Of a stretch of 64,000 nt of DNA, positions 1 to 64,000 are shown in pieces. The stretch is from positions 62,001 to 126,000 of the forward strand of contig NZ_FRAY01000002.1 of assembly GCF_900142475.1 (NCBI RefSeq), written 5' to 3'. This DNA comes from Fibrobacter sp. UWH4 (GTDB lineage: Bacteria; Fibrobacterota; Fibrobacteria; Fibrobacterales; Fibrobacteraceae). The translations under genes were made by a program, and so were the position numbers. Every line of letters begins with the position of its first letter. The stretch's first letter is position 1. A model generated the notes under the pieces. It was not told where the DNA came from. It searched no databases and was given only the letters and a program-made list of their open reading frames with translations.

Positions 1-60
1 TTCTGAGGACGCGCTTCGCGCTCTGAGGTATGGGCTCGGACTTCGCCCTTTGAGGAATAC
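1..60. repeat. Palindromic repeat inside the helicase frame
   Basis: The segment contains GACGCGC-TTC-GCGCTC and GGGC...GCCC hairpins linked by CTGAGG/TTTGAGG words. Related words (TTTGAGC, GGGCGC-TAT-GCGCCC) occur between genes at 60207-60250 and near 32389-32415. Here the repeat sits within the helicase reading frame without a stop. Confidence 0.5.
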
Positions 61-218
61 CACTCTAGCAAAAACTTCGGCAACTGCGTCGACTTGCCCG
101 AACCGGTGTCCGCCTTGACAATCACCACCTGATGCTTTTCAAGCAACTCAAAAAATTCTTCCCGATGTTCAACAACAGGAAGTTCCGGGTATTCGATTTT
201 CAGCGAAGACAAATCCAT
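1..218 (-). CDS. ATP-dependent DEAH-box RNA helicase, N-terminal fragment (HrpA-like)
   Basis: Only the first 72 codons lie in the window; the gene runs off the left edge. The ATG at 218 opens a frame with a Walker A motif (ADTGSGKST) followed by QLPKFLLEW, the pattern of HrpA-type DEAH RNA helicases, which unwind RNA using ATP. HrpB-like proteins have a different sequence after the P-loop, so HrpA is the better guess. The start lies 7 bases beyond the stop of the upstream methyltransferase gene, so the two are probably cotranscribed. Directly after the Walker A segment the frame passes through a palindromic repeat (1-60) that stays open but reads as an atypical charged peptide. Confidence 0.7.
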   Translation of the reverse strand, partial: MDLSSLKIEYPELPVVEHREEFFELLEKHQVVIVKADTGSGKSTQLPKFLLEWYSSKGEVRAHTSEREARPQ

Positions 219-224
219 CAGAAG

Positions 225-986
225 CTACACCGACTTGACGAGTTTCGCGCAATAAATGGGGCCCCTGCCCTCGGAACGGTCCGGCAAGATATGCACACCA
301 AATTCCGTGCGGTCTGCACCGGGCAGCAAGTTTTCAATCTCGACCATCCGCATCGACGGTCTTTTTTTCAAGATTTTCTTCACCACGTCGTCATTTTCCA
401 TCGGCGACAGGGCACAAGTTCCATAGACAACCGTTCCCCCCGGTTTCAGCGCATCGACCGCCGAAGCAAGGAGCGCCCCCTGCTCCACCGATAGCCTTTT
501 GACTCGCTTGGCTGACCACACCTCCAAATGCGCCGGGGAATTCAATACATGACGATCCGAAGAACAAGGCGCATCCAACAGAATCTTATCAAAGCATTCT
601 TTCTTGTGGAGTCCAAACTTCATGCCGTCGTAGCCAGTCACCTTGATGATGCCGCGCCACGCTTCCGGCAGGGAATTTTCGATTACATGCTGCAACCGAA
701 GCCTTCTATCGGGCGACCGGTCATTACTCTGCAAGGAACCTTCCCCTTTTAAAAGGGATGCGATTACCAGGGTCTTTCCACCAGGGGCCGCACACATATC
801 GAGTACGTCATCTCCCGGTTGCACATCCAGGGCCTTCGCCGCAAAAACCGAAGCTTCATCCAAATAATACGGCTCAAGACCTTCGCCAAAACGCAATTCC
901 GTCGCGCAACCATCCCCCTTCAGGGATTCCAGCAAGGCCGGCCAGCGTTCACCGAAAAGATTCTCGTAGTAGTCGAAAAATTCCAT
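225..986 (-). CDS. RsmB/NOP2/Sun-family RNA (cytosine-C5) methyltransferase
   Basis: The 253-residue protein carries the SAM-binding motif CAAPGGKT (about residues 65-72), motif IV with its cysteine in LLDAPCSSDR (C141) and motif VI with the second cysteine in YGTCALSPMEN (C191). These are the two cysteines used by m5C RNA methyltransferases of this family for covalent catalysis and release. The start at 986 (MEFFDYYENLF) is preferred over upstream in-frame codons because family similarity begins there. It lacks the N-terminal NusB-like domain of full RsmB and the SDRH stretch recalls NSUN3/4-like members. The substrate (rRNA or tRNA) cannot be told from sequence. The helicase gene follows 7 bases downstream. 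Confidence 0.85.
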   Translation of the reverse strand: MEFFDYYENLFGERWPALLESLKGDGCATELRFGEGLEPYYLDEASVFAAKALDVQPGDDVLDMCAAPGGKTLVIASLLKGEGSLQSNDRSPDRRLRLQHVIENSLPEAWRGIIKVTGYDGMKFGLHKKECFDKILLDAPCSSDRHVLNSPAHLEVWSAKRVKRLSVEQGALLASAVDALKPGGTVVYGTCALSPMENDDVVKKILKKRPSMRMVEIENLLPGADRTEFGVHILPDRSEGRGPIYCAKLVKSV

Positions 987-1040
987 AGCGCAAATATAGT
1001 AGACTGGAGCTAGGAGCAATCATCCTGGAAGGAGCATCTT

Positions 1041-1077
1041 AAAAAAAACTCTCTGCTCAGGGGTATGAGCAAAGAGT
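1041..1077 (-). terminator. Rho-independent terminator of tRNA-Gln
   Basis: On the minus strand a 12-bp stem (ACTCTTTGCTCA / TGAGCAGAGAGT, one mismatch) with a six-base loop is followed by eight T residues, just downstream of the tRNA. Confidence 0.85.
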
Positions 1078-1082
1078 CTTCG

Positions 1083-1153
1083 TTGAGCTACCAGGATTCG
1101 AACCTAGACAAACAGAGTCAGAATCTGTTGTGCTACCATTACACCATAGCTCA
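1083..1153 (-). tRNA. tRNA-Gln (CTG anticodon)
   Basis: The minus strand folds as a cloverleaf with a perfect acceptor stem TGAGCTA/TAGCTCA, a T arm containing GGTTCGAATCC, and an anticodon loop TTCTGAC giving CTG (Gln). The discriminator base is A and CCA is not encoded. A terminator follows and a promoter lies just upstream. Confidence 0.95.
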
Positions 1154-1164
1154 GTGCGCCACCA

Positions 1165-1193
1165 AAGTTAGTAAATAAAAATCAGTTCGGCAA
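1165..1193 (-). promoter_or_regulatory. Putative sigma70-type promoter of tRNA-Gln
   Basis: On the minus strand TTGCCG is separated by 17 bases from TAACTT, ending 12 bases before the tRNA. Spacing and position fit a housekeeping promoter, although the -10 box is weak. Confidence 0.5.
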
Positions 1194-1197
1194 GGGG

Positions 1198-2604
1198 TTA
1201 TTTGAAAATATTTTGACTTGGCGGCGTATAAGTCATCCATTGCTGCTGCTGGACACCCCCTTCAGGAAGCGTAACAGCCGTAAAAGTCACGTAAAACAGC
1301 ATCGGAACCTCCGATTTACGCAGCTTGTTCATCACCTTGGGGTCACCCGAATAGAGAACCACCTGCTGGTCTCCCGACGGAAGTCCGTCCAGCATGAGCA
1401 TATAGCAGGTCACATCGCGCACGAAATGCGAGGTTCCCTTGATACCCACCACCACGCTATTGACCATACAGTTGTTCGACTGCGTCGTATCTTCGCGGTC
1501 AACGACAAGGCTCACGCCACTCACCAGCGAAGAAGCCTTCGTGAGGGATGTTTTTCCGATATTCAAGGTATCCGTCAGCCCTTCAATTTCCTTTTTGGTC
1601 AAGTAACGGGAAATTCCGACTTGAGCCACCTTTTCGTCCTGAACCCAGCGGAATTCAAACCTGAAAGAGTCACCGGGCAACGAATCCGGGACAGGCAACC
1701 ACCAGCGACCGAGACTGTCCGTCGTTGTCTGCGCCACAAATTCCAAGGAATCGCCTTCAACGAATTCAAATCCGTAAATGTCGCGAATAGTCATCACCTC
1801 GACATTGGCACACGGGTCCCCGTTCTTGCAGAGCAACGTTCCTGAAATTCTCGCAACATTCTTCGTTTCCTTTTCCGATTCCTTGATTAAAGTATCCGCC
1901 TTGGCCGTCATACTCCACACGACAGGGCCAGGGCTCACGGTATCGCCTTCGTACATACGGTTCAAGTTCAAGCTGCGGTAGATCAGGCTATCCGCAAAAC
2001 CCAGCGAACGCATACGGGCAACCATCAGGGAATCTCCCGGGAAAATTTCAAGTTCCCAGTTACCGGCAGGAACCAACATATAGAAGCTATCGGCAGCAAA
2101 GACGTCATTGCAGAACGGCGTTCCCGAAAGGCAGGTCACAAAGTGTCCACCCACAGAAACAGCGGAGTCCTCAACCTCTTCAAAATAAAGCACGCTGTTC
2201 ACGACAGCCGCCTTCGCAAGCTGAATACTGTCAAAAGCCTTCGCCTTCAAGGTCGTACGAGGCAAGAAGAACACTTCCACAGCCGAAGTATCAATTACTG
2301 CCAGCTGGAACGTATCCGCAATCACCGAATCAAAGGCGTACACGCCATCGGAATCCGTGACGACTTCAATCTGTTCCGGAACATGCAGGACACTATCGAA
2401 AACGGCCATACGAGCCATACGGACAACAGCTTCGGACGCAGGCGATCCATCGACACGACGAACGACACCGGCCACCACATCGGCCTCGGCAACCGTATTG
2501 CCCGTATCCGTTACAGTCCCGGCAGTCTTGTCGTTGCTGCAAGCGGTAAAGGCTAACGCAACCGCTGCTGCCAAGGTCAAAAATGCAAATTTCAAGTTTT
2601 TCAT
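1198..2604 (-). CDS. Lipoprotein with carboxypeptidase-regulatory-like repeats
   Basis: The start at 2604 (MKNLKFAFLT) follows a clear GAGGAGG ribosome site and overlaps the stop of the upstream TIGR02147 gene as ATGA. The 468-residue product has a lipoprotein signal ending at FTAC (C22). Two segments, roughly residues 45-105 (VVAGVVRRVDGSPASEAVV...TDSDGVYAFDSV) and 250-335 (ISGTLLCKNGDPCANVEV...TTDSLGRWWLP), look like carboxypeptidase-regulatory-like or Ig-like beta-sandwich folds common in surface proteins. No catalytic motif is visible. Coupling to the TIGR02147 gene suggests the two act together, perhaps as a regulator and a surface lipoprotein, but that is inference. Confidence 0.7.
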   Translation of the reverse strand: MKNLKFAFLTLAAAVALAFTACSNDKTAGTVTDTGNTVAEADVVAGVVRRVDGSPASEAVVRMARMAVFDSVLHVPEQIEVVTDSDGVYAFDSVIADTFQLAVIDTSAVEVFFLPRTTLKAKAFDSIQLAKAAVVNSVLYFEEVEDSAVSVGGHFVTCLSGTPFCNDVFAADSFYMLVPAGNWELEIFPGDSLMVARMRSLGFADSLIYRSLNLNRMYEGDTVSPGPVVWSMTAKADTLIKESEKETKNVARISGTLLCKNGDPCANVEVMTIRDIYGFEFVEGDSLEFVAQTTTDSLGRWWLPVPDSLPGDSFRFEFRWVQDEKVAQVGISRYLTKKEIEGLTDTLNIGKTSLTKASSLVSGVSLVVDREDTTQSNNCMVNSVVVGIKGTSHFVRDVTCYMLMLDGLPSGDQQVVLYSGDPKVMNKLRKSEVPMLFYVTFTAVTLPEGGVQQQQWMTYTPPSQNIFK

Positions 2605-3452
2605 TTTTCCTCCTCGGTTTCCGGCGGCAGTGCCACCTTTTCCTTGCTCAACGGGAAAAACTGAATATTCATCTGGCAAACCATCGTCTCGCCCTCGTCG
2701 GAGCGGATGATGTCGACCACTTCCTTGCGGAACAGGTCGATTTTGCTGATGATGCGTTCCAGTCCTTCGGCAGAAACGCTCATCGTCATACAAGATACAT
2801 TTCTGCGCTCGGTGCTGTAATGATCCAGGGCGTCTTTACCCAAATCCATCATCTGTTTCTGGAACTGATGAACGAAAAGCGACGAAATTTCGGAACCGCT
2901 GAAGATGGCCTTGTTTACCGAGCGGTAAAAGCCCTTTTCATCCAGTTCGATCAGCTGCATCGACAGGAGCAGTTGGATAGCCTGCTTTGCCTGCGGAAGC
3001 GTGATGCGCGGGTTCAGGAACAGCGCCAGTTCCTGGATATTTTTAGGACCCACATCGAGAACGGACAACGCCTCGCGGACCGCCACATAATACCACTTAC
3101 TATAATACTCCTGCTGGCTCTTGGTAAGCGACTTGATCGCGCTCGGGAGGAGCGCCGACATCTGCTCGAAGATTGCCTGCTTCGACGCCGGCGTAGTCGC
3201 GTGCGTGAAGTCCACCATCAGCGTAAAGTAACGGCCTTCCTTTTCGTTCAGGCCTAAAGCCGCAATAAACTTGGGCAACATCTGGGGCGTAAGCGACTTG
3301 CGCCCGCGGACCAGGTCCAAATAGAATCCCGACGAGGAATACCCCGCCTTCTTGGCGAAGGACCTGTAAGAAAAGTAACGTTGCACGGACTTACGGTAAT
3401 CGTAATAATCCTGCAAATACTTTCGGTAGTTGTAGTAAGCGTATACGTTCAT
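2601..3452 (-). CDS. TIGR02147 family protein (Fibrobacter paralogous family, regulator-like)
   Basis: The start at 3452 gives 283 residues beginning MNVYAYYNYRKYLQDYYDYRKS, followed by RSFAKKAGYSSSGFYLDLVRGRKSLTP and KFIAALGLNEKEGRYFTLMV. The 'Y.DYR..L..yy..rk' opening and the HTH-like central part are hallmarks of TIGR02147/DUF4423 proteins, a paralogous family of unknown function first noted in Fibrobacter. The N-terminal third resembles an XRE-type helix-turn-helix and the middle a winged helix, so a DNA-binding role is plausible. Upstream in-frame codons to 3602 translate AT-rich leader sequence and are unlikely to be used. The downstream lipoprotein overlaps by four bases. Confidence 0.8.
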   Translation of the reverse strand: MNVYAYYNYRKYLQDYYDYRKSVQRYFSYRSFAKKAGYSSSGFYLDLVRGRKSLTPQMLPKFIAALGLNEKEGRYFTLMVDFTHATTPASKQAIFEQMSALLPSAIKSLTKSQQEYYSKWYYVAVREALSVLDVGPKNIQELALFLNPRITLPQAKQAIQLLLSMQLIELDEKGFYRSVNKAIFSGSEISSLFVHQFQKQMMDLGKDALDHYSTERRNVSCMTMSVSAEGLERIISKIDLFRKEVVDIIRSDEGETMVCQMNIQFFPLSKEKVALPPETEEEK

Positions 3453-3624
3453 CACTTTTAAATATAATTTTTTCTTGATTTTTTGGGAACACTTTTTTTT
3501 TACATCGGAGTAAAATTGCGTAAATTTCCGTAAACAGAACAATCTGTGAACACTTTTAATTTTCGAAGTGATACGCTTCGTCATTTTTTTAGATATATTC
3601 AAGGAACACCCAATCCCATCCTAT

Positions 3625-3660
3625 GGACTTTCGTTTGGAAACAGGCGAAAGTCCTTTTTT
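3625..3660 (+). terminator. Terminator-like stem-loop in the leader of the 3677 gene
   Basis: GGACTTTCG and CGAAAGTCC form a perfect 9-bp stem with a 12-base loop followed by six T residues, 17 bases before the ATG at 3677. A possible -10 (TATATT) lies near 3593. It could be an attenuator or simply end antisense transcription of the divergent TIGR02147 gene. Confidence 0.55.
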
Positions 3661-3676
3661 CTAAATTTAGACGCAA

Positions 3677-4468
3677 ATGGAAAAAATAAAGCTTTTTCTC
3701 AGGAACACCCTATTTCGGCTTTTGCGCTTTGCAGGGATTCTTTTAGTTATCTACGTCAGCATGGTTTTCTACCTTGCACTCACCGAACGCAGGAACGCTT
3801 TTCCACGCGCCATCTACCATAAAGAAGCGAACGAGGCCATCCAGGGTAAGGCAAGACCGCTCACCTGCACCCTCGAAGACGGAGTCGCGCTGGACGGTTT
3901 CAGCATGGGAAACGAGAACGACCCCATCCTGCTCTACTATCCCGAAGCAGACGAAGACGCGGCGCAGTTCCTGGCGCAGGTGGAAACACTTCCCGGAATC
4001 CACATCGTCACTTTCAACTATCGGGGCTCCGCCCAGAACAAGGGAACTCCCTCCGAAGAAAATTTCGAAAGCGACGCCAAGCAGATTTTCGAATGCGCCA
4101 CCCAAGTCAACGGGAAAGCACCGCAATACCTTGCCGGGCGCGGAATGGGAGCCATATCAGCCATCAACCAGTCAAACGGACATCAGGACGTCATCCTGAT
4201 TGATCCCATTTTAGATATCGCCGACGCCATCGCTCAAAAATACAAGGCACTTTACCCCAGGTTCCTTATCCGCACCCAATTCAAGGCAGACTCAAATAAA
4301 TTATCGAACCCCACCGCGCGCCTGTCCGTAATTTACGACAAGAAGGCTGTAGAGCAACAGGCCAAGGCATCTGTGACCGCCGTCACATCCAAAGAGGAAT
4401 ATTTTCGGAACGGCCAAACTCTTGCCACAATCCTCTTGCAAGTTATAAGTAAGAATTTATCACCATAA
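3677..4468 (+). CDS. Membrane-anchored alpha/beta-hydrolase-like protein lacking the nucleophile serine
   Basis: The 263-residue protein has one N-terminal membrane segment (about 13-34) and then an alpha/beta-hydrolase fold signature: FNYRGSAQNKGTPSEENFESDA resembles the YRGYG.S.G.PSE..L..DA block of DUF/peptidase-S9-like hydrolases. The expected nucleophile elbow GxSxG reads GRGMG (about residue 153), so the catalytic serine is replaced by glycine. A glutamate or aspartate (LIDPILD) follows. It is therefore likely a pseudo-enzyme or binding protein at the periplasmic face. It is divergently transcribed from the TIGR02147 gene. No clear Shine-Dalgarno precedes the ATG. Confidence 0.6.
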   Translation: MEKIKLFLRNTLFRLLRFAGILLVIYVSMVFYLALTERRNAFPRAIYHKEANEAIQGKARPLTCTLEDGVALDGFSMGNENDPILLYYPEADEDAAQFLAQVETLPGIHIVTFNYRGSAQNKGTPSEENFESDAKQIFECATQVNGKAPQYLAGRGMGAISAINQSNGHQDVILIDPILDIADAIAQKYKALYPRFLIRTQFKADSNKLSNPTARLSVIYDKKAVEQQAKASVTAVTSKEEYFRNGQTLATILLQVISKNLSP

Positions 4469-4620
4469 ACGCAAACAAATTCACCCCCAACTACATTACT
4501 TTACTTACAAAGCCCTTATTTTTCGAGAGTTTTTTGCATATTTTTTCTAAATCACTTGCTTTTGTTAATTTTTTTTATTAGTTTACCTTGAAAACCACAA
4601 ACAAAAAAAAGAGGTGTTAT

Positions 4621-5370
4621 ATGGACAATATTATTGTGAAGATGGATATCCGTGGTTTCCTACGGTTTCCGGAGCAGGCCATCAAGGCGATGAAGCTCGA
4701 CAAGATGGCAAAACAGGGGACTGCAGCCAACGGCAAGACGGTTGAAATCGGTCCCTACGCAGACATCGAGGTGGACCCCGTCGGAAAGCGCTTCGCCATT
4801 ACCCCCACTAAAGAAGCGAAAACGACCTCCTTCCGTTTCATTGTCGGCGTCAACTCCACCAAGTCCAAGTTCCTGTACGTCAAGGGCGCCCTGAACGCCA
4901 TCGGCTCCAAGATTATCACAGGCGCTTACACCTTGGAAAAGGAAGGCAACCGCTACATCTTCACGGCCAAGGGCGAATCCAAGAAAAAAGGCCCGTGGCA
5001 GCTGATCGCCTGCCGCAACTCCATCGCCAACAAGACGATGCTCTCGATTGACTCTCGCGGCACAATCATCTTCAACCGCCACACCAGGGACGCCGTGAAC
5101 ACCCAGGTGAACAAGACCATGATTGCCGAATACGACCGTGCCAAGAAGGTATTCAAGCTCACCTTCAGCAAGGACAAGGGATTCATCAACGTGCGCACGA
5201 TCGCAAGCCACGCCAACGCCTCCTTCATGGGCACGTTCTCGTCTCACGGAATCGCACTTCCCAAGCAGAGTTTCCGCACCGAATGCAAGGTCGAAGGCAA
5301 GACAATTTCCTTCAGCGTTGCCGCCCTGATCGCCGAGCAGAAGGCTGCCGAAAAGAATTCCAAGAAGTAA
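4621..5370 (+). CDS. Hypothetical protein with internal beta-rich repeats
   Basis: I do not recognise this 249-residue family. The start at 4621 follows GAGGTG at a good distance; an in-frame ATG at 4588 would translate AT-rich leader. The protein seems built from up to four related units of about 45-50 residues. Two of them share an arginine-glycine core: KMDIRGFLRFPEQAIKAM (about 8-25) and SIDSRGTIIFNRHTRDAV (about 141-158). The RG-then-hydrophobic-then-R/K pattern recalls the AbrB/SpoVT swapped-hairpin fold, but the match is weak. It has no signal peptide or membrane segment. The next gene begins 15 bases downstream. Confidence 0.6.
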   Translation: MDNIIVKMDIRGFLRFPEQAIKAMKLDKMAKQGTAANGKTVEIGPYADIEVDPVGKRFAITPTKEAKTTSFRFIVGVNSTKSKFLYVKGALNAIGSKIITGAYTLEKEGNRYIFTAKGESKKKGPWQLIACRNSIANKTMLSIDSRGTIIFNRHTRDAVNTQVNKTMIAEYDRAKKVFKLTFSKDKGFINVRTIASHANASFMGTFSSHGIALPKQSFRTECKVEGKTISFSVAALIAEQKAAEKNSKK

Positions 5371-5385
5371 CAACCGAGGTCAACT

Positions 5386-5838
5386 ATGATCGACATTCTC
5401 AAGTTGTTCTACACGACCCACTATAATCTGGGTGCACTTGCAATCCTGATGTTACTGCTTTTGATTTTCTTCCTCACCAAGAAGAACTTCAAGGGTGCCA
5501 TCATCGTATTCATCCTCCTTATAGTATACAATGTCGGCATCTACAAAAGAACCGAGGGCAAGTCCTGGACCATCGAAATCGATCCGCCGGAAACGGCATC
5601 TAACGGTTACGACAGCTATAGCAAGCCGCAGCCGATCAAGATGACCTTCTCTGCGACTCCCGAAAAATGGACCATCACCGATAGCAAGGGAGAAACCCAT
5701 CATTGGTGCTGGCTCGACGCGGCATGGGACAAGGTTGCAAATACGGACGTCGTCGCCTGGATTTGGGGCGAAAACTCCAGCAAGAAAATGATGAAATCGA
5801 CCGAAAACCGTGCTAACGACGCACAAAACGCCGACTAG
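5386..5838 (+). CDS. Hypothetical membrane protein
   Basis: The 150-residue product has two N-terminal membrane segments (about 15-30 and 37-51) joined by a short KKNFKG turn, then a soluble domain containing the tryptophan-rich stretch THHWCWLDAAWDK. It is not a family I recognise. It follows the 4621 gene by 15 bases with AACCGAGG upstream as a possible ribosome site, so the two are probably cotranscribed. Its last four bases overlap the end of the convergent lpxH-like gene. Confidence 0.6.
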   Translation: MIDILKLFYTTHYNLGALAILMLLLLIFFLTKKNFKGAIIVFILLIVYNVGIYKRTEGKSWTIEIDPPETASNGYDSYSKPQPIKMTFSATPEKWTITDSKGETHHWCWLDAAWDKVANTDVVAWIWGENSSKKMMKSTENRANDAQNAD

Positions 5839-6566
5839 CCGACAAATTCGAATTCATTGAGCGTTATCTCTCCTGCTTCCATCCGGAGGTAGGAGAGTTT
5901 TTTTATCCACTCGCCTGCCGAGGCGACCATACCGCCATCGACAGTCCAAAGTCCCGAAACGTGATGATGTCCGAGAACGCAGCAATCGCACTTTTTCGCG
6001 CGAAGCATGCGTTCAGCCCAATGCAGGTACTCTTCCATCTTGATGATGCGGGACTCCCCCACCTTGCGGCTATTACGCCCCACAAAACGGGCTAGAGCCA
6101 TCCCCCAGTCCGGGTGAATCTGGCTGAAAAGAAACCGATTCAACGGGAAATCGAGAATTTTGCGAAAAATTCGGTAGCCGAAATCGGACTTCGCCACGCC
6201 GTCGCCGTGTCTAAAAAAGACTCGCTTTCCCTGAATTTCCAGGATAACATCCTTATGGACCTGAACCCCGAGACTCTTCGGGAAAAAACTTCCATACGCA
6301 AAGTCGTGATTTCCCTGCAGCAGGTGAACTTCGCAACCGGACAGCACCAGTTGACGCAGCGCAAAGAATAGATCAAAATGGTTACGGTTCACGTAGTCGT
6401 TGTACTCGTACCAAAATTCGAACAAGTCGCCCACAATGACCAAGTGCGAAGCTCGCCCCCTGAGGGTCTCTACGAAACGGACCAAGGCTTTTTCGCGGTC
6501 AGGAACAGCTCCCGGCGGGTTCACGCCCAGATGCGCATCAGAAATAAAGTAGGCGGGTAAAGTCAT
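5835..6566 (-). CDS. lpxH: UDP-2,3-diacylglucosamine diphosphatase (LpxH-like metallophosphoesterase)
   Basis: The product (243 residues from the ATG at 6566) shows the calcineurin-like metallophosphoesterase blocks in order: ISDAHLG (about 8-14), VGDLFEFWYEY (45-55), GNHDF (85-89), FRHGDG and VLGHHH near residue 185. The GDLFEFW block and overall length match LpxH, which hydrolyses UDP-2,3-diacylglucosamine to lipid X in lipid A synthesis at the inner face of the cytoplasmic membrane. Residues encoded upstream of 6566 add nothing conserved. The gene stands alone; its end overlaps the convergent hypothetical gene by four bases. Confidence 0.8.
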   Translation of the reverse strand: MTLPAYFISDAHLGVNPPGAVPDREKALVRFVETLRGRASHLVIVGDLFEFWYEYNDYVNRNHFDLFFALRQLVLSGCEVHLLQGNHDFAYGSFFPKSLGVQVHKDVILEIQGKRVFFRHGDGVAKSDFGYRIFRKILDFPLNRFLFSQIHPDWGMALARFVGRNSRKVGESRIIKMEEYLHWAERMLRAKKCDCCVLGHHHVSGLWTVDGGMVASAGEWIKKLSYLRMEAGEITLNEFEFVG

Positions 6567-6684
6567 CGTGAACGAATATAGCAACTATTCGTAATCCGAA
6601 TTTATAGCGGACCGCGAACCGCGACTTCAACAACGAAGCAAATCAAATCTAGCGACGATGAACTCTTTGTTATATTTTGTTACG

Positions 6685-7257
6685 ATGAAAATGTTTTGTG
6701 CAAAAGCCGCATCCTGGGTTGCAATGGCGACAGCTTGTTGTGGCTTTTTAGCAAGTTGTTCCGTAAGCCACACGAAATACGATCTCCAAGAATACCCGAA
6801 AGCGGCATCCTTCTTCGAGCCGATCACATTCACCTTCGGAGACAAGACTTCCTATCTGGATTCCAACCTGCAAAGCGCCTATTCGACCGCCATCGACAGC
6901 CTGTTTTTCCCAAAAGAAAGTTGTAGGGGCAACGCCCAAATTACGGCAAAGGTTGTCCCGGACAACGAGACCAACGATTGGGGCATCGGCGCCGCCTTTA
7001 TTCCCTTCTGGCCGGTTCTCCCCGTCAGCGAATCGTGGCATTACCACATGGACGTTCGCATTCTCTGCAACGGAGCATTGGCATTCTCGGCGGAATTCGA
7101 AGAAAGCGAACATGTCGAAGCCTTCTGGTTCGGGCGTATGCGCGCAGACCTCGTCAACGACGCGTCACAAGAAATGCACCGGAAATTAATCGAACGCCTC
7201 AAGTTCGAAACGCAGCTAGGGCGATACACCGACCTCAATTCGGCGCAGGACTTTTAA
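6685..7257 (+). CDS. Hypothetical lipoprotein
   Basis: The protein starting at 6685 (190 residues) has a lipoprotein signal peptide ending LASC (C25). The mature part (TFGDKTSYLDSNLQSAYSTAIDSLFF...ITAKVVPDNETNDW) has no motif I recognise; a stretch WGIGAAFIPFWPVLPVSESWHYHMDVRI is hydrophobic and may be a beta-hairpin. An ATG at 6658 in the same frame would lengthen the signal peptide; TATATT at 6669-6674 could be a -10 box and would favour the 6685 start. It converges on lnt, one base apart. Confidence 0.6.
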   Translation: MKMFCAKAASWVAMATACCGFLASCSVSHTKYDLQEYPKAASFFEPITFTFGDKTSYLDSNLQSAYSTAIDSLFFPKESCRGNAQITAKVVPDNETNDWGIGAAFIPFWPVLPVSESWHYHMDVRILCNGALAFSAEFEESEHVEAFWFGRMRADLVNDASQEMHRKLIERLKFETQLGRYTDLNSAQDF

Positions 7258-7258
7258 A

Positions 7259-9220
7259 TCAGGCGACCGCCACCTCACGCGTTCTTCCCGCCTGCAACCA
7301 AGCCACCAGCAAGGCAAGCACCAAATACAGCACTCCGAAAACGAGCAGCGTCATTTCTACCGCATCACCGATATGCGTGTAGACCGTGTCGCGCGACCTG
7401 AGCGGCATTTTTCTCTGGATGACGCGGTCGGTAAAGATTTCCGTATTGCCGTCAAAATGGCCGTACTGGTCGATAAATACAGATACTCCGCTATTCGCAA
7501 GGCGCGCCACCGGCATTCCGCTTTCAACCGCGCGGTAACGGATCAAGTTCAAGTGCTGGTAAGGGGCTGAACTCCGGCCGAACCAGCCGTCGTTCGTAAT
7601 GTTCACCATCAGGCGTGAACCGCTGCGGATAGCCTCGCGCACCAAGTCACCGAAAATGGCGTCATAACAGATATAGGGAGTCCAACGGAACGGACGATAA
7701 ACGGGAGTTTCCTTGCCCGCCACGAAATCGCCCTCGCCCAAATCCACATAGTTCAAAATCGGGAATACCTCGTCGAACGGAATTCTTTCGCTGAACGGCA
7801 CCAAGTGTTTTTTGATGTAACGATCAGGATAGCCTCCGACACCCGGCGTGAACAGGAAGGCGGCGTTATAGATGTCGAACTTGCGCACGCTTCCCGGTGG
7901 ATTCCTCCGGTAGTCGAGCGCTCCCGTCAAGATACTCGCCTTTTTTTCATCGGCCGTCTTGTGAAGAAGATCAATCACCCGAGGTTGCCTGCGAATATGA
8001 TCCGGAATGGCCGTTTCGGCCAGGACAATCAAATCCGCACCATCCTTGACGCTGTCGTTCACCATGCCGACCGTCTTTTTCACGATGGCGTCGAAACGTT
8101 CCTTGCTCCACTTGGCCCCCTGCTGGATGCTCGGCTGCACCAGAGCTATATCAGGAGAACCTTCGCGTTCTTCCCCGTAAAAAGGGGCGGCCTCGGGCTT
8201 CGAGAGCACGATACTCCCCTGCACAAGCAACGCTACAAAAATGACCGCCGGGAGCGCCAAAACGGGAGCCGCCTTTTTCAAATTACGCGCCCTGCAAAAC
8301 ACATGCGCCACGGCCTGGTTCGAGGCCACCACGAGAATCGTATAGCCAAAAATTCCGATATACGAAAGCATCTGGATCAATTCCAGCTGGTTCCCGAAAA
8401 CATACCCCAGGTGACTCCACGGAAACGCAAAGTCGCCGTAAGTCCGCGTCATTTCAAGTCCCGCGTAGAACACCGGATAAAGCAACAAGAAAACGGGGCG
8501 AAGCTTTTGCGGCGCATCCTTCGCGAGCGTATAGGCAAAACCCGCCAAGGTGTTATAGGCGCTAAAGAAGGCAATCAGCAGAATCAGCCCGAAAAGGATC
8601 AAGCCCGAAGGCGCTGTTTCCACATGCATCACATTATAAATCCAGTAGTAGTTGACCGCATTGTAGAGCATGCCCGACCAGAAGGTCGCAAACATCGCCT
8701 GTCCGCGCGTATAGCGGTTCAAGACAATAAACCACGGCACCAGCAACAGCAAGGCGGCAGGTCCCAGCGGCATCGGCGGATATGCGAACGCATAAAGGCC
8801 CCAGCTAAAAGAAGAAAGCAGGAGCGCCACGAGCGAATCGCGATTCCTCAAGTGCGAAAAATTCCAAACCGCAAATAAAATCAGCCAGAAAAGCCCTATA
8901 GGGCAAAACGCCAGAACCACCTGGACAAGCCCCGCATGCCCAGCACCTGCAAAATCACCTATATTATAGTCCAGCGCCAAGAACAGGAACGAAAGCAACG
9001 CAAAGGCGTAGAGCATCCGCTTGAAATTCTGACGGATTCCCCTAAAAACCAGGAACGGCACCGACACCGCCAACGGCAACCATTGCAGATTCATCGTGTA
9101 AAGCCCTGGCGTATCGGGACGCAAGGCGAACACGACAATTTCTGCGACTAGAAGGACCGCTACATAAATCCAAAAAATCTTCGGGAGTACCTTAAGCCGC
9201 GACTTCATTCTTTCAAGCAT
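7259..9220 (-). CDS. lnt: Apolipoprotein N-acyltransferase
   Basis: Lnt transfers the third acyl chain to the N-terminal cysteine of apolipoproteins at the periplasmic face of the inner membrane. The N-terminal half is polytopic (about eight hydrophobic segments). The C-terminal nitrilase-like domain carries the expected triad context: glutamate in LIVLAETAIP, lysine in YIKKHLVPFSERIPF and cysteine in YICYDAIF, plus NITNDGWFG. At 653 residues it is longer than the roughly 510 of E. coli, mainly through extra N-terminal membrane segments. The start shares one base with the rsmI stop (TGATG), indicating translational coupling. The many lipoproteins in this window are its likely clients. Confidence 0.92.
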   Translation of the reverse strand: MLERMKSRLKVLPKIFWIYVAVLLVAEIVVFALRPDTPGLYTMNLQWLPLAVSVPFLVFRGIRQNFKRMLYAFALLSFLFLALDYNIGDFAGAGHAGLVQVVLAFCPIGLFWLILFAVWNFSHLRNRDSLVALLLSSFSWGLYAFAYPPMPLGPAALLLLVPWFIVLNRYTRGQAMFATFWSGMLYNAVNYYWIYNVMHVETAPSGLILFGLILLIAFFSAYNTLAGFAYTLAKDAPQKLRPVFLLLYPVFYAGLEMTRTYGDFAFPWSHLGYVFGNQLELIQMLSYIGIFGYTILVVASNQAVAHVFCRARNLKKAAPVLALPAVIFVALLVQGSIVLSKPEAAPFYGEEREGSPDIALVQPSIQQGAKWSKERFDAIVKKTVGMVNDSVKDGADLIVLAETAIPDHIRRQPRVIDLLHKTADEKKASILTGALDYRRNPPGSVRKFDIYNAAFLFTPGVGGYPDRYIKKHLVPFSERIPFDEVFPILNYVDLGEGDFVAGKETPVYRPFRWTPYICYDAIFGDLVREAIRSGSRLMVNITNDGWFGRSSAPYQHLNLIRYRAVESGMPVARLANSGVSVFIDQYGHFDGNTEIFTDRVIQRKMPLRSRDTVYTHIGDAVEMTLLVFGVLYLVLALLVAWLQAGRTREVAVA

Positions 9221-9903
9221 CAGAGCCCGCTCTTGTCCTGAGGGTTGAAAATCAGCACGAATTCGCCCTTGGGCGGATGCGCCTTAAAATGCGCCGTAAT
9301 CTCGGCAGGAGTCCCTACCAGATGTTCCTCGAACTTCTTGGTCAGTTCCCGCATCAGGGCAATCTTGATTTCACCGAAAACTTGGCCGATTTCTTCGACG
9401 AACTTGTCGATGTTATGCGGGCTTGCATAAAAAATCTGCGTCGCCTCTTCTTCCTTAAGTTTTTCGAGGAGGTGAATGCGCTGGGCACTCTTCTTCGGCG
9501 AAAAATACTGGAAGCTGAAATGGTCCGTCGGCATACCGCTCGAAACCAGCGCCGTAATCATCGCACAGGCACCGGGAACCGCACGCACGTCTATACCTTC
9601 GCGAACGCACTCGCGCACCAGATTGAACGCAGGATCTGCCACACCGGGCGTTCCCGCATCACTCACGAGCGCAATGTCACCTTCATTCTTCAGGAATTCC
9701 ACATACCGAGGAGTCACCTTTTCCTTGTTGAAATCATGGTACGCCTCCATCGGAGTGTCGATACCGTAATTGTCGAACAGCACCCGCGTATGGCGAGTAT
9801 CTTCGGCAAGGACCAACGGCACTTCCTTCAGGATACGCACGGCGCGGTAAGTGATATCTTCCATGTTCCCGATCGGGGTCGCGACAATATAAAGAGTATG
9901 CAT
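9220..9903 (-). CDS. rsmI: 16S rRNA (cytidine1402-2'-O)-methyltransferase
   Basis: The 227-residue product starts MHTLYIVATPIGNMEDIT, the diagnostic opening of RsmI, followed by LAEDTRHTRVLFDNYGI, ALVSDAGTPGVADPAF and AVPGACAMITALVSSGMP, which form the tetrapyrrole-methylase-like SAM fold. RsmI 2'-O-methylates C1402 in the decoding centre. The ATG at 9903 is chosen because upstream in-frame sequence is low-complexity and not conserved. The C-terminal domain is shorter than in E. coli (about 286 residues). It is coupled to lnt downstream. Confidence 0.93.
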   Translation of the reverse strand: MHTLYIVATPIGNMEDITYRAVRILKEVPLVLAEDTRHTRVLFDNYGIDTPMEAYHDFNKEKVTPRYVEFLKNEGDIALVSDAGTPGVADPAFNLVRECVREGIDVRAVPGACAMITALVSSGMPTDHFSFQYFSPKKSAQRIHLLEKLKEEEATQIFYASPHNIDKFVEEIGQVFGEIKIALMRELTKKFEEHLVGTPAEITAHFKAHPPKGEFVLIFNPQDKSGL

Positions 9904-10121
9904 AGCCCAAAAATAGAAAAAGCAAACTATTTTCAGAAAAGGGAAAACGTTATCCGCCGCAAAAACGATTTTGTCTTGCCAATGCACTCATTTTTCAAGG
10001 TTGGACATAAAAAAAGTGAATTTCAGCCACATTTATATGTCCAGCTGCAAAAAAAGCTATTTTATAGGAACGCAAACCCATCAAAGGGACAGGTTAAACG
10101 CACTTGCAGCCGGAGTAGTCC

Positions 10122-10592
10122 ATGTCTTTAAATCAAGAAGAAGAATTTCAACTCGAGTGGATCAAAAACCACCACATGGAAGACAAGGACGAGCAGGCGC
10201 GGAAGGACGCCGAAGAGCAAGCCGCCGCACGCCCCGCGCGGTCCCCGCGCGGGCGCAAGATGCGCCGTAACCCGGCCGCCTGGGAACTCCCCGTGCCCGA
10301 AGACGAAATCGACCTGCACGGCATGACCTCGGACGAGGCGGCCGAAGCCGTCGAACGGCGCATCGATGACCTGATGATTGCAGGCCTCAAGATTCTCAGG
10401 GTCATCCACGGCGGCGGAAACCCCAGTTACGGCAACGTGAAGCGAATCATCGACCGCAAGGTACGTTCCGAATGGAGCAACCGCATCCAGCTGTACAAAG
10501 TCGAGCCCGACAACGCTGGTTCGAGCATCATGATCCTCGGAAAACCGCTCCCCGCCCCCGCCAAACGCCCCCAAAAGCACCTGAAAAAGTAA
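10122..10592 (+). CDS. Smr-domain protein
   Basis: The 156-residue protein has a charged, alanine-rich N-terminal half (about 1-60) and a C-terminal Smr domain (about 62-140) with the DLHGMTSDEA motif and IHGGGNPSYGNVKRIIDRK, corresponding to LDLHG and the HGKG loop of Smr nucleases. The loop reads HGGG here. Smr domains in MutS2 and in stand-alone proteins act as nucleases or nucleic-acid binders, often in ribosome rescue. GGAGTAG lies upstream of the start. It ends about 80 bases before the tRNA-Pro gene. Confidence 0.85.
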   Translation: MSLNQEEEFQLEWIKNHHMEDKDEQARKDAEEQAAARPARSPRGRKMRRNPAAWELPVPEDEIDLHGMTSDEAAEAVERRIDDLMIAGLKILRVIHGGGNPSYGNVKRIIDRKVRSEWSNRIQLYKVEPDNAGSSIMILGKPLPAPAKRPQKHLKK

Positions 10593-10630
10593 AAAAAGAA
10601 ACCTTTTTTCACTTTTTTGTGCCTATCCCC

Positions 10631-10659
10631 TTTAAATTCTTCAAGTTTTTTTCTATTAT
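10631..10659 (+). promoter_or_regulatory. Putative promoter of tRNA-Pro
   Basis: TTTAAA and TATTAT are separated by 17 bases and end 13 bases before the tRNA. Confidence 0.45.
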
Positions 10660-10672
10660 TGGACCACCGAAC

Positions 10673-10746
10673 CGGAATATAGCTCAGCCTGGTAGAGCGC
10701 TTGCTTCGGGAGCAAGAGGTCGTGAGTTCGAATCTCGCTATTCCGA
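10673..10746 (+). tRNA. tRNA-Pro (CGG anticodon)
   Basis: The cloverleaf has a perfect acceptor stem CGGAATA/TATTCCG, a D arm AGCTCAGCCTGGTAGAGC, an anticodon loop TTCGGGA (anticodon CGG) and a T arm GTGAGTTCGAATCTCGC. The discriminator is A. Its 3' end (AATCTCGCTATTCCGATA) is repeated downstream, see the array at 10800-11187. Confidence 0.95.
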
Positions 10747-10750
10747 TAAA

Positions 10751-10789
10751 AACGAAAAGGACACCATTTGGGTGTCCTTTCGTTTTTTT
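10751..10789 (+). terminator. Terminator of tRNA-Pro
   Basis: AACGAAAAGGACACC pairs with GGGTGTCCTTTCGTT (one unpaired A) around ATTT, followed by a run of T residues. Confidence 0.9.
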
Positions 10790-10799
10790 ATTGCAACTA

Positions 10800-11187
10800 G
10801 CGCGAGATGAGAACTCACGAAGTGAGTTCGATTACGCTCTAAGTGAACGAAGTGAAACGCAGAGCGGAAGCCTTGACCTGCAACAAAGTTGCAGGCAAGC
10901 CCGAAGGGCGAAACGGGAATAACAAGACCGTTTCGGCAATCTCGCTATTCCGATACGTCGAAGGCGTCACCAAATCACGCCATGAGCGAAGCGAATTTTG
11001 CGTGATTTAGAGATTTTGGCGAAGCCAAAACCCGGAGGGCAAAGCCTGAAACGAAGTGAAGGCTTTGTCTAATCTCGCTTCATTCAATAAAGGCTTGACT
11101 AAATGCGAAATGAAATGAGCATTTTGTCTAATCTCGCTTCAACAGGCGTCACTCTCGCTATTCCGTTTCGTCAATCTCGCTATACCG
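10800..11187 (+). repeat. Array of hairpins alternating with copies of the tRNA-Pro 3' end
   Basis: This 390-base stretch has no gene. An exact 18-base copy of the tRNA end (AATCTCGCTATTCCGATA) lies at 10938-10955, and shorter copies of AATCTCGCT or CTCTCGCTATTCCG occur at 11071, 11130, 11153 and 11173; the last overlaps the stop codon of higA. Between them are perfect palindromes with short loops: GAACTCAC-GAA-GTGAGTTC (10811-10829), CCTGCAAC-AAA-GTTGCAGG (10877-10895), AAATCACGC...GCGTGATTT (10972-11008), TTTTGGC-GAA-GCCAAAA (11014-11030), AAAGCCT...AGGCTTT (11041-11066) and AAATGC...GCATTT (11101-11124). The last two are each followed by the same 19 bases, TTTGTCTAATCTCGCTTCA. Confidence 0.8.
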
Positions 11188-11476
11188 GCACAAAAGTCTT
11201 AATTTTGTTCAATTCCTCGGCAATTTCAATTTTAAGATTACGAATGTCAATATCATCTTGCAAAGAGATGAAGTAATCGTCAGAAACGCCAAAGAATTTT
11301 GCAAGCCTCAAAGACGTGTCAACCGTAATTCGTCTGCGATCATGAAGAATGTCCTGGATTCTTGAAACCGGAACATTGATTGCCTGGGCGACCTTGTAGG
11401 CAGACAAACCCATAGGCGTAAAAAACTCTTCGTTCAGAATTTCTCCGATAGTAGGCGTTTCAATATGTTTGCTCAT
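11180..11476 (-). CDS. higA: HigA-family antitoxin
   Basis: The 98-residue protein begins MSKHIETPTIGEILNEEFFTPMGLSAYKVAQAINVP and continues ISRIQDILHDRRRIT-like helix-turn-helix sequence, the pattern of HigA/VapI-type XRE antitoxins that neutralise HigB and repress their own operon. Its gene follows the toxin gene by nine bases, the toxin-first order typical of higBA. The stop codon lies inside the last copy of the tRNA-Pro 3'-end repeat, so the module abuts that array. Confidence 0.9.
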   Translation of the reverse strand: MSKHIETPTIGEILNEEFFTPMGLSAYKVAQAINVPVSRIQDILHDRRRITVDTSLRLAKFFGVSDDYFISLQDDIDIRNLKIEIAEELNKIKTFVPV

Positions 11477-11485
11477 GGTTTGCTC

Positions 11486-11767
11486 CTAGTGGTAGTCAAC
11501 AATCTCAACGTTATAAAAGTTTCCTTCGTTCATAGAAAAACAAATGCGCCATTGATCGTTTATGCGAATGGAGAATTGTCCTTCTCGGTCTCCATGCAAA
11601 GCCTCTAAACGATTGTTCGGAGGAATCCGCAAATCGTTCAAATTTTTGGCAATGTCTATCATCATGAGTTTTCTTAGGGCCACCTTTTGGATTGTATTTG
11701 GCAACCGTTTTGAAATCTCCTGATTATAGACGAGTTCTGTTTCTCTGTCTGCAAAACTTTGTATCAT
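11486..11767 (-). CDS. higB: HigB-type mRNA interferase toxin
   Basis: The 93-residue product fits the RelE/HigB fold: MIQSFADRETELVYNQEISKRLP at the start and LNDLRIPPNNRLEALHGDREGQFSIRINDQWRICF in the middle, the signature of HigB-1-like ribosome-dependent mRNA interferases. It ends with a short VEIVDYH strand. It is intact in length. The promoter at 11832-11860, shared in sequence with the next module, lies 65 bases upstream. Confidence 0.92.
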   Translation of the reverse strand: MIQSFADRETELVYNQEISKRLPNTIQKVALRKLMMIDIAKNLNDLRIPPNNRLEALHGDREGQFSIRINDQWRICFSMNEGNFYNVEIVDYH

Positions 11768-11824
11768 TTAATATACCTATTCAGCGTGTATATGTCAAGT
11801 AGGTAGAACGTATTTACAGCACGT

Positions 11825-11892
11825 CCCTATTACTATACACGCTCTTTTGAGGCGTTTGAATACCAATTTTTTGAAAATTTATTTCTTTTGAC
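11825..11892 (-). repeat. Direct repeat copy 1 (shared promoter region)
   Basis: The first 44 bases (11825-11868) are identical to 12434-12477 and similarity continues with small changes for about 20 more bases. The copy sits upstream of higB, between it and the end of the next antitoxin gene. Confidence 0.9.
11832..11860 (-). promoter_or_regulatory. Promoter of higBA, within direct repeat copy 1
   Basis: On the minus strand TTCAAA and TATAGT are separated by exactly 17 bases, pointing toward higB. The same boxes and spacing recur at 12441-12469. Confidence 0.65.
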
Positions 11893-11902
11893 AGGAAGTC
11901 AA
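11888..11902. promoter_or_regulatory. Inverted repeat, possible antitoxin operator
   Basis: TTGAC-AGGAA-GTCAA is a perfect 5-5-5 inverted repeat. The same arms recur as TTGAC-ATAAA-GTCAA at 12396-12410, next to the second promoter copy, which suggests binding by the XRE-type antitoxin. Confidence 0.45.
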
Positions 11903-11905
11903 ACG

Positions 11906-12217
11906 CTAAGCCGACAGCGTCTTCAGCAATTCTTTCTTGGTTGCACCTAACGCGAAGAACATCTTGATCATCAGTTCAAGGGAAACGCTGGAGTCCGCAT
12001 GTTCCACTTTGGCGTAACGAGACTGGCTCGTTTTCGCGATAATTGCGGCAGAGACTTGAGTTTCACCAAGAGACTTCCGCTTGGCAACCAACGCCTTAGC
12101 CAAAGCGACCTTCATTTCAACAATCGCCATTTCAGCGGGACTCAACCCCAAAAAATCGTCAACATCCCCGACTTTCCACCCCTTTTTCTGCAATCTTTCT
12201 TTTTTCAACTTATCCAT
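11906..12217 (-). CDS. XRE-type antitoxin (partner of a Gp49-like toxin, now orphaned)
   Basis: The 103-residue protein (MDKLKKERLQKKGWKVGDVDDFLGLSPAEMAIVEMKVALAKAL) matches antitoxins that follow phage-Gp49-like RelE toxins: an 'RLEKKGWKVG...FLGLS..E' N-terminus and a C-terminal helix-turn-helix (TQVSAAIIAKTSQSRYAKVEH). It normally neutralises the toxin encoded directly upstream. Here that toxin gene (12221-12379) is internally deleted, so this antitoxin appears orphaned. The gene starts 3 bases after the remnant's stop. Confidence 0.8.
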   Translation of the reverse strand: MDKLKKERLQKKGWKVGDVDDFLGLSPAEMAIVEMKVALAKALVAKRKSLGETQVSAAIIAKTSQSRYAKVEHADSSVSLELMIKMFFALGATKKELLKTLSA

Positions 12218-12220
12218 AAA

Positions 12221-12379
12221 CTAATCCTCCGCATCATAAGTTTTCAATCGTTGACGACACAACTCAAGAATTTCATCAGGCGTTTTGCTCGTTTTCGTTT
12301 CAACCCTCGCTTTTTGAGATAACGGTGGTGTCTGCGGCTGTTCATGCAGCCAAACCAATGGTTTATGACTCGGACTCAT
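12221..12379 (-). pseudogene. Internally deleted RelE/Gp49-like toxin (52-residue remnant)
   Basis: An ATG at 12379 opens a 52-codon frame. Its first half, HKPLVWLHEQPQTPPLSQKARVE, matches the N-terminus of Gp49-like toxins of about 110 residues (KPLVWLhge.KTPPfs..AR.EAG). Its second half, TKTSKTPDEILELCRQRLKTYD, matches their C-terminus (KKT..TP..vie.CK.RL..YD). The central roughly 55-60 residues, including the strands that carry the catalytic arginines, are missing, yet the junction is in frame. This looks like a toxin inactivated by a precise internal deletion while its antitoxin was kept. The match is from memory of the family pattern, not from an alignment. Confidence 0.7.
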
Positions 12380-12395
12380 AAAATATATATCAGAT

Positions 12396-12410
12396 TTGAC
12401 ATAAAGTCAA
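12396..12410. promoter_or_regulatory. Inverted repeat, possible antitoxin operator
   Basis: TTGAC-ATAAA-GTCAA lies between the repeated promoter and the toxin-remnant start, where an autorepressor would bind. Confidence 0.45.
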
Positions 12411-12433
12411 GGGCTAAGGTGAATTTTTATACC

Positions 12434-12501
12434 CCCTATTACTATACACGCTCTTTTGAGGCGTTTGAATACCAATTATTCGAAAAAATTTATTTCTTTT
12501 T
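12434..12501 (-). repeat. Direct repeat copy 2 (shared promoter region)
   Basis: The second copy of the 44-base identical repeat plus a diverged tail lies upstream of the deleted-toxin/antitoxin module. Its promoter boxes at 12441-12446 (TATAGT on minus) and 12464-12469 (TTCAAA on minus) are again 17 bases apart. Confidence 0.9.
12441..12469 (-). promoter_or_regulatory. Promoter of the orphan antitoxin module, within direct repeat copy 2
   Basis: TTCAAA, 17 bases, TATAGT on the minus strand, identical to the higBA promoter. Confidence 0.65.
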
Positions 12502-12627
12502 ACAAAACGAAAAAAAATTGCACCGAAATCCATATAATCGGTCGCGAATTGCGGCAAGCATAAATTTGATTATTTATATTTGCCCCAAAATGAAAGTTTG
12601 GTGGGATTTTACAACTGGAGGTCTTCT

Positions 12628-13689
12628 GTGAAGATTTTTAAAAGCGTTCTTGCCCTATCTGTACTCCTGACCATGCTTGTCGCATGCGGAGATGAATCCT
12701 CTTCTTCTGTTTCGCCGGAACCGGGCGACGATTCTTCGTCTTCAGTTATCCCCGCCTCGAGCGGGGATCTCCAATCCTCGTCTTCTCAAAAGAGTTCCGG
12801 CAAGGATAAGTCTTCTTCCTCGATTGAAGAGAAATCTTCTAGCTCTGTAAGTGGCAAGAATAGTAGTTCGTCTGTAGTTGAGTCGAGTAGTTCTGAGTAT
12901 CTTTTTTGTAACGAAGGTGATCGGGATACGGTTGTAAAGGATTGGGGAATAAAATATTATCGTTGTGAAAATAACGACTGGGTTGTAGATACAATTGTCT
13001 ATGTTGATTTACCCAAGGTCTACCCCAATATGGACAGTCTCTTTGCTACGGAGTATAGTCCCATCTATAGCGAGTTTGAAGATCCTCGTGATCATCAAGT
13101 GTATCGGACGACAATCTTAATAGACCGTAATGGCTCTGATAAAACAATAGAGGTCTTTGCGCAAAATTTGAATTATGGGGCGATGATAGATACTAGCGTA
13201 CTTGTGCGTGATGACAACAAGGTTGAAAAGTATTGTGATTTAAATGATGAATGGTTTTGTAATAATGGCTGGGGGGGGCAATATGCTTGGAGTGAGGCAA
13301 TGGGCTTGCCTGCCAAATACGATTCTGTTCTTTGGAAAGATACTGTAGGTGGCGATACCCGTATACATCAGGGAATATGTCCAGAAGGTTGGCATATCAT
13401 GAATGGTTATGAATGGAAAAATTTTGCATCAACTGCGGGACAAGATCTGGTTTCAAAGGCAAACTGGAAGTTGAATGAACGGTATGTAAATTCCTCTGGA
13501 ATGTCGGTTCTTTTCAAAATGAGAGCGTATGAACTTAGTTGGATGCAAGCGTATTTCTTGCTCCCTAATGAGTCTAGTGCTATTGGAACTTATGCGGTTA
13601 CCATTACAGATAAATATGTTTGGTTCGGGGATAATGATCATTTAGGGAAGCATATTCTCTATAGTGTTCGCTGTGTAAAGGATTACTAA
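12628..13689 (+). CDS. FISUMP-domain lipoprotein with serine-rich linker
   Basis: A GTG at 12628 with GGAGG seven bases upstream starts a 353-residue lipoprotein (signal ending LVAC, C20). Residues about 23-90 are a serine-rich linker with many SSSS runs, typical of Fibrobacter surface proteins. The C-terminal region from about residue 145 has FISUMP features: FEDPRDHQVYRTT, FAQNLNYG, CPEGWHIMNGYEWKNF and a closing VRCVKDY. The family's function is unknown. The gene is visibly richer in A/T codons (TAT, GAT, AGT) than its neighbours and lies next to toxin-antitoxin genes, which suggests relatively recent acquisition. Confidence 0.82.
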   Translation: MKIFKSVLALSVLLTMLVACGDESSSSVSPEPGDDSSSSVIPASSGDLQSSSSQKSSGKDKSSSSIEEKSSSSVSGKNSSSSVVESSSSEYLFCNEGDRDTVVKDWGIKYYRCENNDWVVDTIVYVDLPKVYPNMDSLFATEYSPIYSEFEDPRDHQVYRTTILIDRNGSDKTIEVFAQNLNYGAMIDTSVLVRDDNKVEKYCDLNDEWFCNNGWGGQYAWSEAMGLPAKYDSVLWKDTVGGDTRIHQGICPEGWHIMNGYEWKNFASTAGQDLVSKANWKLNERYVNSSGMSVLFKMRAYELSWMQAYFLLPNESSAIGTYAVTITDKYVWFGDNDHLGKHILYSVRCVKDY

Positions 13690-13727
13690 TCCTTTAATAA
13701 TCATCTACCAAAAAGTTTAACAAAAAA

Positions 13728-13752
13728 AATAAGGGCTTTGGGGAAAAGCCCT
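13728..13752 (-). terminator. Stem-loop with T tract on the minus strand
   Basis: AGGGCTT...AAGCCCT forms a hairpin; a run of A on the plus strand before it gives a T tract only on the minus strand. No minus-strand gene immediately upstream is evident, so its role is unclear. Confidence 0.35.
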
Positions 13753-13786
13753 ATGGGAGTTATATATGTCCAAGAAGAACTAAAAG

Positions 13787-13849
13787 ATGTCTAAGAAAAA
13801 CAATCGCAAAAATTACAAGATCGAGTCTCTTGAACCGCGCCTGCACTAA
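13787..13849 (+). pseudogene. Truncated N-terminus resembling a LEPR-XLL surface protein
   Basis: A 20-codon frame reads MSKKNNRKNYKIESLEPRLH and then stops. 'ESLEPRL' followed by small or hydrophobic residues is the N-terminal signature of LEPR-XLL proteins, large secreted adhesin-like proteins. A 5-codon duplicate of its beginning (MSKKN, stop) lies directly upstream at 13766-13783. This looks like the stub of a lost large surface-protein gene. It could also be chance, given its length. Confidence 0.4.
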
Positions 13850-14239
13850 AGCGACGGCGAATGCCTGGCCGCTAAGCGAACAGTAAAGGCCGAAGGCCGT
13901 AATGTGTCCGCGCGCGGAGCAGGCTGAGCCGGAGCGCTGTTTTTTCAGGGATGGAGAAGAGAAGCCGGGGCGTTGCGGGGCGGCGAGCGCCCGCAGAGGG
14001 GGTGCTGGAAGACTTGCCTTGGATTCTATCGCTTCACTCCAGAATGACAGGCTCCAGGGTGACAACAAGGCAAGGCTGCAAGCAGGGGGATGCCTCCCCC
14101 CCCTCCTAAAAATAATCGCAATTTTGCAATCAATAGATTGCACGCACCAGCCATTTCTTGTTTTATCTTTGGGCAAGAATTAAGGAAATTGCGAAAAATG
14201 ACAAGACCGCCCACTTTACAACATTTGCACTACAGACAC
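13850..14239. other. Non-coding stretch with repeats
   Basis: I see no convincing gene here. The first half is GC-rich, with GGCC-GAA-GGCC and other short palindromes. Around 14010-14065 it contains the GGATTCTATCGC...CCAGAATGAC words of the dispersed repeat seen at 19459, 47520 and 61043. TGCAATC-AATA-GATTGCA (14125-14142) is a perfect inverted repeat upstream of the RelB promoter. Confidence 0.5.
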
Positions 14240-14268
14240 TTTACAAACGCAACCAATTGTTGTATATT
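14240..14268 (+). promoter_or_regulatory. Promoter of the relB-yafQ type operon
   Basis: TTTACA and TATATT are separated by 17 bases, and the spacer contains the near-palindrome AACCAATTGTT, a likely autoregulatory site. The -10 box ends only seven bases before the ATG, so the mRNA may be almost leaderless. Confidence 0.65.
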
Positions 14269-14275
14269 TAGAGGT

Positions 14276-14551
14276 ATGAGTACCGTGGTAACAAACATAC
14301 GAATCGACAAAGAGCTCAAGGCTCAGGCAACCGAACTATTCAACGACTTGGGTTTGACACTCTCCCAAGCGTTTACGGTTTTCCTGAAACAAGCCATTCT
14401 GCACCACGGCCTGCCTTTTGCCGTTACAAGACCTCCGTCCAAAGAACTCCTCGAAGCCATCAAGGAAGGCGAAGAACTCGCCCACGATCCTAATGCAAAA
14501 ACTTACGCTTCGTTCGATGAACTGCTTGAGGAACTGGACATAAAAAAATGA
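14276..14551 (+). CDS. RelB/DinJ-family antitoxin
   Basis: The 91-residue protein starts MSTVVTNIRIDKELKAQATELFNDLGLTLSQAFTVFLKQ, the ribbon-helix-helix opening of RelB/DinJ antitoxins, and continues with the GLPF segment and an acidic C-terminus. It would bind the YafQ-like toxin and repress the operon. The ATG at 14276 follows GAGGT. Its stop overlaps the toxin start as ATGA, so the pair is translationally coupled. Confidence 0.92.
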   Translation: MSTVVTNIRIDKELKAQATELFNDLGLTLSQAFTVFLKQAILHHGLPFAVTRPPSKELLEAIKEGEELAHDPNAKTYASFDELLEELDIKK

Positions 14552-14850
14552 GTTCTAAAGACGGATTCAAGTATAATTTACGGATTACAAGCCGCTTCAA
14601 AAAGCACCTTAAACAAATTGCCAAAAGAAACATTGAACACGTCAGCAAGATTGAAGGCGTCGTTAACTCCCTGCAAAAAGGAGAAACTCTTGAAGCTCGA
14701 TTTAAGGACCATGCTTTAGTCGGAAAATGGAACGGCCATAGGGAATGCCACATTCTTCCCGATCTTTTGTTAATCTACAAAATCGAAGAAAACATTCTTA
14801 TTCTAGAACTTGTAGACACCGGCTCTCACGCCGATTTATTCGGGAAATAA
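14548..14850 (+). CDS. YafQ-family mRNA interferase toxin
   Basis: The 100-residue product carries the YafQ/RelE core: FKKHLKQIAKR, FKDHALVGKWNGHRECHILPDLLLIYKIEEN and ELVDTGSHADLFGK. The histidines and the RECHI.PD block correspond to residues used by YafQ for ribosome-dependent mRNA cleavage. It is full length and appears intact. It ends next to, and convergent with, the FISUMP gene at 14851. Confidence 0.93.
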   Translation: MSSKDGFKYNLRITSRFKKHLKQIAKRNIEHVSKIEGVVNSLQKGETLEARFKDHALVGKWNGHRECHILPDLLLIYKIEENILILELVDTGSHADLFGK

Positions 14851-15456
14851 TTACCGCACGCACCTGACCGAGAATCCGAAGTTCTTAGGTTTGGACATGT
14901 AGCCAAACGCCATGGATTTACTGGTGAGGTACCACACGCGGGCAGAGCCGGGAGCAACGCCTTCGGAGGAGTCGTCGCTACTCCAGAAGAAGGCGAACTT
15001 GGCGGTGTTGCCGTAGGTTTCGTCGTCGAAACGGTTGCCGGCAGGCATGGCCGAAAACTTGAGAGTGTCGTTGCCGTTGGTGTCGCCCGACCAGCCGTAA
15101 TCGGCCTTGATTAAGTAACCCGCGTTAAAGTCGGCGCCCGCCGCAGTCCAGAGGCTTTCGAAGTCGGCGTGCGTGGGCAAGCGGAACCCGGCGGGGCATG
15201 CTTTTTTGGCCGCGTCCCAAGTGTAGAGCCTGCCGTAGACCATGCACTGGTCGTCATCGTCTTTGTAGCAGAAACTGCCCTCGGTTTTGTAATTCAGGTT
15301 GTCGCCCAGCCATTCGAGGCCGGCAATTTTGACCGTGCGGTACGTCTGCTTGTCGCGCGGATCCTTGAACTCATTTTTCTTTTTGGATTTAGACGCCGCA
15401 AACGCAGAGCCGCAGACAACAAACAAACTAGCAAACAGAATAAACCATTTTTTCAT
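14851..15456 (-). CDS. Secreted FISUMP-domain protein
   Basis: The 201-residue product has a signal peptide (MKKWFILFASLFVVCGSAFA, likely cut after AFA) and a nearly complete FISUMP domain: FKDPRDKQTYRTVKIAGLEWLGDNLNY, YGRLYTWDAAKKACPAGFRLPTHADFESLW and a closing FSVRCVR. The family is abundant in Fibrobacter and of unknown function; the 'P.GF.LP...E...L' part recalls FGE-sulfatase or C-type-lectin-like folds. The gene lies 24 bases downstream of the radical SAM gene on the same strand, so cotranscription is likely. Confidence 0.85.
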   Translation of the reverse strand: MKKWFILFASLFVVCGSAFAASKSKKKNEFKDPRDKQTYRTVKIAGLEWLGDNLNYKTEGSFCYKDDDDQCMVYGRLYTWDAAKKACPAGFRLPTHADFESLWTAAGADFNAGYLIKADYGWSGDTNGNDTLKFSAMPAGNRFDDETYGNTAKFAFFWSSDDSSEGVAPGSARVWYLTSKSMAFGYMSKPKNFGFSVRCVR

Positions 15457-15480
15457 ATTAATCCTTTACAGATTATGCCG

Positions 15481-16353
15481 CTAAAGCGAATTGCCCCACC
15501 GGCGTTCTGGATTCGGGCAATGATCCTCATGACCGTCGGGCCACACCCACACTTCATTTTCGAAAGGGCAAGCATCGCATTTGCCCCCGACGGAACAAAG
15601 GCCTGCGTCCTGCTCAAAAAACAAGCTGCCCCCGTATTTCACTTTTGACGACCGTAGCGCTCCGGACTGCATTTCCTGCCGAAGCATTTCAAACAGGCGA
15701 TTATCCACTCCGAACCTTTCTCGTAACGAAGGAGAATTTTTCTCCAAGAATACGACACGATTCCACTTGATGCGGTCAATTCCCAAATTCTCGGCAAAAC
15801 GTACAATTCCTTTAGCCCATTCAACCGTTGCCATTTCGTTCGCGGCATTTTGCCCATGCAACGTCACCTGCAACGACACTTTCGACAAACCGTTTCCAGT
15901 AACATTTTCAGCCCGATTGCGGCACTGCATCAGACGCTCAACGTTTTCGCTCCAAAGCGAATAGGGAAGTCCACCCGTTTCGTAAGAAAGCGTACTGATC
16001 TTGATATCCGAGCAGGATCCCAGAAGCCTTTCCATGCCGCTGTCGCTCCCCCACGGACCAGGAAACGACCCGTTTGTCGTCAGGTTCAACTTCAGTGATT
16101 TCGCCTCACATACCTGCAACAACTCGTTGAATTTCGAATAAAGTAAAGGTTCCCCCATCGTCGAGGGAATCACTTCGCGCAACAGCCGATTTCCATATTC
16201 ATCGCATTCCGACGCATACCTTTCAATAGCCGCTCTAGCCACCTTTATAGGCATTTCACCAAAGCGTCCCGTGACACCGCACTGATTCAAAAAACACAGT
16301 GGGCAATGCAAGTTGCACAAATCTGGGTTTGTAAGGAGTGTTATTCGCCGCAT
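15481..16353 (-). CDS. Radical SAM protein with C-terminal cysteine cluster
   Basis: The 290-residue enzyme has CNLHCPLC (C13, C17, C20), the CX3CX2C motif that binds the radical SAM 4Fe-4S cluster. Near the C-terminus C253, C259, C262 and C279 (CSVGGKCDACPF...WPDGHEDHC) look like a SPASM-like auxiliary cluster site, as in peptide- and protein-modifying radical SAM enzymes. No substrate can be named. It sits between a thioredoxin reductase gene 48 bases upstream and a FISUMP gene 24 bases downstream. Its start lacks a clear Shine-Dalgarno. Confidence 0.82.
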   Translation of the reverse strand: MRRITLLTNPDLCNLHCPLCFLNQCGVTGRFGEMPIKVARAAIERYASECDEYGNRLLREVIPSTMGEPLLYSKFNELLQVCEAKSLKLNLTTNGSFPGPWGSDSGMERLLGSCSDIKISTLSYETGGLPYSLWSENVERLMQCRNRAENVTGNGLSKVSLQVTLHGQNAANEMATVEWAKGIVRFAENLGIDRIKWNRVVFLEKNSPSLRERFGVDNRLFEMLRQEMQSGALRSSKVKYGGSLFFEQDAGLCSVGGKCDACPFENEVWVWPDGHEDHCPNPERRWGNSL

Positions 16354-16401
16354 AGGGAAAAACGACTGAAGCAGGCTAGGCCCAGTTATTCAACCGAAGC
16401 C

Positions 16402-17268
16402 TTACTTCCTATGTTCGCGCAAGTACTTAATCGCAGCAAGTCCCGCCTTTGCACCTTCGCCCACGGCTACGGCGACCTGGAGAGTTCCACCGGTACAATC
16501 CCCCGCGGCAAACAATCCGGGAACGGTCGTCTGGAAATCCTTGTCGAGCACGAGCATTCCACCGTCAAATCCGGCACCAGCCTTTTTGGCGAGGTCTGTC
16601 GCGCTTGCACTTCCGAGCGCCACGAAAAGTCCGTCAAAATTTTCTTCGGTACCGTCTTCGTAATGAACGCCGCTGAATTGGCCTTCACCCACCAGCGACT
16701 GCAAATGGCGTTTTTCGATCCTCACATTTTCAGGGAAAGCTGCAGTTAGTTCCGCCCCGTTCGTCAAGAGCGTCACCGAGTTCACGACCTGCAGGAGTTC
16801 CTGCGCCTCGTGAAGGGCATATTCGCCACTTCCAAGAACGGCCACGTTCTTTTTACGGTAGAAGAAAGCGTCACAGACGGCACAGTAGCTCACGCCATGA
16901 CCTTCGAGTTCGGCCATTCCCGCAATCGGATGCTTGTTACGGGCCGAGCCCGTCGCCATAATGCAGGCCTTTCCACGATATTCACCCGCAATGCCTTTCG
17001 CCACAAATTCCGTGCCGTCAAATATCAGATCCGTCACTTCGTCATCGGCAATCTTTGCGCCAAGGTCCAGAGCCTGTTTCTTGCCGACGTTCATCAGGGC
17101 TTCGCCCGTAAGCGGCTTTTCCAGGCCATAATAATTCTGGATCATGTGCGCCTTGGCAAGCGCACCACCATCCTTTCCGACCAGCTGCACATTGAGTCCA
17201 GCGCGGAGTCCATAGAGTGCGGCAGAAATCCCCGCCGGTCCGTAACCAAGAATTAACATGTCGGACAT
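16402..17268 (-). CDS. Thioredoxin reductase-like flavoprotein
   Basis: The 288-residue protein starts MSDMLILGYGPAGISAALYGLRAG (FAD-binding GxGxxG/A), has the redox pair CAVC (C129, C132), a second nucleotide-binding site LGSGEYALHEA and the closing FAD motif GLFAAGDCTGG. This order is that of bacterial thioredoxin reductase, which uses NADPH to reduce thioredoxin. It is slightly shorter than the usual 310-320. The ATG at 17268 is preceded by GAGAGG; a longer in-frame extension to 17595 overlaps the divergent GH8 gene and is a shadow. No thioredoxin gene is nearby. Confidence 0.85.
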   Translation of the reverse strand: MSDMLILGYGPAGISAALYGLRAGLNVQLVGKDGGALAKAHMIQNYYGLEKPLTGEALMNVGKKQALDLGAKIADDEVTDLIFDGTEFVAKGIAGEYRGKACIMATGSARNKHPIAGMAELEGHGVSYCAVCDAFFYRKKNVAVLGSGEYALHEAQELLQVVNSVTLLTNGAELTAAFPENVRIEKRHLQSLVGEGQFSGVHYEDGTEENFDGLFVALGSASATDLAKKAGAGFDGGMLVLDKDFQTTVPGLFAAGDCTGGTLQVAVAVGEGAKAGLAAIKYLREHRK

Positions 17269-17364
17269 AAATACCTCTCTGTTTTTTGAGTTCATTCTCT
17301 TATCAAGATACAAATTATTTATTTTAAACAAGGTTGTATTGGGAGATTCGAAAGAAGGAACACC

Positions 17365-18477
17365 ATGCAGAGATATACACCGCGCGATATGTTCGTCGAG
17401 GCCGGCTACGGCCCCAGTTTTGCAGCTCAACTTATACAAAACGCCTATAGCAAGCTCTTCGAAGGCGATCCTATCAACGAACGGGTTTGCTTCGACGCAT
17501 CTGAGGACATGAGCTATATCATCGATATCGGCCATGACGACATCCGCTCCGAAGGCATGAGCTATGGAATGTATATCACTGCCCTCACGGGCCACGAGCG
17601 CCAGTTCGACAAGTTATGGAACTTCTCAAAGCGTTACCTCCGTAACGATGACGGTCCGCACGTAGGCTACTTTGCCTGGCAAGTTTCCACGACCGACTTT
17701 AGCAAGATGGACCCAGGTGCAGCCCCCGACGGCGAGGAATACTTCGCCATGGCACTCCTGATTGCCGCCGAAAAGTTTAATCGACCGGACCTCAAGGACG
17801 AAGCTATCGGCCTTATCAACTGGCTACGCAACAAGCCGAACAACGGCATTGTCGGTCCGATCATAGACCCCGAAAACAACCTTGTCAAATTCTCCCCAGT
17901 TCTCGGCAACGATTTTACCGACCCGAGCTACAACACGATTGCCTTCTACCGAGCCTTTGCCGAAGCCACCGGCGACGAACGGTGGCTAACGACAGCAGAC
18001 AAGAGCCTCGAATACCTGCAAAAAGCAGCGCACCCCGTAACAGGGCTTTGCAGCGAATACTCCGAATACGACGGAACCCCGCGCCCCACCCCCTGGTATC
18101 CCGAAAGCGGATGCTTCAGCGGCGACGCATGGCGTGTAGCCATGAACCTGAGTCTGGACTACGCGCTGTTCCACGGTCACGAGTGCGAAAAGAATATCTG
18201 CGAACGCCTGCTATTCTTCTTTGAAAGCCGTCGTCCGTACCTTGCCGACTACGCCATTGACGGAAGCGACTTTCCACGCCAAGGCCGCAACGCAACGCCG
18301 GGAGTCATCGCCATGAACGCAGCGGCCACGCAAGTTCTTCCCGAAGGGGACCCGCTTATCAAGCCGTTCGTGAAAGATCTCGCAGCGCTTTCCGTCCCTT
18401 ACCGATTCTGGCGCTACTACGACGGCATGCTCTACTTAATCGGCCTTTTGGCTACGGCTGGAAAGATTCGTTTTTAA
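17365..18477 (+). CDS. GH8 reducing-end xylose-releasing exo-oligoxylanase-like enzyme
   Basis: This 370-residue protein matches glycoside hydrolase family 8: SEGMSYGMYITALTGHERQFDKLW contains the putative acid/base glutamate (E63) and CFSGDAWRVAMNLSLDY the general-base aspartate (D254). Length and the absence of a signal peptide point to the cytosolic Rex type, which removes xylose from the reducing end of xylo-oligosaccharides. That would complement the secreted GH11 xylanase in this window. GAAAGAAGGA precedes the ATG. It is divergent from the thioredoxin reductase gene. Confidence 0.88.
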   Translation: MQRYTPRDMFVEAGYGPSFAAQLIQNAYSKLFEGDPINERVCFDASEDMSYIIDIGHDDIRSEGMSYGMYITALTGHERQFDKLWNFSKRYLRNDDGPHVGYFAWQVSTTDFSKMDPGAAPDGEEYFAMALLIAAEKFNRPDLKDEAIGLINWLRNKPNNGIVGPIIDPENNLVKFSPVLGNDFTDPSYNTIAFYRAFAEATGDERWLTTADKSLEYLQKAAHPVTGLCSEYSEYDGTPRPTPWYPESGCFSGDAWRVAMNLSLDYALFHGHECEKNICERLLFFFESRRPYLADYAIDGSDFPRQGRNATPGVIAMNAAATQVLPEGDPLIKPFVKDLAALSVPYRFWRYYDGMLYLIGLLATAGKIRF

Positions 18478-18519
18478 CAATCATCGGTTGGAGTTTTGGG
18501 ACAAAAAAAGGAATAGAAG

Positions 18520-19458
18520 ATGAACAAATTAAGCAATTTCATACATCCCGCAATTGTCGCGGGGAGTCTAGCAACCGCTTTGTTCTTCGCCGCCTGCGAA
18601 GATGTTCGCACCGAGGAATACCCGAGCGGAAAAATTCGAATCCAGTCCACCTACGTCAAGGACAAGAAGGAAGGCCCCGAAAAGGAATTCTACGAAAACG
18701 GCAACCTCAAGCGCGAAGCCAACTACGTGAACGACCGTCGCGAAGGTGTAGTCAAGGAATACTACGAAGACGGAACTGTCGAAGCGGAATACAACTACGC
18801 CGACGGATACATCGATGGACTCGTCACCCGCTACCACAAGAACGGCAAAATCGCCTCTAAAGCTCAATACAAGCAGAACAAGCAAATCGAATTCGGCGAA
18901 TACTTCGACGAAAACGGCGAACCTGCTACTAGCGGAAGCTACAAGGACCCGCGCGACGGCTACGCCTACGAATGGATTCGTATTGGCACGCAGCTCTGGA
19001 CAGCCGAAAACATGAACTACGCGACCGCGTCGGGTTCGCTCTGCGCCCAGTGCAACCACTGGGGACGCCTCTACAATTTTGAAAACGCCAAGAAAGCCTG
19101 CCTCGATGGATTCCACATGCCCTCCAAGGAAGAATGGGAAGTGCTACTCACCTATGCCGGCACCAGCAAGCCCGTCGGGATCGTCCTCAAGGCCGGTTAC
19201 GGCTGGGATCCCATCAAGGGTACCAACAACTACGGCAACGGCAAGGATGAGCTCGGATTCGGCGCCAAGGCCGGCGGTGGACACTTCGCCAACAGTGACG
19301 TTCCCCTCAAGGAACGCAAGCTCGAAGGAGCAGGACAAAAGGCTTACTTCTGGACCGCCGAAGGTGAAGTCCTCGTATTCTTCCACGACAAGGACATCGC
19401 CAAGTTCGAGAAGTTCAATCCCGAACACGGCGCCAGCCTGCGCTGCCTAAAAGACTAA
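18520..19458 (+). CDS. Lipoprotein with YwqK/MORN-like repeats and FISUMP domain
   Basis: The 312-residue product has a lipoprotein signal (C26 in FFAAC). Residues about 30-140 hold four to five MORN-variant repeats (EKEFYENGNLKREANYV, VKEYYEDGTVEAEYNY, VTRYHKNGKIASKAQY, GEYFDENGEP) of the YwqK type. The rest is a FISUMP domain: YKDPRDGYAYEWIRIGTQLWTAENMNYAT, HWGRLYNFENAKKACLDGFHMPSKEEWEVLL and SLRCLKD. This repeat-FISUMP fusion suggests that the FISUMP domain is a module added to different surface-exposed partners. Function is unknown. It follows the GH8 gene by 42 bases. Confidence 0.85.
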   Translation: MNKLSNFIHPAIVAGSLATALFFAACEDVRTEEYPSGKIRIQSTYVKDKKEGPEKEFYENGNLKREANYVNDRREGVVKEYYEDGTVEAEYNYADGYIDGLVTRYHKNGKIASKAQYKQNKQIEFGEYFDENGEPATSGSYKDPRDGYAYEWIRIGTQLWTAENMNYATASGSLCAQCNHWGRLYNFENAKKACLDGFHMPSKEEWEVLLTYAGTSKPVGIVLKAGYGWDPIKGTNNYGNGKDELGFGAKAGGGHFANSDVPLKERKLEGAGQKAYFWTAEGEVLVFFHDKDIAKFEKFNPEHGASLRCLKD

Positions 19459-19500
19459 CGGCAGTCATCCTCGACCGAGTGTAACGAGGGAGGGGATCCA
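19459..19500. repeat. Dispersed intergenic repeat (GTCATCCTCGACC type)
   Basis: GTCATCCTCGACCGAGTGT...GGGAGGGGATCC resembles 61043-61136, and its counterpart CTGGATTCCTCGCCCC...AGAATGAC follows at 19592-19626, so the pair brackets the terminator at 19559. Confidence 0.6.
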
Positions 19501-19558
19501 AAGAAGCTTTTCAAGCAAAATAATCTGTCTACGGAATCAGACATCTTTTATAAAGCAA

Positions 19559-19586
19559 AACTCCTCGGCAAAACCGAGGAGTTTTT
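19559..19586 (+). terminator. Terminator after the 18520 gene
   Basis: AACTCCTCGG-CAAAA-CCGAGGAGTT forms a perfect 10-bp stem followed by T residues. A-rich sequence before it may let it also work for the convergent argJ gene. Confidence 0.85.
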
Positions 19587-19656
19587 CAATCACTGGATTC
19601 CTCGCCCCTTTGGGGCTTAGAATGACAATTCTTTTTTCAGATTACTTTGTAACCAA

Positions 19657-20874
19657 TTACGTGGTGTATTCAGCGTTAATCTTCACGTAGTCGTAGCTCA
19701 AGTCGCAAGTGAATGCGCTCGCACTAGCGTGCCCGATGTTAAGAACGAGCGTTACTTTGTATTCACGCTGGCGGACTACCGCATGCAGAGCCTTCATCTG
19801 TTCTTCGTCGAGCTGCACCGGGCGGCCGTTAGACAGCACCTGCACATCGCCGAAGAAAAGGTCCGTATGTTCGGCGACCATGTTGCAGCCGCTGCTGCCT
19901 GCACTGCTCAAGATGCGGCCCCAGTTCGGGTCTTCGCCGAACATAGCGCACTTGGCCAAGTTAGACGTACCAATGAAGCGGGCCATGCGCAAAGCCTCTT
20001 CGTGGCTTTCGGCCTTTTCGATGCAGAGTTCAATCAGCTTGGTCGCACCTTCACCGTCGCGAACGATATCCTTGGCGAGTTCCTTCATCACAAGCATCAG
20101 AGCGGCACGGAATTCACCCTGTTCAGTAAGCGTCAGGTCTTCGTACTTGACGCCGCTCATGCCGTTTGCAAGGAGAATGCAGGTGTCGTTCGTGCTGGTG
20201 TCGCCATCGACCGTAATCGCATTGAAGGAATCCGCGATATCGGCGCGGAATTCGGCAAAGAAATCAATCGGGAGAGCCAAGTCCGTGGTAATAAAGGCAA
20301 GCATCGTCGCCATATTCGGATGAATCATGCCCGAGCCCTTGCAGGCGCCACCAATCGTCACCACACCCTTTTCAGTCTGGATTTCAACGGCATGGCTCTT
20401 AAGCGCAAGGTCAGTCGTGAGGATTGCACGACCAAATTCTTCGGAAGCATCGGCGTGCAGCTTTTCCACAAGCTTCGGAATACCGGCTTCAATCTTGTCC
20501 ATCGGCATCAGGTGGCCAATCACGCCGGTGCTGCAAACGAGCACACTCTTCGGAGTAAGTTTCAAGGCTTCTTCAGTAAGGGCTGCCATGCGTTCTGCAT
20601 CGCGGAGACCCTGTTCACCGGTACAAGCGTTTGCGTTACCGCTGTTTACCACTACGGCAGAGGCAAAATGGGCATGTTCAAGGGCAGCCTTGTCATAGAG
20701 CACCGGAGCGGCCTTCACCTTGTTCGTTGTAAACACGGCAAAGCAGCGTGCAGCCTTTTCACTCTTCAAAAGCGCCATGTCGGCGTTACCGCTGGCCTTG
20801 ATACCGGCACAAATTCCAGACGCGGTGAACCCCTTCGGGGAACAGACGCCGCCTTTTTCCAATACAGTGTACAT
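19657..20874 (-). CDS. argJ: Bifunctional glutamate N-acetyltransferase/amino-acid acetyltransferase
   Basis: ArgJ moves the acetyl group from N-acetylornithine to glutamate in cyclic arginine biosynthesis. The 405-residue protein has FTASGICAGIKASGNADMAL, VVNSGNANACTGEQGLRDA, CSTGVIGHLMPMDKI and the autocleavage site GSGMIHPNMATMLAFITTD, where the ATML threonine becomes the new N-terminal nucleophile. Length and motifs are complete. No other arg genes are in the window; greA lies upstream in the opposite direction. Confidence 0.96.
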   Translation of the reverse strand: MYTVLEKGGVCSPKGFTASGICAGIKASGNADMALLKSEKAARCFAVFTTNKVKAAPVLYDKAALEHAHFASAVVVNSGNANACTGEQGLRDAERMAALTEEALKLTPKSVLVCSTGVIGHLMPMDKIEAGIPKLVEKLHADASEEFGRAILTTDLALKSHAVEIQTEKGVVTIGGACKGSGMIHPNMATMLAFITTDLALPIDFFAEFRADIADSFNAITVDGDTSTNDTCILLANGMSGVKYEDLTLTEQGEFRAALMLVMKELAKDIVRDGEGATKLIELCIEKAESHEEALRMARFIGTSNLAKCAMFGEDPNWGRILSSAGSSGCNMVAEHTDLFFGDVQVLSNGRPVQLDEEQMKALHAVVRQREYKVTLVLNIGHASASAFTCDLSYDYVKINAEYTT

Positions 20875-20973
20875 AGAATCTCCTATTGTTTTCTACCTCA
20901 TAAATTATAGAAAAATGCAACAATGTTGAACACCCCCCACATCTGCCCCGCAAAAAAATTCTAATTTAAGGTC

Positions 20974-21438
20974 ATGGCAAAAACACCCTGTACTAAAGAA
21001 ACTTACGACAAGCTGGTTGAACGTTACACCTTCCTCAAAAAGGTCGAACGTCCCCGCGTTGTCGATGAAATGGAAGAAGCCCGCAAACAAGGCGACCTGA
21101 GCGAAAACGCCGAATACCATGCCGCCAAGGAAATGCTGGCTCATATCGATCTGGAAATTCCCAAACTTGAAGACCAGATTTCCAACGCGATTATCGTTGA
21201 ATTCGACGCAAACTCCGACACCGTCCGCTTTGGCGCCACCGTCACTGCCAAGAACCTCGCGACCAAGAAAGAAGTGGTCTACCAGTTGGTGAGCCCCGAA
21301 GGCGTCGACCCGATGAACGGCAAAATCAGCTTCAAGAGCCCCATGGGCTCCGCATTCATGGGTAAAAAGAAGGGTGAAATCGTCGAAGTCGTGACCCCCA
21401 AGGGCAAGAACCGCTTCGAAATCATCGACTTCAAGTAA
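20974..21438 (+). CDS. greA: Transcription elongation factor GreA
   Basis: The 154-residue protein has the two-domain GreA layout: an N-terminal coiled coil with the tip motif ARKQGDLSENAEYHAAKE (acidic D and E residues that stimulate RNA cleavage in stalled polymerase) and a C-terminal FKBP-like domain ending GEIVEVVTPKGKNRFEIIDFK. It rescues backtracked RNA polymerase. holA begins three bases after its stop, so the two are likely cotranscribed. Confidence 0.95.
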   Translation: MAKTPCTKETYDKLVERYTFLKKVERPRVVDEMEEARKQGDLSENAEYHAAKEMLAHIDLEIPKLEDQISNAIIVEFDANSDTVRFGATVTAKNLATKKEVVYQLVSPEGVDPMNGKISFKSPMGSAFMGKKKGEIVEVVTPKGKNRFEIIDFK

Positions 21439-21441
21439 TCT

Positions 21442-22410
21442 ATGATTGTCGCCCTTATCGGTAAGGACCAGTTCTCCAAGGACAAGCACATCGACAGGTT
21501 CCTGTCCGAAGCCCTTGGAGACAACGTCAACGACCCGTTTGCCAAACAGGTCGTGTATGCTACCGATATCAACATTCCCTCCGTAGCGAACCTCATCATG
21601 GAAAGCTGCGGAACGGTCTCGATGTTCGCTCCGGAACAGGCTGTGGTCGTCCGAAAAGCGAACGAAATGAAAGCGGACGACACCAAGGCACTCGCCAGTT
21701 GGCTGAAAAACGCCCCAGACTGCAAACTTTTGCTGGATTTTGACGAACTCAAGGCCACCTCCGAACTCTACAAGGTTCTCCAGAAGGTGGGTACGGTCGC
21801 CAAGTACGAAGAACCTCGGCAGTACAAGATGCAGGAATGGATTTCAGCGACTATCCCCAAGTTCTTCGGAAAACCGATTGAACCGGCCGCCAGCCAGTAC
21901 CTGGCCGACGCCCTCGGCACCGACACCAAGCTCGTCTGTGAAGAAGTCGAGAAAGCGCTCATCTACGCCCCTGACAGTCCAAACATCTCCTACGACCTCG
22001 TCAAGACGATGATCACGCCCCGTCGCGAAATTCCGCCTTACGAGATTCTGAATTTCTTCGGGATGCGCGATTCCGTCGGTTATGTGCACAAGCTCCACGA
22101 AATCCTCTACGGCAACAAGAACACTGACGCCATTGCGATCGTGAACGCCCTTTACAGCCATGCAGTTGACCTGCTCAACTTTATGATGCTTTCACCGAAG
22201 ATGGGCGCCGAAGAAGCAGCCAAGGCTCTGGGCAAAAACTACTTCCTTTTCTGCAAGCAGGGCAATGCCCCCGAATGTTGCCGCCGTTGGGGCAAGCCGC
22301 TCCTTTGCCGCGTCATTCGCCGTCTTGCAGACCTCAACTATGAATTCAAGAGTTCCAGTTGGACCGTCACAAGTCAGGAACTCGCCCTTGCCGCCCTCGT
22401 GGTGAGATAG
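21442..22410 (+). CDS. holA: DNA polymerase III delta subunit
   Basis: The 322-residue product has the HolA arrangement: an N-terminal LIGKDQFSKDKHIDRF...  segment, LLLDFDELKATSELYKVLQKVGTVAKYEEP (KxVxxxEf-like block), TDTKLVCEEVEKALIYA and a C-terminal helical domain with LYSHAVDLLNFMML and AALVV. The delta subunit opens the beta clamp in the clamp loader. It is transcribed with greA, three bases apart, and ends at a bidirectional terminator. Confidence 0.85.
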   Translation: MIVALIGKDQFSKDKHIDRFLSEALGDNVNDPFAKQVVYATDINIPSVANLIMESCGTVSMFAPEQAVVVRKANEMKADDTKALASWLKNAPDCKLLLDFDELKATSELYKVLQKVGTVAKYEEPRQYKMQEWISATIPKFFGKPIEPAASQYLADALGTDTKLVCEEVEKALIYAPDSPNISYDLVKTMITPRREIPPYEILNFFGMRDSVGYVHKLHEILYGNKNTDAIAIVNALYSHAVDLLNFMMLSPKMGAEEAAKALGKNYFLFCKQGNAPECCRRWGKPLLCRVIRRLADLNYEFKSSSWTVTSQELALAALVVR

Positions 22411-22450
22411 ACTTAGTTGGTAGAACGTAGTTAGTAGAACTTAGAAACCT
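22411..22450. repeat. TAGAACTTAG-type intergenic repeat
   Basis: TTAGTTGGTAGAACGTAGTTAGTAGAACTTAG contains partial copies of a word found in inverted form at 42760-42842. Confidence 0.45.
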
Positions 22451-22463
22451 TTAGCAAATCAAA

Positions 22464-22490
22464 AAACCTCGAACTTTATGTTCGAGGTTT
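22464..22490. terminator. Bidirectional terminator between holA and pilQ
   Basis: AAACCTCGAAC-TTTAT-GTTCGAGGTTT is a perfect 11-bp stem with A-rich and T-rich flanks, between two convergent genes. Confidence 0.85.
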
Positions 22491-22520
22491 TCTACTAAGA
22501 CCTAAGCTCTATCAATCAAA

Positions 22521-24053
22521 CTAGTTCCAGTCTTCCACTTCTTCAGCAGCGGGTTCCGGTGCAGCCGGAGCCTTGGCCGGAGCGGGCTTTGCAGCCGGGG
22601 CGGCCTGCGGAGCGGGCTTTGCGGCAGGAGCGCTCTGATCAGAAGGAAGCTTGCCCGTTGCAGGAGGTTCCTTTTCAACCACTTCCGGAGTAGCCATGGA
22701 AGGTTCAGAAAGTTCCACATCACCAATGTAGTTGCGGATGATGCGCGGAGTCACGAAGATGATCAGGTCACGCTTTTCAACCTTGTTTCTCGTATACTTG
22801 AAGAGGTTACCGAGCAGCGGAATATCCTTGAGGAAGGGCACGCCTGTTTCGCTCTGGGTGTTTTCGTTACGGGTAAGACCACCGATCACGACTGTTTCAC
22901 CATCTGCCACGACCACCTTGGTCTGAGCTTCCTGCGTACTGATAACCACCTGTCCCTGCGTATCGTAACCATAGGAGTCGTTTTGCGGATGCAGATCCAG
23001 CAAGATGCGGTTGTCGCCGGACACGTGCGGAGTCACGGTCAGCTTGATACCCGCTTCCACCAGCTGCGTCGAAGATTCACCGCTATCGTCAATCACGCGG
23101 ATAGAAATCTTATCGCCCATGTAGACCTTGGCTTCGGTATTGTCGAGCGTCGAGACCTGCGGAGAAGCAAGCACTTCCGTTTCAGCATCACTCATGATAT
23201 TTGCAATCGCAATCTGGAGGTTGTTATCCAGAAGGCTTGCCGTAATGGCGGTCGGAGCCGGATTGTCAGCCGTAGCACCCACTGCATTCAAGCTACGAGA
23301 AGGCAACGAATGGGCGCCCATGCTTGTACGGGTCGTACCTACCCCACCACCGCTAAGACCGTTTGCATCGGAAATGGTTCCCGGAGAAAGAGCCGTAGAT
23401 CCGGAACGCAGGGCCCAGTCTACGCCAAGTTCACGGGACTTTTCGCTACTCACGACCACGAGCTTAGCCGTAATCATAATCTGCAAAGTTTCCACATCGA
23501 GTTCCGTCAGAGCCTTTTCCATCTGTTCGATCTTTCCGTCGGTATCGTAAACGATAATGGAATTCGTTCTTTCGACCGTGGTAATGCGGCCGCGGTTCGA
23601 CTTCATGCTTTCGAGGACTTTCACCAGTTCTTCGGCCTTCGCATGACGGATGGGGAAATTCTTACGCACGAGCGGAGCATTCTGCTCGGCCTGGGCTTCT
23701 TCATCCGCAATTTTCTTCTGTTTTGCCTGGTAGGTGCTAGACCTCTGGATCATAATATACTTGTCTTCGACAACCCAGGTCAAATCGTTCATACCGCAAA
23801 CGATGTCCAAGGCTTCCTGCCAGGTCTTCTTGGTGATATTCAGGCTCGTCTTGCCCTTGACTTCGGGAGCAAGGATAATATCGATCTGGGCCACCTTGGA
23901 AACCGAGTTGAACACGGCGTCGAAACTCATGTCGACAAAACTGAAATCATACAGTTTCGTATTAGGGGCTTTCACCGAACCTTCGGCGGGAGCAGCGATA
24001 GATATACCTACCGCCAAGAGAAGAACAGTCAGTATTTTAGTCATATTTTTCAC
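22521..24053 (-). CDS. pilQ: Type IV pilus secretin PilQ (short form)
   Basis: PilQ forms the outer-membrane pore of the type IV pilus machine. The 510-residue protein has a signal peptide, a secretin/TonB short N-terminal (STN) region (YDFSFVDMSFDAVFNSVSKVAQIDIILAPEVKGKTSL), an N1 domain (RHAKAEELVKVLESM...TTVERTNSIIVYDTDGKIEQM) and a secretin core ending VVIGGLTRNENTQSETGVPFLKDIPLLGNLFK and DLIIFVTPRII. A roughly 60-residue Ala/Pro/Lys-rich tail follows. It is shorter than usual because its AMIN domains appear on the neighbouring PilP-like protein. The GTG start at 24053 overlaps that gene's TGA. Confidence 0.92.
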   Translation of the reverse strand: MKNMTKILTVLLLAVGISIAAPAEGSVKAPNTKLYDFSFVDMSFDAVFNSVSKVAQIDIILAPEVKGKTSLNITKKTWQEALDIVCGMNDLTWVVEDKYIMIQRSSTYQAKQKKIADEEAQAEQNAPLVRKNFPIRHAKAEELVKVLESMKSNRGRITTVERTNSIIVYDTDGKIEQMEKALTELDVETLQIMITAKLVVVSSEKSRELGVDWALRSGSTALSPGTISDANGLSGGGVGTTRTSMGAHSLPSRSLNAVGATADNPAPTAITASLLDNNLQIAIANIMSDAETEVLASPQVSTLDNTEAKVYMGDKISIRVIDDSGESSTQLVEAGIKLTVTPHVSGDNRILLDLHPQNDSYGYDTQGQVVISTQEAQTKVVVADGETVVIGGLTRNENTQSETGVPFLKDIPLLGNLFKYTRNKVEKRDLIIFVTPRIIRNYIGDVELSEPSMATPEVVEKEPPATGKLPSDQSAPAAKPAPQAAPAAKPAPAKAPAAPEPAAEEVEDWN

Positions 24054-25873
24054 TTTTGACCCCCAAATTTATCGGGAAGACCCATGGTGTAGCGACGGCT
24101 CACCCCGAATTCCTGAATCAGGAAGAGGACGTCAGTTTGAGTAATTTTTAAGACCTTTCCATTAAGAATCTTGTCGTCTTCCTTAAGAGTGTAGGAAATC
24201 GACGGATTCTTCGTATCGACCAGAATTGCCATCGGCACATCGGATTCCCAAATGATACCGACCAGTTCGACCTGGTTGATGTTGATACCTTCTTCAACAA
24301 GTCCCTTGACTTCGACAAACGGATCGCGACGACCGAAGGAGCTGTAGGTCACCTTGTCTTCGTAAAGTCCATCCAGCTGGCTCGTTATGGCCCCCGCATT
24401 GACAGCGAGGTTCGTTCCACGATCCAGGTCGACCTGCTTCAGGCGTTCCGCCTGCACCGAGGTCAGTTCGTCATAGAATCCCACGGAACGACGGTTCACG
24501 TAACCCACACGGTTGCCGTATTGCACCTTGCGGTAAAGTCCCGTAAGGTCAAGGCTAACCAGGCGGTCGCCGAATACCAGACGCTGCAGGACCTGAGAAT
24601 TTTCATTGGGTGCGGCATAGAATTCGATTTCATCGGCCACCACGATGAGCTCACGCAACACCGGGCGCAAGTGGAAAGTCTGCGAACCCGAAATAATCTT
24701 CTTGCTTTCCTTTTCCAGACGCTTGACGAACACGTCAAAGTCGGGTTTTTCTTCGACAGCCCTCATCCAATCGCGGATAAAGATTCCATCCGGACGGGCA
24801 CACCACGAAATCAGGCCATCCTTGTTAATGGCATCTTCTGCAACCTGCAAGACCAACACGCCGTCCTGAACCAGCATCACCGGCTTCACAGCAGTCTTCA
24901 ACTGTATCTTAAGACCGTTCGCACCCCAGGTAACAGACTTCACCAGGGAACCCGAACCAATCCTGAACAGCGGGGACCTCTGAGGACCGGCAAGACCAAC
25001 CGTAAGGGTATTGTTCTTGTCGGGGCCAGAGACGTTGCGAATATCAATCGGGCTCTCGGCCACCAGGCGGAACTGTTCCATACCGGAGCCCATCAGAACC
25101 GTCATTTCCTTCAGGTTCGGGAGCAGGGCGGAAATCTTTCCGCCTTCGTTGATAGCCTTGTCCAGCTGCTTCTGCTGTTCCGCCAAAAGCTTTTCCTGTT
25201 CGCGGGCAGCCTTTTCGGCAGCTTTCTTTTCTTCGGCTAGGCGCTTTTTCTCTTCGAGAGCGGCCTTTTCAGCGACCTTCTTTTCTTCAAGAGCCTTCTT
25301 CTCGGCAGCCTTCTTCTCGGCGGCTAGGCGCTTCTTTTCTTCGAGAGCGGCCTTTTCAGCAGCCTTCTTATCTTCGATAGCCTTTTGCTCGGCGGCCTTT
25401 TTCTCTTCGAGAGCGAGCTTGTCCGCCTGTTTCTTGCGATCGGCAAAAAGCTTGGAAAGCGTCCAGGACTTACCGCCCTTGTTCTTGAACTTGATCAAGA
25501 AATTGGACCTGTCCAGACCAATCTCGTTCTTGTCCGTCGTTATCGAGGAGCCCACCGTCATTTCGAACTTAAGGAAGGCAGTCCCCTTGTAAGTATCCTT
25601 AACGACACGAACAGACTTGATGAACTTGGAATCGGCATCTACATCAAAGTCGCCTTCACCAAGGGCGAAAGAGGTTCCCGAGAAACCGACCGTCAGCTTT
25701 TTGGCAGACGCATTGAACTTTTGATAGAACGACGGCAAATCCTTATCGGATGCAAAGGCAAATACCGTCTGGCATCCCGATGCATCACAGACAAAGCGCA
25801 CATCCTTAATTTGTGCGGAGTACGAAGCGACCGCAAGCGACATCAGTAAAAGGAGGGACTTGCACTTCATCAT
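24050..25873 (-). CDS. PilP-like pilus assembly protein fused to AMIN domains, coiled coil and SH3b domain
   Basis: The 607-residue secreted protein starts with a signal peptide (cut near SYSA), then an AMIN-like domain (about 20-130), a long Lys/Glu/Ala coiled coil with EEKKAAEKAALEEKKRLA repeats (about 145-245), a second AMIN-like domain (about 250-345), a bacterial SH3 domain (about 395-465, NENSQVLQRLVFGDRLVSLDLTG) and a C-terminal PilP domain (about 500-600, FGRRDPFVEVKG...VELVGIIWESDVPMAILV). Ordinary PilP is a lipoprotein of about 170 residues, and AMIN domains usually belong to PilQ. The gene occupies the pilP slot, overlapping pilO (ATGA) and pilQ (GTGA). Confidence 0.85.
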   Translation of the reverse strand: MMKCKSLLLLMSLAVASYSAQIKDVRFVCDASGCQTVFAFASDKDLPSFYQKFNASAKKLTVGFSGTSFALGEGDFDVDADSKFIKSVRVVKDTYKGTAFLKFEMTVGSSITTDKNEIGLDRSNFLIKFKNKGGKSWTLSKLFADRKKQADKLALEEKKAAEQKAIEDKKAAEKAALEEKKRLAAEKKAAEKKALEEKKVAEKAALEEKKRLAEEKKAAEKAAREQEKLLAEQQKQLDKAINEGGKISALLPNLKEMTVLMGSGMEQFRLVAESPIDIRNVSGPDKNNTLTVGLAGPQRSPLFRIGSGSLVKSVTWGANGLKIQLKTAVKPVMLVQDGVLVLQVAEDAINKDGLISWCARPDGIFIRDWMRAVEEKPDFDVFVKRLEKESKKIISGSQTFHLRPVLRELIVVADEIEFYAAPNENSQVLQRLVFGDRLVSLDLTGLYRKVQYGNRVGYVNRRSVGFYDELTSVQAERLKQVDLDRGTNLAVNAGAITSQLDGLYEDKVTYSSFGRRDPFVEVKGLVEEGININQVELVGIIWESDVPMAILVDTKNPSISYTLKEDDKILNGKVLKITQTDVLFLIQEFGVSRRYTMGLPDKFGGQK

Positions 25874-26469
25874 TTACCCACCTTCTTGGAAGTGTAAGTG
25901 GTCAAGTTGAACGTTGCCGACATGGTAATCGGTGTCCAACCATGGGTTTCCGCTTTCTGAAGTTCTGCGGCAATACCCGAATAACGGCTCAACCTCAGAT
26001 TAGAAATAGAGGTCGGATACTTAAAGTTCGCTATAGCGGCAAACAAGTTTCCCAACTCATGGTAACCGGAGTTAACCGCAATGGAATAGCGGTTTTCCTT
26101 GTAGTGTTCCTTTTCAGCCTGACCTTCGGGATTGAACTTCTGGATAAGCACACCCGTGCTGCGGATTACCGCATAGAGATCCTGCAAGCGGAGGGGAACC
26201 TTTTCGTCTTCGGGGAACATGTTCTTCAGTTCCTCGAAATCCTTTTCGGCCTGCACCAGCTCCATTTCAAGACGAGCAAGGTCATGTTTCTTGGCATTGA
26301 TCTTGTTCAGTTCTGTCTGAGCGGATTCCAGATCTCTTTCAAGAGATTCCCTCTGGTAGACATACGGATCCCACATGTAGTTATACACCAGATGCGCCGC
26401 CACCATAATCAACAGGCTAATCGCAATGGCGTATACGTTGCGTTTGTCTTTAAGATCTATCTTACCCAT
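25870..26469 (-). CDS. pilO: Type IV pilus assembly protein PilO
   Basis: The start at 26469 gives 199 residues: a short cytoplasmic tail, one membrane segment (about 14-32), a coiled coil (RESLERDLESAQTELNKINAKKHDLARLE) and a ferredoxin-like periplasmic domain with YPTSISNLRLSRYS. This is the PilO layout; PilN and PilO form the periplasmic alignment complex. It overlaps the pilN end by eight bases and its stop overlaps the next start. In-frame codons upstream to 26541 lie inside pilN. Confidence 0.9.
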   Translation of the reverse strand: MGKIDLKDKRNVYAIAISLLIMVAAHLVYNYMWDPYVYQRESLERDLESAQTELNKINAKKHDLARLEMELVQAEKDFEELKNMFPEDEKVPLRLQDLYAVIRSTGVLIQKFNPEGQAEKEHYKENRYSIAVNSGYHELGNLFAAIANFKYPTSISNLRLSRYSGIAAELQKAETHGWTPITMSATFNLTTYTSKKVGK

Positions 26470-27085
26470 TATCACCCTCCCCAGCATTGAGGTCCTGACG
26501 CAGGACAATCTTGATGGTGAAGTTGTAGGCTTCGTCGCCATCGATCTTTGTCGTAGATATGGTGACGAGAGAAACAGACTGGACGCTCACCTGCTTTTCG
26601 AGTTTAACCATGTACTCGGCAACCTCGGGGAAGTCCAGCGTGACACCGCGCATTTCCATGTCGAATTCACCCAGCTGGTTGATACTGGTAATCCACATAT
26701 TCGGCGGCAGCACCGAGGAAATGTTTTCGAACAAAACAACCCAACGCTTCTTGCTCACCTGGATTGACTTGAGCGCGTTGATCTTGGTCGTCACGACGCC
26801 CTTCTTTTGTTCTAAATCACTGATCTTGGAAAGCAGCGGACGTTCGCGTTCCACTTCTTCTTGGACACGGCTCAATTCGCTGCTCAAGCTGCCGATTGTC
26901 TCGGCGATAAATGTCTGCAACATCAGCACGGCAACAATAGCGACAACAGCCGCCACGGTCGGCCAAATGATACGACGGTCCGTTACCCAGGTAAAATCCT
27001 TCTGCTTCTTGCGGAACTCCGGCGGAAGCAGGTTGATGGATATCGCCAAGGCATTCTTAACAGGTTCTTTTTTATTAGACGCCAT
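26462..27085 (-). CDS. pilN: Type IV pilus assembly protein PilN
   Basis: The 207-residue protein has the cytoplasmic motif INLLPPEFR (about 17-25), which in PilN docks into PilM, then one membrane segment (about 43-63), a coiled coil and a periplasmic domain. It is the inner-membrane partner of PilO. Its ATG shares a base with the pilM stop (TAATG). Confidence 0.92.
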   Translation of the reverse strand: MASNKKEPVKNALAISINLLPPEFRKKQKDFTWVTDRRIIWPTVAAVVAIVAVLMLQTFIAETIGSLSSELSRVQEEVERERPLLSKISDLEQKKGVVTTKINALKSIQVSKKRWVVLFENISSVLPPNMWITSINQLGEFDMEMRGVTLDFPEVAEYMVKLEKQVSVQSVSLVTISTTKIDGDEAYNFTIKIVLRQDLNAGEGDNG

Positions 27086-28230
27086 TAGAACTTCCTCATC
27101 GCGAGACCCAATGCAGGGGCATAGATGTTAGACAGCGCAATAGAAATACCACCTTCACCGAACACCTTGGAATCACAGGGAACAAGCCTAAACGGATTCA
27201 CAGTATCGGTTTCGATTCCGGAACGTTCCTCGATAAAGTCCTTCAGACCGGGAGCGGCGGCACCACCACCACCCAGCAGTATCTTGTTGAGCGGCTTAGA
27301 GTCTTCCGAGGAAGAGAAATAGCGGATACCGATGTCGATCTGGGCCATCAGGTCCTCGTATGCCAGTCTAAGCGCGGCTTCCACTTCGGCTTCGGAAAAT
27401 CCGTCCACCACCGACAGATCGCCCTTACTCAGAATTTCATGGCATTTTTCGGAATCAATACCCAGGTTCATACAGGTCTTGCTGACCACCATGTCCAGCG
27501 AACCACCCGCCATGGCACGCATCGAATGGAAAACACCGTCCTGCACAAAGGCAACACTCATCTTCTTTTCGCCCACGTTGAACAAGGCCACGGTCTGATC
27601 GCGATCCTTGTCTTCCATGGTAGCCACGTAAGCATTCAACATTCCAAAAATATCGACATCCAGCGCAGCCAGTTTGACTCCCCGGCGGTTGAAGAACTGA
27701 GCCCAGGAATCAAGCAGGGCACTTTTGGCGGCCACCACGTTCACCTTGAGTTCATCGTTCTCGCGGGATGAAATTTCGTAGTCAATCACGTTGTCCTGGT
27801 CATCGAAGGGCGGACGGGACTGGGCGGTCTGAAGAATAATCGCCGCCTCGTTACCGTTCTTGGGAACCTTCACGGAGATTTTGTCGACCAGAACGCCTCC
27901 GGCGCCGGCACCACAATTCACAGAAGCCACAACATCGCAAGAGTCATCAATCGGATGGCGGAGCAACAATTTGTTCAAGGCATCGCTCAAGAGTTCCGCG
28001 CCGTCTTTTTCGCGCTGACCATTCTCGTTAGTAGGAGCATCGCCCTCACGCACCTGGATTTCGCCATTGACGATAGAACCATCAGGCACTCGTTCCAGGT
28101 CCGCGTCGACCACAATCTTGTTCCCGCTGGCCCCGTGCAAGACCTTGACGTACTTGATGCTGTAATGACCAACATCAATACCGACCGTCTCGCGCATGCC
28201 GCGGATTTTTGAAATCAATCCTAAAGCCAA
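27085..28230 (-). CDS. pilM: Type IV pilus assembly ATPase-like protein PilM
   Basis: The 381-residue cytoplasmic protein has an actin/FtsA-like fold: ETVGIDVGHYSIKYVKV (phosphate 1), ALDVDIFGMLNAYVAT, ALFNVGEKKMSVAFVQDG and KILLGGGGAAAPGLKDFI. PilM binds the PilN tail and links the pilus alignment complex to cytoplasmic motors. It uses a TTG start at 28230 with GGAG upstream. It heads the pilMNO-pilP-pilQ operon; a near-consensus promoter lies at 28264-28292. Confidence 0.93.
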   Translation of the reverse strand: MALGLISKIRGMRETVGIDVGHYSIKYVKVLHGASGNKIVVDADLERVPDGSIVNGEIQVREGDAPTNENGQREKDGAELLSDALNKLLLRHPIDDSCDVVASVNCGAGAGGVLVDKISVKVPKNGNEAAIILQTAQSRPPFDDQDNVIDYEISSRENDELKVNVVAAKSALLDSWAQFFNRRGVKLAALDVDIFGMLNAYVATMEDKDRDQTVALFNVGEKKMSVAFVQDGVFHSMRAMAGGSLDMVVSKTCMNLGIDSEKCHEILSKGDLSVVDGFSEAEVEAALRLAYEDLMAQIDIGIRYFSSSEDSKPLNKILLGGGGAAAPGLKDFIEERSGIETDTVNPFRLVPCDSKVFGEGGISIALSNIYAPALGLAMRKF

Positions 28231-28263
28231 AGTAAACTCCGATTGTAAAACATTTCCTTACTA

Positions 28264-28292
28264 ATTCTACCTTTATAATAGACGAATGTCAA
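28264..28292 (-). promoter_or_regulatory. Promoter of the pil operon
   Basis: On the minus strand TTGACA, 17 bases, TAGAAT, ending 34 bases before the pilM start. This is a near-consensus sigma70 promoter. Confidence 0.75.
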
Positions 28293-28328
28293 GCGGAAAA
28301 TTCATCTAAGTCATTGAAAATGAAGTAG

Positions 28329-29351
28329 TTAGCCCTCTTTTGCCCATTTATGGGACTCTTTTTCGGCCTTATTGACCTCAAACAGATACTGAAGGACCCT
28401 TTCCTGGGTCCAGCCGAAGGCTCCGCGGAACGATGCCGTAAAACAGTTATAATGAGGATAATCCTTGTTTTTTCGTCCTAAATTGCGCAAAATCTCAATT
28501 TCAACGTCTTCGTCGCCAAAACTCGGCAGTTCAAACTGGATTCGCAAATGCTGTCCTGGATAGCAATCCCTGGGAAGCCCGACCATAATACCGCCTGCGG
28601 AAAGATCCAGGAGAGTCCCTCCGATGTTGGATCCGTCATCAAAGACGGCCGTTACCGTGAAAGCGACCTGTTTACGGACCCAGCGACGCAACTGACGCTT
28701 ATCGAGGTTCGAAGAGTGCAAGAGCACCAAATGCCCCGCTTCCGCGTAACGGACCGGCAAGACCGTCGTGTAAATGGCGTCGTCTGGCCTAGTACAGCGG
28801 ACCTTGATTTCCTTATTGACCAAGGAGAACGACGAACCGTCGCTCGTATCGAACGAGATTGTCCAATCCCTTTCGGTACGAGCCATGATTTCGGAAAACT
28901 TGACACGGAGTCCGTTTTCGAGCAACAGATCAACACGATCTCCCACATTGAACTGCCTTGTCGAAAAGACTTCCGACAGCGGATTTGACGCCGTGAAATT
29001 CAGCTTGACGCGAAGCCGTTCTACAGCAGCAAGCGTTTTAAGCATTTCTTCTTTATCGTCAAACACATCATGCTTGTCGTAATAAGTCGAAACAGCCTGT
29101 TCAAAAAGACCTGACGAATTCAAGATGGCATCCTTATTTTCAAAGGACGACGCTCTGATTATTTTGTCCAAAGTCTCTTTTTCACTGTCCGTAAAACCGA
29201 TTGCCGCGGTCTGTTCGTCAAAGACCTTTGTGCCAAACATAACCTCGTTCTCGCGACGATAGTTGATGCGATGTATTTCAATCAGCACCAGCAGCGCGAG
29301 ACACATGCAGGCGATAAAGGCAAACCAGACAAGCTGAAGAGGATCAATCAT
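28329..29351 (-). CDS. Membrane-anchored PilZ-domain protein
   Basis: The 340-residue protein has one N-terminal membrane segment (about 8-25), a middle region with a YcgR-N-like beta domain (VFSTRQFNVGDRVDLLLENG...) and a C-terminal PilZ domain with the RxxxR motif (RRWVRKQVAF) and DLSAGGIMVGLP, the (D/N)xSxxG motif that binds cyclic di-GMP. It is probably a c-di-GMP receptor. It lies upstream of the pil operon on the same strand, separated by the pilM promoter, so a link to pilus motility is plausible but inferred. Confidence 0.85.
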   Translation of the reverse strand: MIDPLQLVWFAFIACMCLALLVLIEIHRINYRRENEVMFGTKVFDEQTAAIGFTDSEKETLDKIIRASSFENKDAILNSSGLFEQAVSTYYDKHDVFDDKEEMLKTLAAVERLRVKLNFTASNPLSEVFSTRQFNVGDRVDLLLENGLRVKFSEIMARTERDWTISFDTSDGSSFSLVNKEIKVRCTRPDDAIYTTVLPVRYAEAGHLVLLHSSNLDKRQLRRWVRKQVAFTVTAVFDDGSNIGGTLLDLSAGGIMVGLPRDCYPGQHLRIQFELPSFGDEDVEIEILRNLGRKNKDYPHYNCFTASFRGAFGWTQERVLQYLFEVNKAEKESHKWAKEG

Positions 29352-29417
29352 ACTAATTCAGAATTCGGAGTTCAGAATTAGGAATTCAGAATCGTTGGAA
29401 TTCCGAATTCCGAAATC
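29352..29417. repeat. GAATTC-rich intergenic repeat
   Basis: TTCAGAATTCGGAGTTCAG, AGGAATTCAGAATCG and GGAATTCCGAATTCCG form imperfect direct and inverted copies. The same words occur at 47023-47057 inside a gene and at 57150-57191. Confidence 0.75.
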
Positions 29418-30698
29418 TTAATTTAACTTAGTCCAGACTCCGTTGATGTAGGTTGCAAGAATCGACGACGGGAGTTCCTTGCCGAGGAGCGGAGAATTGC
29501 AGACATGGCCCGCGAAGTCGCTTTCGACGACTACGTGCGGTTTATCTGCAGCAAGCACGACCACAGCGGCAGCATGATTTTCGCCACGGACTGCATTTGC
29601 CAAGCGAGCGGGAGCCGTCGAGAGAAGCTCGATGGCACGAGCATCGCCCACGCGTTCGCTCAGCTTTTTCCAGATGGCAGGCAGCGCGATTTCTAGCGAA
29701 AGGGCTCCCGGTACGGAATCTTCAAAGTTCACCACTTTGTCCTGACGGAGCACCGGCGTATGGTTCATGCTGATGGCATTCACCGTACCGTCTTCGATTC
29801 CCTTCCACAGAGCTTCGCGGTCTCCCGCGGAGCGAATCGGCGGCATAATGTGATATGCCGAGTCAAGCGTTTCAAGGCAGGAATCGTCGAGCAGCAAATG
29901 ATAGAGTCCAACATCGCAGGTCACATCCATTCCCTGCTTGCGGGCGTTACGAATCAAGTCCAGAGTCTCGCCGCAAGTCACCTGCTTAAAGTGGACAGGC
30001 ACCTGCAGGAAGCGAGCCGTTTCAAGCACCGTGTAGGCGGCAATCGTCTCGGCGATGCGAGGAATGCCCTTCATGCCGAGCATATCGGAATAGGCGCCTT
30101 CGTGAACGCATCCGCTGTGGCGAAGCGTCCTGTCCATCGGCTGGAAGAAGAAGCGCTTGCCCGTCATCTTACCGTATTCCATGGCAAGGCGGAGGAAACG
30201 GGAATGTGGAATAGCGGCATTACCATCGCCGAAGCCAACAACTCCCGAAGCAAGCTCCATCATTTCGGCAAGGCTATCTGTACCAAAGCCCTTGCTGTAG
30301 GCACCGAGGAAACGCATATCATAAGCCGTACCACCAGGACCTTCATTAAAATCGCAGGGTCTACGGTTATCGGCAGCGGTCAACTTATCGACATCATCAA
30401 TCGGGTTGGCGGCACTTTCGTATATGGCTCCATAAAAACCGCCCCTGCGCATAGCATCCACACCATCCACATAGGTATAGACATCGTCGCGAAGCGGTTC
30501 CATAAAGTCAACGCCAAGAGCAAAGAGCGCAGGCAAAACAAGCGCGCCATTGCAGTCATATTCAAGAGAGTCGCTGTTGCTAGAGGAACCCGTCAGACGG
30601 ACTTCATCACGCAGTTCAAAGGACTTACCGTTCCAGAACTTCGCGTTTTTCAAGACAACATTCGCATAATGTTCATAACTAGGCTTACGAGTTTTCAT
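29418..30698 (-). CDS. Inactive dihydroorotase-like protein (PyrC'/PyrX type)
   Basis: The 426-residue protein follows the dihydroorotase fold but has lost the metal ligands. The canonical HxH after the first strand (PGLIDxHVHLREPG) reads PALFALGVDFMEPL (GVD at about 62-64), and the later metal-binding histidines are also not in place. In organisms such as Pseudomonas an inactive pyrC' is required for assembly of aspartate carbamoyltransferase; the same role is likely because the gene overlaps the end of pyrB by 14 bases. An active dihydroorotase should be encoded elsewhere. The start at 30698 (MKTRKPSYEH) is chosen on length and GAGGCC upstream. Confidence 0.8.
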   Translation of the reverse strand: MKTRKPSYEHYANVVLKNAKFWNGKSFELRDEVRLTGSSSNSDSLEYDCNGALVLPALFALGVDFMEPLRDDVYTYVDGVDAMRRGGFYGAIYESAANPIDDVDKLTAADNRRPCDFNEGPGGTAYDMRFLGAYSKGFGTDSLAEMMELASGVVGFGDGNAAIPHSRFLRLAMEYGKMTGKRFFFQPMDRTLRHSGCVHEGAYSDMLGMKGIPRIAETIAAYTVLETARFLQVPVHFKQVTCGETLDLIRNARKQGMDVTCDVGLYHLLLDDSCLETLDSAYHIMPPIRSAGDREALWKGIEDGTVNAISMNHTPVLRQDKVVNFEDSVPGALSLEIALPAIWKKLSERVGDARAIELLSTAPARLANAVRGENHAAAVVVLAADKPHVVVESDFAGHVCNSPLLGKELPSSILATYINGVWTKLN

Positions 30699-31623
30699 TG
30701 CGGCCTCCTGCCAAAAGGAAGAGAACGGCCATACGGACAGCAACGCCGTTGGTCACCTGATCAAGAATTACAGAATGTTCGCCATCGGCGATGTCGGAAT
30801 CGAGTTCCACGCCGCGGTTGATTGGCCCCGGATGCATGATGATAACCTTGTCCTTGGCACATTCCAGGAGTTCTTCGGTAATGCCGAATGTATTGCGGTA
30901 TTCGCGCATGCTCGGAAGCAGTGCGTCGTCCATGCGTTCCTTCTGCAAACGGAGTGCAATAATGGCATCAGCATTTGCGACAGCCTTCTTCACATCCGGT
31001 TCCCACGTCACGTGGTTCATGAGGTCGGTATTGCGCGGCACCAGGGTAGACGGTCCGCAGAGTGTCACATGGGCACCCATCGTGGACATTCCCCAGAGGT
31101 TACTGCGGGCCACGCGGCTGTGGCGGATATCGCCAATGATGGTCACGTTCTTGCCTTCGAGCGTTCCGAGCTTTTCTTCGATCGTCAGCATGTCAAGGAG
31201 TGCCTGCGTCGGGTGTTCATGGGCACCGTCGCCAGCGTTCACGATAATGGCATTGCTGTTGTCCGCAAGGAACTTCGGCACGCCCGTCCCCTTGTGACGG
31301 ACGACCATGATGTCAATCTTCATGGCTTCGATGTTCCTAAGCGTATCGACGAGCGTTTCACCCTTCTTGACGCTGGAGTTAGAGCTTGCGAAGTTCACCG
31401 TATCGGCGGAGAGTCGCTTTTCGGCAAGTTCAAAACTGGTGCGCGTGCGGGTGCTGTTTTCGAAAAACAGGTTCACGACCGTCATGCCCCTAAGGCTCGG
31501 TACCTTCTTGACCGGGCGTTCGAGAATTTCGCGGAACTGCTTTGCGTTATCCAAAATAGTACGAATATCGGACTTGGATACCCCCTGAAGTCCGAACAAA
31601 TGCTTGATCTGCAATGCGCCCAT
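30685..31623 (-). CDS. pyrB: Aspartate carbamoyltransferase catalytic subunit
   Basis: The 312-residue protein has the carbamoyl-phosphate loop ENSTRTRTSFE, AGDGAHEHPTQALLDM, IGDIRHSRVARSN and MHPGPINRGVE, all diagnostic for PyrB, which makes N-carbamoyl-aspartate in pyrimidine synthesis. It starts one base from the pyrR stop and overlaps the inactive dihydroorotase gene, giving pyrR-pyrB-pyrX. No pyrI regulatory subunit is seen. Confidence 0.96.
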   Translation of the reverse strand: MGALQIKHLFGLQGVSKSDIRTILDNAKQFREILERPVKKVPSLRGMTVVNLFFENSTRTRTSFELAEKRLSADTVNFASSNSSVKKGETLVDTLRNIEAMKIDIMVVRHKGTGVPKFLADNSNAIIVNAGDGAHEHPTQALLDMLTIEEKLGTLEGKNVTIIGDIRHSRVARSNLWGMSTMGAHVTLCGPSTLVPRNTDLMNHVTWEPDVKKAVANADAIIALRLQKERMDDALLPSMREYRNTFGITEELLECAKDKVIIMHPGPINRGVELDSDIADGEHSVILDQVTNGVAVRMAVLFLLAGGRNENS

Positions 31624-31624
31624 C

Positions 31625-32185
31625 TTAGGCCTCCACCTCTACGAGATAAACGGAATTTTCTTTATCGATCGGTTCAATCTGCACGCGGACTTCCTGGTCC
31701 TGTGCGGTTTCAACCGTAAGACCTACGCAATCGGGTGCAATCGGAAGTTCGCGGTGACCGCGGTCCACCAGCACACAAAGGCGGATTGCCGCCGGGCGCC
31801 CGAGGTCTAGAATCGCCTGCATGGCGGCTCGCACCGAGCGGCCCGTATAAAGCACATCGTCCACGAGAATCACCGTCTTGCCTTCGACCGATGCAGGCAT
31901 TTCGGTAATGCGCATCTCGGTGGAACCCACATGCTTGCGGTAGTGGAAGTCGTCACGGTAGAAGGTTGCATCAATGCTCCCCATCGGGACCGTCTTGTTA
32001 AACTTTTGACTTAAGCGCTCGCAAATCTTTTTAGCGAGAGGGATTCCGCGACTTGCCATGCCGAGCACCACCATGTCGTCGGCAGTCGGATGCATCTTGG
32101 CAAGCTTTGCCGCCATTTCGTCGAGGGCGAATTCCATCGCCTGAGCAGACAGAAGCTCTCTGATTTTTTTACAGTTGTCTTTCAT
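31625..32185 (-). CDS. pyrR: Bifunctional pyr operon regulator/uracil phosphoribosyltransferase
   Basis: The 186-residue protein has the PRPP-binding motif VILVDDVLYTGRSVRAAM and the PyrR context ASRGIPLAKKI and RDDFHYRKHV. PyrR binds pyr mRNA and controls attenuation when UMP is high, and also has uracil phosphoribosyltransferase activity. The gene heads pyrR-pyrB-pyrX. I do not see a clear PyrR-binding loop in the 32186-32350 leader. Confidence 0.93.
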   Translation of the reverse strand: MKDNCKKIRELLSAQAMEFALDEMAAKLAKMHPTADDMVVLGMASRGIPLAKKICERLSQKFNKTVPMGSIDATFYRDDFHYRKHVGSTEMRITEMPASVEGKTVILVDDVLYTGRSVRAAMQAILDLGRPAAIRLCVLVDRGHRELPIAPDCVGLTVETAQDQEVRVQIEPIDKENSVYLVEVEA

Positions 32186-32428
32186 ATAGGTATCAGGTCG
32201 GTCGCAAAGCGCCCTCTGAGGTTCGAGGTCACTCGCGCCGCTCGTTTTGAGTTTTTCTGCTAGAAATTAGTTTTTTTCTTGACTTTTTTCTTGAAAAAGT
32301 TGTAAAACACCCCTATTTTTTATATATATAAGGAAAACAACATATTACGCTTTTTGCTAGAGACTATTCCTTTCAAACTCGCAGCTCAAAGCGTAGCGAG
32401 CTCATACCTCACACCTATAGGAGATTCC

Positions 32429-32974
32429 ATGTTCAATCAGCTGGGTAAACCCGAAGCAGGCGAAACCATCGCCATCATGAAGACCAACCACGGCACCATG
32501 AAGCTGCGCCTTTTTGAAGAACTCGTCGGCGAATGTGCCACGAACTTTATTGAACTCGCCAAGCAGGGCAAGTATGACGGCGCCCCGTTCCACCGCATTA
32601 TCAAGGACTTTATGATCCAGGGCGGCGACTTCACAAACCGTAACGGTACCGGCGGACACTCTGCCAAGGGTCCGGGCACCACGATCGGCGACAAGTACGA
32701 TTCCCGCCTCACCCACATGCGCGGCGCTCTTAGCTGGGCAAAGACCGCCATGCCGCACAGCATTGGCAGCCAGTTCTTCATTGTCCACGGCGACAATGTG
32801 CATTTCTTGGACCACGACCAGGTGGGCCCCGGCCCCGCTGACGGTTACTCCGTATTCGGCCAGCTCTACGAAGGCTTCGAAGTCCTCGACGAAATCGCAG
32901 GTGTCAAGACCGACCGCCGCGACGCACCGTTTGAAGACGTGATCATCGAATCCGTGACGATCGAGAAGGCTTAA
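32429..32974 (+). CDS. Cyclophilin-type peptidyl-prolyl cis-trans isomerase
   Basis: The 181-residue protein has the cyclophilin core: FHRIIKDFMIQGGDFTNRNGTGG (catalytic R, F, M, Q), LSWAKTAMPHSIGSQFFI and HLD-like FLDHDQ...VFGQLYEGFEVLDEIAG. It catalyses proline isomerisation and, lacking a signal peptide, should be cytosolic. The ATG at 32429 follows AGGAG; in-frame codons upstream to 32354 translate a repeat-like leader. It is divergent from pyrR across an AT-rich region with TTGTAA-17-TATATA as a candidate promoter. Confidence 0.93.
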   Translation: MFNQLGKPEAGETIAIMKTNHGTMKLRLFEELVGECATNFIELAKQGKYDGAPFHRIIKDFMIQGGDFTNRNGTGGHSAKGPGTTIGDKYDSRLTHMRGALSWAKTAMPHSIGSQFFIVHGDNVHFLDHDQVGPGPADGYSVFGQLYEGFEVLDEIAGVKTDRRDAPFEDVIIESVTIEKA

Positions 32975-32975
32975 G

Positions 32976-33106
32976 AAGTAAACAGTAGGCAGTGGTTAGT
33001 GGTTAGGAATGCAATAAGAACGTTTCTTTTACGTCCCTACTTGCGAACAACTAAATCCTTTCCTGTTTACGGCCTAAAGGCCTAATCACTGTTTACTAAC
33101 CACTGT
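32976..33106. repeat. Inverted intergenic repeat of the CAGTGGTTAG type
   Basis: AACAGTAGGCAGTGGTTAG (from 32980) is mirrored by CCTAATCACTG...CTAACCACTGT (33080-33105). The TTAGTGG word also forms the tandem at 41879. Confidence 0.6.
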
Positions 33107-33140
33107 CGAAAAAAAAATTCATTTTTTTTCATATCCACCC

Positions 33141-33169
33141 TTGACAAGGCGAACCAAACATTCTATATT
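33141..33169 (+). promoter_or_regulatory. Promoter of tRNA-Ala
   Basis: TTGACA, 17 bases, TATATT, ending 13 bases before the tRNA; close to the sigma70 consensus. Confidence 0.8.
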
Positions 33170-33182
33170 TGGGCCAGCCCTC

Positions 33183-33255
33183 GGGGTTATAGCTCAGTTG
33201 GTAGAGCGCCTGCATGGCATGCAGGAGGTCAGGAGTTCGACTCTCCTTAGCTCCA
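33183..33255 (+). tRNA. tRNA-Ala (GGC anticodon)
   Basis: The cloverleaf has acceptor GGGGTTA/TAGCTCC (with G-T wobble pairs), D arm AGCTCAGTTGGTAGAGC, anticodon loop ATGGCAT (GGC) and T arm GGAGTTCGACTCTCC. The discriminator is A. Confidence 0.95.
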
Positions 33256-33263
33256 CTGAAAAA

Positions 33264-33291
33264 CCGCTTGATAATCAAGCGGCTTTTTTTT
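33264..33291 (+). terminator. Terminator of tRNA-Ala
   Basis: CCGCTTGAT-A-ATCAAGCGG is a perfect 9-bp stem followed by eight T residues. Confidence 0.85.
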
Positions 33292-33358
33292 CATTTACAA
33301 CAGCATTTGAAATTCTGAATGCAACACATTCTCGAAATTTATTCTTTTTCCGGAAATT

Positions 33359-33664
33359 TTATTCCAACATCGGAGCGACCGTCAAAATGACGAGCCCGAT
33401 AAGCACCGCATTCAAGAAGAAAAAGGAGCGGCGCACAATCTTGTAGAAAAGAGGCAACCAGTGAAACTCATGGTCGGACGGTTGCAACAGTTCCTTGAAC
33501 CCGAGAAAAATGCTTATCGCCCCCGTCACGATCATCATCATTGCACCAACAAAATAGCCTTCGTTCCAAACGGCCACCGTAAGGATGGTTCCCATCAGCA
33601 TCGCAATGACTCCGATAACGACTCCTATGCGTAAAATCAGCGTGTTCAATTTTTGCAGTTTCAA
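33359..33664 (-). CDS. Small hypothetical membrane protein
   Basis: The 101-residue protein has three hydrophobic segments (about 11-32, 37-55 and 80-98), with a short charged loop LLQPSDHEFHW. I do not recognise a family. It ends shortly after the tRNA-Ala terminator and stands alone on its strand. Confidence 0.55.
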   Translation of the reverse strand: MKLQKLNTLILRIGVVIGVIAMLMGTILTVAVWNEGYFVGAMMMIVTGAISIFLGFKELLQPSDHEFHWLPLFYKIVRRSFFFLNAVLIGLVILTVAPMLE

Positions 33665-33828
33665 GGGAATTCCTCTAGGTTGGGGTTCTTAAATATAAAA
33701 AAATAAGCTCCGATTCAAATTACAAATCTGTAGCAGCTCCGCTACGGTAACAATAACAGCGCAAAAATGTAACTATGATTTTTCAAAAGACGTTTCTAAT
33801 TTTGCTCCATCCAAAATTAGGATTCTCC

Positions 33829-35328
33829 ATGAAAGCCCAAATCATCGCAATTATTACGGGAGCAGCCGCGGTTTCTATTTTTGCCGGCGGCCTGAACACC
33901 AACACCAACCAGTCCATCGCCTACCAGCGACACGTCATGCGGTACGCCACCACCGACAACGATGCGCCTATTTTTAACCCGGCGGGAACCGCATTCATGG
34001 AAGACGGATGGCACGTATCCCTGAACTCCCAGGCATTCTGGCAGACACGCACCATCTATACAGAATCTCCACTTTTCGACGAAGAAAAGAAATTCGAAGG
34101 CAAGGCACAAATTCCTGCAATGCCAAGCCTGCTTGCTACATGGCACCGCGGCGATCTCGCCATTTCAGGCTATTTCGGAATCGTAGGCGGAGGCGGAAAA
34201 CTCGACTACAAAAAAGGCATTCCCTCTTTCGAAACCGCCGTGGCGCAGATTCCGGGGCTTTTAACCAAGAACGGACTTACAACCACCGACTACAGTGCCG
34301 ACCTGTCGCTCAAAGGAACCTCGTACGTCTTCGGTTTCGGTCTCGGCGCCGCATACCGCATCAACGAGATGTTCTCCGCCTATCTAGGCGCCAAGTTCAG
34401 CTACGCCATCAACCATTACGAAGGCAAACTCCAGAACGTACAGGTCAACCCCAAAAATGCGCAGCTCGGTCTTGACGGAGAAATGGTCAAGGCGGCGGTC
34501 ACCTTCAACCAGCTCTCCGAAACCTTGGCAAGCTATGCCGAACAGGCCGCCGAAGGCGCCCAAAAAGCAGCAGCCGCAGCCAAGCAATATGAAGCCGCGG
34601 GTGACAAGGCTACAGCAGCCCAATATACAGCCAAGGCAAACGAGCTGAAGGAATCCGCCAAGGAATACACCATCAAGTCCAAGACTTTCGAAGCCGTCGC
34701 AGAACAGGTTTCCGACAAGGAACTTGACGTGGAACAGACCGGATGGGGCATCACCCCGCTCGCCGGCATTTCCTTTAAATACAAGGACCTGACTGCCGGT
34801 ATCAAATTAGAGTACAACACCTCGATCGAAATGAAAAACGACACAAAGAAAAACGAAGTCGGCCTCGCTGCTTACGACGATGGAGTCAAGTCACACAGCG
34901 ACATTCCTGCATCAATCTATATGGGATTGACTTACGCCCTCTTCGACAACTTCCGCATCAGCGCCGGTTACGGACACTGGTTCGACTGGTATGCCGATTT
35001 GCCGGGCGATCAGGAAAAGCACGCCGAAGGTACCGACGAATTCTTGGGTGGCGTCGAAGCAGACATCTTAACGCGTTTGACTATCAGCGGAGGCTTCCAG
35101 ATTTCGCAATACCACCTGGATGACGAATACATGAGCGACATGAGCTTTATCATGGATAACGTGACCCTCGGCTGCGGACTCGCTTTCCGAGCCACCGACT
35201 GGATCAAGATTAACGTTGCCTACTTCCATTCCATTTACGACGACTGGAAAGAAAAGGAAGCCTACGGCAGCAACACCTACAAACGCACAAGCCACGGAAT
35301 CGGACTCGGGGCCGACCTGGATTTCTAA
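33829..35328 (+). CDS. FadL/OmpP1-like outer-membrane protein with a helical insertion
   Basis: The 499-residue protein has a signal peptide (to about residue 20), then the FadL-like N-terminus NQSIAYQRHVMRYATTDNDAPIFNPAGTAFMEDGW, followed by alternating beta strands ending in an aromatic residue (GLGADLDF). FadL-type porins carry hydrophobic compounds across the outer membrane. Between about residues 222 and 295 an alanine-rich, heptad-like helical stretch (ETLASYAEQAAEGAQKAAAA and onward) interrupts the barrel; this is not usual for FadL. The ATG at 33829 has AGGA upstream and starts the signal peptide. Confidence 0.82.
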   Translation: MKAQIIAIITGAAAVSIFAGGLNTNTNQSIAYQRHVMRYATTDNDAPIFNPAGTAFMEDGWHVSLNSQAFWQTRTIYTESPLFDEEKKFEGKAQIPAMPSLLATWHRGDLAISGYFGIVGGGGKLDYKKGIPSFETAVAQIPGLLTKNGLTTTDYSADLSLKGTSYVFGFGLGAAYRINEMFSAYLGAKFSYAINHYEGKLQNVQVNPKNAQLGLDGEMVKAAVTFNQLSETLASYAEQAAEGAQKAAAAAKQYEAAGDKATAAQYTAKANELKESAKEYTIKSKTFEAVAEQVSDKELDVEQTGWGITPLAGISFKYKDLTAGIKLEYNTSIEMKNDTKKNEVGLAAYDDGVKSHSDIPASIYMGLTYALFDNFRISAGYGHWFDWYADLPGDQEKHAEGTDEFLGGVEADILTRLTISGGFQISQYHLDDEYMSDMSFIMDNVTLGCGLAFRATDWIKINVAYFHSIYDDWKEKEAYGSNTYKRTSHGIGLGADLDF

Positions 35329-35611
35329 CCCACACCCCTTAAAAAATTTGGTGAGCCATAAGCGGCTCTGCGCAAGCGAGCCGTGATGGCGACCTTTGAC
35401 CACTTAGTGCTTTAGCACTTATGTGGGCATGGCCACCTTTAGGTGGTAGCGAGCGCTTCGGGGACGAACTTAGTTATTTGGGCGCGAGCGGTCTTATAAG
35501 GAGAAGGCTTCCTCTAATAGAGGAGGCTTGTTGCATTTGGGAAAGGGGGGTGTTAGGGAGGGCGAAGCCTTCCCTAGTCGGAGAATGCCTCCGCTGTTAG
35601 CGGAGGCATTC
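35329..35611. repeat. Run of hairpins downstream of rnpB and the FadL-like gene
   Basis: No gene is seen. The stretch contains GTGCTTTAGCAC, GCCACCTTTAGGTGG, AGGCTTCCTCT-AAT-AGAGGAGGCTT (35505-35529), TAGGGAGGGC-GAA-GCCTTCCCTA (35554-35576) and a perfect 13-bp stem GAATGCCTCCGCT-GTT-AGCGGAGGCATTC (35583-35611) at the 3' end of rnpB, which may act as its processing or termination signal. Confidence 0.6.
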
Positions 35612-35991
<380 letters not shown>

Positions 35992-36034
35992 AAAGTCAAA
36001 TATAGGAAATTACCCCTAAAAATAAAAGGGAGAA

Positions 36035-36175
36035 CTATTCCTTGATATGCCCACACTTGTCGCAGGTGAGCTTGTAGCTGTTATCCGGGTCGACAACCAT
36101 CACGCCGTCGCATTCAGGAACTTCACACGGGAGCTCCCCCGGCATGACTTCGCGGTACGTTTCTTTTTCGGCCAT
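36035..36175 (-). CDS. Small zinc-ribbon-like protein
   Basis: The 46-residue protein (start MAEKETYREVMPGELP) has two cysteine pairs, CEVPEC and CDKC, in the arrangement of a rubredoxin-like zinc ribbon (C-x4-C ... C-x2-C). It is not assignable to a pathway. It starts one base after the rfbD stop, with GGAGAA upstream, so it is likely cotranscribed with rfbD. Confidence 0.7.
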   Translation of the reverse strand: MAEKETYREVMPGELPCEVPECDGVMVVDPDNSYKLTCDKCGHIKE

Positions 36176-36176
36176 A

Positions 36177-37091
36177 TTATTCTCCGATTTCCTTGAGGTA
36201 ACGGGCCAAGGCATCTTGCCATGTCGGAAGAGGCTTGAAACCAGCTTCAACGAGCTTACTCTTGTCGAGACGGCTGTTGAACGGGCGCGCCGCCTTGCTC
36301 AAGCCATATTCGGCGGTAGTTACCGGCAACACCTTCGTGGAGAGGCCCGCCTGTTTGTAGATTTCACAGGTAAAGTCGTACCAGCTGATGTACCCGCCTT
36401 CGTTGGTGGCATGGTAGTAGCCGTACTTTTCCGTTTCGTTCATATCGATGAGCAAGCGTGAAAGGTCCAGCGTATATGTGGGCGTACCAATCTGGTCATT
36501 CACCACGCGCACGGTATCGTGAGTTTTCCCCACATTCAACATCGTCTTGATAAAATTCTTGCCATTCAGGCCGAACACCCAGGCGATTCTCACGATAAAA
36601 TACTTCTCAAGCGTGTTGGCGACCGCAAGTTCGCCTTCGAGCTTAGTCTGACCGTAGACATTCAGAGGCTTGTAATCCTTGCAGTCGGGTTTCCACGGTT
36701 CCGTTCCCTGACCATCAAACACGTAATCCGTACTAATGTAGGTCATCTTACAACCCAAGTGATGGCAGGCATCGGCAATATTCTGCGTACCGCCGGCATT
36801 TACTGCGCGAACCTTCGCCACATTGGCATCGTCTTCGGCCATGTCCACCGCCGTCCACGCGGCACAGTGAATCACGGCATCGGGCTTGATTTCAGAAAGC
36901 ACATTGTCAACTGCGGCGCTGTCGGTAATGTCGAGCTGCACATAGGGCATCGTCGTCACGGCGGAACCGTCGGCTACCCCGCTGTAAGCTGGCGCCATGT
37001 CGGAGCCAACGCCCGTATGTCCGCGCTTCGCAAGTTCGTTCATTACGTCGTGACCCAGCTGGCCACCTACACCCGTCACAAAAAATTTCAT
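36177..37091 (-). CDS. rfbD: dTDP-4-dehydrorhamnose reductase
   Basis: The 304-residue protein begins MKFFVTGVGGQLGHDVMNEL (Rossmann GxxGQLG), has DAVIHCAAWTAVD, STDYVFDG and the catalytic YxxxK in YGQTKLEGE, the RfbD/RmlD pattern. It reduces dTDP-4-dehydro-L-rhamnose to dTDP-L-rhamnose for surface polysaccharides. The other rml genes are not in the window. Confidence 0.92.
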   Translation of the reverse strand: MKFFVTGVGGQLGHDVMNELAKRGHTGVGSDMAPAYSGVADGSAVTTMPYVQLDITDSAAVDNVLSEIKPDAVIHCAAWTAVDMAEDDANVAKVRAVNAGGTQNIADACHHLGCKMTYISTDYVFDGQGTEPWKPDCKDYKPLNVYGQTKLEGELAVANTLEKYFIVRIAWVFGLNGKNFIKTMLNVGKTHDTVRVVNDQIGTPTYTLDLSRLLIDMNETEKYGYYHATNEGGYISWYDFTCEIYKQAGLSTKVLPVTTAEYGLSKAARPFNSRLDKSKLVEAGFKPLPTWQDALARYLKEIGE

Positions 37092-37146
37092 TTTTTTACC
37101 TCAAAGAGAAATATAGCTAATCGGCATTATGAGATTCCGCAAAGTA

Positions 37147-37174
37147 CAAAAAACGCCCCGTGTGGCAGGGCGTT
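37147..37174 (-). terminator. Terminator of the GH11 gene
   Basis: On the minus strand AACGCCC...GGGCGTT forms a stem followed by a T tract, 47 bases after the stop. Confidence 0.8.
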
Positions 37175-37220
37175 CTCTTGTCATCCTTGATATAGGAGTG
37201 CTTTAGGAATTGACAAATTC

Positions 37221-38927
37221 TTAACGGGTCACGCGCACCAGATTGAGCTTGCTTCCCTGCTTCACCATGTAGACTCCAGCCTTCTGGAACTTGGCGAAGA
37301 GAGCGTCGGCAACGGTGGCGCCATTGGCTACATCGACACGACCGAGCGTACGCCCCTGCATGTCGAACACCTGGTAGGTCTTGCCAGCAGCGTTCAAGCG
37401 CAGCGTCGATGCGATTGCCTGGGGATTACCACCTTCGCTACCAGTGGTGAAGACCAGCTTGACGTCACTAATCTTGACTGTACCTGTAGCTTGTCCCAAA
37501 TTGAAGGCAAACTGAGCGGCTTCATCAGTATCTTCTTCCATAGCAAAGATAAATGAGTATTCCTTTTCCGTAGTGGTGATGTCAAATTCCTTAGTGGCGT
37601 ATGCACCCCAGGGGTCTACGGATTGTTGGAAATTAACTTCAATCTTGCGATCTACATCAGCGCTAGCCTTAAAGGACAACTTGTACTTCATGCCCTTATC
37701 AAGAGCCAGATTGTACTGAACAAGCTGCGGCTGGTAAGTTTCTGCACCAATAGTGGTAACGTCAACCGTAGCCGTGCCACCAGAAACAGATGTCTTTGCA
37801 GCAGAGTTACCCCAGTTTGTACCCTGCCCCAGGAACCAAGATGCATCTTGGCTTGTAGAAATCACACTGCCGCTCGGGAAATCACCATCCTTAAGAAGGT
37901 TCACTGTGGTTTCGCCGACCAATTCAAACTTGGCGACAACAGACTTTTCCTTGTCCATGGTTACAGAAATGGTTTCGGTAGAGCCGGTAACATCACCTTC
38001 CCAACCCACAAACTTCCAGCCTTCGTTGGCTTTGGCGGTGAGCTGTACAGCTGTTTTTGGAGCATAATAGTTAGCTTCGGGGCTCTTTGTCACAGTACCT
38101 GCAGCAGCCGGAGATGCAGTTACATTGAGGCCAAGTTCATCGGCACTGCCACCGATTTTCAGCAGGTTCTTCTTAACGGTAGCATGACCTTTTGCAGAGC
38201 CCGTATTTCCGGTGTAGGATTCAATTTTCATGGAAGCAACTTCATACAGTCTACCCATCTTCATACCCACTTTAGCCCATTCGCTGAAGTGCTTGGAAAT
38301 AGAAATGGTGCCCTTGGTGCGATGCTGGCTCGTATTCTTCGGGATGGACCAATACTGTTTAAAGGTGCTGGTACCCGAAAGAGAAGGTTGCTGAATACGG
38401 TCGGTAGTATAGAAATCGTAGTCAATACCATCGATCTTTGCAGAACCAAAATATTTACCGTTCGAGGTAGGATTGTAGGGTCCTCGATCCTGGATAATGT
38501 AGTATTCAATTTCATCGGTGAAACCACTGGGAATGTCCGCCTTGTCATAATAGCCCCAGCCATAGACACTGACATACTTCACGTTGTCGGTGGAGCTCCA
38601 TTCCACTTCAAATTCGGAGGTAATATTACCCACATTCTGTACGGTAACAGTAGAGTTAGACCCCCAACGCTTTCCGGAACGGGCCAACATGTTGATAGTA
38701 CCACTCCATTCAACGGAGAATGCACCACCATTTTCGGTGCTCGGGTTAAGCGTCATAGTTGCGTTACCGGCACCATTCTGGCTCCAGAGTTCGTAATCAT
38801 AGCCTGCGCCGCTACCCATTTTCTGGGACGTGCCATTAGAGCAGTTAAGGGTGGTCTGCCCCCAGGAAATGGATGACGAAATTGCGGCTACGGCAAAGGC
38901 TGTTGTTAAAATTTTCTTTACACTCAT
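37221..38927 (-). CDS. Secreted GH11 endo-1,4-beta-xylanase with InlB-like repeat, CBM and C-terminal sorting domain
   Basis: The 568-residue protein has a signal peptide (to about 23), a GH11 domain (about 28-250) with YDYELWSQ, FSVEWSGTINM, EIEYYIIQDRGPYNP (nucleophile E141) and MKIESYTGNTGSA (acid/base E236), an InlB-B-like bacterial repeat (about 262-335, GWKFVGWEGDVTGS), a CBM4/9-like beta-sandwich (about 340-500) and a C-terminal domain YQVFDMQGRTLGRV...KAGVYMVKQG resembling type IX secretion sorting domains. It cleaves xylan chains outside the cell. AGAGG precedes the ATG. Confidence 0.9.
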   Translation of the reverse strand: MSVKKILTTAFAVAAISSSISWGQTTLNCSNGTSQKMGSGAGYDYELWSQNGAGNATMTLNPSTENGGAFSVEWSGTINMLARSGKRWGSNSTVTVQNVGNITSEFEVEWSSTDNVKYVSVYGWGYYDKADIPSGFTDEIEYYIIQDRGPYNPTSNGKYFGSAKIDGIDYDFYTTDRIQQPSLSGTSTFKQYWSIPKNTSQHRTKGTISISKHFSEWAKVGMKMGRLYEVASMKIESYTGNTGSAKGHATVKKNLLKIGGSADELGLNVTASPAAAGTVTKSPEANYYAPKTAVQLTAKANEGWKFVGWEGDVTGSTETISVTMDKEKSVVAKFELVGETTVNLLKDGDFPSGSVISTSQDASWFLGQGTNWGNSAAKTSVSGGTATVDVTTIGAETYQPQLVQYNLALDKGMKYKLSFKASADVDRKIEVNFQQSVDPWGAYATKEFDITTTEKEYSFIFAMEEDTDEAAQFAFNLGQATGTVKISDVKLVFTTGSEGGNPQAIASTLRLNAAGKTYQVFDMQGRTLGRVDVANGATVADALFAKFQKAGVYMVKQGSKLNLVRVTR

Positions 38928-38963
38928 ATTTTTCCTCTTAGGGGGTGGTTTGTATTCCCTTCT

Positions 38964-38992
38964 AATTTATACTATTCTACATAGGCAATCAA
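38964..38992 (-). promoter_or_regulatory. Putative promoter of the GH11 gene
   Basis: TTGATT, 17 bases, TAAATT on the minus strand, 36 bases before the start codon. Confidence 0.5.
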
Positions 38993-39085
38993 GTTCTACT
39001 GGATAAAATCCGTTGTTACCTTTTACAACAGAAAAAAAAAGGAAAAACGGCGATTTTTGAGTAAAAAAGCCTGTTTTTGATACAG

Positions 39086-39113
39086 AAAAGCCCCTCTCAA
39101 ACATGAGAGGAGC
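39086..39113 (-). terminator. Terminator of gyrA
   Basis: GCTCCTCTCA-TGTT-TGAGAGGGGC on the minus strand (one wobble) is followed by TTTT, downstream of the gyrA stop. Confidence 0.75.
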
Positions 39114-39162
39114 GTTATTTATATACGGATTGCATAGGCCCCTTTCGAGGCCCCGCACCGTT

Positions 39163-41865
39163 TTATTCTTCGTCGTTTGCCGGCACACCGATCTGCTGTT
39201 CCGGCTTGTCTTCGACCTTTTCCACAGAATCGTCGTCAACTTCGACGCCTTCCACCTTGTCGAAGGTTTCCTTCGCCTCGGCGCTATCCTGTTCGATATC
39301 CTCGACGCTCGGGAGTGCGGTCGCATCTTGCACCACATCGCCTTCGCGCAGGCTGATTGCCTTGACACCCTGGGCGTTACGGCCCGTGAGGCGGATATCG
39401 GCAGCCTTGATACGAATCACCTGGCCTTCGCGGCTGGTAATAATCAAGTCATAGTCATCGGCGACGCTTTCCACGAACACGGCGGAGCCCACCTTGTCGG
39501 TCACGTTCAAGTTGCGCACGCCCTTGCTTCCGCGGCGGGTAATGCGGTAAGTCGAAGGTTCGCTGCGCTTGCCATAGCCGTTTTCGGTGATGGTCACGAT
39601 CTTGTTGCCGGCCTTGAGCCACAGGAGCGAAATCACTTCGTCGCCTTCGGCGAGGGTAATGCCCTTCACGCCGTGCGTGCCGCGGCCCATGGCGCGGAAG
39701 CAGCTGATCGGGAAGGTCACGGCCTGACCGTTCTTGGTGGCAAGCATCAGCAAATCCTTCGGAATCGGATGACCTTCGATATCTTCTGCGTCTTCGGATT
39801 CCTCGGCGATGGCGGCCTCGGCAGCCTGTGTTTCGGCTTCGGCATCAGCGTCTTCGCCTTCGGCAGCCTGGCTAGCCTTGAAGTCTTCGGCAGACATGCC
39901 CACGAGCTGCACCTTCACCAGTTCATCGTCTTCGTCCAAGCTGATGGCATTCACGCCCGCCTTGCGCGGACGGCTGAAGAGCGTGAGGTCCATCTTGTTG
40001 ATGACACCCTTCTTGGTCGCAAACACGAGACAGAAGTTGCCACCGAACTTGCGCACCGGCACAATCGCCTGTACCTTTTCGCCTTCGGTAAGACCGATAA
40101 AGTTGATGATTGGGCGGCCCTTGCCGTTACGGGTTCCTTCGGGGAGTCGGTAAACCTTGGTCCAGTAAGCGCGACCCTTGTTCGTGAACACGAGCAAGTA
40201 GCTGTGGGTGCTTGCGGTAAAGATCTGTTCGACGTTGTCTTCTTCCTTGAGAGTTGCGCCGATAATGCCCTTGCCGCCACGGTTCTGGGCCTTGAAGGTA
40301 TCGATCGGCAAACGCTTGATGTAGCCTTCGCGGCTGAGCGTAATCACCTGTTCTTCTTCAGCAATCAGGTCTTCGTAATCGTAGTCGTCAACAGCGTCTT
40401 CGATAGAAGTACGGCGGTCATCGCCACACTTGTCCACGATTGCATCGAGACGGTCGAGCATAATCTTCACGCGGCGTTCGCGCTTTGCGAGAATGTCCTT
40501 CAAGTCGGCAACAGTTGCAACGAGTTCGTTGTATTCGTTTTCCAACTTTTCCAAGTTCAGGCCAGTGAGCTGGGCAAGGCGCATGTCGACGATCGCCTGC
40601 GACTGAATGTCGTCGAGGTTGAAGCGGTCCTGCAAGGCAGTCTTTGCAGCTTCGGTCGTCGGGCTCGACTTGATGATCTGCACCACTTCGTCGATGTTCT
40701 GCGTCGCAATGCGGAGCCCTTCGATAATGTGCAAGCGGACTTCGGCCTTGCTCAAGTCGAACTGCGTAGAACGCGTAATCACTTCCAAGCGGTGGTCCAC
40801 GTAAACCTGGATAAGGTCCTTGAGCGTCAGGAGCTTCGGCAGGTTGTTGACGAGCGCCAAGTTGTAGATGCTGAACGTCGTCTGCAGCTGCGTATTTTTG
40901 AACAAATTATTCAAGACAACTTCGGCGACCACATCCTTGCGCATTTCGATCACGATGCGCATACCTTCGCGGCTAGATTCGTCGCGGATGTCGGTAATGC
41001 CGTCAACGCGCTTGTCCTTTACGAGTTCTGCAATCTTCTTACAGAGTTCGGCCTTGTTGACCATGTAAGGAATTTCAGAAACGATAATGCGCGGTTTGCC
41101 TCGGCTATCGACATCGATTTCGGTACGGGCACGCACGCGCACGCGGCCATGACCCGTCAAATAAGCATCGCGAATGCCCGCGCGGCCACAAATCACGCCG
41201 CCGGTCGGGAAGTCCGGACCGGACACATACTGCAAAAGATCTTCGCCAGAGATATCCGGATTTTCAGCCACCGCATGAATGGCGTTTGCAATTTCGCGGA
41301 GGTTATGCGGAGCCATGGAGGTCGCCATACCCACGGCAATACCGGTGGTACCGTTCACGAGCATGTTCGGGAGAGCGGAAGGCAGCACCTTCGGTTCTTC
41401 CAAAGATTCATCGAAGTTCGGGCCCATGTCGACGGTATCTTTTTCCAAGTCTTCCAGCATGAGGGCGCCCATGTTGTTCATCTTGGCTTCGGTGTAACGC
41501 ATAGCGGCAGCGCCGTCGCCGTCGATAGAACCGAAGTTACCCTGACCGAACACCAGCGGGTAGCGCAGCGAGAAATCTTGCGCCATACGCACCAAGGTTT
41601 CGTACACGGCAGAGTCGCCATGCGGGTGGTACTTACCGATCACGTCACCCACGATACGGGCGGACTTGACCGTCGGCTTGTTCGGCACCACGCCGAGCTT
41701 ATGCATACTGTACATCACGCGGCGGTGCACCGGCTTAAAGCCGTCACGCGCATCAGGCAAGGCACGAGCAACAATCACGCTCATGGAATAGCGCAAGTAG
41801 CAATCCTGCATGTCCTTTTCGATTAAGGACCTGATTTGCGAACCTGGTACCAATTCTTCTGACAT
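39163..41865 (-). CDS. gyrA: DNA gyrase subunit A
   Basis: The 900-residue protein has the breakage-reunion domain with the catalytic tyrosine in AAAMRYTEAKM, the quinolone-resistance region HPHGDSAVYETLVRMAQ (serine 83-type residue present, glutamate at the 87 position) and the GyrA-box-like QNRGGKGI that marks gyrase rather than topoisomerase IV. The C-terminal beta-pinwheel contains an acidic alanine-rich insertion at about 663-698 and a long acidic tail. Gyrase supercoils DNA using ATP with GyrB, which is not in the window. Confidence 0.97.
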   Translation of the reverse strand: MSEELVPGSQIRSLIEKDMQDCYLRYSMSVIVARALPDARDGFKPVHRRVMYSMHKLGVVPNKPTVKSARIVGDVIGKYHPHGDSAVYETLVRMAQDFSLRYPLVFGQGNFGSIDGDGAAAMRYTEAKMNNMGALMLEDLEKDTVDMGPNFDESLEEPKVLPSALPNMLVNGTTGIAVGMATSMAPHNLREIANAIHAVAENPDISGEDLLQYVSGPDFPTGGVICGRAGIRDAYLTGHGRVRVRARTEIDVDSRGKPRIIVSEIPYMVNKAELCKKIAELVKDKRVDGITDIRDESSREGMRIVIEMRKDVVAEVVLNNLFKNTQLQTTFSIYNLALVNNLPKLLTLKDLIQVYVDHRLEVITRSTQFDLSKAEVRLHIIEGLRIATQNIDEVVQIIKSSPTTEAAKTALQDRFNLDDIQSQAIVDMRLAQLTGLNLEKLENEYNELVATVADLKDILAKRERRVKIMLDRLDAIVDKCGDDRRTSIEDAVDDYDYEDLIAEEEQVITLSREGYIKRLPIDTFKAQNRGGKGIIGATLKEEDNVEQIFTASTHSYLLVFTNKGRAYWTKVYRLPEGTRNGKGRPIINFIGLTEGEKVQAIVPVRKFGGNFCLVFATKKGVINKMDLTLFSRPRKAGVNAISLDEDDELVKVQLVGMSAEDFKASQAAEGEDADAEAETQAAEAAIAEESEDAEDIEGHPIPKDLLMLATKNGQAVTFPISCFRAMGRGTHGVKGITLAEGDEVISLLWLKAGNKIVTITENGYGKRSEPSTYRITRRGSKGVRNLNVTDKVGSAVFVESVADDYDLIITSREGQVIRIKAADIRLTGRNAQGVKAISLREGDVVQDATALPSVEDIEQDSAEAKETFDKVEGVEVDDDSVEKVEDKPEQQIGVPANDEE

Positions 41866-41878
41866 TCTTTTTCCTCAA

Positions 41879-41911
41879 TTAGTGGTTAGTGGTTAGTGGT
41901 TAGTGGTTAGG
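41879..41911. repeat. Tandem TTAGTGG heptamers
   Basis: Four exact copies of TTAGTGG followed by TTAGG lie between gyrA and surE, just upstream of the gyrA start codon. The same word occurs in the 32976-33106 repeat. Confidence 0.9.
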
Positions 41912-41916
41912 ACATC

Positions 41917-42723
41917 CTAGCCGCAAGCACCTCCCGCTAACATTTCATTTATTACTTCTAAACTTTCTTCGTCGGTCTGGTCGATGCGGTGGGGCGTAAT
42001 CGTCGCATAGCCCTGATTCAACAGATAGTCATCGCTATCCTTGGGTTGTTCGTCCCACAGTTTATCGCCATCCAGTTGCCACAGTCCGTTTTCATGGGAG
42101 TAGTGGTCCGTAAACATTCCAAGGGCCATCTTGGTCGCCTTGTACCCCTTGAAGGTATCGGCTGTAGCCTTGGGAAAATTCACGTTCCAGAATACACCTA
42201 CGGGAATCCGTTCGAACAGACGGTCCTTGACCACTTTCACGGCAAATTCCTTCGCCGTTTCGAGCATATTCGGAGTCGTTCCCCTAAGTGAAAGAGCGAT
42301 GCCCGGCACACCCCAAAGGGCAGCCTCGCGGGCACCAGCGACAGTCCCCGAATAAAGCGACGACACACCGGAATTTTCGCCGAGATTCACGCCCGAGAAA
42401 CACACATCAAAAGTCCCCGGACCGGCCCCCTCGGTAGTAAGTCCATGGGCGGCAAAATGGCCCAACGCAAACTTGACGCAATCGGCAGGGGTCCCCGACA
42501 TGGAATACGCCTCAATGGCTGAATTCTCTGTAATTTTGACTTTTTTGACCGAAAGTCCGCGTCGAACAGTAAAGGCGTGTCCTACCCCGCTCTGTTCCAC
42601 TTCAGGCGCAAAAACGCACACGTCCGCATAAGGGGCGAGTGCACACGCCAAAGCGAGCATATAGCCACTCTGGATTCCATCATCGTTTGCGATGAGGACA
42701 CGTGTCTTCGGGTAGTCTTGCAT
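41917..42723 (-). CDS. surE: 5'/3'-nucleotidase SurE
   Basis: The 268-residue protein opens RVLIANDDGIQSGYM (metal-binding NDDG), then FAPEVEQSGVGHAFT, SGTPADCVKFAL and SGVNLGENSGVSSLYSGTVAGAREA, the SurE signature. It dephosphorylates nucleoside monophosphates. The C-terminal half is less conserved but its length is normal. gyrA follows after a 52-base repeat-bearing gap. Confidence 0.93.
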   Translation of the reverse strand: MQDYPKTRVLIANDDGIQSGYMLALACALAPYADVCVFAPEVEQSGVGHAFTVRRGLSVKKVKITENSAIEAYSMSGTPADCVKFALGHFAAHGLTTEGAGPGTFDVCFSGVNLGENSGVSSLYSGTVAGAREAALWGVPGIALSLRGTTPNMLETAKEFAVKVVKDRLFERIPVGVFWNVNFPKATADTFKGYKATKMALGMFTDHYSHENGLWQLDGDKLWDEQPKDSDDYLLNQGYATITPHRIDQTDEESLEVINEMLAGGACG

Positions 42724-42732
42724 GTAAGATAA

Positions 42733-42845
42733 AAGATAGAAAATAGTGCGCAGAAATTAGAGCCTAGAACTTAGATTTTATGGCATTTACAAGCCCATCC
42801 AACCCAGTTCTGCCAACTGCCGACTAAGTTCTAAAATCTATCTTT
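42733..42845. repeat. Inverted TAGAACTTAG repeat
   Basis: TAGAACTTAGATTTTA (42764 on) is mirrored by CTAAGTTCTAAAATC (42824 on), filling the gap between the divergent surE and methyltransferase genes. Partial copies occur at 22411-22450. Confidence 0.55.
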
Positions 42846-42850
42846 GGAGC

Positions 42851-43609
42851 ATGTTTTCCGAGAAGAAGTTTTTAGCTACCAAAGAGACCTCCAAGGCCAA
42901 GCGCATGGCCGAACTTTTGCGCGTCATCATCTTGCAGCTGGGCGATGACGTGCCCCGCGCCAAGCGTGAATTCGAAACCTACGCCGAATGGATGAAACTC
43001 CCTGAAAGCGAGCGCCTTACCGGAAAAAACCAAGCGCAAATGATCGACCTCTACAAGACGTTCCGCACGCGGGCGGGCCTCGGGTTCGAACGCGACGTTT
43101 ACCTGGAGCAGGAACCGGGGGACCGCGAAGTCGCAAACGAAGCCCCACTCCCGTTCGCCGTACTCGTGCACAACTTGCGTAGCGCCTTTAACGTAGGCTC
43201 CATCATCCGCAGCACGGACTGCTTCGGGCTCGAAGGAGTCCACCTGAGCGGTTACAGCTGCGGGCCCGACCACGTAACCGTAAAAAGCGCCGCTCGCGGC
43301 TGCCAGGAATGGATCCCCATCAAGCGCTGGGACAGCCCCTTCGACTGCGTCAAGTGGCATAAAGAAAACGGCTACGAAATTATCGCCCTTGAAACCGGCG
43401 AAGATATTCCGAGCATCAACAACGTAACATGGCCCGAAAAAGGTCTGATCATTCTCGGGAACGAAGAATTAGGAATCGCCCCCGAGCTGATGGCAGAGGC
43501 GACCATGAAAGTGACTATTCCGATGGCTGGCCGCAAGGCGAGCATGAACGTTGCCGGTGCGTTCGCCATTATGGCATTCTGCCTACGGAGCCGTTGCGGC
43601 AGGGGCTGA
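42851..43609 (+). CDS. TrmH/SpoU-family RNA 2'-O-methyltransferase
   Basis: The 252-residue protein has an N-terminal helical extension (about 1-95) and a SPOUT domain with motif 1 NLRSAFNVGSIIRSTDCFG, motif 2 GLIILGNEELGI and motif 3 IPMAGRKASMNVAGAFAIMAF, which form the knotted SAM site of tRNA/rRNA ribose methyltransferases. The target nucleotide cannot be inferred. Its last 27 bases overlap the convergent beta-propeller gene. Confidence 0.9.
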   Translation: MFSEKKFLATKETSKAKRMAELLRVIILQLGDDVPRAKREFETYAEWMKLPESERLTGKNQAQMIDLYKTFRTRAGLGFERDVYLEQEPGDREVANEAPLPFAVLVHNLRSAFNVGSIIRSTDCFGLEGVHLSGYSCGPDHVTVKSAARGCQEWIPIKRWDSPFDCVKWHKENGYEIIALETGEDIPSINNVTWPEKGLIILGNEELGIAPELMAEATMKVTIPMAGRKASMNVAGAFAIMAFCLRSRCGRG

Positions 43610-44812
43610 CGATTTCTCGTTATTCAACGCCTTCACCGCTTCGGTCAAGCGATCGATGGCCTGAATAAGTTCATCCATCTTGGCATCGCTTACACCACCG
43701 GCTACAGCGGCAGGCACATTTGCAACAGCTGCGGCGGCTTCGGCAGCAGGTTTCGGAGATTCCTTTACCGGAACCTTGCCAAGCCAGATGTCCGGCCAGC
43801 GGTCGTTACCTGTATGATACGTAATACGCGTTGCCGATTCCACCGGTTCGCCAATCTTCCAGATATAGAGCTCATAGTCGAACAAGTCGTGGTCGTGGCC
43901 CTTGTCGGTTGCCCCCCACACGAGCCACTTGCCATCGGGAGAAAGACGCGGGAAGTATTCGTGACTGCGGCGGCCAGGCAAGTCCATCAGCTTCACGTTC
44001 TTCGGAATGCCAAAGAAGCCCACCTTTTCAATCTGCTTGCCGTCTTTGGCGCTGAACCAGAGAATTTCGCTCGGAGCAGCGGTACCGCCGTTACCCGTGG
44101 GGTTCACGCGATAAAGCTTGCTACCATCAAAATTCCAGTCAATCTGGCAACCGTCACCGGACTTGGTCCAGGCGTTCTTCGACAAATCCCACACGCCTGT
44201 TTCGCGCATGGAACCGCGGAGCGTAATGGCCACGTGCTTACCATCGGGACTCATATTCGGCTCCTGCAGAATCACGCCGGACTTGTTGAAAGCCTTTTCG
44301 CCATCGAGCACGAGAGTCTCTTTTTTGCTGGCAAGGTCCATCGTAAACACTTTGCCTGCGCGGCTAAAAACGATTGACTTGCCGTCGGGCCTCCAGGTGC
44401 CCCACGTAGCATTGTCCACCACCTTGCGTGCATTTTCGCCCGAAATATCGACCATCCAAAGGTCCCACTTTTCGGGATAGTTCGCATCGTTTTCAGGTAC
44501 CCAACCGCCCTTGCTGCGGTTAAACAGCACCGTCGAGCCATCCGGAGAAATGCGCGGGAACCAGTCCACATTGTCGCCGCTCGTAAGTGCGCGGGCATTC
44601 GTACCGTCAGCGTTCATAATCCAAATATCATGATGGGAATTTGCACGACTTGTCGCCCAAACAATGGCACCTTCAAGCTTACCCCTGAGGGCAGAAAGCG
44701 CCTTTTGTTCATCGGCAGTCGGGTCCACAGCTGCTCCCGTCGGAGCCCCTTGCTGGGCAAAAACAGTCGAAAAAGCCAACAAGGCGGGAATCGCAAACTT
44801 CATCATGTTCAT
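43583..44812 (-). CDS. Secreted TolB-like beta-propeller (PD40) protein
   Basis: The start at 44812 (MNMMKFAIPALLAF) gives 409 residues: a signal peptide (cut near VFA), then WD40-like PD40 repeats with ATSRANSHHDIWIMNADGTNARALTSGDNVDWFPRISPDGSTVLFNRS, DGKHVAITLRGS and FPRLSPDGKWLVWGATD, forming a TolB-type propeller of about six blades. A coiled-coil tail (MDELIQAIDRLTEAVKALNN) and Ala/Pro-rich end follow. Function is unknown; a periplasmic binding role is likely. The same propeller type is found in the TIGR02171 proteins at 48-56 kb. Confidence 0.78.
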   Translation of the reverse strand: MNMMKFAIPALLAFSTVFAQQGAPTGAAVDPTADEQKALSALRGKLEGAIVWATSRANSHHDIWIMNADGTNARALTSGDNVDWFPRISPDGSTVLFNRSKGGWVPENDANYPEKWDLWMVDISGENARKVVDNATWGTWRPDGKSIVFSRAGKVFTMDLASKKETLVLDGEKAFNKSGVILQEPNMSPDGKHVAITLRGSMRETGVWDLSKNAWTKSGDGCQIDWNFDGSKLYRVNPTGNGGTAAPSEILWFSAKDGKQIEKVGFFGIPKNVKLMDLPGRRSHEYFPRLSPDGKWLVWGATDKGHDHDLFDYELYIWKIGEPVESATRITYHTGNDRWPDIWLGKVPVKESPKPAAEAAAAVANVPAAVAGGVSDAKMDELIQAIDRLTEAVKALNNEKSSAPAATAP

Positions 44813-45017
44813 ATAAACCTCAAAAAAGGGTTCATTCCTGTAAGAACGGACCATACTGTATTGCGTAATCTAGTAAAATGCCTCTAAAAAACGGCACCCA
44901 AAGCCCCAAAAATATGACAGAACTCACACTTTACACATCCGTAAACAAAAAAACAGCACATTTTTTTTCCATCTACAAGATGAAAATTTATTTTCAATAA
45001 AAAAAGGGATGTCGACA

Positions 45018-46385
45018 ATGAAAAAAACACCGAAAATTGCATTTCTGTCGTCTTTGGCACTGTGCACCTCGCTTGCAGTAGCCCAAGACATCACCCCCAC
45101 CCGCGTGGGCCCTGTCAGCCAGTACGGTCAGCTCGTAACCGGCAAGAACTCGCAAGGCAAAGGCCGCATTTACGGCAGCTGCGAAGGCGTCAAGGACGGT
45201 GCCGAAGTCCAGGTACGCGGCATGAGCCTTTACTGGAGCCTTTTGCCCAAGGCAACGGAATTCTGGACATCCGAAGGCATTTCCACTATGGTCCGCGACA
45301 TGAATATTCAAGTCGTGCGCGCCGCCATGGCAACCACAACCGATGACTGGTGGGGCTGTAAAGACGGTTCTGAAAGCTGCGGTGACGACAAGTCCAAGCA
45401 CATCACCGGCTACGCATCCGACCCTGAATTCCAGACAAGCCTCATGAACACGGTCGTACAGGCCGCAATCGAAAACGACATTTACGTCATTATTGACTGG
45501 CATTCTCACCAGGCGCACTCTGAAGTTGACAACGCCACCAAGTTCTTTACCGAAATGGCCCAAAAGTGGGGTAAGTACGACAACGTCATCTTTGAACTTT
45601 ATAACGAGCCCATATCTACATCTTGGAGCGAGATCAAGACTTATGCCGAAAAAATCGTACCCGTCATCCGTCAGCATTCCGACAACTTGATTCTTGTCGG
45701 CAACAGGCAGTACGACCAGAATCCGCAAGAAGCGATCGGCAATACAGTTTCTGGCGAAAACATCGCCTACACATTCCATTATTACGCCAATTCTCACTGT
45801 TGGAGCGGACAGACCTCCTGGGGATCTGCTTGCGAAGGCGCAAATGCACAGCAGGCAATCGATGCGGGTCTTTCCGTATTCGTTTCCGAATGGGGTACGG
45901 GTAACGCCGATGGCGGTGGCGAACCGGACCAGAGCAAGAACACGGGCTGGCAAAACTGGATAGACGGCAATAAACTCTCCTGGGCGAACTGGTCCGCATC
46001 CAAAATTAGCGAAGGAACCGCCGCATTCCAGGGTTCTTCGAGCAAGACCTCGCTCCAGTACACCACTTCCGGCAACATGGTCAAGGGCTACCTTGCCTCC
46101 AACCCCACCAGCTACACCAAGTGCGCGAACGGCGGTGAAAGCGGAGGAGAAACCCCGATATTTGCCAAGACCGATCTGAACTACAATGTAACCTTTGCGG
46201 GCAAGACACTCCACATTGCTGGAGCCCCAGCAACCGTTGAAATTTACAATCTCCAGGGAAATCGCCTGATGGTTCTTGAAAACGTGAGCGGTTCACTCTC
46301 GCTCGCAAGCCTCCCGGCAGGCAAGTACTTCGCTCGCATCATTAAGGATTCGTCCAAAATGACGCGCGTATTCCAGATCAAGTAA
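45018..46385 (+). CDS. Secreted GH5 endoglucanase with C-terminal sorting domain
   Basis: The 455-residue protein (ATG at 45018, AGGGA eight bases upstream) has a signal peptide cut near VAQ, then a GH5 domain with VQVRGMSLYWSL, YVIIDWHSH, VIFELYNEP (acid/base E197) and VFVSEWGTG (nucleophile E291). After a GGESGGE linker the last about 75 residues (VEIYNLQGNRLMVLENVSGSLSLASLPAGKYFARI) form a type IX secretion-like sorting domain. It hydrolyses internal beta-1,4-glucan bonds outside the cell. A strong terminator follows. Confidence 0.92.
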   Translation: MKKTPKIAFLSSLALCTSLAVAQDITPTRVGPVSQYGQLVTGKNSQGKGRIYGSCEGVKDGAEVQVRGMSLYWSLLPKATEFWTSEGISTMVRDMNIQVVRAAMATTTDDWWGCKDGSESCGDDKSKHITGYASDPEFQTSLMNTVVQAAIENDIYVIIDWHSHQAHSEVDNATKFFTEMAQKWGKYDNVIFELYNEPISTSWSEIKTYAEKIVPVIRQHSDNLILVGNRQYDQNPQEAIGNTVSGENIAYTFHYYANSHCWSGQTSWGSACEGANAQQAIDAGLSVFVSEWGTGNADGGGEPDQSKNTGWQNWIDGNKLSWANWSASKISEGTAAFQGSSSKTSLQYTTSGNMVKGYLASNPTSYTKCANGGESGGETPIFAKTDLNYNVTFAGKTLHIAGAPATVEIYNLQGNRLMVLENVSGSLSLASLPAGKYFARIIKDSSKMTRVFQIK

Positions 46386-46410
46386 GTTCGTTATACCAAC
46401 GAGAGAGAAG

Positions 46411-46439
46411 GAGGTGCGACACAGGTCGCACCTCTTTTT
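46411..46439 (+). terminator. Terminator of the GH5 gene
   Basis: GAGGTGCGAC-ACAG-GTCGCACCTC is a perfect 10-bp stem followed by five T residues. Confidence 0.9.
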
Positions 46440-48033
46440 AGTTTTTATCGAATACGGCAAAATATTCGTCGCGGTAGGCAAGGTGCCAGCGGGGGGATTT
46501 TGCGAGAGTCTGCAGCAGGGCGTCCCAGCGGGCGTAATACTGCAGCGGGAATAAGGCTCGGTCGATGCCTAAGGAATCGGCATCCGACGGGAATCGCTCC
46601 GGATGGGTCGCGTACGCGAGATAATTTTCAAAGAAGTCGGCAGTTTTTAGAATGAAGCGCCCATCGATGTAAATGGAATCTGCGGGATTCACAAAGGCAA
46701 GGTAGCCCCCGGCGCGGTCATCATTAAAAAGTCGCCCCTGGTGCGGATGTTCTTGCATCCACCGCGTTGCTTCGACGGGAACACGCTGGTAGGCGACCAT
46801 AGAATTGTCGTAGGCGGAAAGGGAACGCGCCCAGAGACCCAAGATGAAGAAAGTCGGCAGTAGGCAGTAGACTGTAGGAAGAGGAACGCGAAGGATGAGG
46901 GACGAGGTCGCAACCTTCGGTTGCTTTGAGGAGGTTGTCAACACTCCTATTAGTACCGGTAAGAACAGCACAAAGTTGCGCTCGGCAACAAGGGCAAGGA
47001 TGGCTGTTATCATAAGCCATATCAATTCTGAATTCCGAGCTCCAAATTCTGAATTACGGCAAATGAAACGTTTTATTGCAAAAAAAATTCCAACCAGGCA
47101 CAATACAATCATCAAGGCACTTTGGAGTGTATTCTCCCCCGCCAGCAGCAAGGTAACCGGCGAGCGGTTCTCTGCGATTTCACTGGCAAAGATTGCAGCA
47201 GAAGGAGTCATACCCAACAGACGGTCCAGCAAGCCGAACGGATACAGGAACAGGTTCAATCCCTCACGGTGCAAGAAGGGCATCGCAAACAACGCTGCCA
47301 CAAAAGCGACGCGCCACGTAACAGCCTTTGGCGGAAAAACTTTTCCACCTTTGCGAGAATCCCAAATTTTCGCAAGCAGCACAAGCAACGCAAAAAACGG
47401 ACCGAGAATATAAAGCCCCTGACATTTGCACCAAAGGAATTGAACGACAAGGACTAAAGTTACAAACATCAGTTTACAGGTTTTAGAGGATTGAAAACAA
47501 GTTATTGAATCTTGAAATGGCTCTCTGGATCCCATCGCGCGATGCGCTCCAGGATGATCGTTACTTGAAAATGCCGCATCCCGGAGGGAATCGCTATGAC
47601 AATATCCAAAAATACGAGGCAAGACATTCCAGTAGATTCCGAGGAACAGGAGTGAAAAAAGCACTGGACGAATCTCAAAATGATAGCGGAATATAAAAAG
47701 AAGAACAACAGCAACTAGAGGTAGACTCATGCAACTAGAGAATGCCGCGACTTTTCGGGTTTCGCAACGACATTTTTGGGAGGCCGGCAGCAAGAAAAGT
47801 GTAAACGTGACGCCCCAAAGAAACGCCTTGAACGCAACGAGAAGCGGAGCGCCACCGAGACTGTAAACAAAGCCTACCACCAGCTGAAAATATTCATGCA
47901 CATTCACAACGGGCGTTCGCACTGGAGTCCATGTCGTCACCCACTCCCGGGCACATGCCAAATGCCACCAGATATCCGTATCGGTCAGTGGAAAGATGGA
48001 AAAAAGTATGACGGCAATCGACAGCAACCGCAT
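46438..48033 (-). CDS. Polytopic membrane protein (GT-C-like), with repeat sequences inside the frame
   Basis: The 531-residue protein has about ten membrane segments and starts with PLTDTDIWWHLACAREW, like the D.D.WWHL..G motif near the first loop of many GT-C-fold glycosyltransferase-like proteins; the soluble C-terminus has FVNPADSIYIDGRF. Three stretches match dispersed intergenic repeats read in frame: about 46850-46905 (LPTVYCLLPTFFIL), 47023-47057 (NSEFGARNSEL) and 47513-47600 (SLRDAAFSSNDHPGAHRAMG). The frame stays open through all three. The start lies 6 bases from the TIGR02171 gene upstream. Confidence 0.65.
   Translation of the reverse strand: MRLLSIAVILFSIFPLTDTDIWWHLACAREWVTTWTPVRTPVVNVHEYFQLVVGFVYSLGGAPLLVAFKAFLWGVTFTLFLLPASQKCRCETRKVAAFSSCMSLPLVAVVLLFIFRYHFEIRPVLFSLLFLGIYWNVLPRIFGYCHSDSLRDAAFSSNDHPGAHRAMGSREPFQDSITCFQSSKTCKLMFVTLVLVVQFLWCKCQGLYILGPFFALLVLLAKIWDSRKGGKVFPPKAVTWRVAFVAALFAMPFLHREGLNLFLYPFGLLDRLLGMTPSAAIFASEIAENRSPVTLLLAGENTLQSALMIVLCLVGIFFAIKRFICRNSEFGARNSELIWLMITAILALVAERNFVLFLPVLIGVLTTSSKQPKVATSSLILRVPLPTVYCLLPTFFILGLWARSLSAYDNSMVAYQRVPVEATRWMQEHPHQGRLFNDDRAGGYLAFVNPADSIYIDGRFILKTADFFENYLAYATHPERFPSDADSLGIDRALFPLQYYARWDALLQTLAKSPRWHLAYRDEYFAVFDKN
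47023..47057. repeat. GAATTC-type repeat within a coding sequence
   Basis: CAATTCTGAATTCCGAGCTC...ATTCTGAATTACGG belongs to the same family as 29352-29417 and lies in a loop of the 46438 membrane protein. Confidence 0.65.
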
Positions 48034-48038
48034 CTATG

Positions 48039-50801
48039 CTATTCCAAAGTAATTAACAGGGAATCCAGACGGGCAGTCAACTGTTCTGCACCTTTGATAC
48101 TCAAATGGTCCGTATTGAGAGCCATCTGGTCGATGTAATCATGATTTCCGTTACGGTTTTCATCAAGAACGTTAAAATGAGGGATGCGATCAGCCAATGC
48201 CTGAACGGCTTCTATATACTTTGCGGCGGCAGAACGCTGAGGGCCGTAACGGCCCCAGGAACCCGTTTCTCGATAACGGGGATTCTGGGGGAAGATCACC
48301 CCGATCACGTTGATTTGCAAACGGTCCATTTCCTTCGCGAAAGATTCTAGACGAGCCAAGTTCCAATCCAGAGCCTGCGCTTGCGTCTTAGACCAATTAG
48401 AATCAGACTCCACCAAAGGGACGCCCCATTCAGCCGCTTCATTTCCCACCCAGCCCCTTGATTGTCCGTAGACCTCGATCGCAATCGTCGAAAAAGGCGA
48501 AACGGCCTCGACGATCTGCGAAAAATCAGCCATATCCTCATTTTCCCAGAAGAAATGGTTCTTGTCATAAATGTAACCTGGAATATTCATGAACAGGTAA
48601 TCAGAGAAATCTGTTTTATTTTGCCACAAATCAAAATCCAGCGAAACAACAACTGTCTTCAAATTTTTCAGATGCTTCGCCCCATAATTTTCTGCAACAT
48701 AAAGCGAGGCGTTCATATCATTTCCCGAATGTCCCATATTCAAGGCGAATCCCGACTTTATTTTGGTTGCAACAATGCCGTCTTCGGTTCTGGAGCTGCC
48801 GACACACAGAATCTCCACCTGGTTCGCATATTTCCACATCAGGTTCATCTTATAGGCCAACGCCTCGTGCGGCCAATCCTGGCCTTCCACAAAATACACT
48901 CCCGCACTGTCCAGGTCAAAGACAAATTCGCTCACCGAAGTCTGGACATCACTACTCCACAAGCTCGGGTGCCAAAGTTCATCCCCCTCTACAAGTTCCA
49001 CGATGTTGCCGTCGTTTAAGTCAATAAGTGCAATTTTTGTATGGGCGCCGTTCGCATTCGCAAGGGTCGCCACGGCATAATTACCGTTCGTCACCCATTC
49101 GCTATGGTCAAAGGAATAACCCGCAGGAGCAGCAAGAGTCTGAACCAGATTGCCGACGCTATCAACAACAAGAAGACGTTCGTGCGTTCCATAATTGACA
49201 CCCGCATATTCGCGACCTGTTTTTCCACCGAAGTCAAGGAACAATGTACGCTTGGAGCTGTCCTTGGCAAGCGACGCATTGCAAGCCTGTTCGGCCACAC
49301 CCTCATTTTGATACCACACCGTATCGTGGGCACTCGACATTACCGTTGAGCCTTTATTCGCCAGGCGGGCTCGCAGAAGTCTCGCCCCTGTCACGGCAAG
49401 GGTATTGTCTTCGCTGATACCGCCGTGGTAAGCTCCATCAAAAAGCTTTTGCGGCTTGCCGAATTTACCATTCGCAAAAGGCACCTGCCAGGTTGATGCC
49501 GACTTGAAAGCGGTTTCTTCCTTGTTGTTGCCCGCATCGGTCACATAGACGATTACCGTTTCACCTGATTCTAGCACTCGCCAACGCGGAATCGCAGCCG
49601 ATTCAACTTCCAGTTTCACCAAATTGGAAACTGCTGCATTCAGATCCCGCACATAAACATCAGATTTTCCAGACACTCCTTCAAGTCCCGTACAAAAAGC
49701 GACATATTTGCCGTCAGGAGAAATTTCAGGATGGTAAACCTCAAGCGTATCCTCTATTTCATACACAGAAAGATTTCCGCTGGAATAGTCGATATACGCT
49801 AAATTTCCCGACTTATCGTCCCGGAAAGCCAACTTGACCCTATAGGTTTGAAATAGGGAACGCACCGTTGCGGAACTCGTCAAAGGGACTACGCGACTCG
49901 ATGACGCCTTACCATCGTTTCCCATCCAAGTCGCCCCAGGAATCGCACCAAAAGCAAGACGGAAACCCACATAATCAGCCCTCGTCGACGACGTCACCGT
50001 GTATACATCCCCGCGACTGTAAAGAGTAACGGATTCCGCTGAATTGCGGTAACTACCTCCCTTCACGATACGCTGTCCAAGCGCGCCACCATCGGGAGCT
50101 CCGACAAAGTTCGTCACCGTCGTATCGCGGAACTTTCCGAGCCAGTCGTTCACCCACTCCATGGCGTTTCCCGCAACATCACAAAAATGCACAGACGAAT
50201 CCGTTTTTTCGCAGACGGGATGCAACCTGTAATTCGAATTTTCGGAGGTCCAACCGCCAGCTACGTTCCAGCTCGCCGTTGTCACAAAAATCCATTCCGC
50301 TTCGGTCGGCAAACGATACGCGTTCTTTTCGGGACGGTACGCAAAGCCTTCCAAATTTAAGCAATGTCCTTCCGAATCAAAAATGGCGCGGCTGTAAGTA
50401 TAAGCCGTATCAAAGCCCTCGGACTTGCTACGTTCATTTGCAAAAAGGACCGCATCGTAGTAGGTAATGTTCGTCGCAGGAACCGAAGCCTCACACGACA
50501 AAGAAAGTCCCCTTGCCGTCATCAAATCGTTAAATTCAGCACAGGTGACTTCGGTGCGTCCCATCGAAAAATCATAGTCAAAACGAGCCTTCATCGACGG
50601 TCGCTCATTTGCTTTCGCCGTCACCTCGTTGGTTCCCAAGAGAATCGATTCGCCAGTAGCCTTGATACGGTGCATTCCTACTAACGAATCACCCTCAATC
50701 TCTATGTTCGTAGAATTTTCCGAAAACACCCCTTCCGAATTGGAACAAGCTGCCCAAAAGATGAATAATATGACCGGTAAAACAAATCTCAAGAAGTCCA
50801 C
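48039..50801 (-). CDS. TIGR02171-family lipoprotein 1 (FGE-like, beta-propeller, SGNH-like)
   Basis: This 920-residue protein belongs to the Fibrobacter paralogous family TIGR02171, which averages over 900 residues and has no known function. It has a lipoprotein signal (C19 in FWAAC), an FGE-sulfatase-like domain (about 65-290: YRLPTEAEWIFV, GNAMEWVNDW, IVKGGSYRNS, ADYVGFRLAFG), PD40 propeller repeats (about 310-620: YHPEISPDGKYVAFCTGLEGVSGKSDVYVRDL) and an SGNH-like end (CVGSSRTEDG; NTDHLSIKGAE). FGE cysteines are absent, so the first domain is probably binding only. The position three before the final histidine is N, unlike D in its two relatives. Confidence 0.85.
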   Translation of the reverse strand: MDFLRFVLPVILFIFWAACSNSEGVFSENSTNIEIEGDSLVGMHRIKATGESILLGTNEVTAKANERPSMKARFDYDFSMGRTEVTCAEFNDLMTARGLSLSCEASVPATNITYYDAVLFANERSKSEGFDTAYTYSRAIFDSEGHCLNLEGFAYRPEKNAYRLPTEAEWIFVTTASWNVAGGWTSENSNYRLHPVCEKTDSSVHFCDVAGNAMEWVNDWLGKFRDTTVTNFVGAPDGGALGQRIVKGGSYRNSAESVTLYSRGDVYTVTSSTRADYVGFRLAFGAIPGATWMGNDGKASSSRVVPLTSSATVRSLFQTYRVKLAFRDDKSGNLAYIDYSSGNLSVYEIEDTLEVYHPEISPDGKYVAFCTGLEGVSGKSDVYVRDLNAAVSNLVKLEVESAAIPRWRVLESGETVIVYVTDAGNNKEETAFKSASTWQVPFANGKFGKPQKLFDGAYHGGISEDNTLAVTGARLLRARLANKGSTVMSSAHDTVWYQNEGVAEQACNASLAKDSSKRTLFLDFGGKTGREYAGVNYGTHERLLVVDSVGNLVQTLAAPAGYSFDHSEWVTNGNYAVATLANANGAHTKIALIDLNDGNIVELVEGDELWHPSLWSSDVQTSVSEFVFDLDSAGVYFVEGQDWPHEALAYKMNLMWKYANQVEILCVGSSRTEDGIVATKIKSGFALNMGHSGNDMNASLYVAENYGAKHLKNLKTVVVSLDFDLWQNKTDFSDYLFMNIPGYIYDKNHFFWENEDMADFSQIVEAVSPFSTIAIEVYGQSRGWVGNEAAEWGVPLVESDSNWSKTQAQALDWNLARLESFAKEMDRLQINVIGVIFPQNPRYRETGSWGRYGPQRSAAAKYIEAVQALADRIPHFNVLDENRNGNHDYIDQMALNTDHLSIKGAEQLTARLDSLLITLE

Positions 50802-50807
50802 CCTCCC

Positions 50808-53558
50808 CTATTCCAATCCATTTAAAATGAGGTCAACAGTCGCCGTAAAGGACTTGGCACCTTCGATACACAAATGGTCGTCATCCACGAACCACTCACT
50901 CGGATAACCATGATTACCCATCCTGTTTCTATCAATAAATTTAAAATTGGAATAACTTTTTTCAAGTTCTTGAAAACGGGAAACAAATTGTTCTGCAACA
51001 CTTCTACGCAACCCATAACGACCATAGGCACCCGTATTCTGATAATCCGGATTTTGAGGGAACAAGATTCCAATGACAACGATATCCTTATTTTGTGCAC
51101 TTTGAATAATGTCTACAAGAGACTCAAAACTTTTTTCATACAAATTCTTTTCCGAATCATACGCGGAACTATCTCCTTCAACCAACGGAGGATTAGCCCA
51201 ACCGCCGCAGAACGGGTTCATAATAGCGCCACGATCAACTTCATGCAACAAGTACGGTTTCACCTCTAAATAGTTTTTCGTATACTCAAGCAAACCTTCT
51301 GGATAGCCGTCTTGCCAGTAGTTATGATTTTTGTCGTAAACATAGCCCGGATATTTCTTATAAGCATTCTTGAATAAGTTATCACTATTATCGCCATCCG
51401 GCTTGTTCCAGAAATCAATATCCAAAGACAGCACAACATATTTCAGCTTTTTCAGATGAGGGAACAAATACAATTCAAGAAAATCCCTTGACATGTGAAT
51501 GCTATTGGGAGTCTGCGCAAAATTCACCATAAAGAAACGGTTACTCATCAACGATGGCCACAAGGAGTACAGAGGTCTCGAAGAACCTACCACAGCAACA
51601 TTGACGGAATCCCTGTATTGCCACAGCAATTCCATATTGTAGCGCATCAGGGCTACTCCCCAGTCATCACCATCGTTCATATAAATTCCAGCACTATCCG
51701 AATCAAGCGAGATATTCACCTCATTGTTTTTTTCTTGACGGATCCACAAGTTCGGATGCCAAAGTTCATCACCTTCGGCAAGGTCCACCACGTTCCCTTC
51801 GGTCAAGTCAATTAGCACCATTTTCGTATGGGCGCCGTTCACATTCGTAAGCGTTGCTACGACAAAGTTACCATTCGAAGCCCATTCGCTATGATCAAAA
51901 GAATATCCCGTCGGAGCAGCCAGCGTCTGAATCAAGTCACCTATACTATCAACAACAAGAAGCCGCTCGTGCGTGCCATAATTTTCTCCAGCATATTCAC
52001 GCCCAGTTTTGCTTCCAAAATCAAGGAACAGAGTACGTTTGGAACCATCTTTCGCAAGAGACACATTACAGGCCTGTTCCCCATTGTACCATACAGTATC
52101 ACGGCCGGAAATGCGGGCACGAAGAAGGCGAGCCCCCGTTACAGCAAGGGAGTTGTCTCCGCTGACACCCCCATGATAAGCTCCGTCAAAAAGTTTTTGC
52201 GGTTTACCGAATTTGCCATTTGCAAAAGAGACCTGCCAGGTAGACGACATTTTGAATGCTGATTCTTCCTTGTTGTTCCCCGCGTCACTCACATAAACAA
52301 TCACCGTATCGCCCGAATCAAGTACGCGCCATCGCGGAATTGCCGCCGATTCAACCTCCAACTTGACTAGGTTCAAGCCTTCGGCACTCAAGTCCCGCAC
52401 ATAAAGGGACGATTTTCCCGATACACCTTCAAGCCCCGTACAGAACGCCACACGCTTGCCGTCCGGAGATATTTCCGGATGATAGACATCAAGGGTATCC
52501 GCAATTTCAACCACCGAAAGAATTCCGCTAGAATAATCTACATAGGCCAAATTTTCAGTCAAATCGTTACGGAACGCGAGACGAACCTGATGCGCTCCCA
52601 CCACGGAACGTAACGTCGCAGAGCTCGCAAGCGGCACAATTCTGCTTGATGCAGCTTTTCCGTTATTTCCCATCCAGACCGCAGCAGGAATTGCGCCAAA
52701 AGCGAGTCGGAAACCGACATAATCTGCACGAGTCGAAGATGTCACCATATACACGTCGCCTCGACTATACAAATTAATCGATGTTGCAGAATTGCGGTAT
52801 GAGCCCCCCTTGACAACACGCTGTCCCAAGGCACCTCCATCAGGGGCACCGACAAAGTTCGTCACCGTCGTATCACGGAAAACGCCTAACCAGTCGTTGA
52901 CCCATTCCATGGCGTTCCCCATCATATCGCAGAACTGCACCGTTGAATCCATCTTTTCGCAAACACGGTGCAGTTTATAATCGGAATTTTCCGCAGTCCA
53001 GCTATGCTCCGCATTCCATTCGGACGACGCCACTAAAATCCATTCAGCTTCCGTCGGCAACCGGTAGGCGTTCACCTCCGGTCGATAAGCAAAGCCTTCT
53101 AAGGCTGTACAATGCTTTTCGGAGTCAAAAACAGCCGACGCATAGGTATAGGCCGTATCAAATCCCTCGCCCTTGCTTCGTTCATTCGCAAAAAGAACCG
53201 CATCATAGAAAGTGAGACTTGTTGCCGGAAGGCTATCATTATCGCAGTCTAAAACAAGTCCAGAAACATTTTCCATCACCGAATTGAACTCTCCACAGGT
53301 CACCTCATGACGCCCTATCGAGAAATCGTAGTCAAAACGGGCCCGCATTTCGGGGCGTTCATTCACCTTCGCCTTGGAATCCAAAGTTCCAAGAACAGTA
53401 ACGGATTTTAGCGTCTGCACACGCAGCATTCCTGCGAGGGTATCCGTAGAAACATCCACCAAAGGCTTTTTTTCAGCCGACACGCCCACCGAATTAGAGC
53501 AGGAACAAACCAGCAGGGAAAAGAATCCGCATATCAACGCAAGCCATTTCATATTCAA
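50808..53558 (-). CDS. TIGR02171-family lipoprotein 2 (FGE-like, beta-propeller, SGNH-like)
   Basis: The 916-residue second copy is closely similar to the first through the FGE-like and propeller domains (for example GAPDGGALGQR and SPDGKRVAFCTGLEGVSGKS), but its C-terminal third is nearer to the third copy. The lipobox is VCSC (C20). The SGNH-like end has VVGSSRPLYSL and VDDDHLCIEGA, keeping D-x-x-H, with a shared FPQNPDYQNTGAYGRYGLRRS block between. It follows the third copy by 28 bases and precedes the first by six, so all three are likely one transcript. Membrane anchoring at the cell surface or periplasm is expected. Confidence 0.85.
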   Translation of the reverse strand: MNMKWLALICGFFSLLVCSCSNSVGVSAEKKPLVDVSTDTLAGMLRVQTLKSVTVLGTLDSKAKVNERPEMRARFDYDFSIGRHEVTCGEFNSVMENVSGLVLDCDNDSLPATSLTFYDAVLFANERSKGEGFDTAYTYASAVFDSEKHCTALEGFAYRPEVNAYRLPTEAEWILVASSEWNAEHSWTAENSDYKLHRVCEKMDSTVQFCDMMGNAMEWVNDWLGVFRDTTVTNFVGAPDGGALGQRVVKGGSYRNSATSINLYSRGDVYMVTSSTRADYVGFRLAFGAIPAAVWMGNNGKAASSRIVPLASSATLRSVVGAHQVRLAFRNDLTENLAYVDYSSGILSVVEIADTLDVYHPEISPDGKRVAFCTGLEGVSGKSSLYVRDLSAEGLNLVKLEVESAAIPRWRVLDSGDTVIVYVSDAGNNKEESAFKMSSTWQVSFANGKFGKPQKLFDGAYHGGVSGDNSLAVTGARLLRARISGRDTVWYNGEQACNVSLAKDGSKRTLFLDFGSKTGREYAGENYGTHERLLVVDSIGDLIQTLAAPTGYSFDHSEWASNGNFVVATLTNVNGAHTKMVLIDLTEGNVVDLAEGDELWHPNLWIRQEKNNEVNISLDSDSAGIYMNDGDDWGVALMRYNMELLWQYRDSVNVAVVGSSRPLYSLWPSLMSNRFFMVNFAQTPNSIHMSRDFLELYLFPHLKKLKYVVLSLDIDFWNKPDGDNSDNLFKNAYKKYPGYVYDKNHNYWQDGYPEGLLEYTKNYLEVKPYLLHEVDRGAIMNPFCGGWANPPLVEGDSSAYDSEKNLYEKSFESLVDIIQSAQNKDIVVIGILFPQNPDYQNTGAYGRYGLRRSVAEQFVSRFQELEKSYSNFKFIDRNRMGNHGYPSEWFVDDDHLCIEGAKSFTATVDLILNGLE

Positions 53559-53586
53559 ATTTCCTTTTCCCTAGCAGTGACAAGTC

Positions 53587-56352
53587 CTACTCAAAAGTCC
53601 TCAAGACTGCATTGATCCGCCTCGTCATTGTCGGTGCACCGATAATGCACAAGTGATCCGTATCAGCAGCAAATGCATCAGGATAATCGTGATCCCCCAT
53701 CTTGTTTTCGTCCATGAGCTTGAAATTGGGGTAAGATTCATCCAGTTTCTTGATTTTTTCAATCAGTTTCTTGGCAGTACTCCTACGAAGGCCATAACGA
53801 CCAAAAGCACCTGTTTTCTTGAAAGCAGGACTTTGTGGGAAAATCACCCCGACCACATTGACATCGTGTTCTTGCGCTTTTTTGATAATCCCTTCCAAGG
53901 TAGCCATATTATCATCTAACAGATACTGCTGATTATCATAGAGAGTCGAATCCATTTCTGCTTCTACATCTTCCCCCCACGAACGGCAATTTATCCCTAG
54001 AAGGCGCCCGCGGTCTCTCACAAAATTAGGTTCATCCGAAACAGTCAAATAATTTTCAGTATACTCTAGCAAGCCCTCCGGATATCCCGATTCCCAATAC
54101 CCATGATTCATATCATAAACATAGCCTGGATAATCAGCATAACGAGTCGCAAAGAAGTTATCCCCTCCAGGACCATCGATTTTATACCAGAAATCAATAT
54201 CCAGCGAGATGATAATATATTTCAACTTCTTAAAATGCTTGTACACATACAGATCGAGAATATCCCTTGATGTATAAATTGAATTCGGCGTCTGAGCCAA
54301 ATTAACCACAAAAAAATCTTTGTTGAAAGACCAGGGAGAAACCGAATTCAGCGGCCTCGAAGAACCAACGACAACCACATTCGCCGAATCGCGATAGCGC
54401 CAAATCAATTCCATGTTGAAGCGCATTAAAACGGCGCCCACATCGTCATCGGCTTTCATATAGACGCCCGCACTGTCAGGTTCAACTTTAAATTTTGAAA
54501 AATTCATCGGCGTATACGCCCAGAAATTTGGATGCCAAAGGTCATCCCCTTCCACAAGGTCCACGACCTTACCGTCATCCATCTGGACAAGAACGATTTT
54601 TTCGTGGGAGCCATTCGAATTCGAGAGAGTCGCTACAGCCAAATCCGAACGGCCACGCACCCATTCCGCATGGTCAAAAGTATATCCGTCCGGAGCAGCC
54701 ACCGATTGGATCAATTTTCCGGTGCTATCAGCGACAAGAATTCGCTCATGAGTCCTGTAGCTTTCGCCCACGAATTCCTGCCCCGCTTTTCCTCCGAAAT
54801 CAAGGAACAACGTCTTTTTTGCAGAATCCTGCGAAAGCGAAACATTGCAAGCCTGTTCTCCTCCATACCACACTGTATCGCGGGCATTCCCCGTCACCGT
54901 CGCCCCCGACTCTGCAATTCTTGCACGAAGCAGACGCGCCCCCGTTACGGTAAGCCGCCGATCCGTTGATATTCCTCCGTGATAGGCTCCATCAAACAGT
55001 TTTTTCGGCTTCCTAAAACTTCCCTTTCTAAACGGGACTTGCCAAGTTTCCATTTTTGCAAAGGTAGAATTTTCCTTGTTGTTTCCCGCATCGGTCACAT
55101 AAACGATCGCAGTGTCGCCGTTTTCAAGGATGCGCCATCTCGGAATGGCAGCATTTTCGACATCGAGTTTCACTACGCTTCCATCTTCAATGTCCAGAGA
55201 CCTCACGTATATTTCCGACTTTCCCGAAACACCCTCAAGCCCCGTGCAGAAGGCAACAAACTGACCATCCGGCGAAATCTCAGGATGGTAGACCGGCATC
55301 GTGTCCGCAATTTCCTTTACATAAAGGACTCCGCTTGAATAATCCAGAAGCGAAAGGTTTCCCGAAATGTTATTCCTGAAAGCAAGCCTCATCTTGTAGG
55401 TTTTCGTGAATTTTCGGATTGACGCGGTATTCAATAGCGGCAGGGCGCGACTCACAATCGTACTACCTTTATAATCAATCCACATCGCTTCGGGAATACT
55501 ACCAAAACCGAGACGGAATCCTACATACACCGCTCGCGTCGACGAGGTTACAGCGTAGACATCTCCACGACTGAATATGAAAAGATTCTTTTCTGTCGTC
55601 TGGTAAGAGCCGCCCTTAATCACTCTTTCACCAAGGCTCCCTCCATCCGGCGCCCCCACATAATTCACGACTGTCGTATCGAGAAATTTGCCAAGCCAAT
55701 CATTTGACCATTCCATAGCATTTCCCACCATATCGCAGGGAACGTTTGCATTTTTTTCTAGCGAACAAACCTTGTGCAACTTATAGTCCGAATTTTCGGC
55801 CACCCATCCTTTTTTAGGATTCCAATTCTTGTTTGCAACAAGCATCCACTCTGCCTCGGTGGGCAAGCGGTACGCGTCTACTTCAGGATGAAATACGAGG
55901 CCCTCGATTCCGGTACAATGATGAGCATCGTCAAAAGACACATCGGTATAGGTATAAACCGTATCCAGACCGATAGCCTTGCTCATTTCGTTCGCATAAA
56001 GAACAGCGTCGTAATAAGTCAGATTCGTCGCAGGAAGGCTATCGTTTTCGCATTCCAATTTAAGCCCTGTTTCAGGAACCATCTTTGCATTGAAATCGCC
56101 ACAGGTTACCTCATGACGCCCTATAGAAAACGAATAATCAATCTGAACCTTCATGGAAGGGTGCTCACGATCCAGCGACAAGGGAGCATTCGTTCCCAAA
56201 GTAACCGATGCATTCGTGGGTTTTACACGAAGCATTCCCGGAAGAGAATCCTGCTTAAGTTCCACACGCATTTCATCGGGAGTTTCCGGCCCTACCGAAT
56301 TTGAGCAGGCTAGCAACAACGATGTTATGACAAAGACTAGGAATAATCGCAT
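53587..56352 (-). CDS. TIGR02171-family lipoprotein 3 (FGE-like, beta-propeller, SGNH-like)
   Basis: The 921-residue third copy has lipobox LLAC (C16), the FGE-like domain (YRLPTEAEWMLVANKNWNPK, GNAMEWSNDWLGKF, VIKGGSYQTT, VYVGFRLGFG), the propeller (SPDGQFVAFCTGLEGVSGKS) and the SGNH-like domain (VVGSSRPLNSV, ADTDHLCIIGA with D-x-x-H). It is the most diverged of the three in the first two domains. It is the first TIGR02171 gene in the run, 46 bases after the transglutaminase-like gene. Serine in GSS and the final histidine are the candidate catalytic pair; activity is untested. Confidence 0.85.
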   Translation of the reverse strand: MRLFLVFVITSLLLACSNSVGPETPDEMRVELKQDSLPGMLRVKPTNASVTLGTNAPLSLDREHPSMKVQIDYSFSIGRHEVTCGDFNAKMVPETGLKLECENDSLPATNLTYYDAVLYANEMSKAIGLDTVYTYTDVSFDDAHHCTGIEGLVFHPEVDAYRLPTEAEWMLVANKNWNPKKGWVAENSDYKLHKVCSLEKNANVPCDMVGNAMEWSNDWLGKFLDTTVVNYVGAPDGGSLGERVIKGGSYQTTEKNLFIFSRGDVYAVTSSTRAVYVGFRLGFGSIPEAMWIDYKGSTIVSRALPLLNTASIRKFTKTYKMRLAFRNNISGNLSLLDYSSGVLYVKEIADTMPVYHPEISPDGQFVAFCTGLEGVSGKSEIYVRSLDIEDGSVVKLDVENAAIPRWRILENGDTAIVYVTDAGNNKENSTFAKMETWQVPFRKGSFRKPKKLFDGAYHGGISTDRRLTVTGARLLRARIAESGATVTGNARDTVWYGGEQACNVSLSQDSAKKTLFLDFGGKAGQEFVGESYRTHERILVADSTGKLIQSVAAPDGYTFDHAEWVRGRSDLAVATLSNSNGSHEKIVLVQMDDGKVVDLVEGDDLWHPNFWAYTPMNFSKFKVEPDSAGVYMKADDDVGAVLMRFNMELIWRYRDSANVVVVGSSRPLNSVSPWSFNKDFFVVNLAQTPNSIYTSRDILDLYVYKHFKKLKYIIISLDIDFWYKIDGPGGDNFFATRYADYPGYVYDMNHGYWESGYPEGLLEYTENYLTVSDEPNFVRDRGRLLGINCRSWGEDVEAEMDSTLYDNQQYLLDDNMATLEGIIKKAQEHDVNVVGVIFPQSPAFKKTGAFGRYGLRRSTAKKLIEKIKKLDESYPNFKLMDENKMGDHDYPDAFAADTDHLCIIGAPTMTRRINAVLRTFE

Positions 56353-56398
56353 TTGCTAAAAATAGCAATTTTGCCCTACCGGCACCCTTACAAAAAAG

Positions 56399-57148
56399 CT
56401 ACAAATGGTCCGGCAAACGACTTTTCGCAATTTCTTGATTTACCTTGATTCCAGGATATTCCGGGAAAAATTCCTCGGCCATGCGGTACCAGGTCAGGGC
56501 CCTACGCAAATCCGTATCTAGGAACAGATTTCCCATATCAAAAGCGGCCAATCCCACAAACTGCGTAGAGGTCAACGGCTTAAATTCAAGCCCCGTCCAG
56601 GGGCCAGCCTTGTACTTTTCCCGGTACTCAGCATCCGTATAAGAAAATCCCCGACGATTAGGTTCCAAATTGGCCGCCGTTTCAGAATTTCCATAGCGCA
56701 AGAACACATGCCCCGGAAGGAGAATCACCGAAAGCGGAACATTCCTTTCCTCAGAAACCATCATCGCCAGCCACGAAAGTCCCATGCAGCCGGATTTTCT
56801 CGTTTGCAGAACACGGGTTGGCAAAATGGCATTTTCCGAAACCGCAGAATCACCTGCACCCGCAAATTCAATGTCCCAGAAATCCCACAGAAGTGACTTT
56901 AGACTAAGCAAGGGATCCCCAGATCGGGCAAATGAACTGTCAAAATAGGCAAGCCCCGCCTTCCACGCCACAACCGAATCCATGCAGCCAGGCATTTTGT
57001 CTTCAAAAGAACAGGCTGCGTCGCGAAACCCCATCGTTTCTGTGCGACCACTCCAAAGCACCAGTGCCAAGGACATCGCAAATACGAGAATCAACACCGG
57101 CCAGAAGAATCGTTTAGCAAGTGCCGAAATATAAGAGAAAAGGCGCAT
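56399..57148 (-). CDS. Membrane-anchored transglutaminase-like protein
   Basis: The 249-residue protein (start 57148, MRLFSYISALAKRF) has one membrane segment (about 14-33) and a transglutaminase-like core: SGCMGLSWLAMMVSEERNVP (cysteine about 119), LLPGHVFLRYGN (histidine about 146) and ANLEP, the Cys-His-Asp/Asn order of SirB1/transglutaminase-core-2 proteins. A C-terminal segment with YRMAEEFFPEYPGIKVNQEIA is TPR-like. An in-frame extension to 57205 translates the GAATTC repeat. It may be a peptidase or a scaffold in the cluster. Confidence 0.7.
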   Translation of the reverse strand: MRLFSYISALAKRFFWPVLILVFAMSLALVLWSGRTETMGFRDAACSFEDKMPGCMDSVVAWKAGLAYFDSSFARSGDPLLSLKSLLWDFWDIEFAGAGDSAVSENAILPTRVLQTRKSGCMGLSWLAMMVSEERNVPLSVILLPGHVFLRYGNSETAANLEPNRRGFSYTDAEYREKYKAGPWTGLEFKPLTSTQFVGLAAFDMGNLFLDTDLRRALTWYRMAEEFFPEYPGIKVNQEIAKSRLPDHL

Positions 57149-57149
57149 T

Positions 57150-57191
57150 CCAAGTTCCTGATTCCGAACTCCGAATTCAGAATTCCGAATT
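57150..57191. repeat. GAATTC-type repeat between the AlgX-like and transglutaminase-like genes
   Basis: TTCCTGATTCCGAACTCCG and AATTCAGAATTCCGAATT belong to the family at 29352-29417. Confidence 0.7.
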
Positions 57192-59151
57192 AAAGTCCGT
57201 CCCATTCCATCGGGGATTGCCAGAAGTCACGGGCGGTCATCATGTAAATGACCAGTCGCTTGCTCTGCATATCCTTCTTCATTTTCATCATACGGTGATA
57301 CACGCCGGGGCCGCCACCCCAACTGGTAAGCACCTGCACATCGAGGCCCGTTGCATAGGCCAGGAGCGCCCCTGGGCCACCGCTCTTCTGGTCCACGGAT
57401 TCAAACACACCCGTAAACGAATCGCCCATCAAGAGAATCGGCGCATTCTTGCCGCCCTTGTAAGCTTCGGTGCCCTTGAAAATCTTCATTACAGACAAAG
57501 TGTCAGCAGGATACTTGGACTTTTCGGCATCGGGCATATGAGCCACAAGGTCGCCCTCGCGAAGTGTCTTGGTTTCCTGCATATTGAGCGTTCCCGGTTG
57601 AGCTCCAGATTCGCTGTACCAGGAATACTGCGTCACGCGGGAAGCCAACTGTTCAAGCGCAGCAAGCATTCCCGGAAGCGCCCAGTGCGTATCGTAGCGC
57701 TGGTAACTAAAGTGGGGCGGTTCATCCCCCGCCTTTGCGGCCATGAGCGCCGGGTAGACATCCAGGACATCGAGTCCCGCGGCAAGCATTTCGCGGGTAA
57801 ATTCACGACCCGCCGGATTCACGCAAAGATCCGCAGCAGTTCCTTCTACAAGGCGTTCCCCGTAAATTTCTTCCTTCACGGGAATCGGAACCACCAGCAG
57901 CTGGACGCCAAGGGAATCAAGATACTTCTTGAGTTCCAGAAGGCGAGGCAACGGATTGTGCAAGCTATCCTGCGCCGTAATCTTGCCTGCGGTCAGGTAA
58001 TTGGCGTTGCGGCGGAACCAGAGCATTCCATTCGATGCCCAGGCGTTCTGTTCCTTGGGCAATTTATGGAGCATTTTCAAAAGTTCATCGCGGAATTTTT
58101 GCGTCGCATCGTTCTCCGGGCAGGAACCTTCGACCGAAGCAAGCGTCTGCAGGCGGAACGCAGAACTCGTATCAAGAGCGCGATTCACGGGAACCACCTC
58201 GCCCGCCTCGGCCAGGGAATCGGCGGTTCGCTTTGCACGCAAAGCCTCGTCGCTCAAGCGGAAGGCCGGAGCCTCAAAAGCAACCCACATCGGAGTCCCC
58301 ATCGGGTTTCCGCGCATCACCGCAAACGGCCTGTTCTTATCACCTTCCCAGGGCGCACCCGCCGTATGCGGTTCCAAGTCCGTATTCAAGGTCGGATACC
58401 AGTAAGACGACAACGTTCTTGCCCAATTCATGGCATCGTCGGCATTCATTTCGCCCGTCAAGTAGTAATTCAAGATTTCGGCTGTTTCACCCTTTGACGC
58501 CAGTTTCAACTTTCCGTAGAACACGGTACGCCCTGTCCACAAGGCAGGCATCACTTCCACCCACCATTCCACGGAACCATCGCTCAAGGGCACACCCCAC
58601 AAGCGTGAAACGGTCTGGAATGCACGGAAAACCTCGGGTTCGTTCCACTTGACCGCCTCGACCGCATTCAGCAAAACACCCAGCGAATCGTTCCCGGTCT
58701 GCGCATAGAGAATCTTTGACAAAGGTTCCCAGGCCAGGGGCTGTCTTTCTGCAACAACGGCGGGTTCATGTTCCGAAAGCGAATCGAGCATCGGGAACGG
58801 GTATTCCGCAAGCTTTGCCGACGCCATTTTTCCCGCATAGTTTTCAGGCTTTTCGTCCTTGCCCGCCTGGCGGATCGGATTGTTGAAATAGGCCGCAAAA
58901 TCAAGCGCAGCCAAGGTCGGTTTATCGACAACACGCACCTGCTTGTCGGCACTCATCACCTTCAGTTCAAAAACCGTAACCGGCGTAGAAGGTTGCGGAG
59001 GCATCACCTTCGGGCGTTCCGATTCCTGCACAGCACTTTTTGCGGAACCTTCCACGGCATCCGGTTTACTAGAGGCACAAGCCGAAAGCCACACAGCCGC
59101 CACAGAAGCGACCACCGTCAAGCCAAACATCGTCTTTATCGAAAAATTCAT
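57190..59151 (-). CDS. AlgX/AlgJ-like SGNH lipoprotein (putative polysaccharide O-acetyltransferase)
   Basis: The 653-residue protein has a lipoprotein signal (C25 in LSAC). An N-terminal unassigned region (about 30-370) is followed by an AlgX/AlgJ-type SGNH domain: ANYLTAGKITAQDSLHNPLPRLLELKK, VVPIPVKEEIY, YDTHWALPG (D-x-H about 487-489), LLMGDSFTGVFES (nucleophile serine about 577) and LVIYMMTARDFW. AlgX/AlgJ proteins add acetyl groups to exopolysaccharide in the periplasm with an MBOAT partner, which is not seen here. It opens the six-gene run that contains the TIGR02171 genes. Confidence 0.78.
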   Translation of the reverse strand: MNFSIKTMFGLTVVASVAAVWLSACASSKPDAVEGSAKSAVQESERPKVMPPQPSTPVTVFELKVMSADKQVRVVDKPTLAALDFAAYFNNPIRQAGKDEKPENYAGKMASAKLAEYPFPMLDSLSEHEPAVVAERQPLAWEPLSKILYAQTGNDSLGVLLNAVEAVKWNEPEVFRAFQTVSRLWGVPLSDGSVEWWVEVMPALWTGRTVFYGKLKLASKGETAEILNYYLTGEMNADDAMNWARTLSSYWYPTLNTDLEPHTAGAPWEGDKNRPFAVMRGNPMGTPMWVAFEAPAFRLSDEALRAKRTADSLAEAGEVVPVNRALDTSSAFRLQTLASVEGSCPENDATQKFRDELLKMLHKLPKEQNAWASNGMLWFRRNANYLTAGKITAQDSLHNPLPRLLELKKYLDSLGVQLLVVPIPVKEEIYGERLVEGTAADLCVNPAGREFTREMLAAGLDVLDVYPALMAAKAGDEPPHFSYQRYDTHWALPGMLAALEQLASRVTQYSWYSESGAQPGTLNMQETKTLREGDLVAHMPDAEKSKYPADTLSVMKIFKGTEAYKGGKNAPILLMGDSFTGVFESVDQKSGGPGALLAYATGLDVQVLTSWGGGPGVYHRMMKMKKDMQSKRLVIYMMTARDFWQSPMEWDGL

Positions 59152-59161
59152 ATTTCAAACC

Positions 59162-59254
59162 TTACTTTGAAAGGTACCGGGCCGCCCTAAAAGTCCCCAC
59201 AAATGCGACAGAGGCTACAGTTAAAGACAAAATTAGGGTTTTCAATAAGTTCAT
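59162..59254 (-). CDS. Possible 30-residue membrane peptide
   Basis: The frame MNLLKTLILSLTVASVAFVG...RAARYLSK has one hydrophobic segment followed by a basic tail. It stops 10 bases before the AlgX-like start codon, where AAGG could serve that gene. Its own ribosome site is weak. It may be a real small protein at the head of the cluster or a chance frame. Confidence 0.4.
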   Translation of the reverse strand: MNLLKTLILSLTVASVAFVGTFRAARYLSK

Positions 59255-59317
59255 AACGCACCGTGTTTGAGTGAAAATAGAAAAAAGAGCACTTCAAATT
59301 ACTAAATTTGGGGTACT

Positions 59318-60202
59318 ATGAGCTTAAAATTTGAAACCCCCATTACCGAAGTTCCGCTGTTCCACCAGGGCAAAGTACGCGACATGTACGACCTGGGCGA
59401 CAGCTTCCTGATGGTCGCCAGCGACCGTCTTTCCGCTTTTGACGTGGTGCTCCCCACCCCGATCCCTGGTAAGGGCAAAATCCTGAACCAGCTTTCGCTG
59501 TTCTGGTTCCAGCACCTCGGCATGAAGAACCACCTCATCACCGCCGACGTGAACGAATACCCGGCCGTGCTCAAGAAGCACGCCGACTACCTCCGTGGCC
59601 GTTCCATGATCGTGAAAAAGGCTCACCGCCATTCCGTCGAATGCATCGTCCGCGGCTACATCGTGGGTTCCGGCTGGAAGGACTACCAGAAGACCGGCAA
59701 GATCTGCGGTCATGTTCTCCCGGAAGGCCTGCAGCTCTGCCAGAAGCTGGAAAAGCCGCTCTACACGCCGAGCACCAAGCCCGACGTTGGCCACGACGAA
59801 AACATCAGCTTCGAACAAACTTTCGACATCGTTGGCGAAAAGGTTGCAACGACTCTCCGCGACATGTCTTTGGACATCTACACGAAGGCCCGCGACTACG
59901 CCGCAAGCAAGGGCATCATCCTCGCCGACACCAAGTTCGAATTCGGTGAAATCGATGGCGAAACCATCCTCATCGACGAAGTGCTCACGCCGGACTCCAG
60001 CCGTTACTGGCCGGCCGACAAGTACCAGGTGGGCAAGAACCAGGAAAGCTTCGACAAGCAGTACGTTCGCGACTGGCTCGAAACTCTCGACTGGGGCAAG
60101 ACCTACCCGGGTCCGGAAATCCCGGCAGAGGTCGTGAAGAACACGCTCGCCAAGTACGAAGAAATCTTCGTGCGCCTCACCGGGAATAAACCGGAACTGT
60201 AA
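59318..60202 (+). CDS. purC: Phosphoribosylaminoimidazole-succinocarboxamide synthase
   Basis: The 294-residue protein has the SAICAR synthetase motifs GKVRDMYDLGDSFLMVASDRLSAFDVVL, ECIVRGYIVGSGWKDYQKTGKICG, STKPDVGHDENISF and ADTKFEFGEIDGETILIDEVLTPDSSRYW. It joins CAIR and aspartate with ATP in purine synthesis. The layout is the long single-domain PurC type. It is divergent from the TIGR02171 cluster and ends at a strong terminator. Confidence 0.96.
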   Translation: MSLKFETPITEVPLFHQGKVRDMYDLGDSFLMVASDRLSAFDVVLPTPIPGKGKILNQLSLFWFQHLGMKNHLITADVNEYPAVLKKHADYLRGRSMIVKKAHRHSVECIVRGYIVGSGWKDYQKTGKICGHVLPEGLQLCQKLEKPLYTPSTKPDVGHDENISFEQTFDIVGEKVATTLRDMSLDIYTKARDYAASKGIILADTKFEFGEIDGETILIDEVLTPDSSRYWPADKYQVGKNQESFDKQYVRDWLETLDWGKTYPGPEIPAEVVKNTLAKYEEIFVRLTGNKPEL

Positions 60203-60206
60203 GAGG

Positions 60207-60250
60207 AATGAGCTCGGGCGCTATGCGCCCTTTGAGCAATGAGCTTTGAG
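60207..60250. repeat. Palindromic GGGCGC-TAT-GCGCCC/TTTGAGC repeat
   Basis: A 6-bp perfect palindrome with TTTGAGCAATGAGC words between the purC stop and its terminator; related to the repeat at 1-60. Confidence 0.55.
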
Positions 60251-60251
60251 C

Positions 60252-60284
60252 AAAAAGAACCTAGTATCAACTAGGTTCTTTTTC
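60252..60284 (+). terminator. Terminator of purC
   Basis: AAAAAGAACCTAG-TATCAA-CTAGGTTCTTTTT is a long perfect stem ending in T residues; it may also serve the convergent 60327 gene. Confidence 0.85.
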
Positions 60285-60326
60285 TGTTTATTAAACAGAA
60301 GAGCGAAGCGACCTCATCGCTCACCG

Positions 60327-61013
60327 CTACTTTTTAATTAACCTCAAGACACCCTGTTTGTTGTACTCGGGGCTGTCTTTCGGGAAGGGATTCTTGGCTT
60401 CGGCGCGGAGCACGTAATGAACACCTTCGCCGAGGTCGACTTCGGAGCCCGACTTTGCTGGGATACCATCGCCGAACAAAGAGTCTGCTGCCATTAGCAA
60501 TGCTTCTTGCGGGTCTTCAGCACTGGCTGCAATGCACAAATCCGGCAACACAAACGTTGCAAGTCCGAGTGTATAAATCGTATCGCCCGCTTCTACAAAA
60601 TTGATCCACGGGTCCATCGGGTATTCGCCATCGCCCACTTCTTCGCGGAAGCCCGCATCGGTCCAGGCGGCGCCGCATTGCTGCATGTACACGCCAAGCG
60701 CACCCGCGTTAAAGACCTTCAGAACGGCCATATTCACCTGGGTCACTTCTTCGATATTCTTGACTTCGCCGAGCAAGAACAACAGCGACTTGTGTGCTTC
60801 AATTGCCGCGGCAGTCTCTGCCGGAATATCCTGGTGTTCCTTGAAAATATCGGCAAGGCCCGCCACACGTTCTTTGCGGATTACCTTGAACATCACGCTG
60901 CATCCGGGAATAATCGCCGATGCGGCATCGGCAGCAAGCGTCACGGTTTCGGTTAAAGCGAGTGATTCGTTAACTTCTTTAGTGAGAGGGAAAGCGAGAA
61001 TGAATTGAGGCAT
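60327..61013 (-). CDS. Hypothetical protein (possibly DUF4261-like)
   Basis: The 228-residue soluble protein begins MPQFILAFPLTKEVNESLAL. The stretch FNAGALGVYMQQCGAAWTDAGFREEV resembles the centre of DUF4261 proteins, but I am not sure. It has no signal peptide or membrane segment. It is flanked by the purC terminator and a dispersed repeat, and no partner is obvious. Confidence 0.55.
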   Translation of the reverse strand: MPQFILAFPLTKEVNESLALTETVTLAADAASAIIPGCSVMFKVIRKERVAGLADIFKEHQDIPAETAAAIEAHKSLLFLLGEVKNIEEVTQVNMAVLKVFNAGALGVYMQQCGAAWTDAGFREEVGDGEYPMDPWINFVEAGDTIYTLGLATFVLPDLCIAASAEDPQEALLMAADSLFGDGIPAKSGSEVDLGEGVHYVLRAEAKNPFPKDSPEYNKQGVLRLIKK

Positions 61014-61042
61014 AGTTAGTTGAATGAAGAATTAAGAATGAG

Positions 61043-61136
61043 ATGAGTCATCCTGGAGCGTGTCATCCTCGAAGCGTAGCGGAGGGGAGACGGGATCCAG
61101 CACTGGATTCCCTCCCTTCGGTCGAGAATGACATAA
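61043..61136. repeat. Dispersed GTCATCCT...AGAATGAC repeat overlapping a gene end
   Basis: GTCATCCTCGAAGCG...GGGATCC and GGATTCCCTCCC...GAGAATGAC form an imperfect inverted pair. Related pieces occur at 14010-14065, 19459-19626 and 47513-47600. The last 20 or so codons of the 61063 gene lie in it. Confidence 0.7.
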
Positions 61137-62217
61137 GTTCTTTAACAGCATCTTTCAGTAGGTTATTCTCTCCTGGTTTTGGGAGGGCCACGCAGGCTTT
61201 TTCACCAATCGTTGCAAGCAGGCTTTCTGTCGAAAACCTGGATTCATCGATAGTCGCGGCGAAACCTTCGCGAGCAAGATCGCGTCCGAGAATCACCTGT
61301 TCATACTGTCCCGGAGTCGGTACAAATACACAACGGGCACCAAGGACAGCCATGTCCATCACGGTACTGTAACCGCCGCGCGAAATCACCCACTGTGCCG
61401 ACCGCACTACAGAAGCAAACTGCTCGTCCGGCAGATGCGTGAACAAGTCCAGGTTATTTTCATTGGATGTCTTCAACCCAAGCGACGGTTTTCCAAGAAT
61501 AATCGCATGACGTCCCGGAATTTTGACAAGTGTTTTACGCAACAGGTTCTCGAAGCGGGTTCGGGCAGGTTCCACCCCCGAAACAACCGCCACGAAACAA
61601 TAGGGACCGAGTTTACCCAAACAAGTCGAAGAATCCGTCCCCATTCCGCTGAATCTTGACAACGCCCCTACATACTTTACCGGCACCGGACAATTTTTCA
61701 CATGCGAAAGCGAGCCCGCATAGCCTGGAAATTCCGGCAAGTCCGGCACCCAGACCTCGTCAAAATGTTTCATCACCGAGGCATGCCAAAGCATCCCGAG
61801 TGGTTCAAACGCTGACAGCACACGGGGAAAGGCAATACGCCGCTGGTGCGTCATATATATCGATTTGGCATTCCGGCTATAAAATCCAAAACGATTATCG
61901 GAGACCAGCACATCGTAGTGGAAACGTTTCACCATTTCCTCGGCAATACGATGTTCATAATTCATCACCGTCCGCAAATGGGCTCCGTTCTTCACAAGCC
62001 AGAGTCCCATATTGTAGCCGTGCTTCGGGTACACAATGTTGTAAGAAGGCACTAAACGCTGCCGAAGTTCCGGGAATATCCCCCGTAAAAGCCCCGCATT
62101 GGAACGCACCACGGCAAGTTCGACTTCAGCCCCCTGATTCAGGAACTCGCGGATGACGGGCACGCAACGCGTCGCATGCCCAAGCCCCCAGTCAAGTGGC
62201 GCTACCAGGACCTTCAA
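61063..62217 (-). CDS. MurG-like glycosyltransferase
   Basis: The 384-residue protein starts LKVLVAPLDWGLGHATRCVPVIREF, the GxGH.tR opening of GT-B enzymes related to MurG/GT28, and ends in a nucleotide-sugar site FASVVRSAQWVISRGGYSTVMDMAVLGARCVFVPTPGQYEQVI. It should transfer a sugar from a nucleotide donor to a lipid or polysaccharide. A TTG at 62217 is preferred as start because GGAGG lies seven bases upstream and TTGA overlaps the previous stop. About 20 C-terminal residues (STEGRESSAGSRLPSATLRG) come from the dispersed repeat. Confidence 0.8.
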   Translation of the reverse strand: MKVLVAPLDWGLGHATRCVPVIREFLNQGAEVELAVVRSNAGLLRGIFPELRQRLVPSYNIVYPKHGYNMGLWLVKNGAHLRTVMNYEHRIAEEMVKRFHYDVLVSDNRFGFYSRNAKSIYMTHQRRIAFPRVLSAFEPLGMLWHASVMKHFDEVWVPDLPEFPGYAGSLSHVKNCPVPVKYVGALSRFSGMGTDSSTCLGKLGPYCFVAVVSGVEPARTRFENLLRKTLVKIPGRHAIILGKPSLGLKTSNENNLDLFTHLPDEQFASVVRSAQWVISRGGYSTVMDMAVLGARCVFVPTPGQYEQVILGRDLAREGFAATIDESRFSTESLLATIGEKACVALPKPGENNLLKDAVKELMSFSTEGRESSAGSRLPSATLRG

Positions 62218-64000
62218 CGAACGGCCTCCAGCCAGACATTCGCCCAATCACCGTGGTCGCAGTCCTTGTCCTTCTTGTCACCTTCATCCAGACGGAGTTC
62301 CAATACTTTCACGCCGGATACGTCAACATTGATATTCTGCTTTTCCGTCGAATACAAACGTTTGCTGCGGAAAAGTTCACGGTTGTCGCCCAGAACAATA
62401 AACGAAGCACCATCGCCGCAAGCACTTTCGTCATCCAGGCCGATGGTCGCATGTAACATCGAATAACTACGCGGCAAACTGTAGCGGACAAACGCTGGGG
62501 CATGGGAACCGATACCGTAGCGGAAGACTTCCTTGTCAAGCGTCAACTTGCGATGTTCAACCGTCGCATTCATCTGCGGCTGTCCCCACGCCTGTTCAAA
62601 CGCATCGATTTTCAACTTCGAAAGCAGCAACACTTCCGGAGTTTCCACAAAGAAATCCTTCACGAGTTCAAGCGTATCAGAATCAGGCATCATGCATTCA
62701 AACTTCACGCGGTTCATACCCGCCGTAATCTTCGCGGAATCCAGCAGCAAGGTATCGGCTTCCTGCGTAATGACCAATTCCTCCTGCAGTTCGCCATTCA
62801 GCGAGTAGTTGCAGGTAATCGCCTCGGGGAAACGCTTGTTCACGACCATCGCCCCGTCGGCCATATCACCCACGAAAAAATTCTGCTGGTAAGTCGATAC
62901 ACCCTTCTTCGCAGTAATCTTATATATCGCAAGAGGATAACCGAACAGCTTTGGTTCAATCAACACGCGCTCACTCTTGTAATCCTTCAGGATTTCGTCT
63001 ACCTGGTCCGTCGTCTTGAATCCCACCACACGGGACTTCCGGTTGAGTTCACCGTAGCCATCCTGTCCGCGAACCATGTAGATATTTCCACCGGACTGCT
63101 GTTGCCACTTGGCAAAGGTCTCGGTATCCCACCCCATAAAGGTGCGTTCGCTAAAGGAACTATGCCTAGAGGCAAGCATCTGCCAGGGGCGTGCATAGAT
63201 AAATATAGAGTTCTCGGGGAAAGACTCCAGAGATTTGTCCAAATAGTCTTCTTCACCCAGCAGCTTATTCTTGTAATAAAGCATATTGTGACGGAAGCTA
63301 TCCCCATGGTAAATCATGAGCCCCACCGAAAGGGCCACCGATACAGCCAAAACAATCTTTCCTGCCGCATCAGGTTTCATCTTGGTAGTAAAGGCAAGAG
63401 CATCAAAGAGTCCCAATGCCATAATCAGAGCAAACAGCGGAAGCGCCACCAGCACGTAACGTTGGTTGATGTCAATCGTAAACGTTCCCGACACGTTCAG
63501 GAGGATTACAAAAATCTGCACGCAGAAGGTAATTCCAAGCAAGGCCCCACGCCAGTAACGACGCGAATAAATCAGACGGAATAGGAGCCACGCAGTCGCG
63601 GCCAGAAGAATAATCGTAAAGGTCGTGTAGAACGGGTTCATCATGATTCCGCCAAAAGACGGATCCTCTTTTAAGTTCAACATGATTTCGATATTTGTCT
63701 TCAGGTTGAACCACAGATTCTCAAGCGAATGAGCCGCATGTTCACCCCCCTGGAAATCGTAGCCGCGGTAGGCCGCCATCGTATTCACCGAAGGCCAGCT
63801 CACCACAATCACAGATGCAACAAAAAGCGGAAGCCTATGCGCCTTTTCAAAGAAGTACTTGTAGTAATAAAGTGCAAAAGGAATAAAGGCAAAAACAGTC
63901 TCTTGGCGAGTCTGTGCAAAGAAGCCGAGCAGCGGAACCGTCAGCAGGAAATGCTTCCAGTTCACCTTGTTCGCCGGAACAAAGGCATACCACGCCATCA
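62214..64000 (-). CDS. GT-C-like membrane protein with C-terminal NPCBM domain, partial
   Basis: The frame is open to the right edge, so the N-terminus is missing. The visible part has about eight membrane segments, with TRQETVFAFIPFALYYYKYFF and NQRYVLVALPLFALIMALGLF as in PMT/ArnT-like GT-C enzymes. A soluble region follows and then an NPCBM domain (about the last 110 residues: RYGIGSHAPAFVRYSLPRSYSMLHATIGLDDESACGDGASFIV) predicted to bind carbohydrate. The protein likely handles lipid-linked sugars. Its stop overlaps the MurG-like start. Confidence 0.75.
   Translation of the reverse strand, partial: MAWYAFVPANKVNWKHFLLTVPLLGFFAQTRQETVFAFIPFALYYYKYFFEKAHRLPLFVASVIVVSWPSVNTMAAYRGYDFQGGEHAAHSLENLWFNLKTNIEIMLNLKEDPSFGGIMMNPFYTTFTIILLAATAWLLFRLIYSRRYWRGALLGITFCVQIFVILLNVSGTFTIDINQRYVLVALPLFALIMALGLFDALAFTTKMKPDAAGKIVLAVSVALSVGLMIYHGDSFRHNMLYYKNKLLGEEDYLDKSLESFPENSIFIYARPWQMLASRHSSFSERTFMGWDTETFAKWQQQSGGNIYMVRGQDGYGELNRKSRVVGFKTTDQVDEILKDYKSERVLIEPKLFGYPLAIYKITAKKGVSTYQQNFFVGDMADGAMVVNKRFPEAITCNYSLNGELQEELVITQEADTLLLDSAKITAGMNRVKFECMMPDSDTLELVKDFFVETPEVLLLSKLKIDAFEQAWGQPQMNATVEHRKLTLDKEVFRYGIGSHAPAFVRYSLPRSYSMLHATIGLDDESACGDGASFIVLGDNRELFRSKRLYSTEKQNINVDVSGVKVLELRLDEGDKKDKDCDHGDWANVWLEAVR

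Follow-up and report, generated by a model that had tools for sequence, protein, structure and literature searches.

Dispersed, mostly intergenic repeats translated in frame in loops of a membrane protein and other proteins of Fibrobacter

Described repeat systems and the Fibrobacter repeats

Rickettsia palindromic elements (RPEs), intragenic REPs, and heptamers in ORFs are already known. RPEs are described, in the passages on them in PMC3733652, as small palindromes that occur between genes and in frame inside genes, truB included. CGTC and GTAG REPs also occur inside ORFs, among them truB (tRNA pseudouridine synthase B) of several Proteobacteria (Di Nocera et al. 2013, PMC3733652). A CGTC-tagged REP has an unpaired CGTC (or TGTC/CCTC) tag, one 8-9 bp stem, and a 4-5 nt loop (PMC3733652). 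A general excess of heptamers is reported in PMC4679880 and PMC4692102. Published heptanucleotide repeats include those of Mrazek et al. 2007 (cited in PMC4679880), TAACTGA repeats, which are also found inside ORFs (PMC4679880), and GGGAATC repeats (PMC4692102). The text of Di Nocera et al. 2013 (PMC3733652) does not mention Fibrobacter, and a search of open-licence papers retrieved no account of intergenic repeats inside genes for this genus. What is new is the occurrence in Fibrobacter and the reuse of the same loops by unrelated repeat classes.

The window is a stretch of 64,000 nt from Fibrobacter sp. UWH4 (G000:C2:62001-126000), whose genome contains 3.70 Mb in 22 contigs. Positions without a contig name are those of the window. 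Genome-wide repeat counts were drawn from 864 kb of stretches of this genome (23% of it). Our own gene predictions placed 672 genes there (91% coding) and split it into 785 kb genic and 79 kb (9% of bases) outside predicted genes. The orthologue records that carry names are from Fibrobacter or other Fibrobacterota, with the single exception of a MAG labelled Bacteroidales.

We read the elements as dispersed small repeats in permissive loops that would have spread without regard to reading frame and then been filtered by purifying selection, and we give this a probability of roughly 0.8. In location they are like RPEs, since they lie in frame in genes whose orthologues lack them (TruB and the GT-C loops). 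They differ from RPEs in that Fibrobacter belongs to another phylum, loops are shared by several repeat classes with no relation to one another, and heptamer arrays, not palindromes, make up two of the stretches. The palindromes share with CGTC-tagged REPs a stem that starts with AT, a CCA-type tail, intragenic copies that include truB, and the lack of a dedicated transposase (here, no PF01797). GTC is recurrent at the tag position, with no fixed base before it. In place of the single 8-9 bp stem, they have an outer stem of 6 bp, 2x2 internal loops, a variable inner stem, and mostly a triloop. Because stem and loop are built differently, we call them CGTC-like and not CGTC members.

The heptamers resemble the published heptanucleotide repeats in that period 7 is in excess, arrays are mainly intergenic, and a stop-free strand is tolerated in ORFs. 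Fibrobacter differs in having many unit families per genome with degenerate units, and its in-ORF copies are located within conserved enzymes rather than chiefly at the ends of proteins. RAYT-mobilised GTAG REPs and REPINs are also small dispersed palindromes, but Y1_Tnp (PF01797) had no match in the UWH4 genome, and mobilization of its REPs by a RAYT was rejected. The domain was present in 10 of the 37 genus genomes searched.

Repeats in three loops of a GT-C-like membrane protein gene

The focal gene (46438-48033, minus strand) encodes a polytopic membrane protein of 531 aa, as judged from its ORF, its orthologues, and structure matches of a model. Orthologues were present in about 30 of 36 genomes from the same genus. 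The protein had no match in Pfam and none in a sequence search of the PDB. Its AlphaFold model, made with 30 aligned orthologues, had a pLDDT of 75 and a pTM of 0.77. The best PDB structure match of the model was the C-mannosyltransferase DPY19 (E 6e-6), with weaker matches to PglB, AglB, and Pmt4. Because of these matches the protein is called GT-C-like, resembling GT-C glycosyltransferases. Three tandem paralogues lie at 48039-50801, 50808-53558, and 53587-56352. Their shared DNA blocks are 61-80% identical, and the first paralogue contains an FGE-sulfatase-like domain (PF03781).

Repeat sequence occupies three inter-helix loops of the focal gene (A, B, and C), and the 46438-48033 frame on the minus strand is open throughout. 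Low-confidence segments of the model fall in loops A and C. No Rfam family matched at the repeat sites. The original prediction placed three intergenic repeat families in frame here, at 46850-46905, 47023-47057, and 47513-47600. All three stretches are repeat-related and the frame runs unbroken through them, as had been proposed, and the translation of dispersed, mostly intergenic repeats inside a gene is supported. The phenomenon proved more general than first described and some details changed; the count was too low, with five elements of four kinds in total.

Loop A spans about aa 143-181 and contains two palindromes. The first is a REP-like GTCAT-type palindrome of 33 nt at 47526-47558 (minus strand), ATCATCCTGGAGC-GCATCGCGCGATG-GGATCCA, one of 33 family copies in the 864 kb. 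Its hairpin has a predicted energy of -12.0 kcal/mol (RNA parameters). It is the real element behind a GGATCC...CCAGGATGA repeat that had been drawn as one unit over the whole of 47513-47600. The second, which that reading overlooked, is a decayed GTCAT-type palindrome at 47567-47600 (minus strand), GTCATAGCGATTCCC...GCGGCATTTTC. Its identity was judged by eye against GTCATTGCGAG...GGCAATC copies in orthologues L010 and L025, and the palindrome scan of orthologue loops did not pick it up. Loop A is about 33-36 codons shorter in the closest orthologues (manual count).

Loop B contains a GAATTCN heptamer stretch at 47023-47057 (minus strand). It encodes the peptide RNSEFGARNSEL (aa 326-337), placed between predicted helices 302-325 and 333-349. 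Its periodicity is weak alone and was reached by 14 to 53 of 300 shuffles. Against a heptamer profile made from intergenic arrays it scored 23.8 bits, rank 7 of 672 genes. It shares 85% identity with an inverted array between genes at 29354-29386, within the GAATTCN comparator that the array scan placed at 29354-29416. The net length change relative to the nearest orthologues is only about +2 codons (manual count), so the repeat looks like a replacement of the old loop and not a clean insertion. Another GAATTC heptamer array (57163-57191) lies at the 5' end of a predicted gene (56399-57205, minus strand), whose true start may be downstream.

Loop C spans aa 369-396 and contains a period-7 array and a GGTCGC hairpin. 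The array (46850-46905, minus strand), with units GTAGGCA/GTAGACT/GTAGGAA, encodes SSLILRVPLPTVYCLLPTFF (aa 377-396). It was recognized by its periodicity, and orthologues L014 and L015 contain arrays related to it. Lag-7 matches in its core (46852-46877) number 16 of 20, which 0 of 300 order-2 shuffles of the gene reached. The end of the array runs into predicted helix 385-407, overlapping its start, and contributes to that helix. In orthologues L014, L019, and L038, heptamer-encoded residues coincide with the start of a transmembrane helix in the focal model.

The families had been said to recur between genes elsewhere in the window. This was borne out for GAATTC (29354-29386) and not for GTAGGCA, since GTAGGCAGTAG occurs once in the window, in the loop C array; intergenic relatives lie elsewhere in the genome (C1:334506 and C2:408946). 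The adjoining hairpin, at 46907-46930 (minus strand), had been overlooked. It belongs to a GGTCGC-(stem)TTC(stem)-GCTTTGAG family. The 864 kb contain five further copies of this GTCGC...GC[TA]TTGAG family outside predicted genes and one more inside a gene.

The 30 GT-C orthologues range from 466 to 595 aa, and the variation is located exactly at the repeat-bearing loops. Period-7 arrays of several unit families were found in 8 of the 30, all within alignment columns 423-536. Further orthologues carry GTCAT-type palindromes, and different species have different repeats at these loops. The borders of the elements in the focal gene are approximate, because its nearest orthologues are about 65-70% identical.

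Orthologues with the same residues and no length polymorphism had been named as the sign that the similarity is coincidental, and the comparison gave the opposite. Loops that simply have a biased composition would fit the weak periodicity of loop B, but not its profile rank, nor a full REP with matching arms and a GGATCCA end in loop A, nor the shortest orthologues being free of repeats while others carry different ones. Copies above chance at other sites and orthologue length variation at the repeat-bearing sites were both observed. Coincidence is largely refuted and very improbable.

Palindromes and heptamer arrays across 864 kb

In the REP-like class of the 864 kb, the arms match in 33 copies (ATTC/GAAT or ATCC/GGAT) and are mixed in 2, a compensatory pattern. 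The stems begin with complementary AT and the tail is mostly CCA, as in CGTC-tagged REPs. Both features were built into the search pattern, having first been noticed in unbiased k-mers and contexts. GTC is recurrent in the tag and is preceded by c, t, a, or g. Most copies fold with a 6-bp outer stem, a 2x2 internal loop, a variable inner stem, and mostly a triloop. Loose and stricter palindrome scans gave too many chance hits in coding DNA for a clean total. The stricter scan ignored the first tag base, and the tag CTCAT was hence no true control.

A REP-like cluster at 61047-61132 extends in part over the 3' end of a gene prediction. Within it, one complete REP is nested in the apex of a second (61047-61099), and an inverted REP comes next (61104-61132). 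Such nesting, with outer arms that differ, occurs twice in the 864 kb (61047-61099 and C2:439395-439447).

Period-7 tandem arrays number 49 in the 864 kb. Periods 4-6, 8-11, 13, 16, 17, and 19 gave 0-6 arrays each; periods 12, 15, and 18 gave 11-19 each, mostly genic, and period 14 echoes period 7. Order-2 shuffles gave 0 arrays at every period (464 kb, stricter cut-off). Unit families in the genome include TTAGTGG, TTAGAGT, GAATTCN, TACTGCC/ACTTCCT, and TCTCGTC. In L042 (16409-16475) a heptamer array switches strand half-way and forms a long imperfect heptamer palindrome. Co-insertion of a heptamer array and a REP as one unit was rejected as a general rule, with 2 of 33 REPs at most 60 nt from an array compared with 6.5% of random intergenic points. 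TruB often carries both.

The arrays are depleted about 41-fold per base in genes, with 37 outside predicted genes (79 kb) and 9 inside (785 kb). No more than 5 are located deeper than 90 nt in a gene. In their ideal forms, the TTAGTGG and TTAGAGT families carry stops in all frames. These families account for 18 of the 44 nongenic or gene-edge arrays and 0 of the 5 deep genic ones. With five deep arrays this absence is suggestive (Fisher P=0.14). Of the six frames of the nongenic and gene-edge arrays, 47% are open on average (125 in all for the 44 arrays). We estimate that stops, together with the one in three lengths that keep the frame, account for a roughly six-fold depletion. Protein tolerance would cover the remainder.

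Two ways of keeping the frame open had been offered, insertion in frame-preserving lengths and selective removal of the other copies. If elements or target duplications came in multiples of three, insertion would itself preserve the frame, and no ORF in the studied sets is broken by the repeat loops. But REP lengths cover all residues modulo 3 (0/1/2), at 5/8/9 between genes and 6/12/8 among 26 copies in loops of four proteins (manual count). The heptamer unit is coprime to 3, and a 41-fold genic depletion requires strong counter-selection. Because the lengths are spread in this way, and only the net change in a gene is a multiple of three, frame-preserving insertion is quite unlikely and selection is the favored option.

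Under the preferred reading, spread followed by selection, the three length-variable inter-helix loops of the focal gene contain CGTC-like palindromes, degenerate period-7 arrays, and a hairpin of one other family. The repeats would arise and spread over the chromosome irrespective of reading frame, plausibly by slippage-like expansion for the heptamers and, for the REPs, by some form of copying that is transposase-independent or driven by the host. Purifying selection would eliminate copies that cause a frameshift, bring stops, or strike structured regions. The survivors would sit in permissive loops, linkers, and tails, where they may be translated into nearly neutral peptides such as NSEFGIRNSEF, CHPGA..GDRIQG, and TVYCLLPT. 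Counting against this reading, no pair of near-identical strains was seen to differ by an insertion, the nearest focal orthologues being those at about 65-70%, and loop B has the look of a replacement.

Repeats in TruB and other enzymes

Deep genic repeats were found in TruB (two elements), LpxB, CoaBC, a DEAD helicase (two), a pectate lyase, a peptidase-MA protein, and the focal gene. In CoaBC the repeat sits in the linker between the Flavoprotein and DFP domains, and in the pectate lyase it sits in a Ser-rich linker. The repeats in CoaBC, the helicase, the pectate lyase, and the peptidase are outside Pfam domain matches. In-frame intergenic repeats are documented by these cases inside essential protein genes of Fibrobacter. 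Dozens of natural filled and empty comparisons (TruB, CoaBC, LpxB, and GT-C) could help to trace the spread of heptamer arrays and of REPs that lack a transposase, and to identify the sites at which a protein accepts 10-40 foreign residues. For annotation, peptides that recur, NSEFGIRNSEF or HCERSEAIS for example, derive from repeats and are not domains.

The TruB repeat loop is flanked by GEVV.QD and LE.VLPQF. It is shortest in L105 and L108 (301 aa), where repeats are absent. The site corresponds to the passage from residue 111 to 117 in the solved E. coli TruB (1k8w). Different repeats fill the loop in at least 14 of 30 species (manual tally). The fillings were mapped on a species tree from three genes, with parsimony judged by eye. 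Repeat-bearing forms are scattered on this tree, which suggests that the loop was filled about eight separate times; gene transfer is an alternative.

The inserts may instead be retained for usefulness, through altered protein activity or a DNA or RNA hairpin function in the mRNA. The refilling of the TruB loop in about eight lineages and the published truB REPs of other bacteria (PMC3733652) would agree with this. So would REP orientation, which is 26:1 sense in the variable loops of four proteins (manual count, shared ancestry included). This excess counts against frame-blind insertion alone, which does not predict such a bias. On the other hand, one loop is filled by differing families, frames, and lengths, close relatives manage without inserts, and a permissive site would also give recurrence. 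We consider usefulness improbable. Inside UWH4 genes at large the orientation is about 7:6 (manual count), and a genome-wide sense-strand bias of genic REPs was rejected. The frames used by REPs respect stops. The third frame of GTCATNCTGA reads TGA, and REP copies that contain it in sense orientation occupy just the remaining two frames.

The TruB loops of L083, L084, and L087 have a heptamer array and REP ends in common. Their REP inner stems are different, a pattern that replacement or invasion of the apex would produce. These inner-stem changes and the nested copies at 61047-61099 and C2:439395-439447 are the basis for a more speculative reading. An active, transposase-independent process in Fibrobacter might copy REP-like hairpins, also into REP apexes, and expand heptamers. 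Loops like that of TruB would then be standing landing sites that supply new peptides to essential enzymes. We regard this as unlikely.
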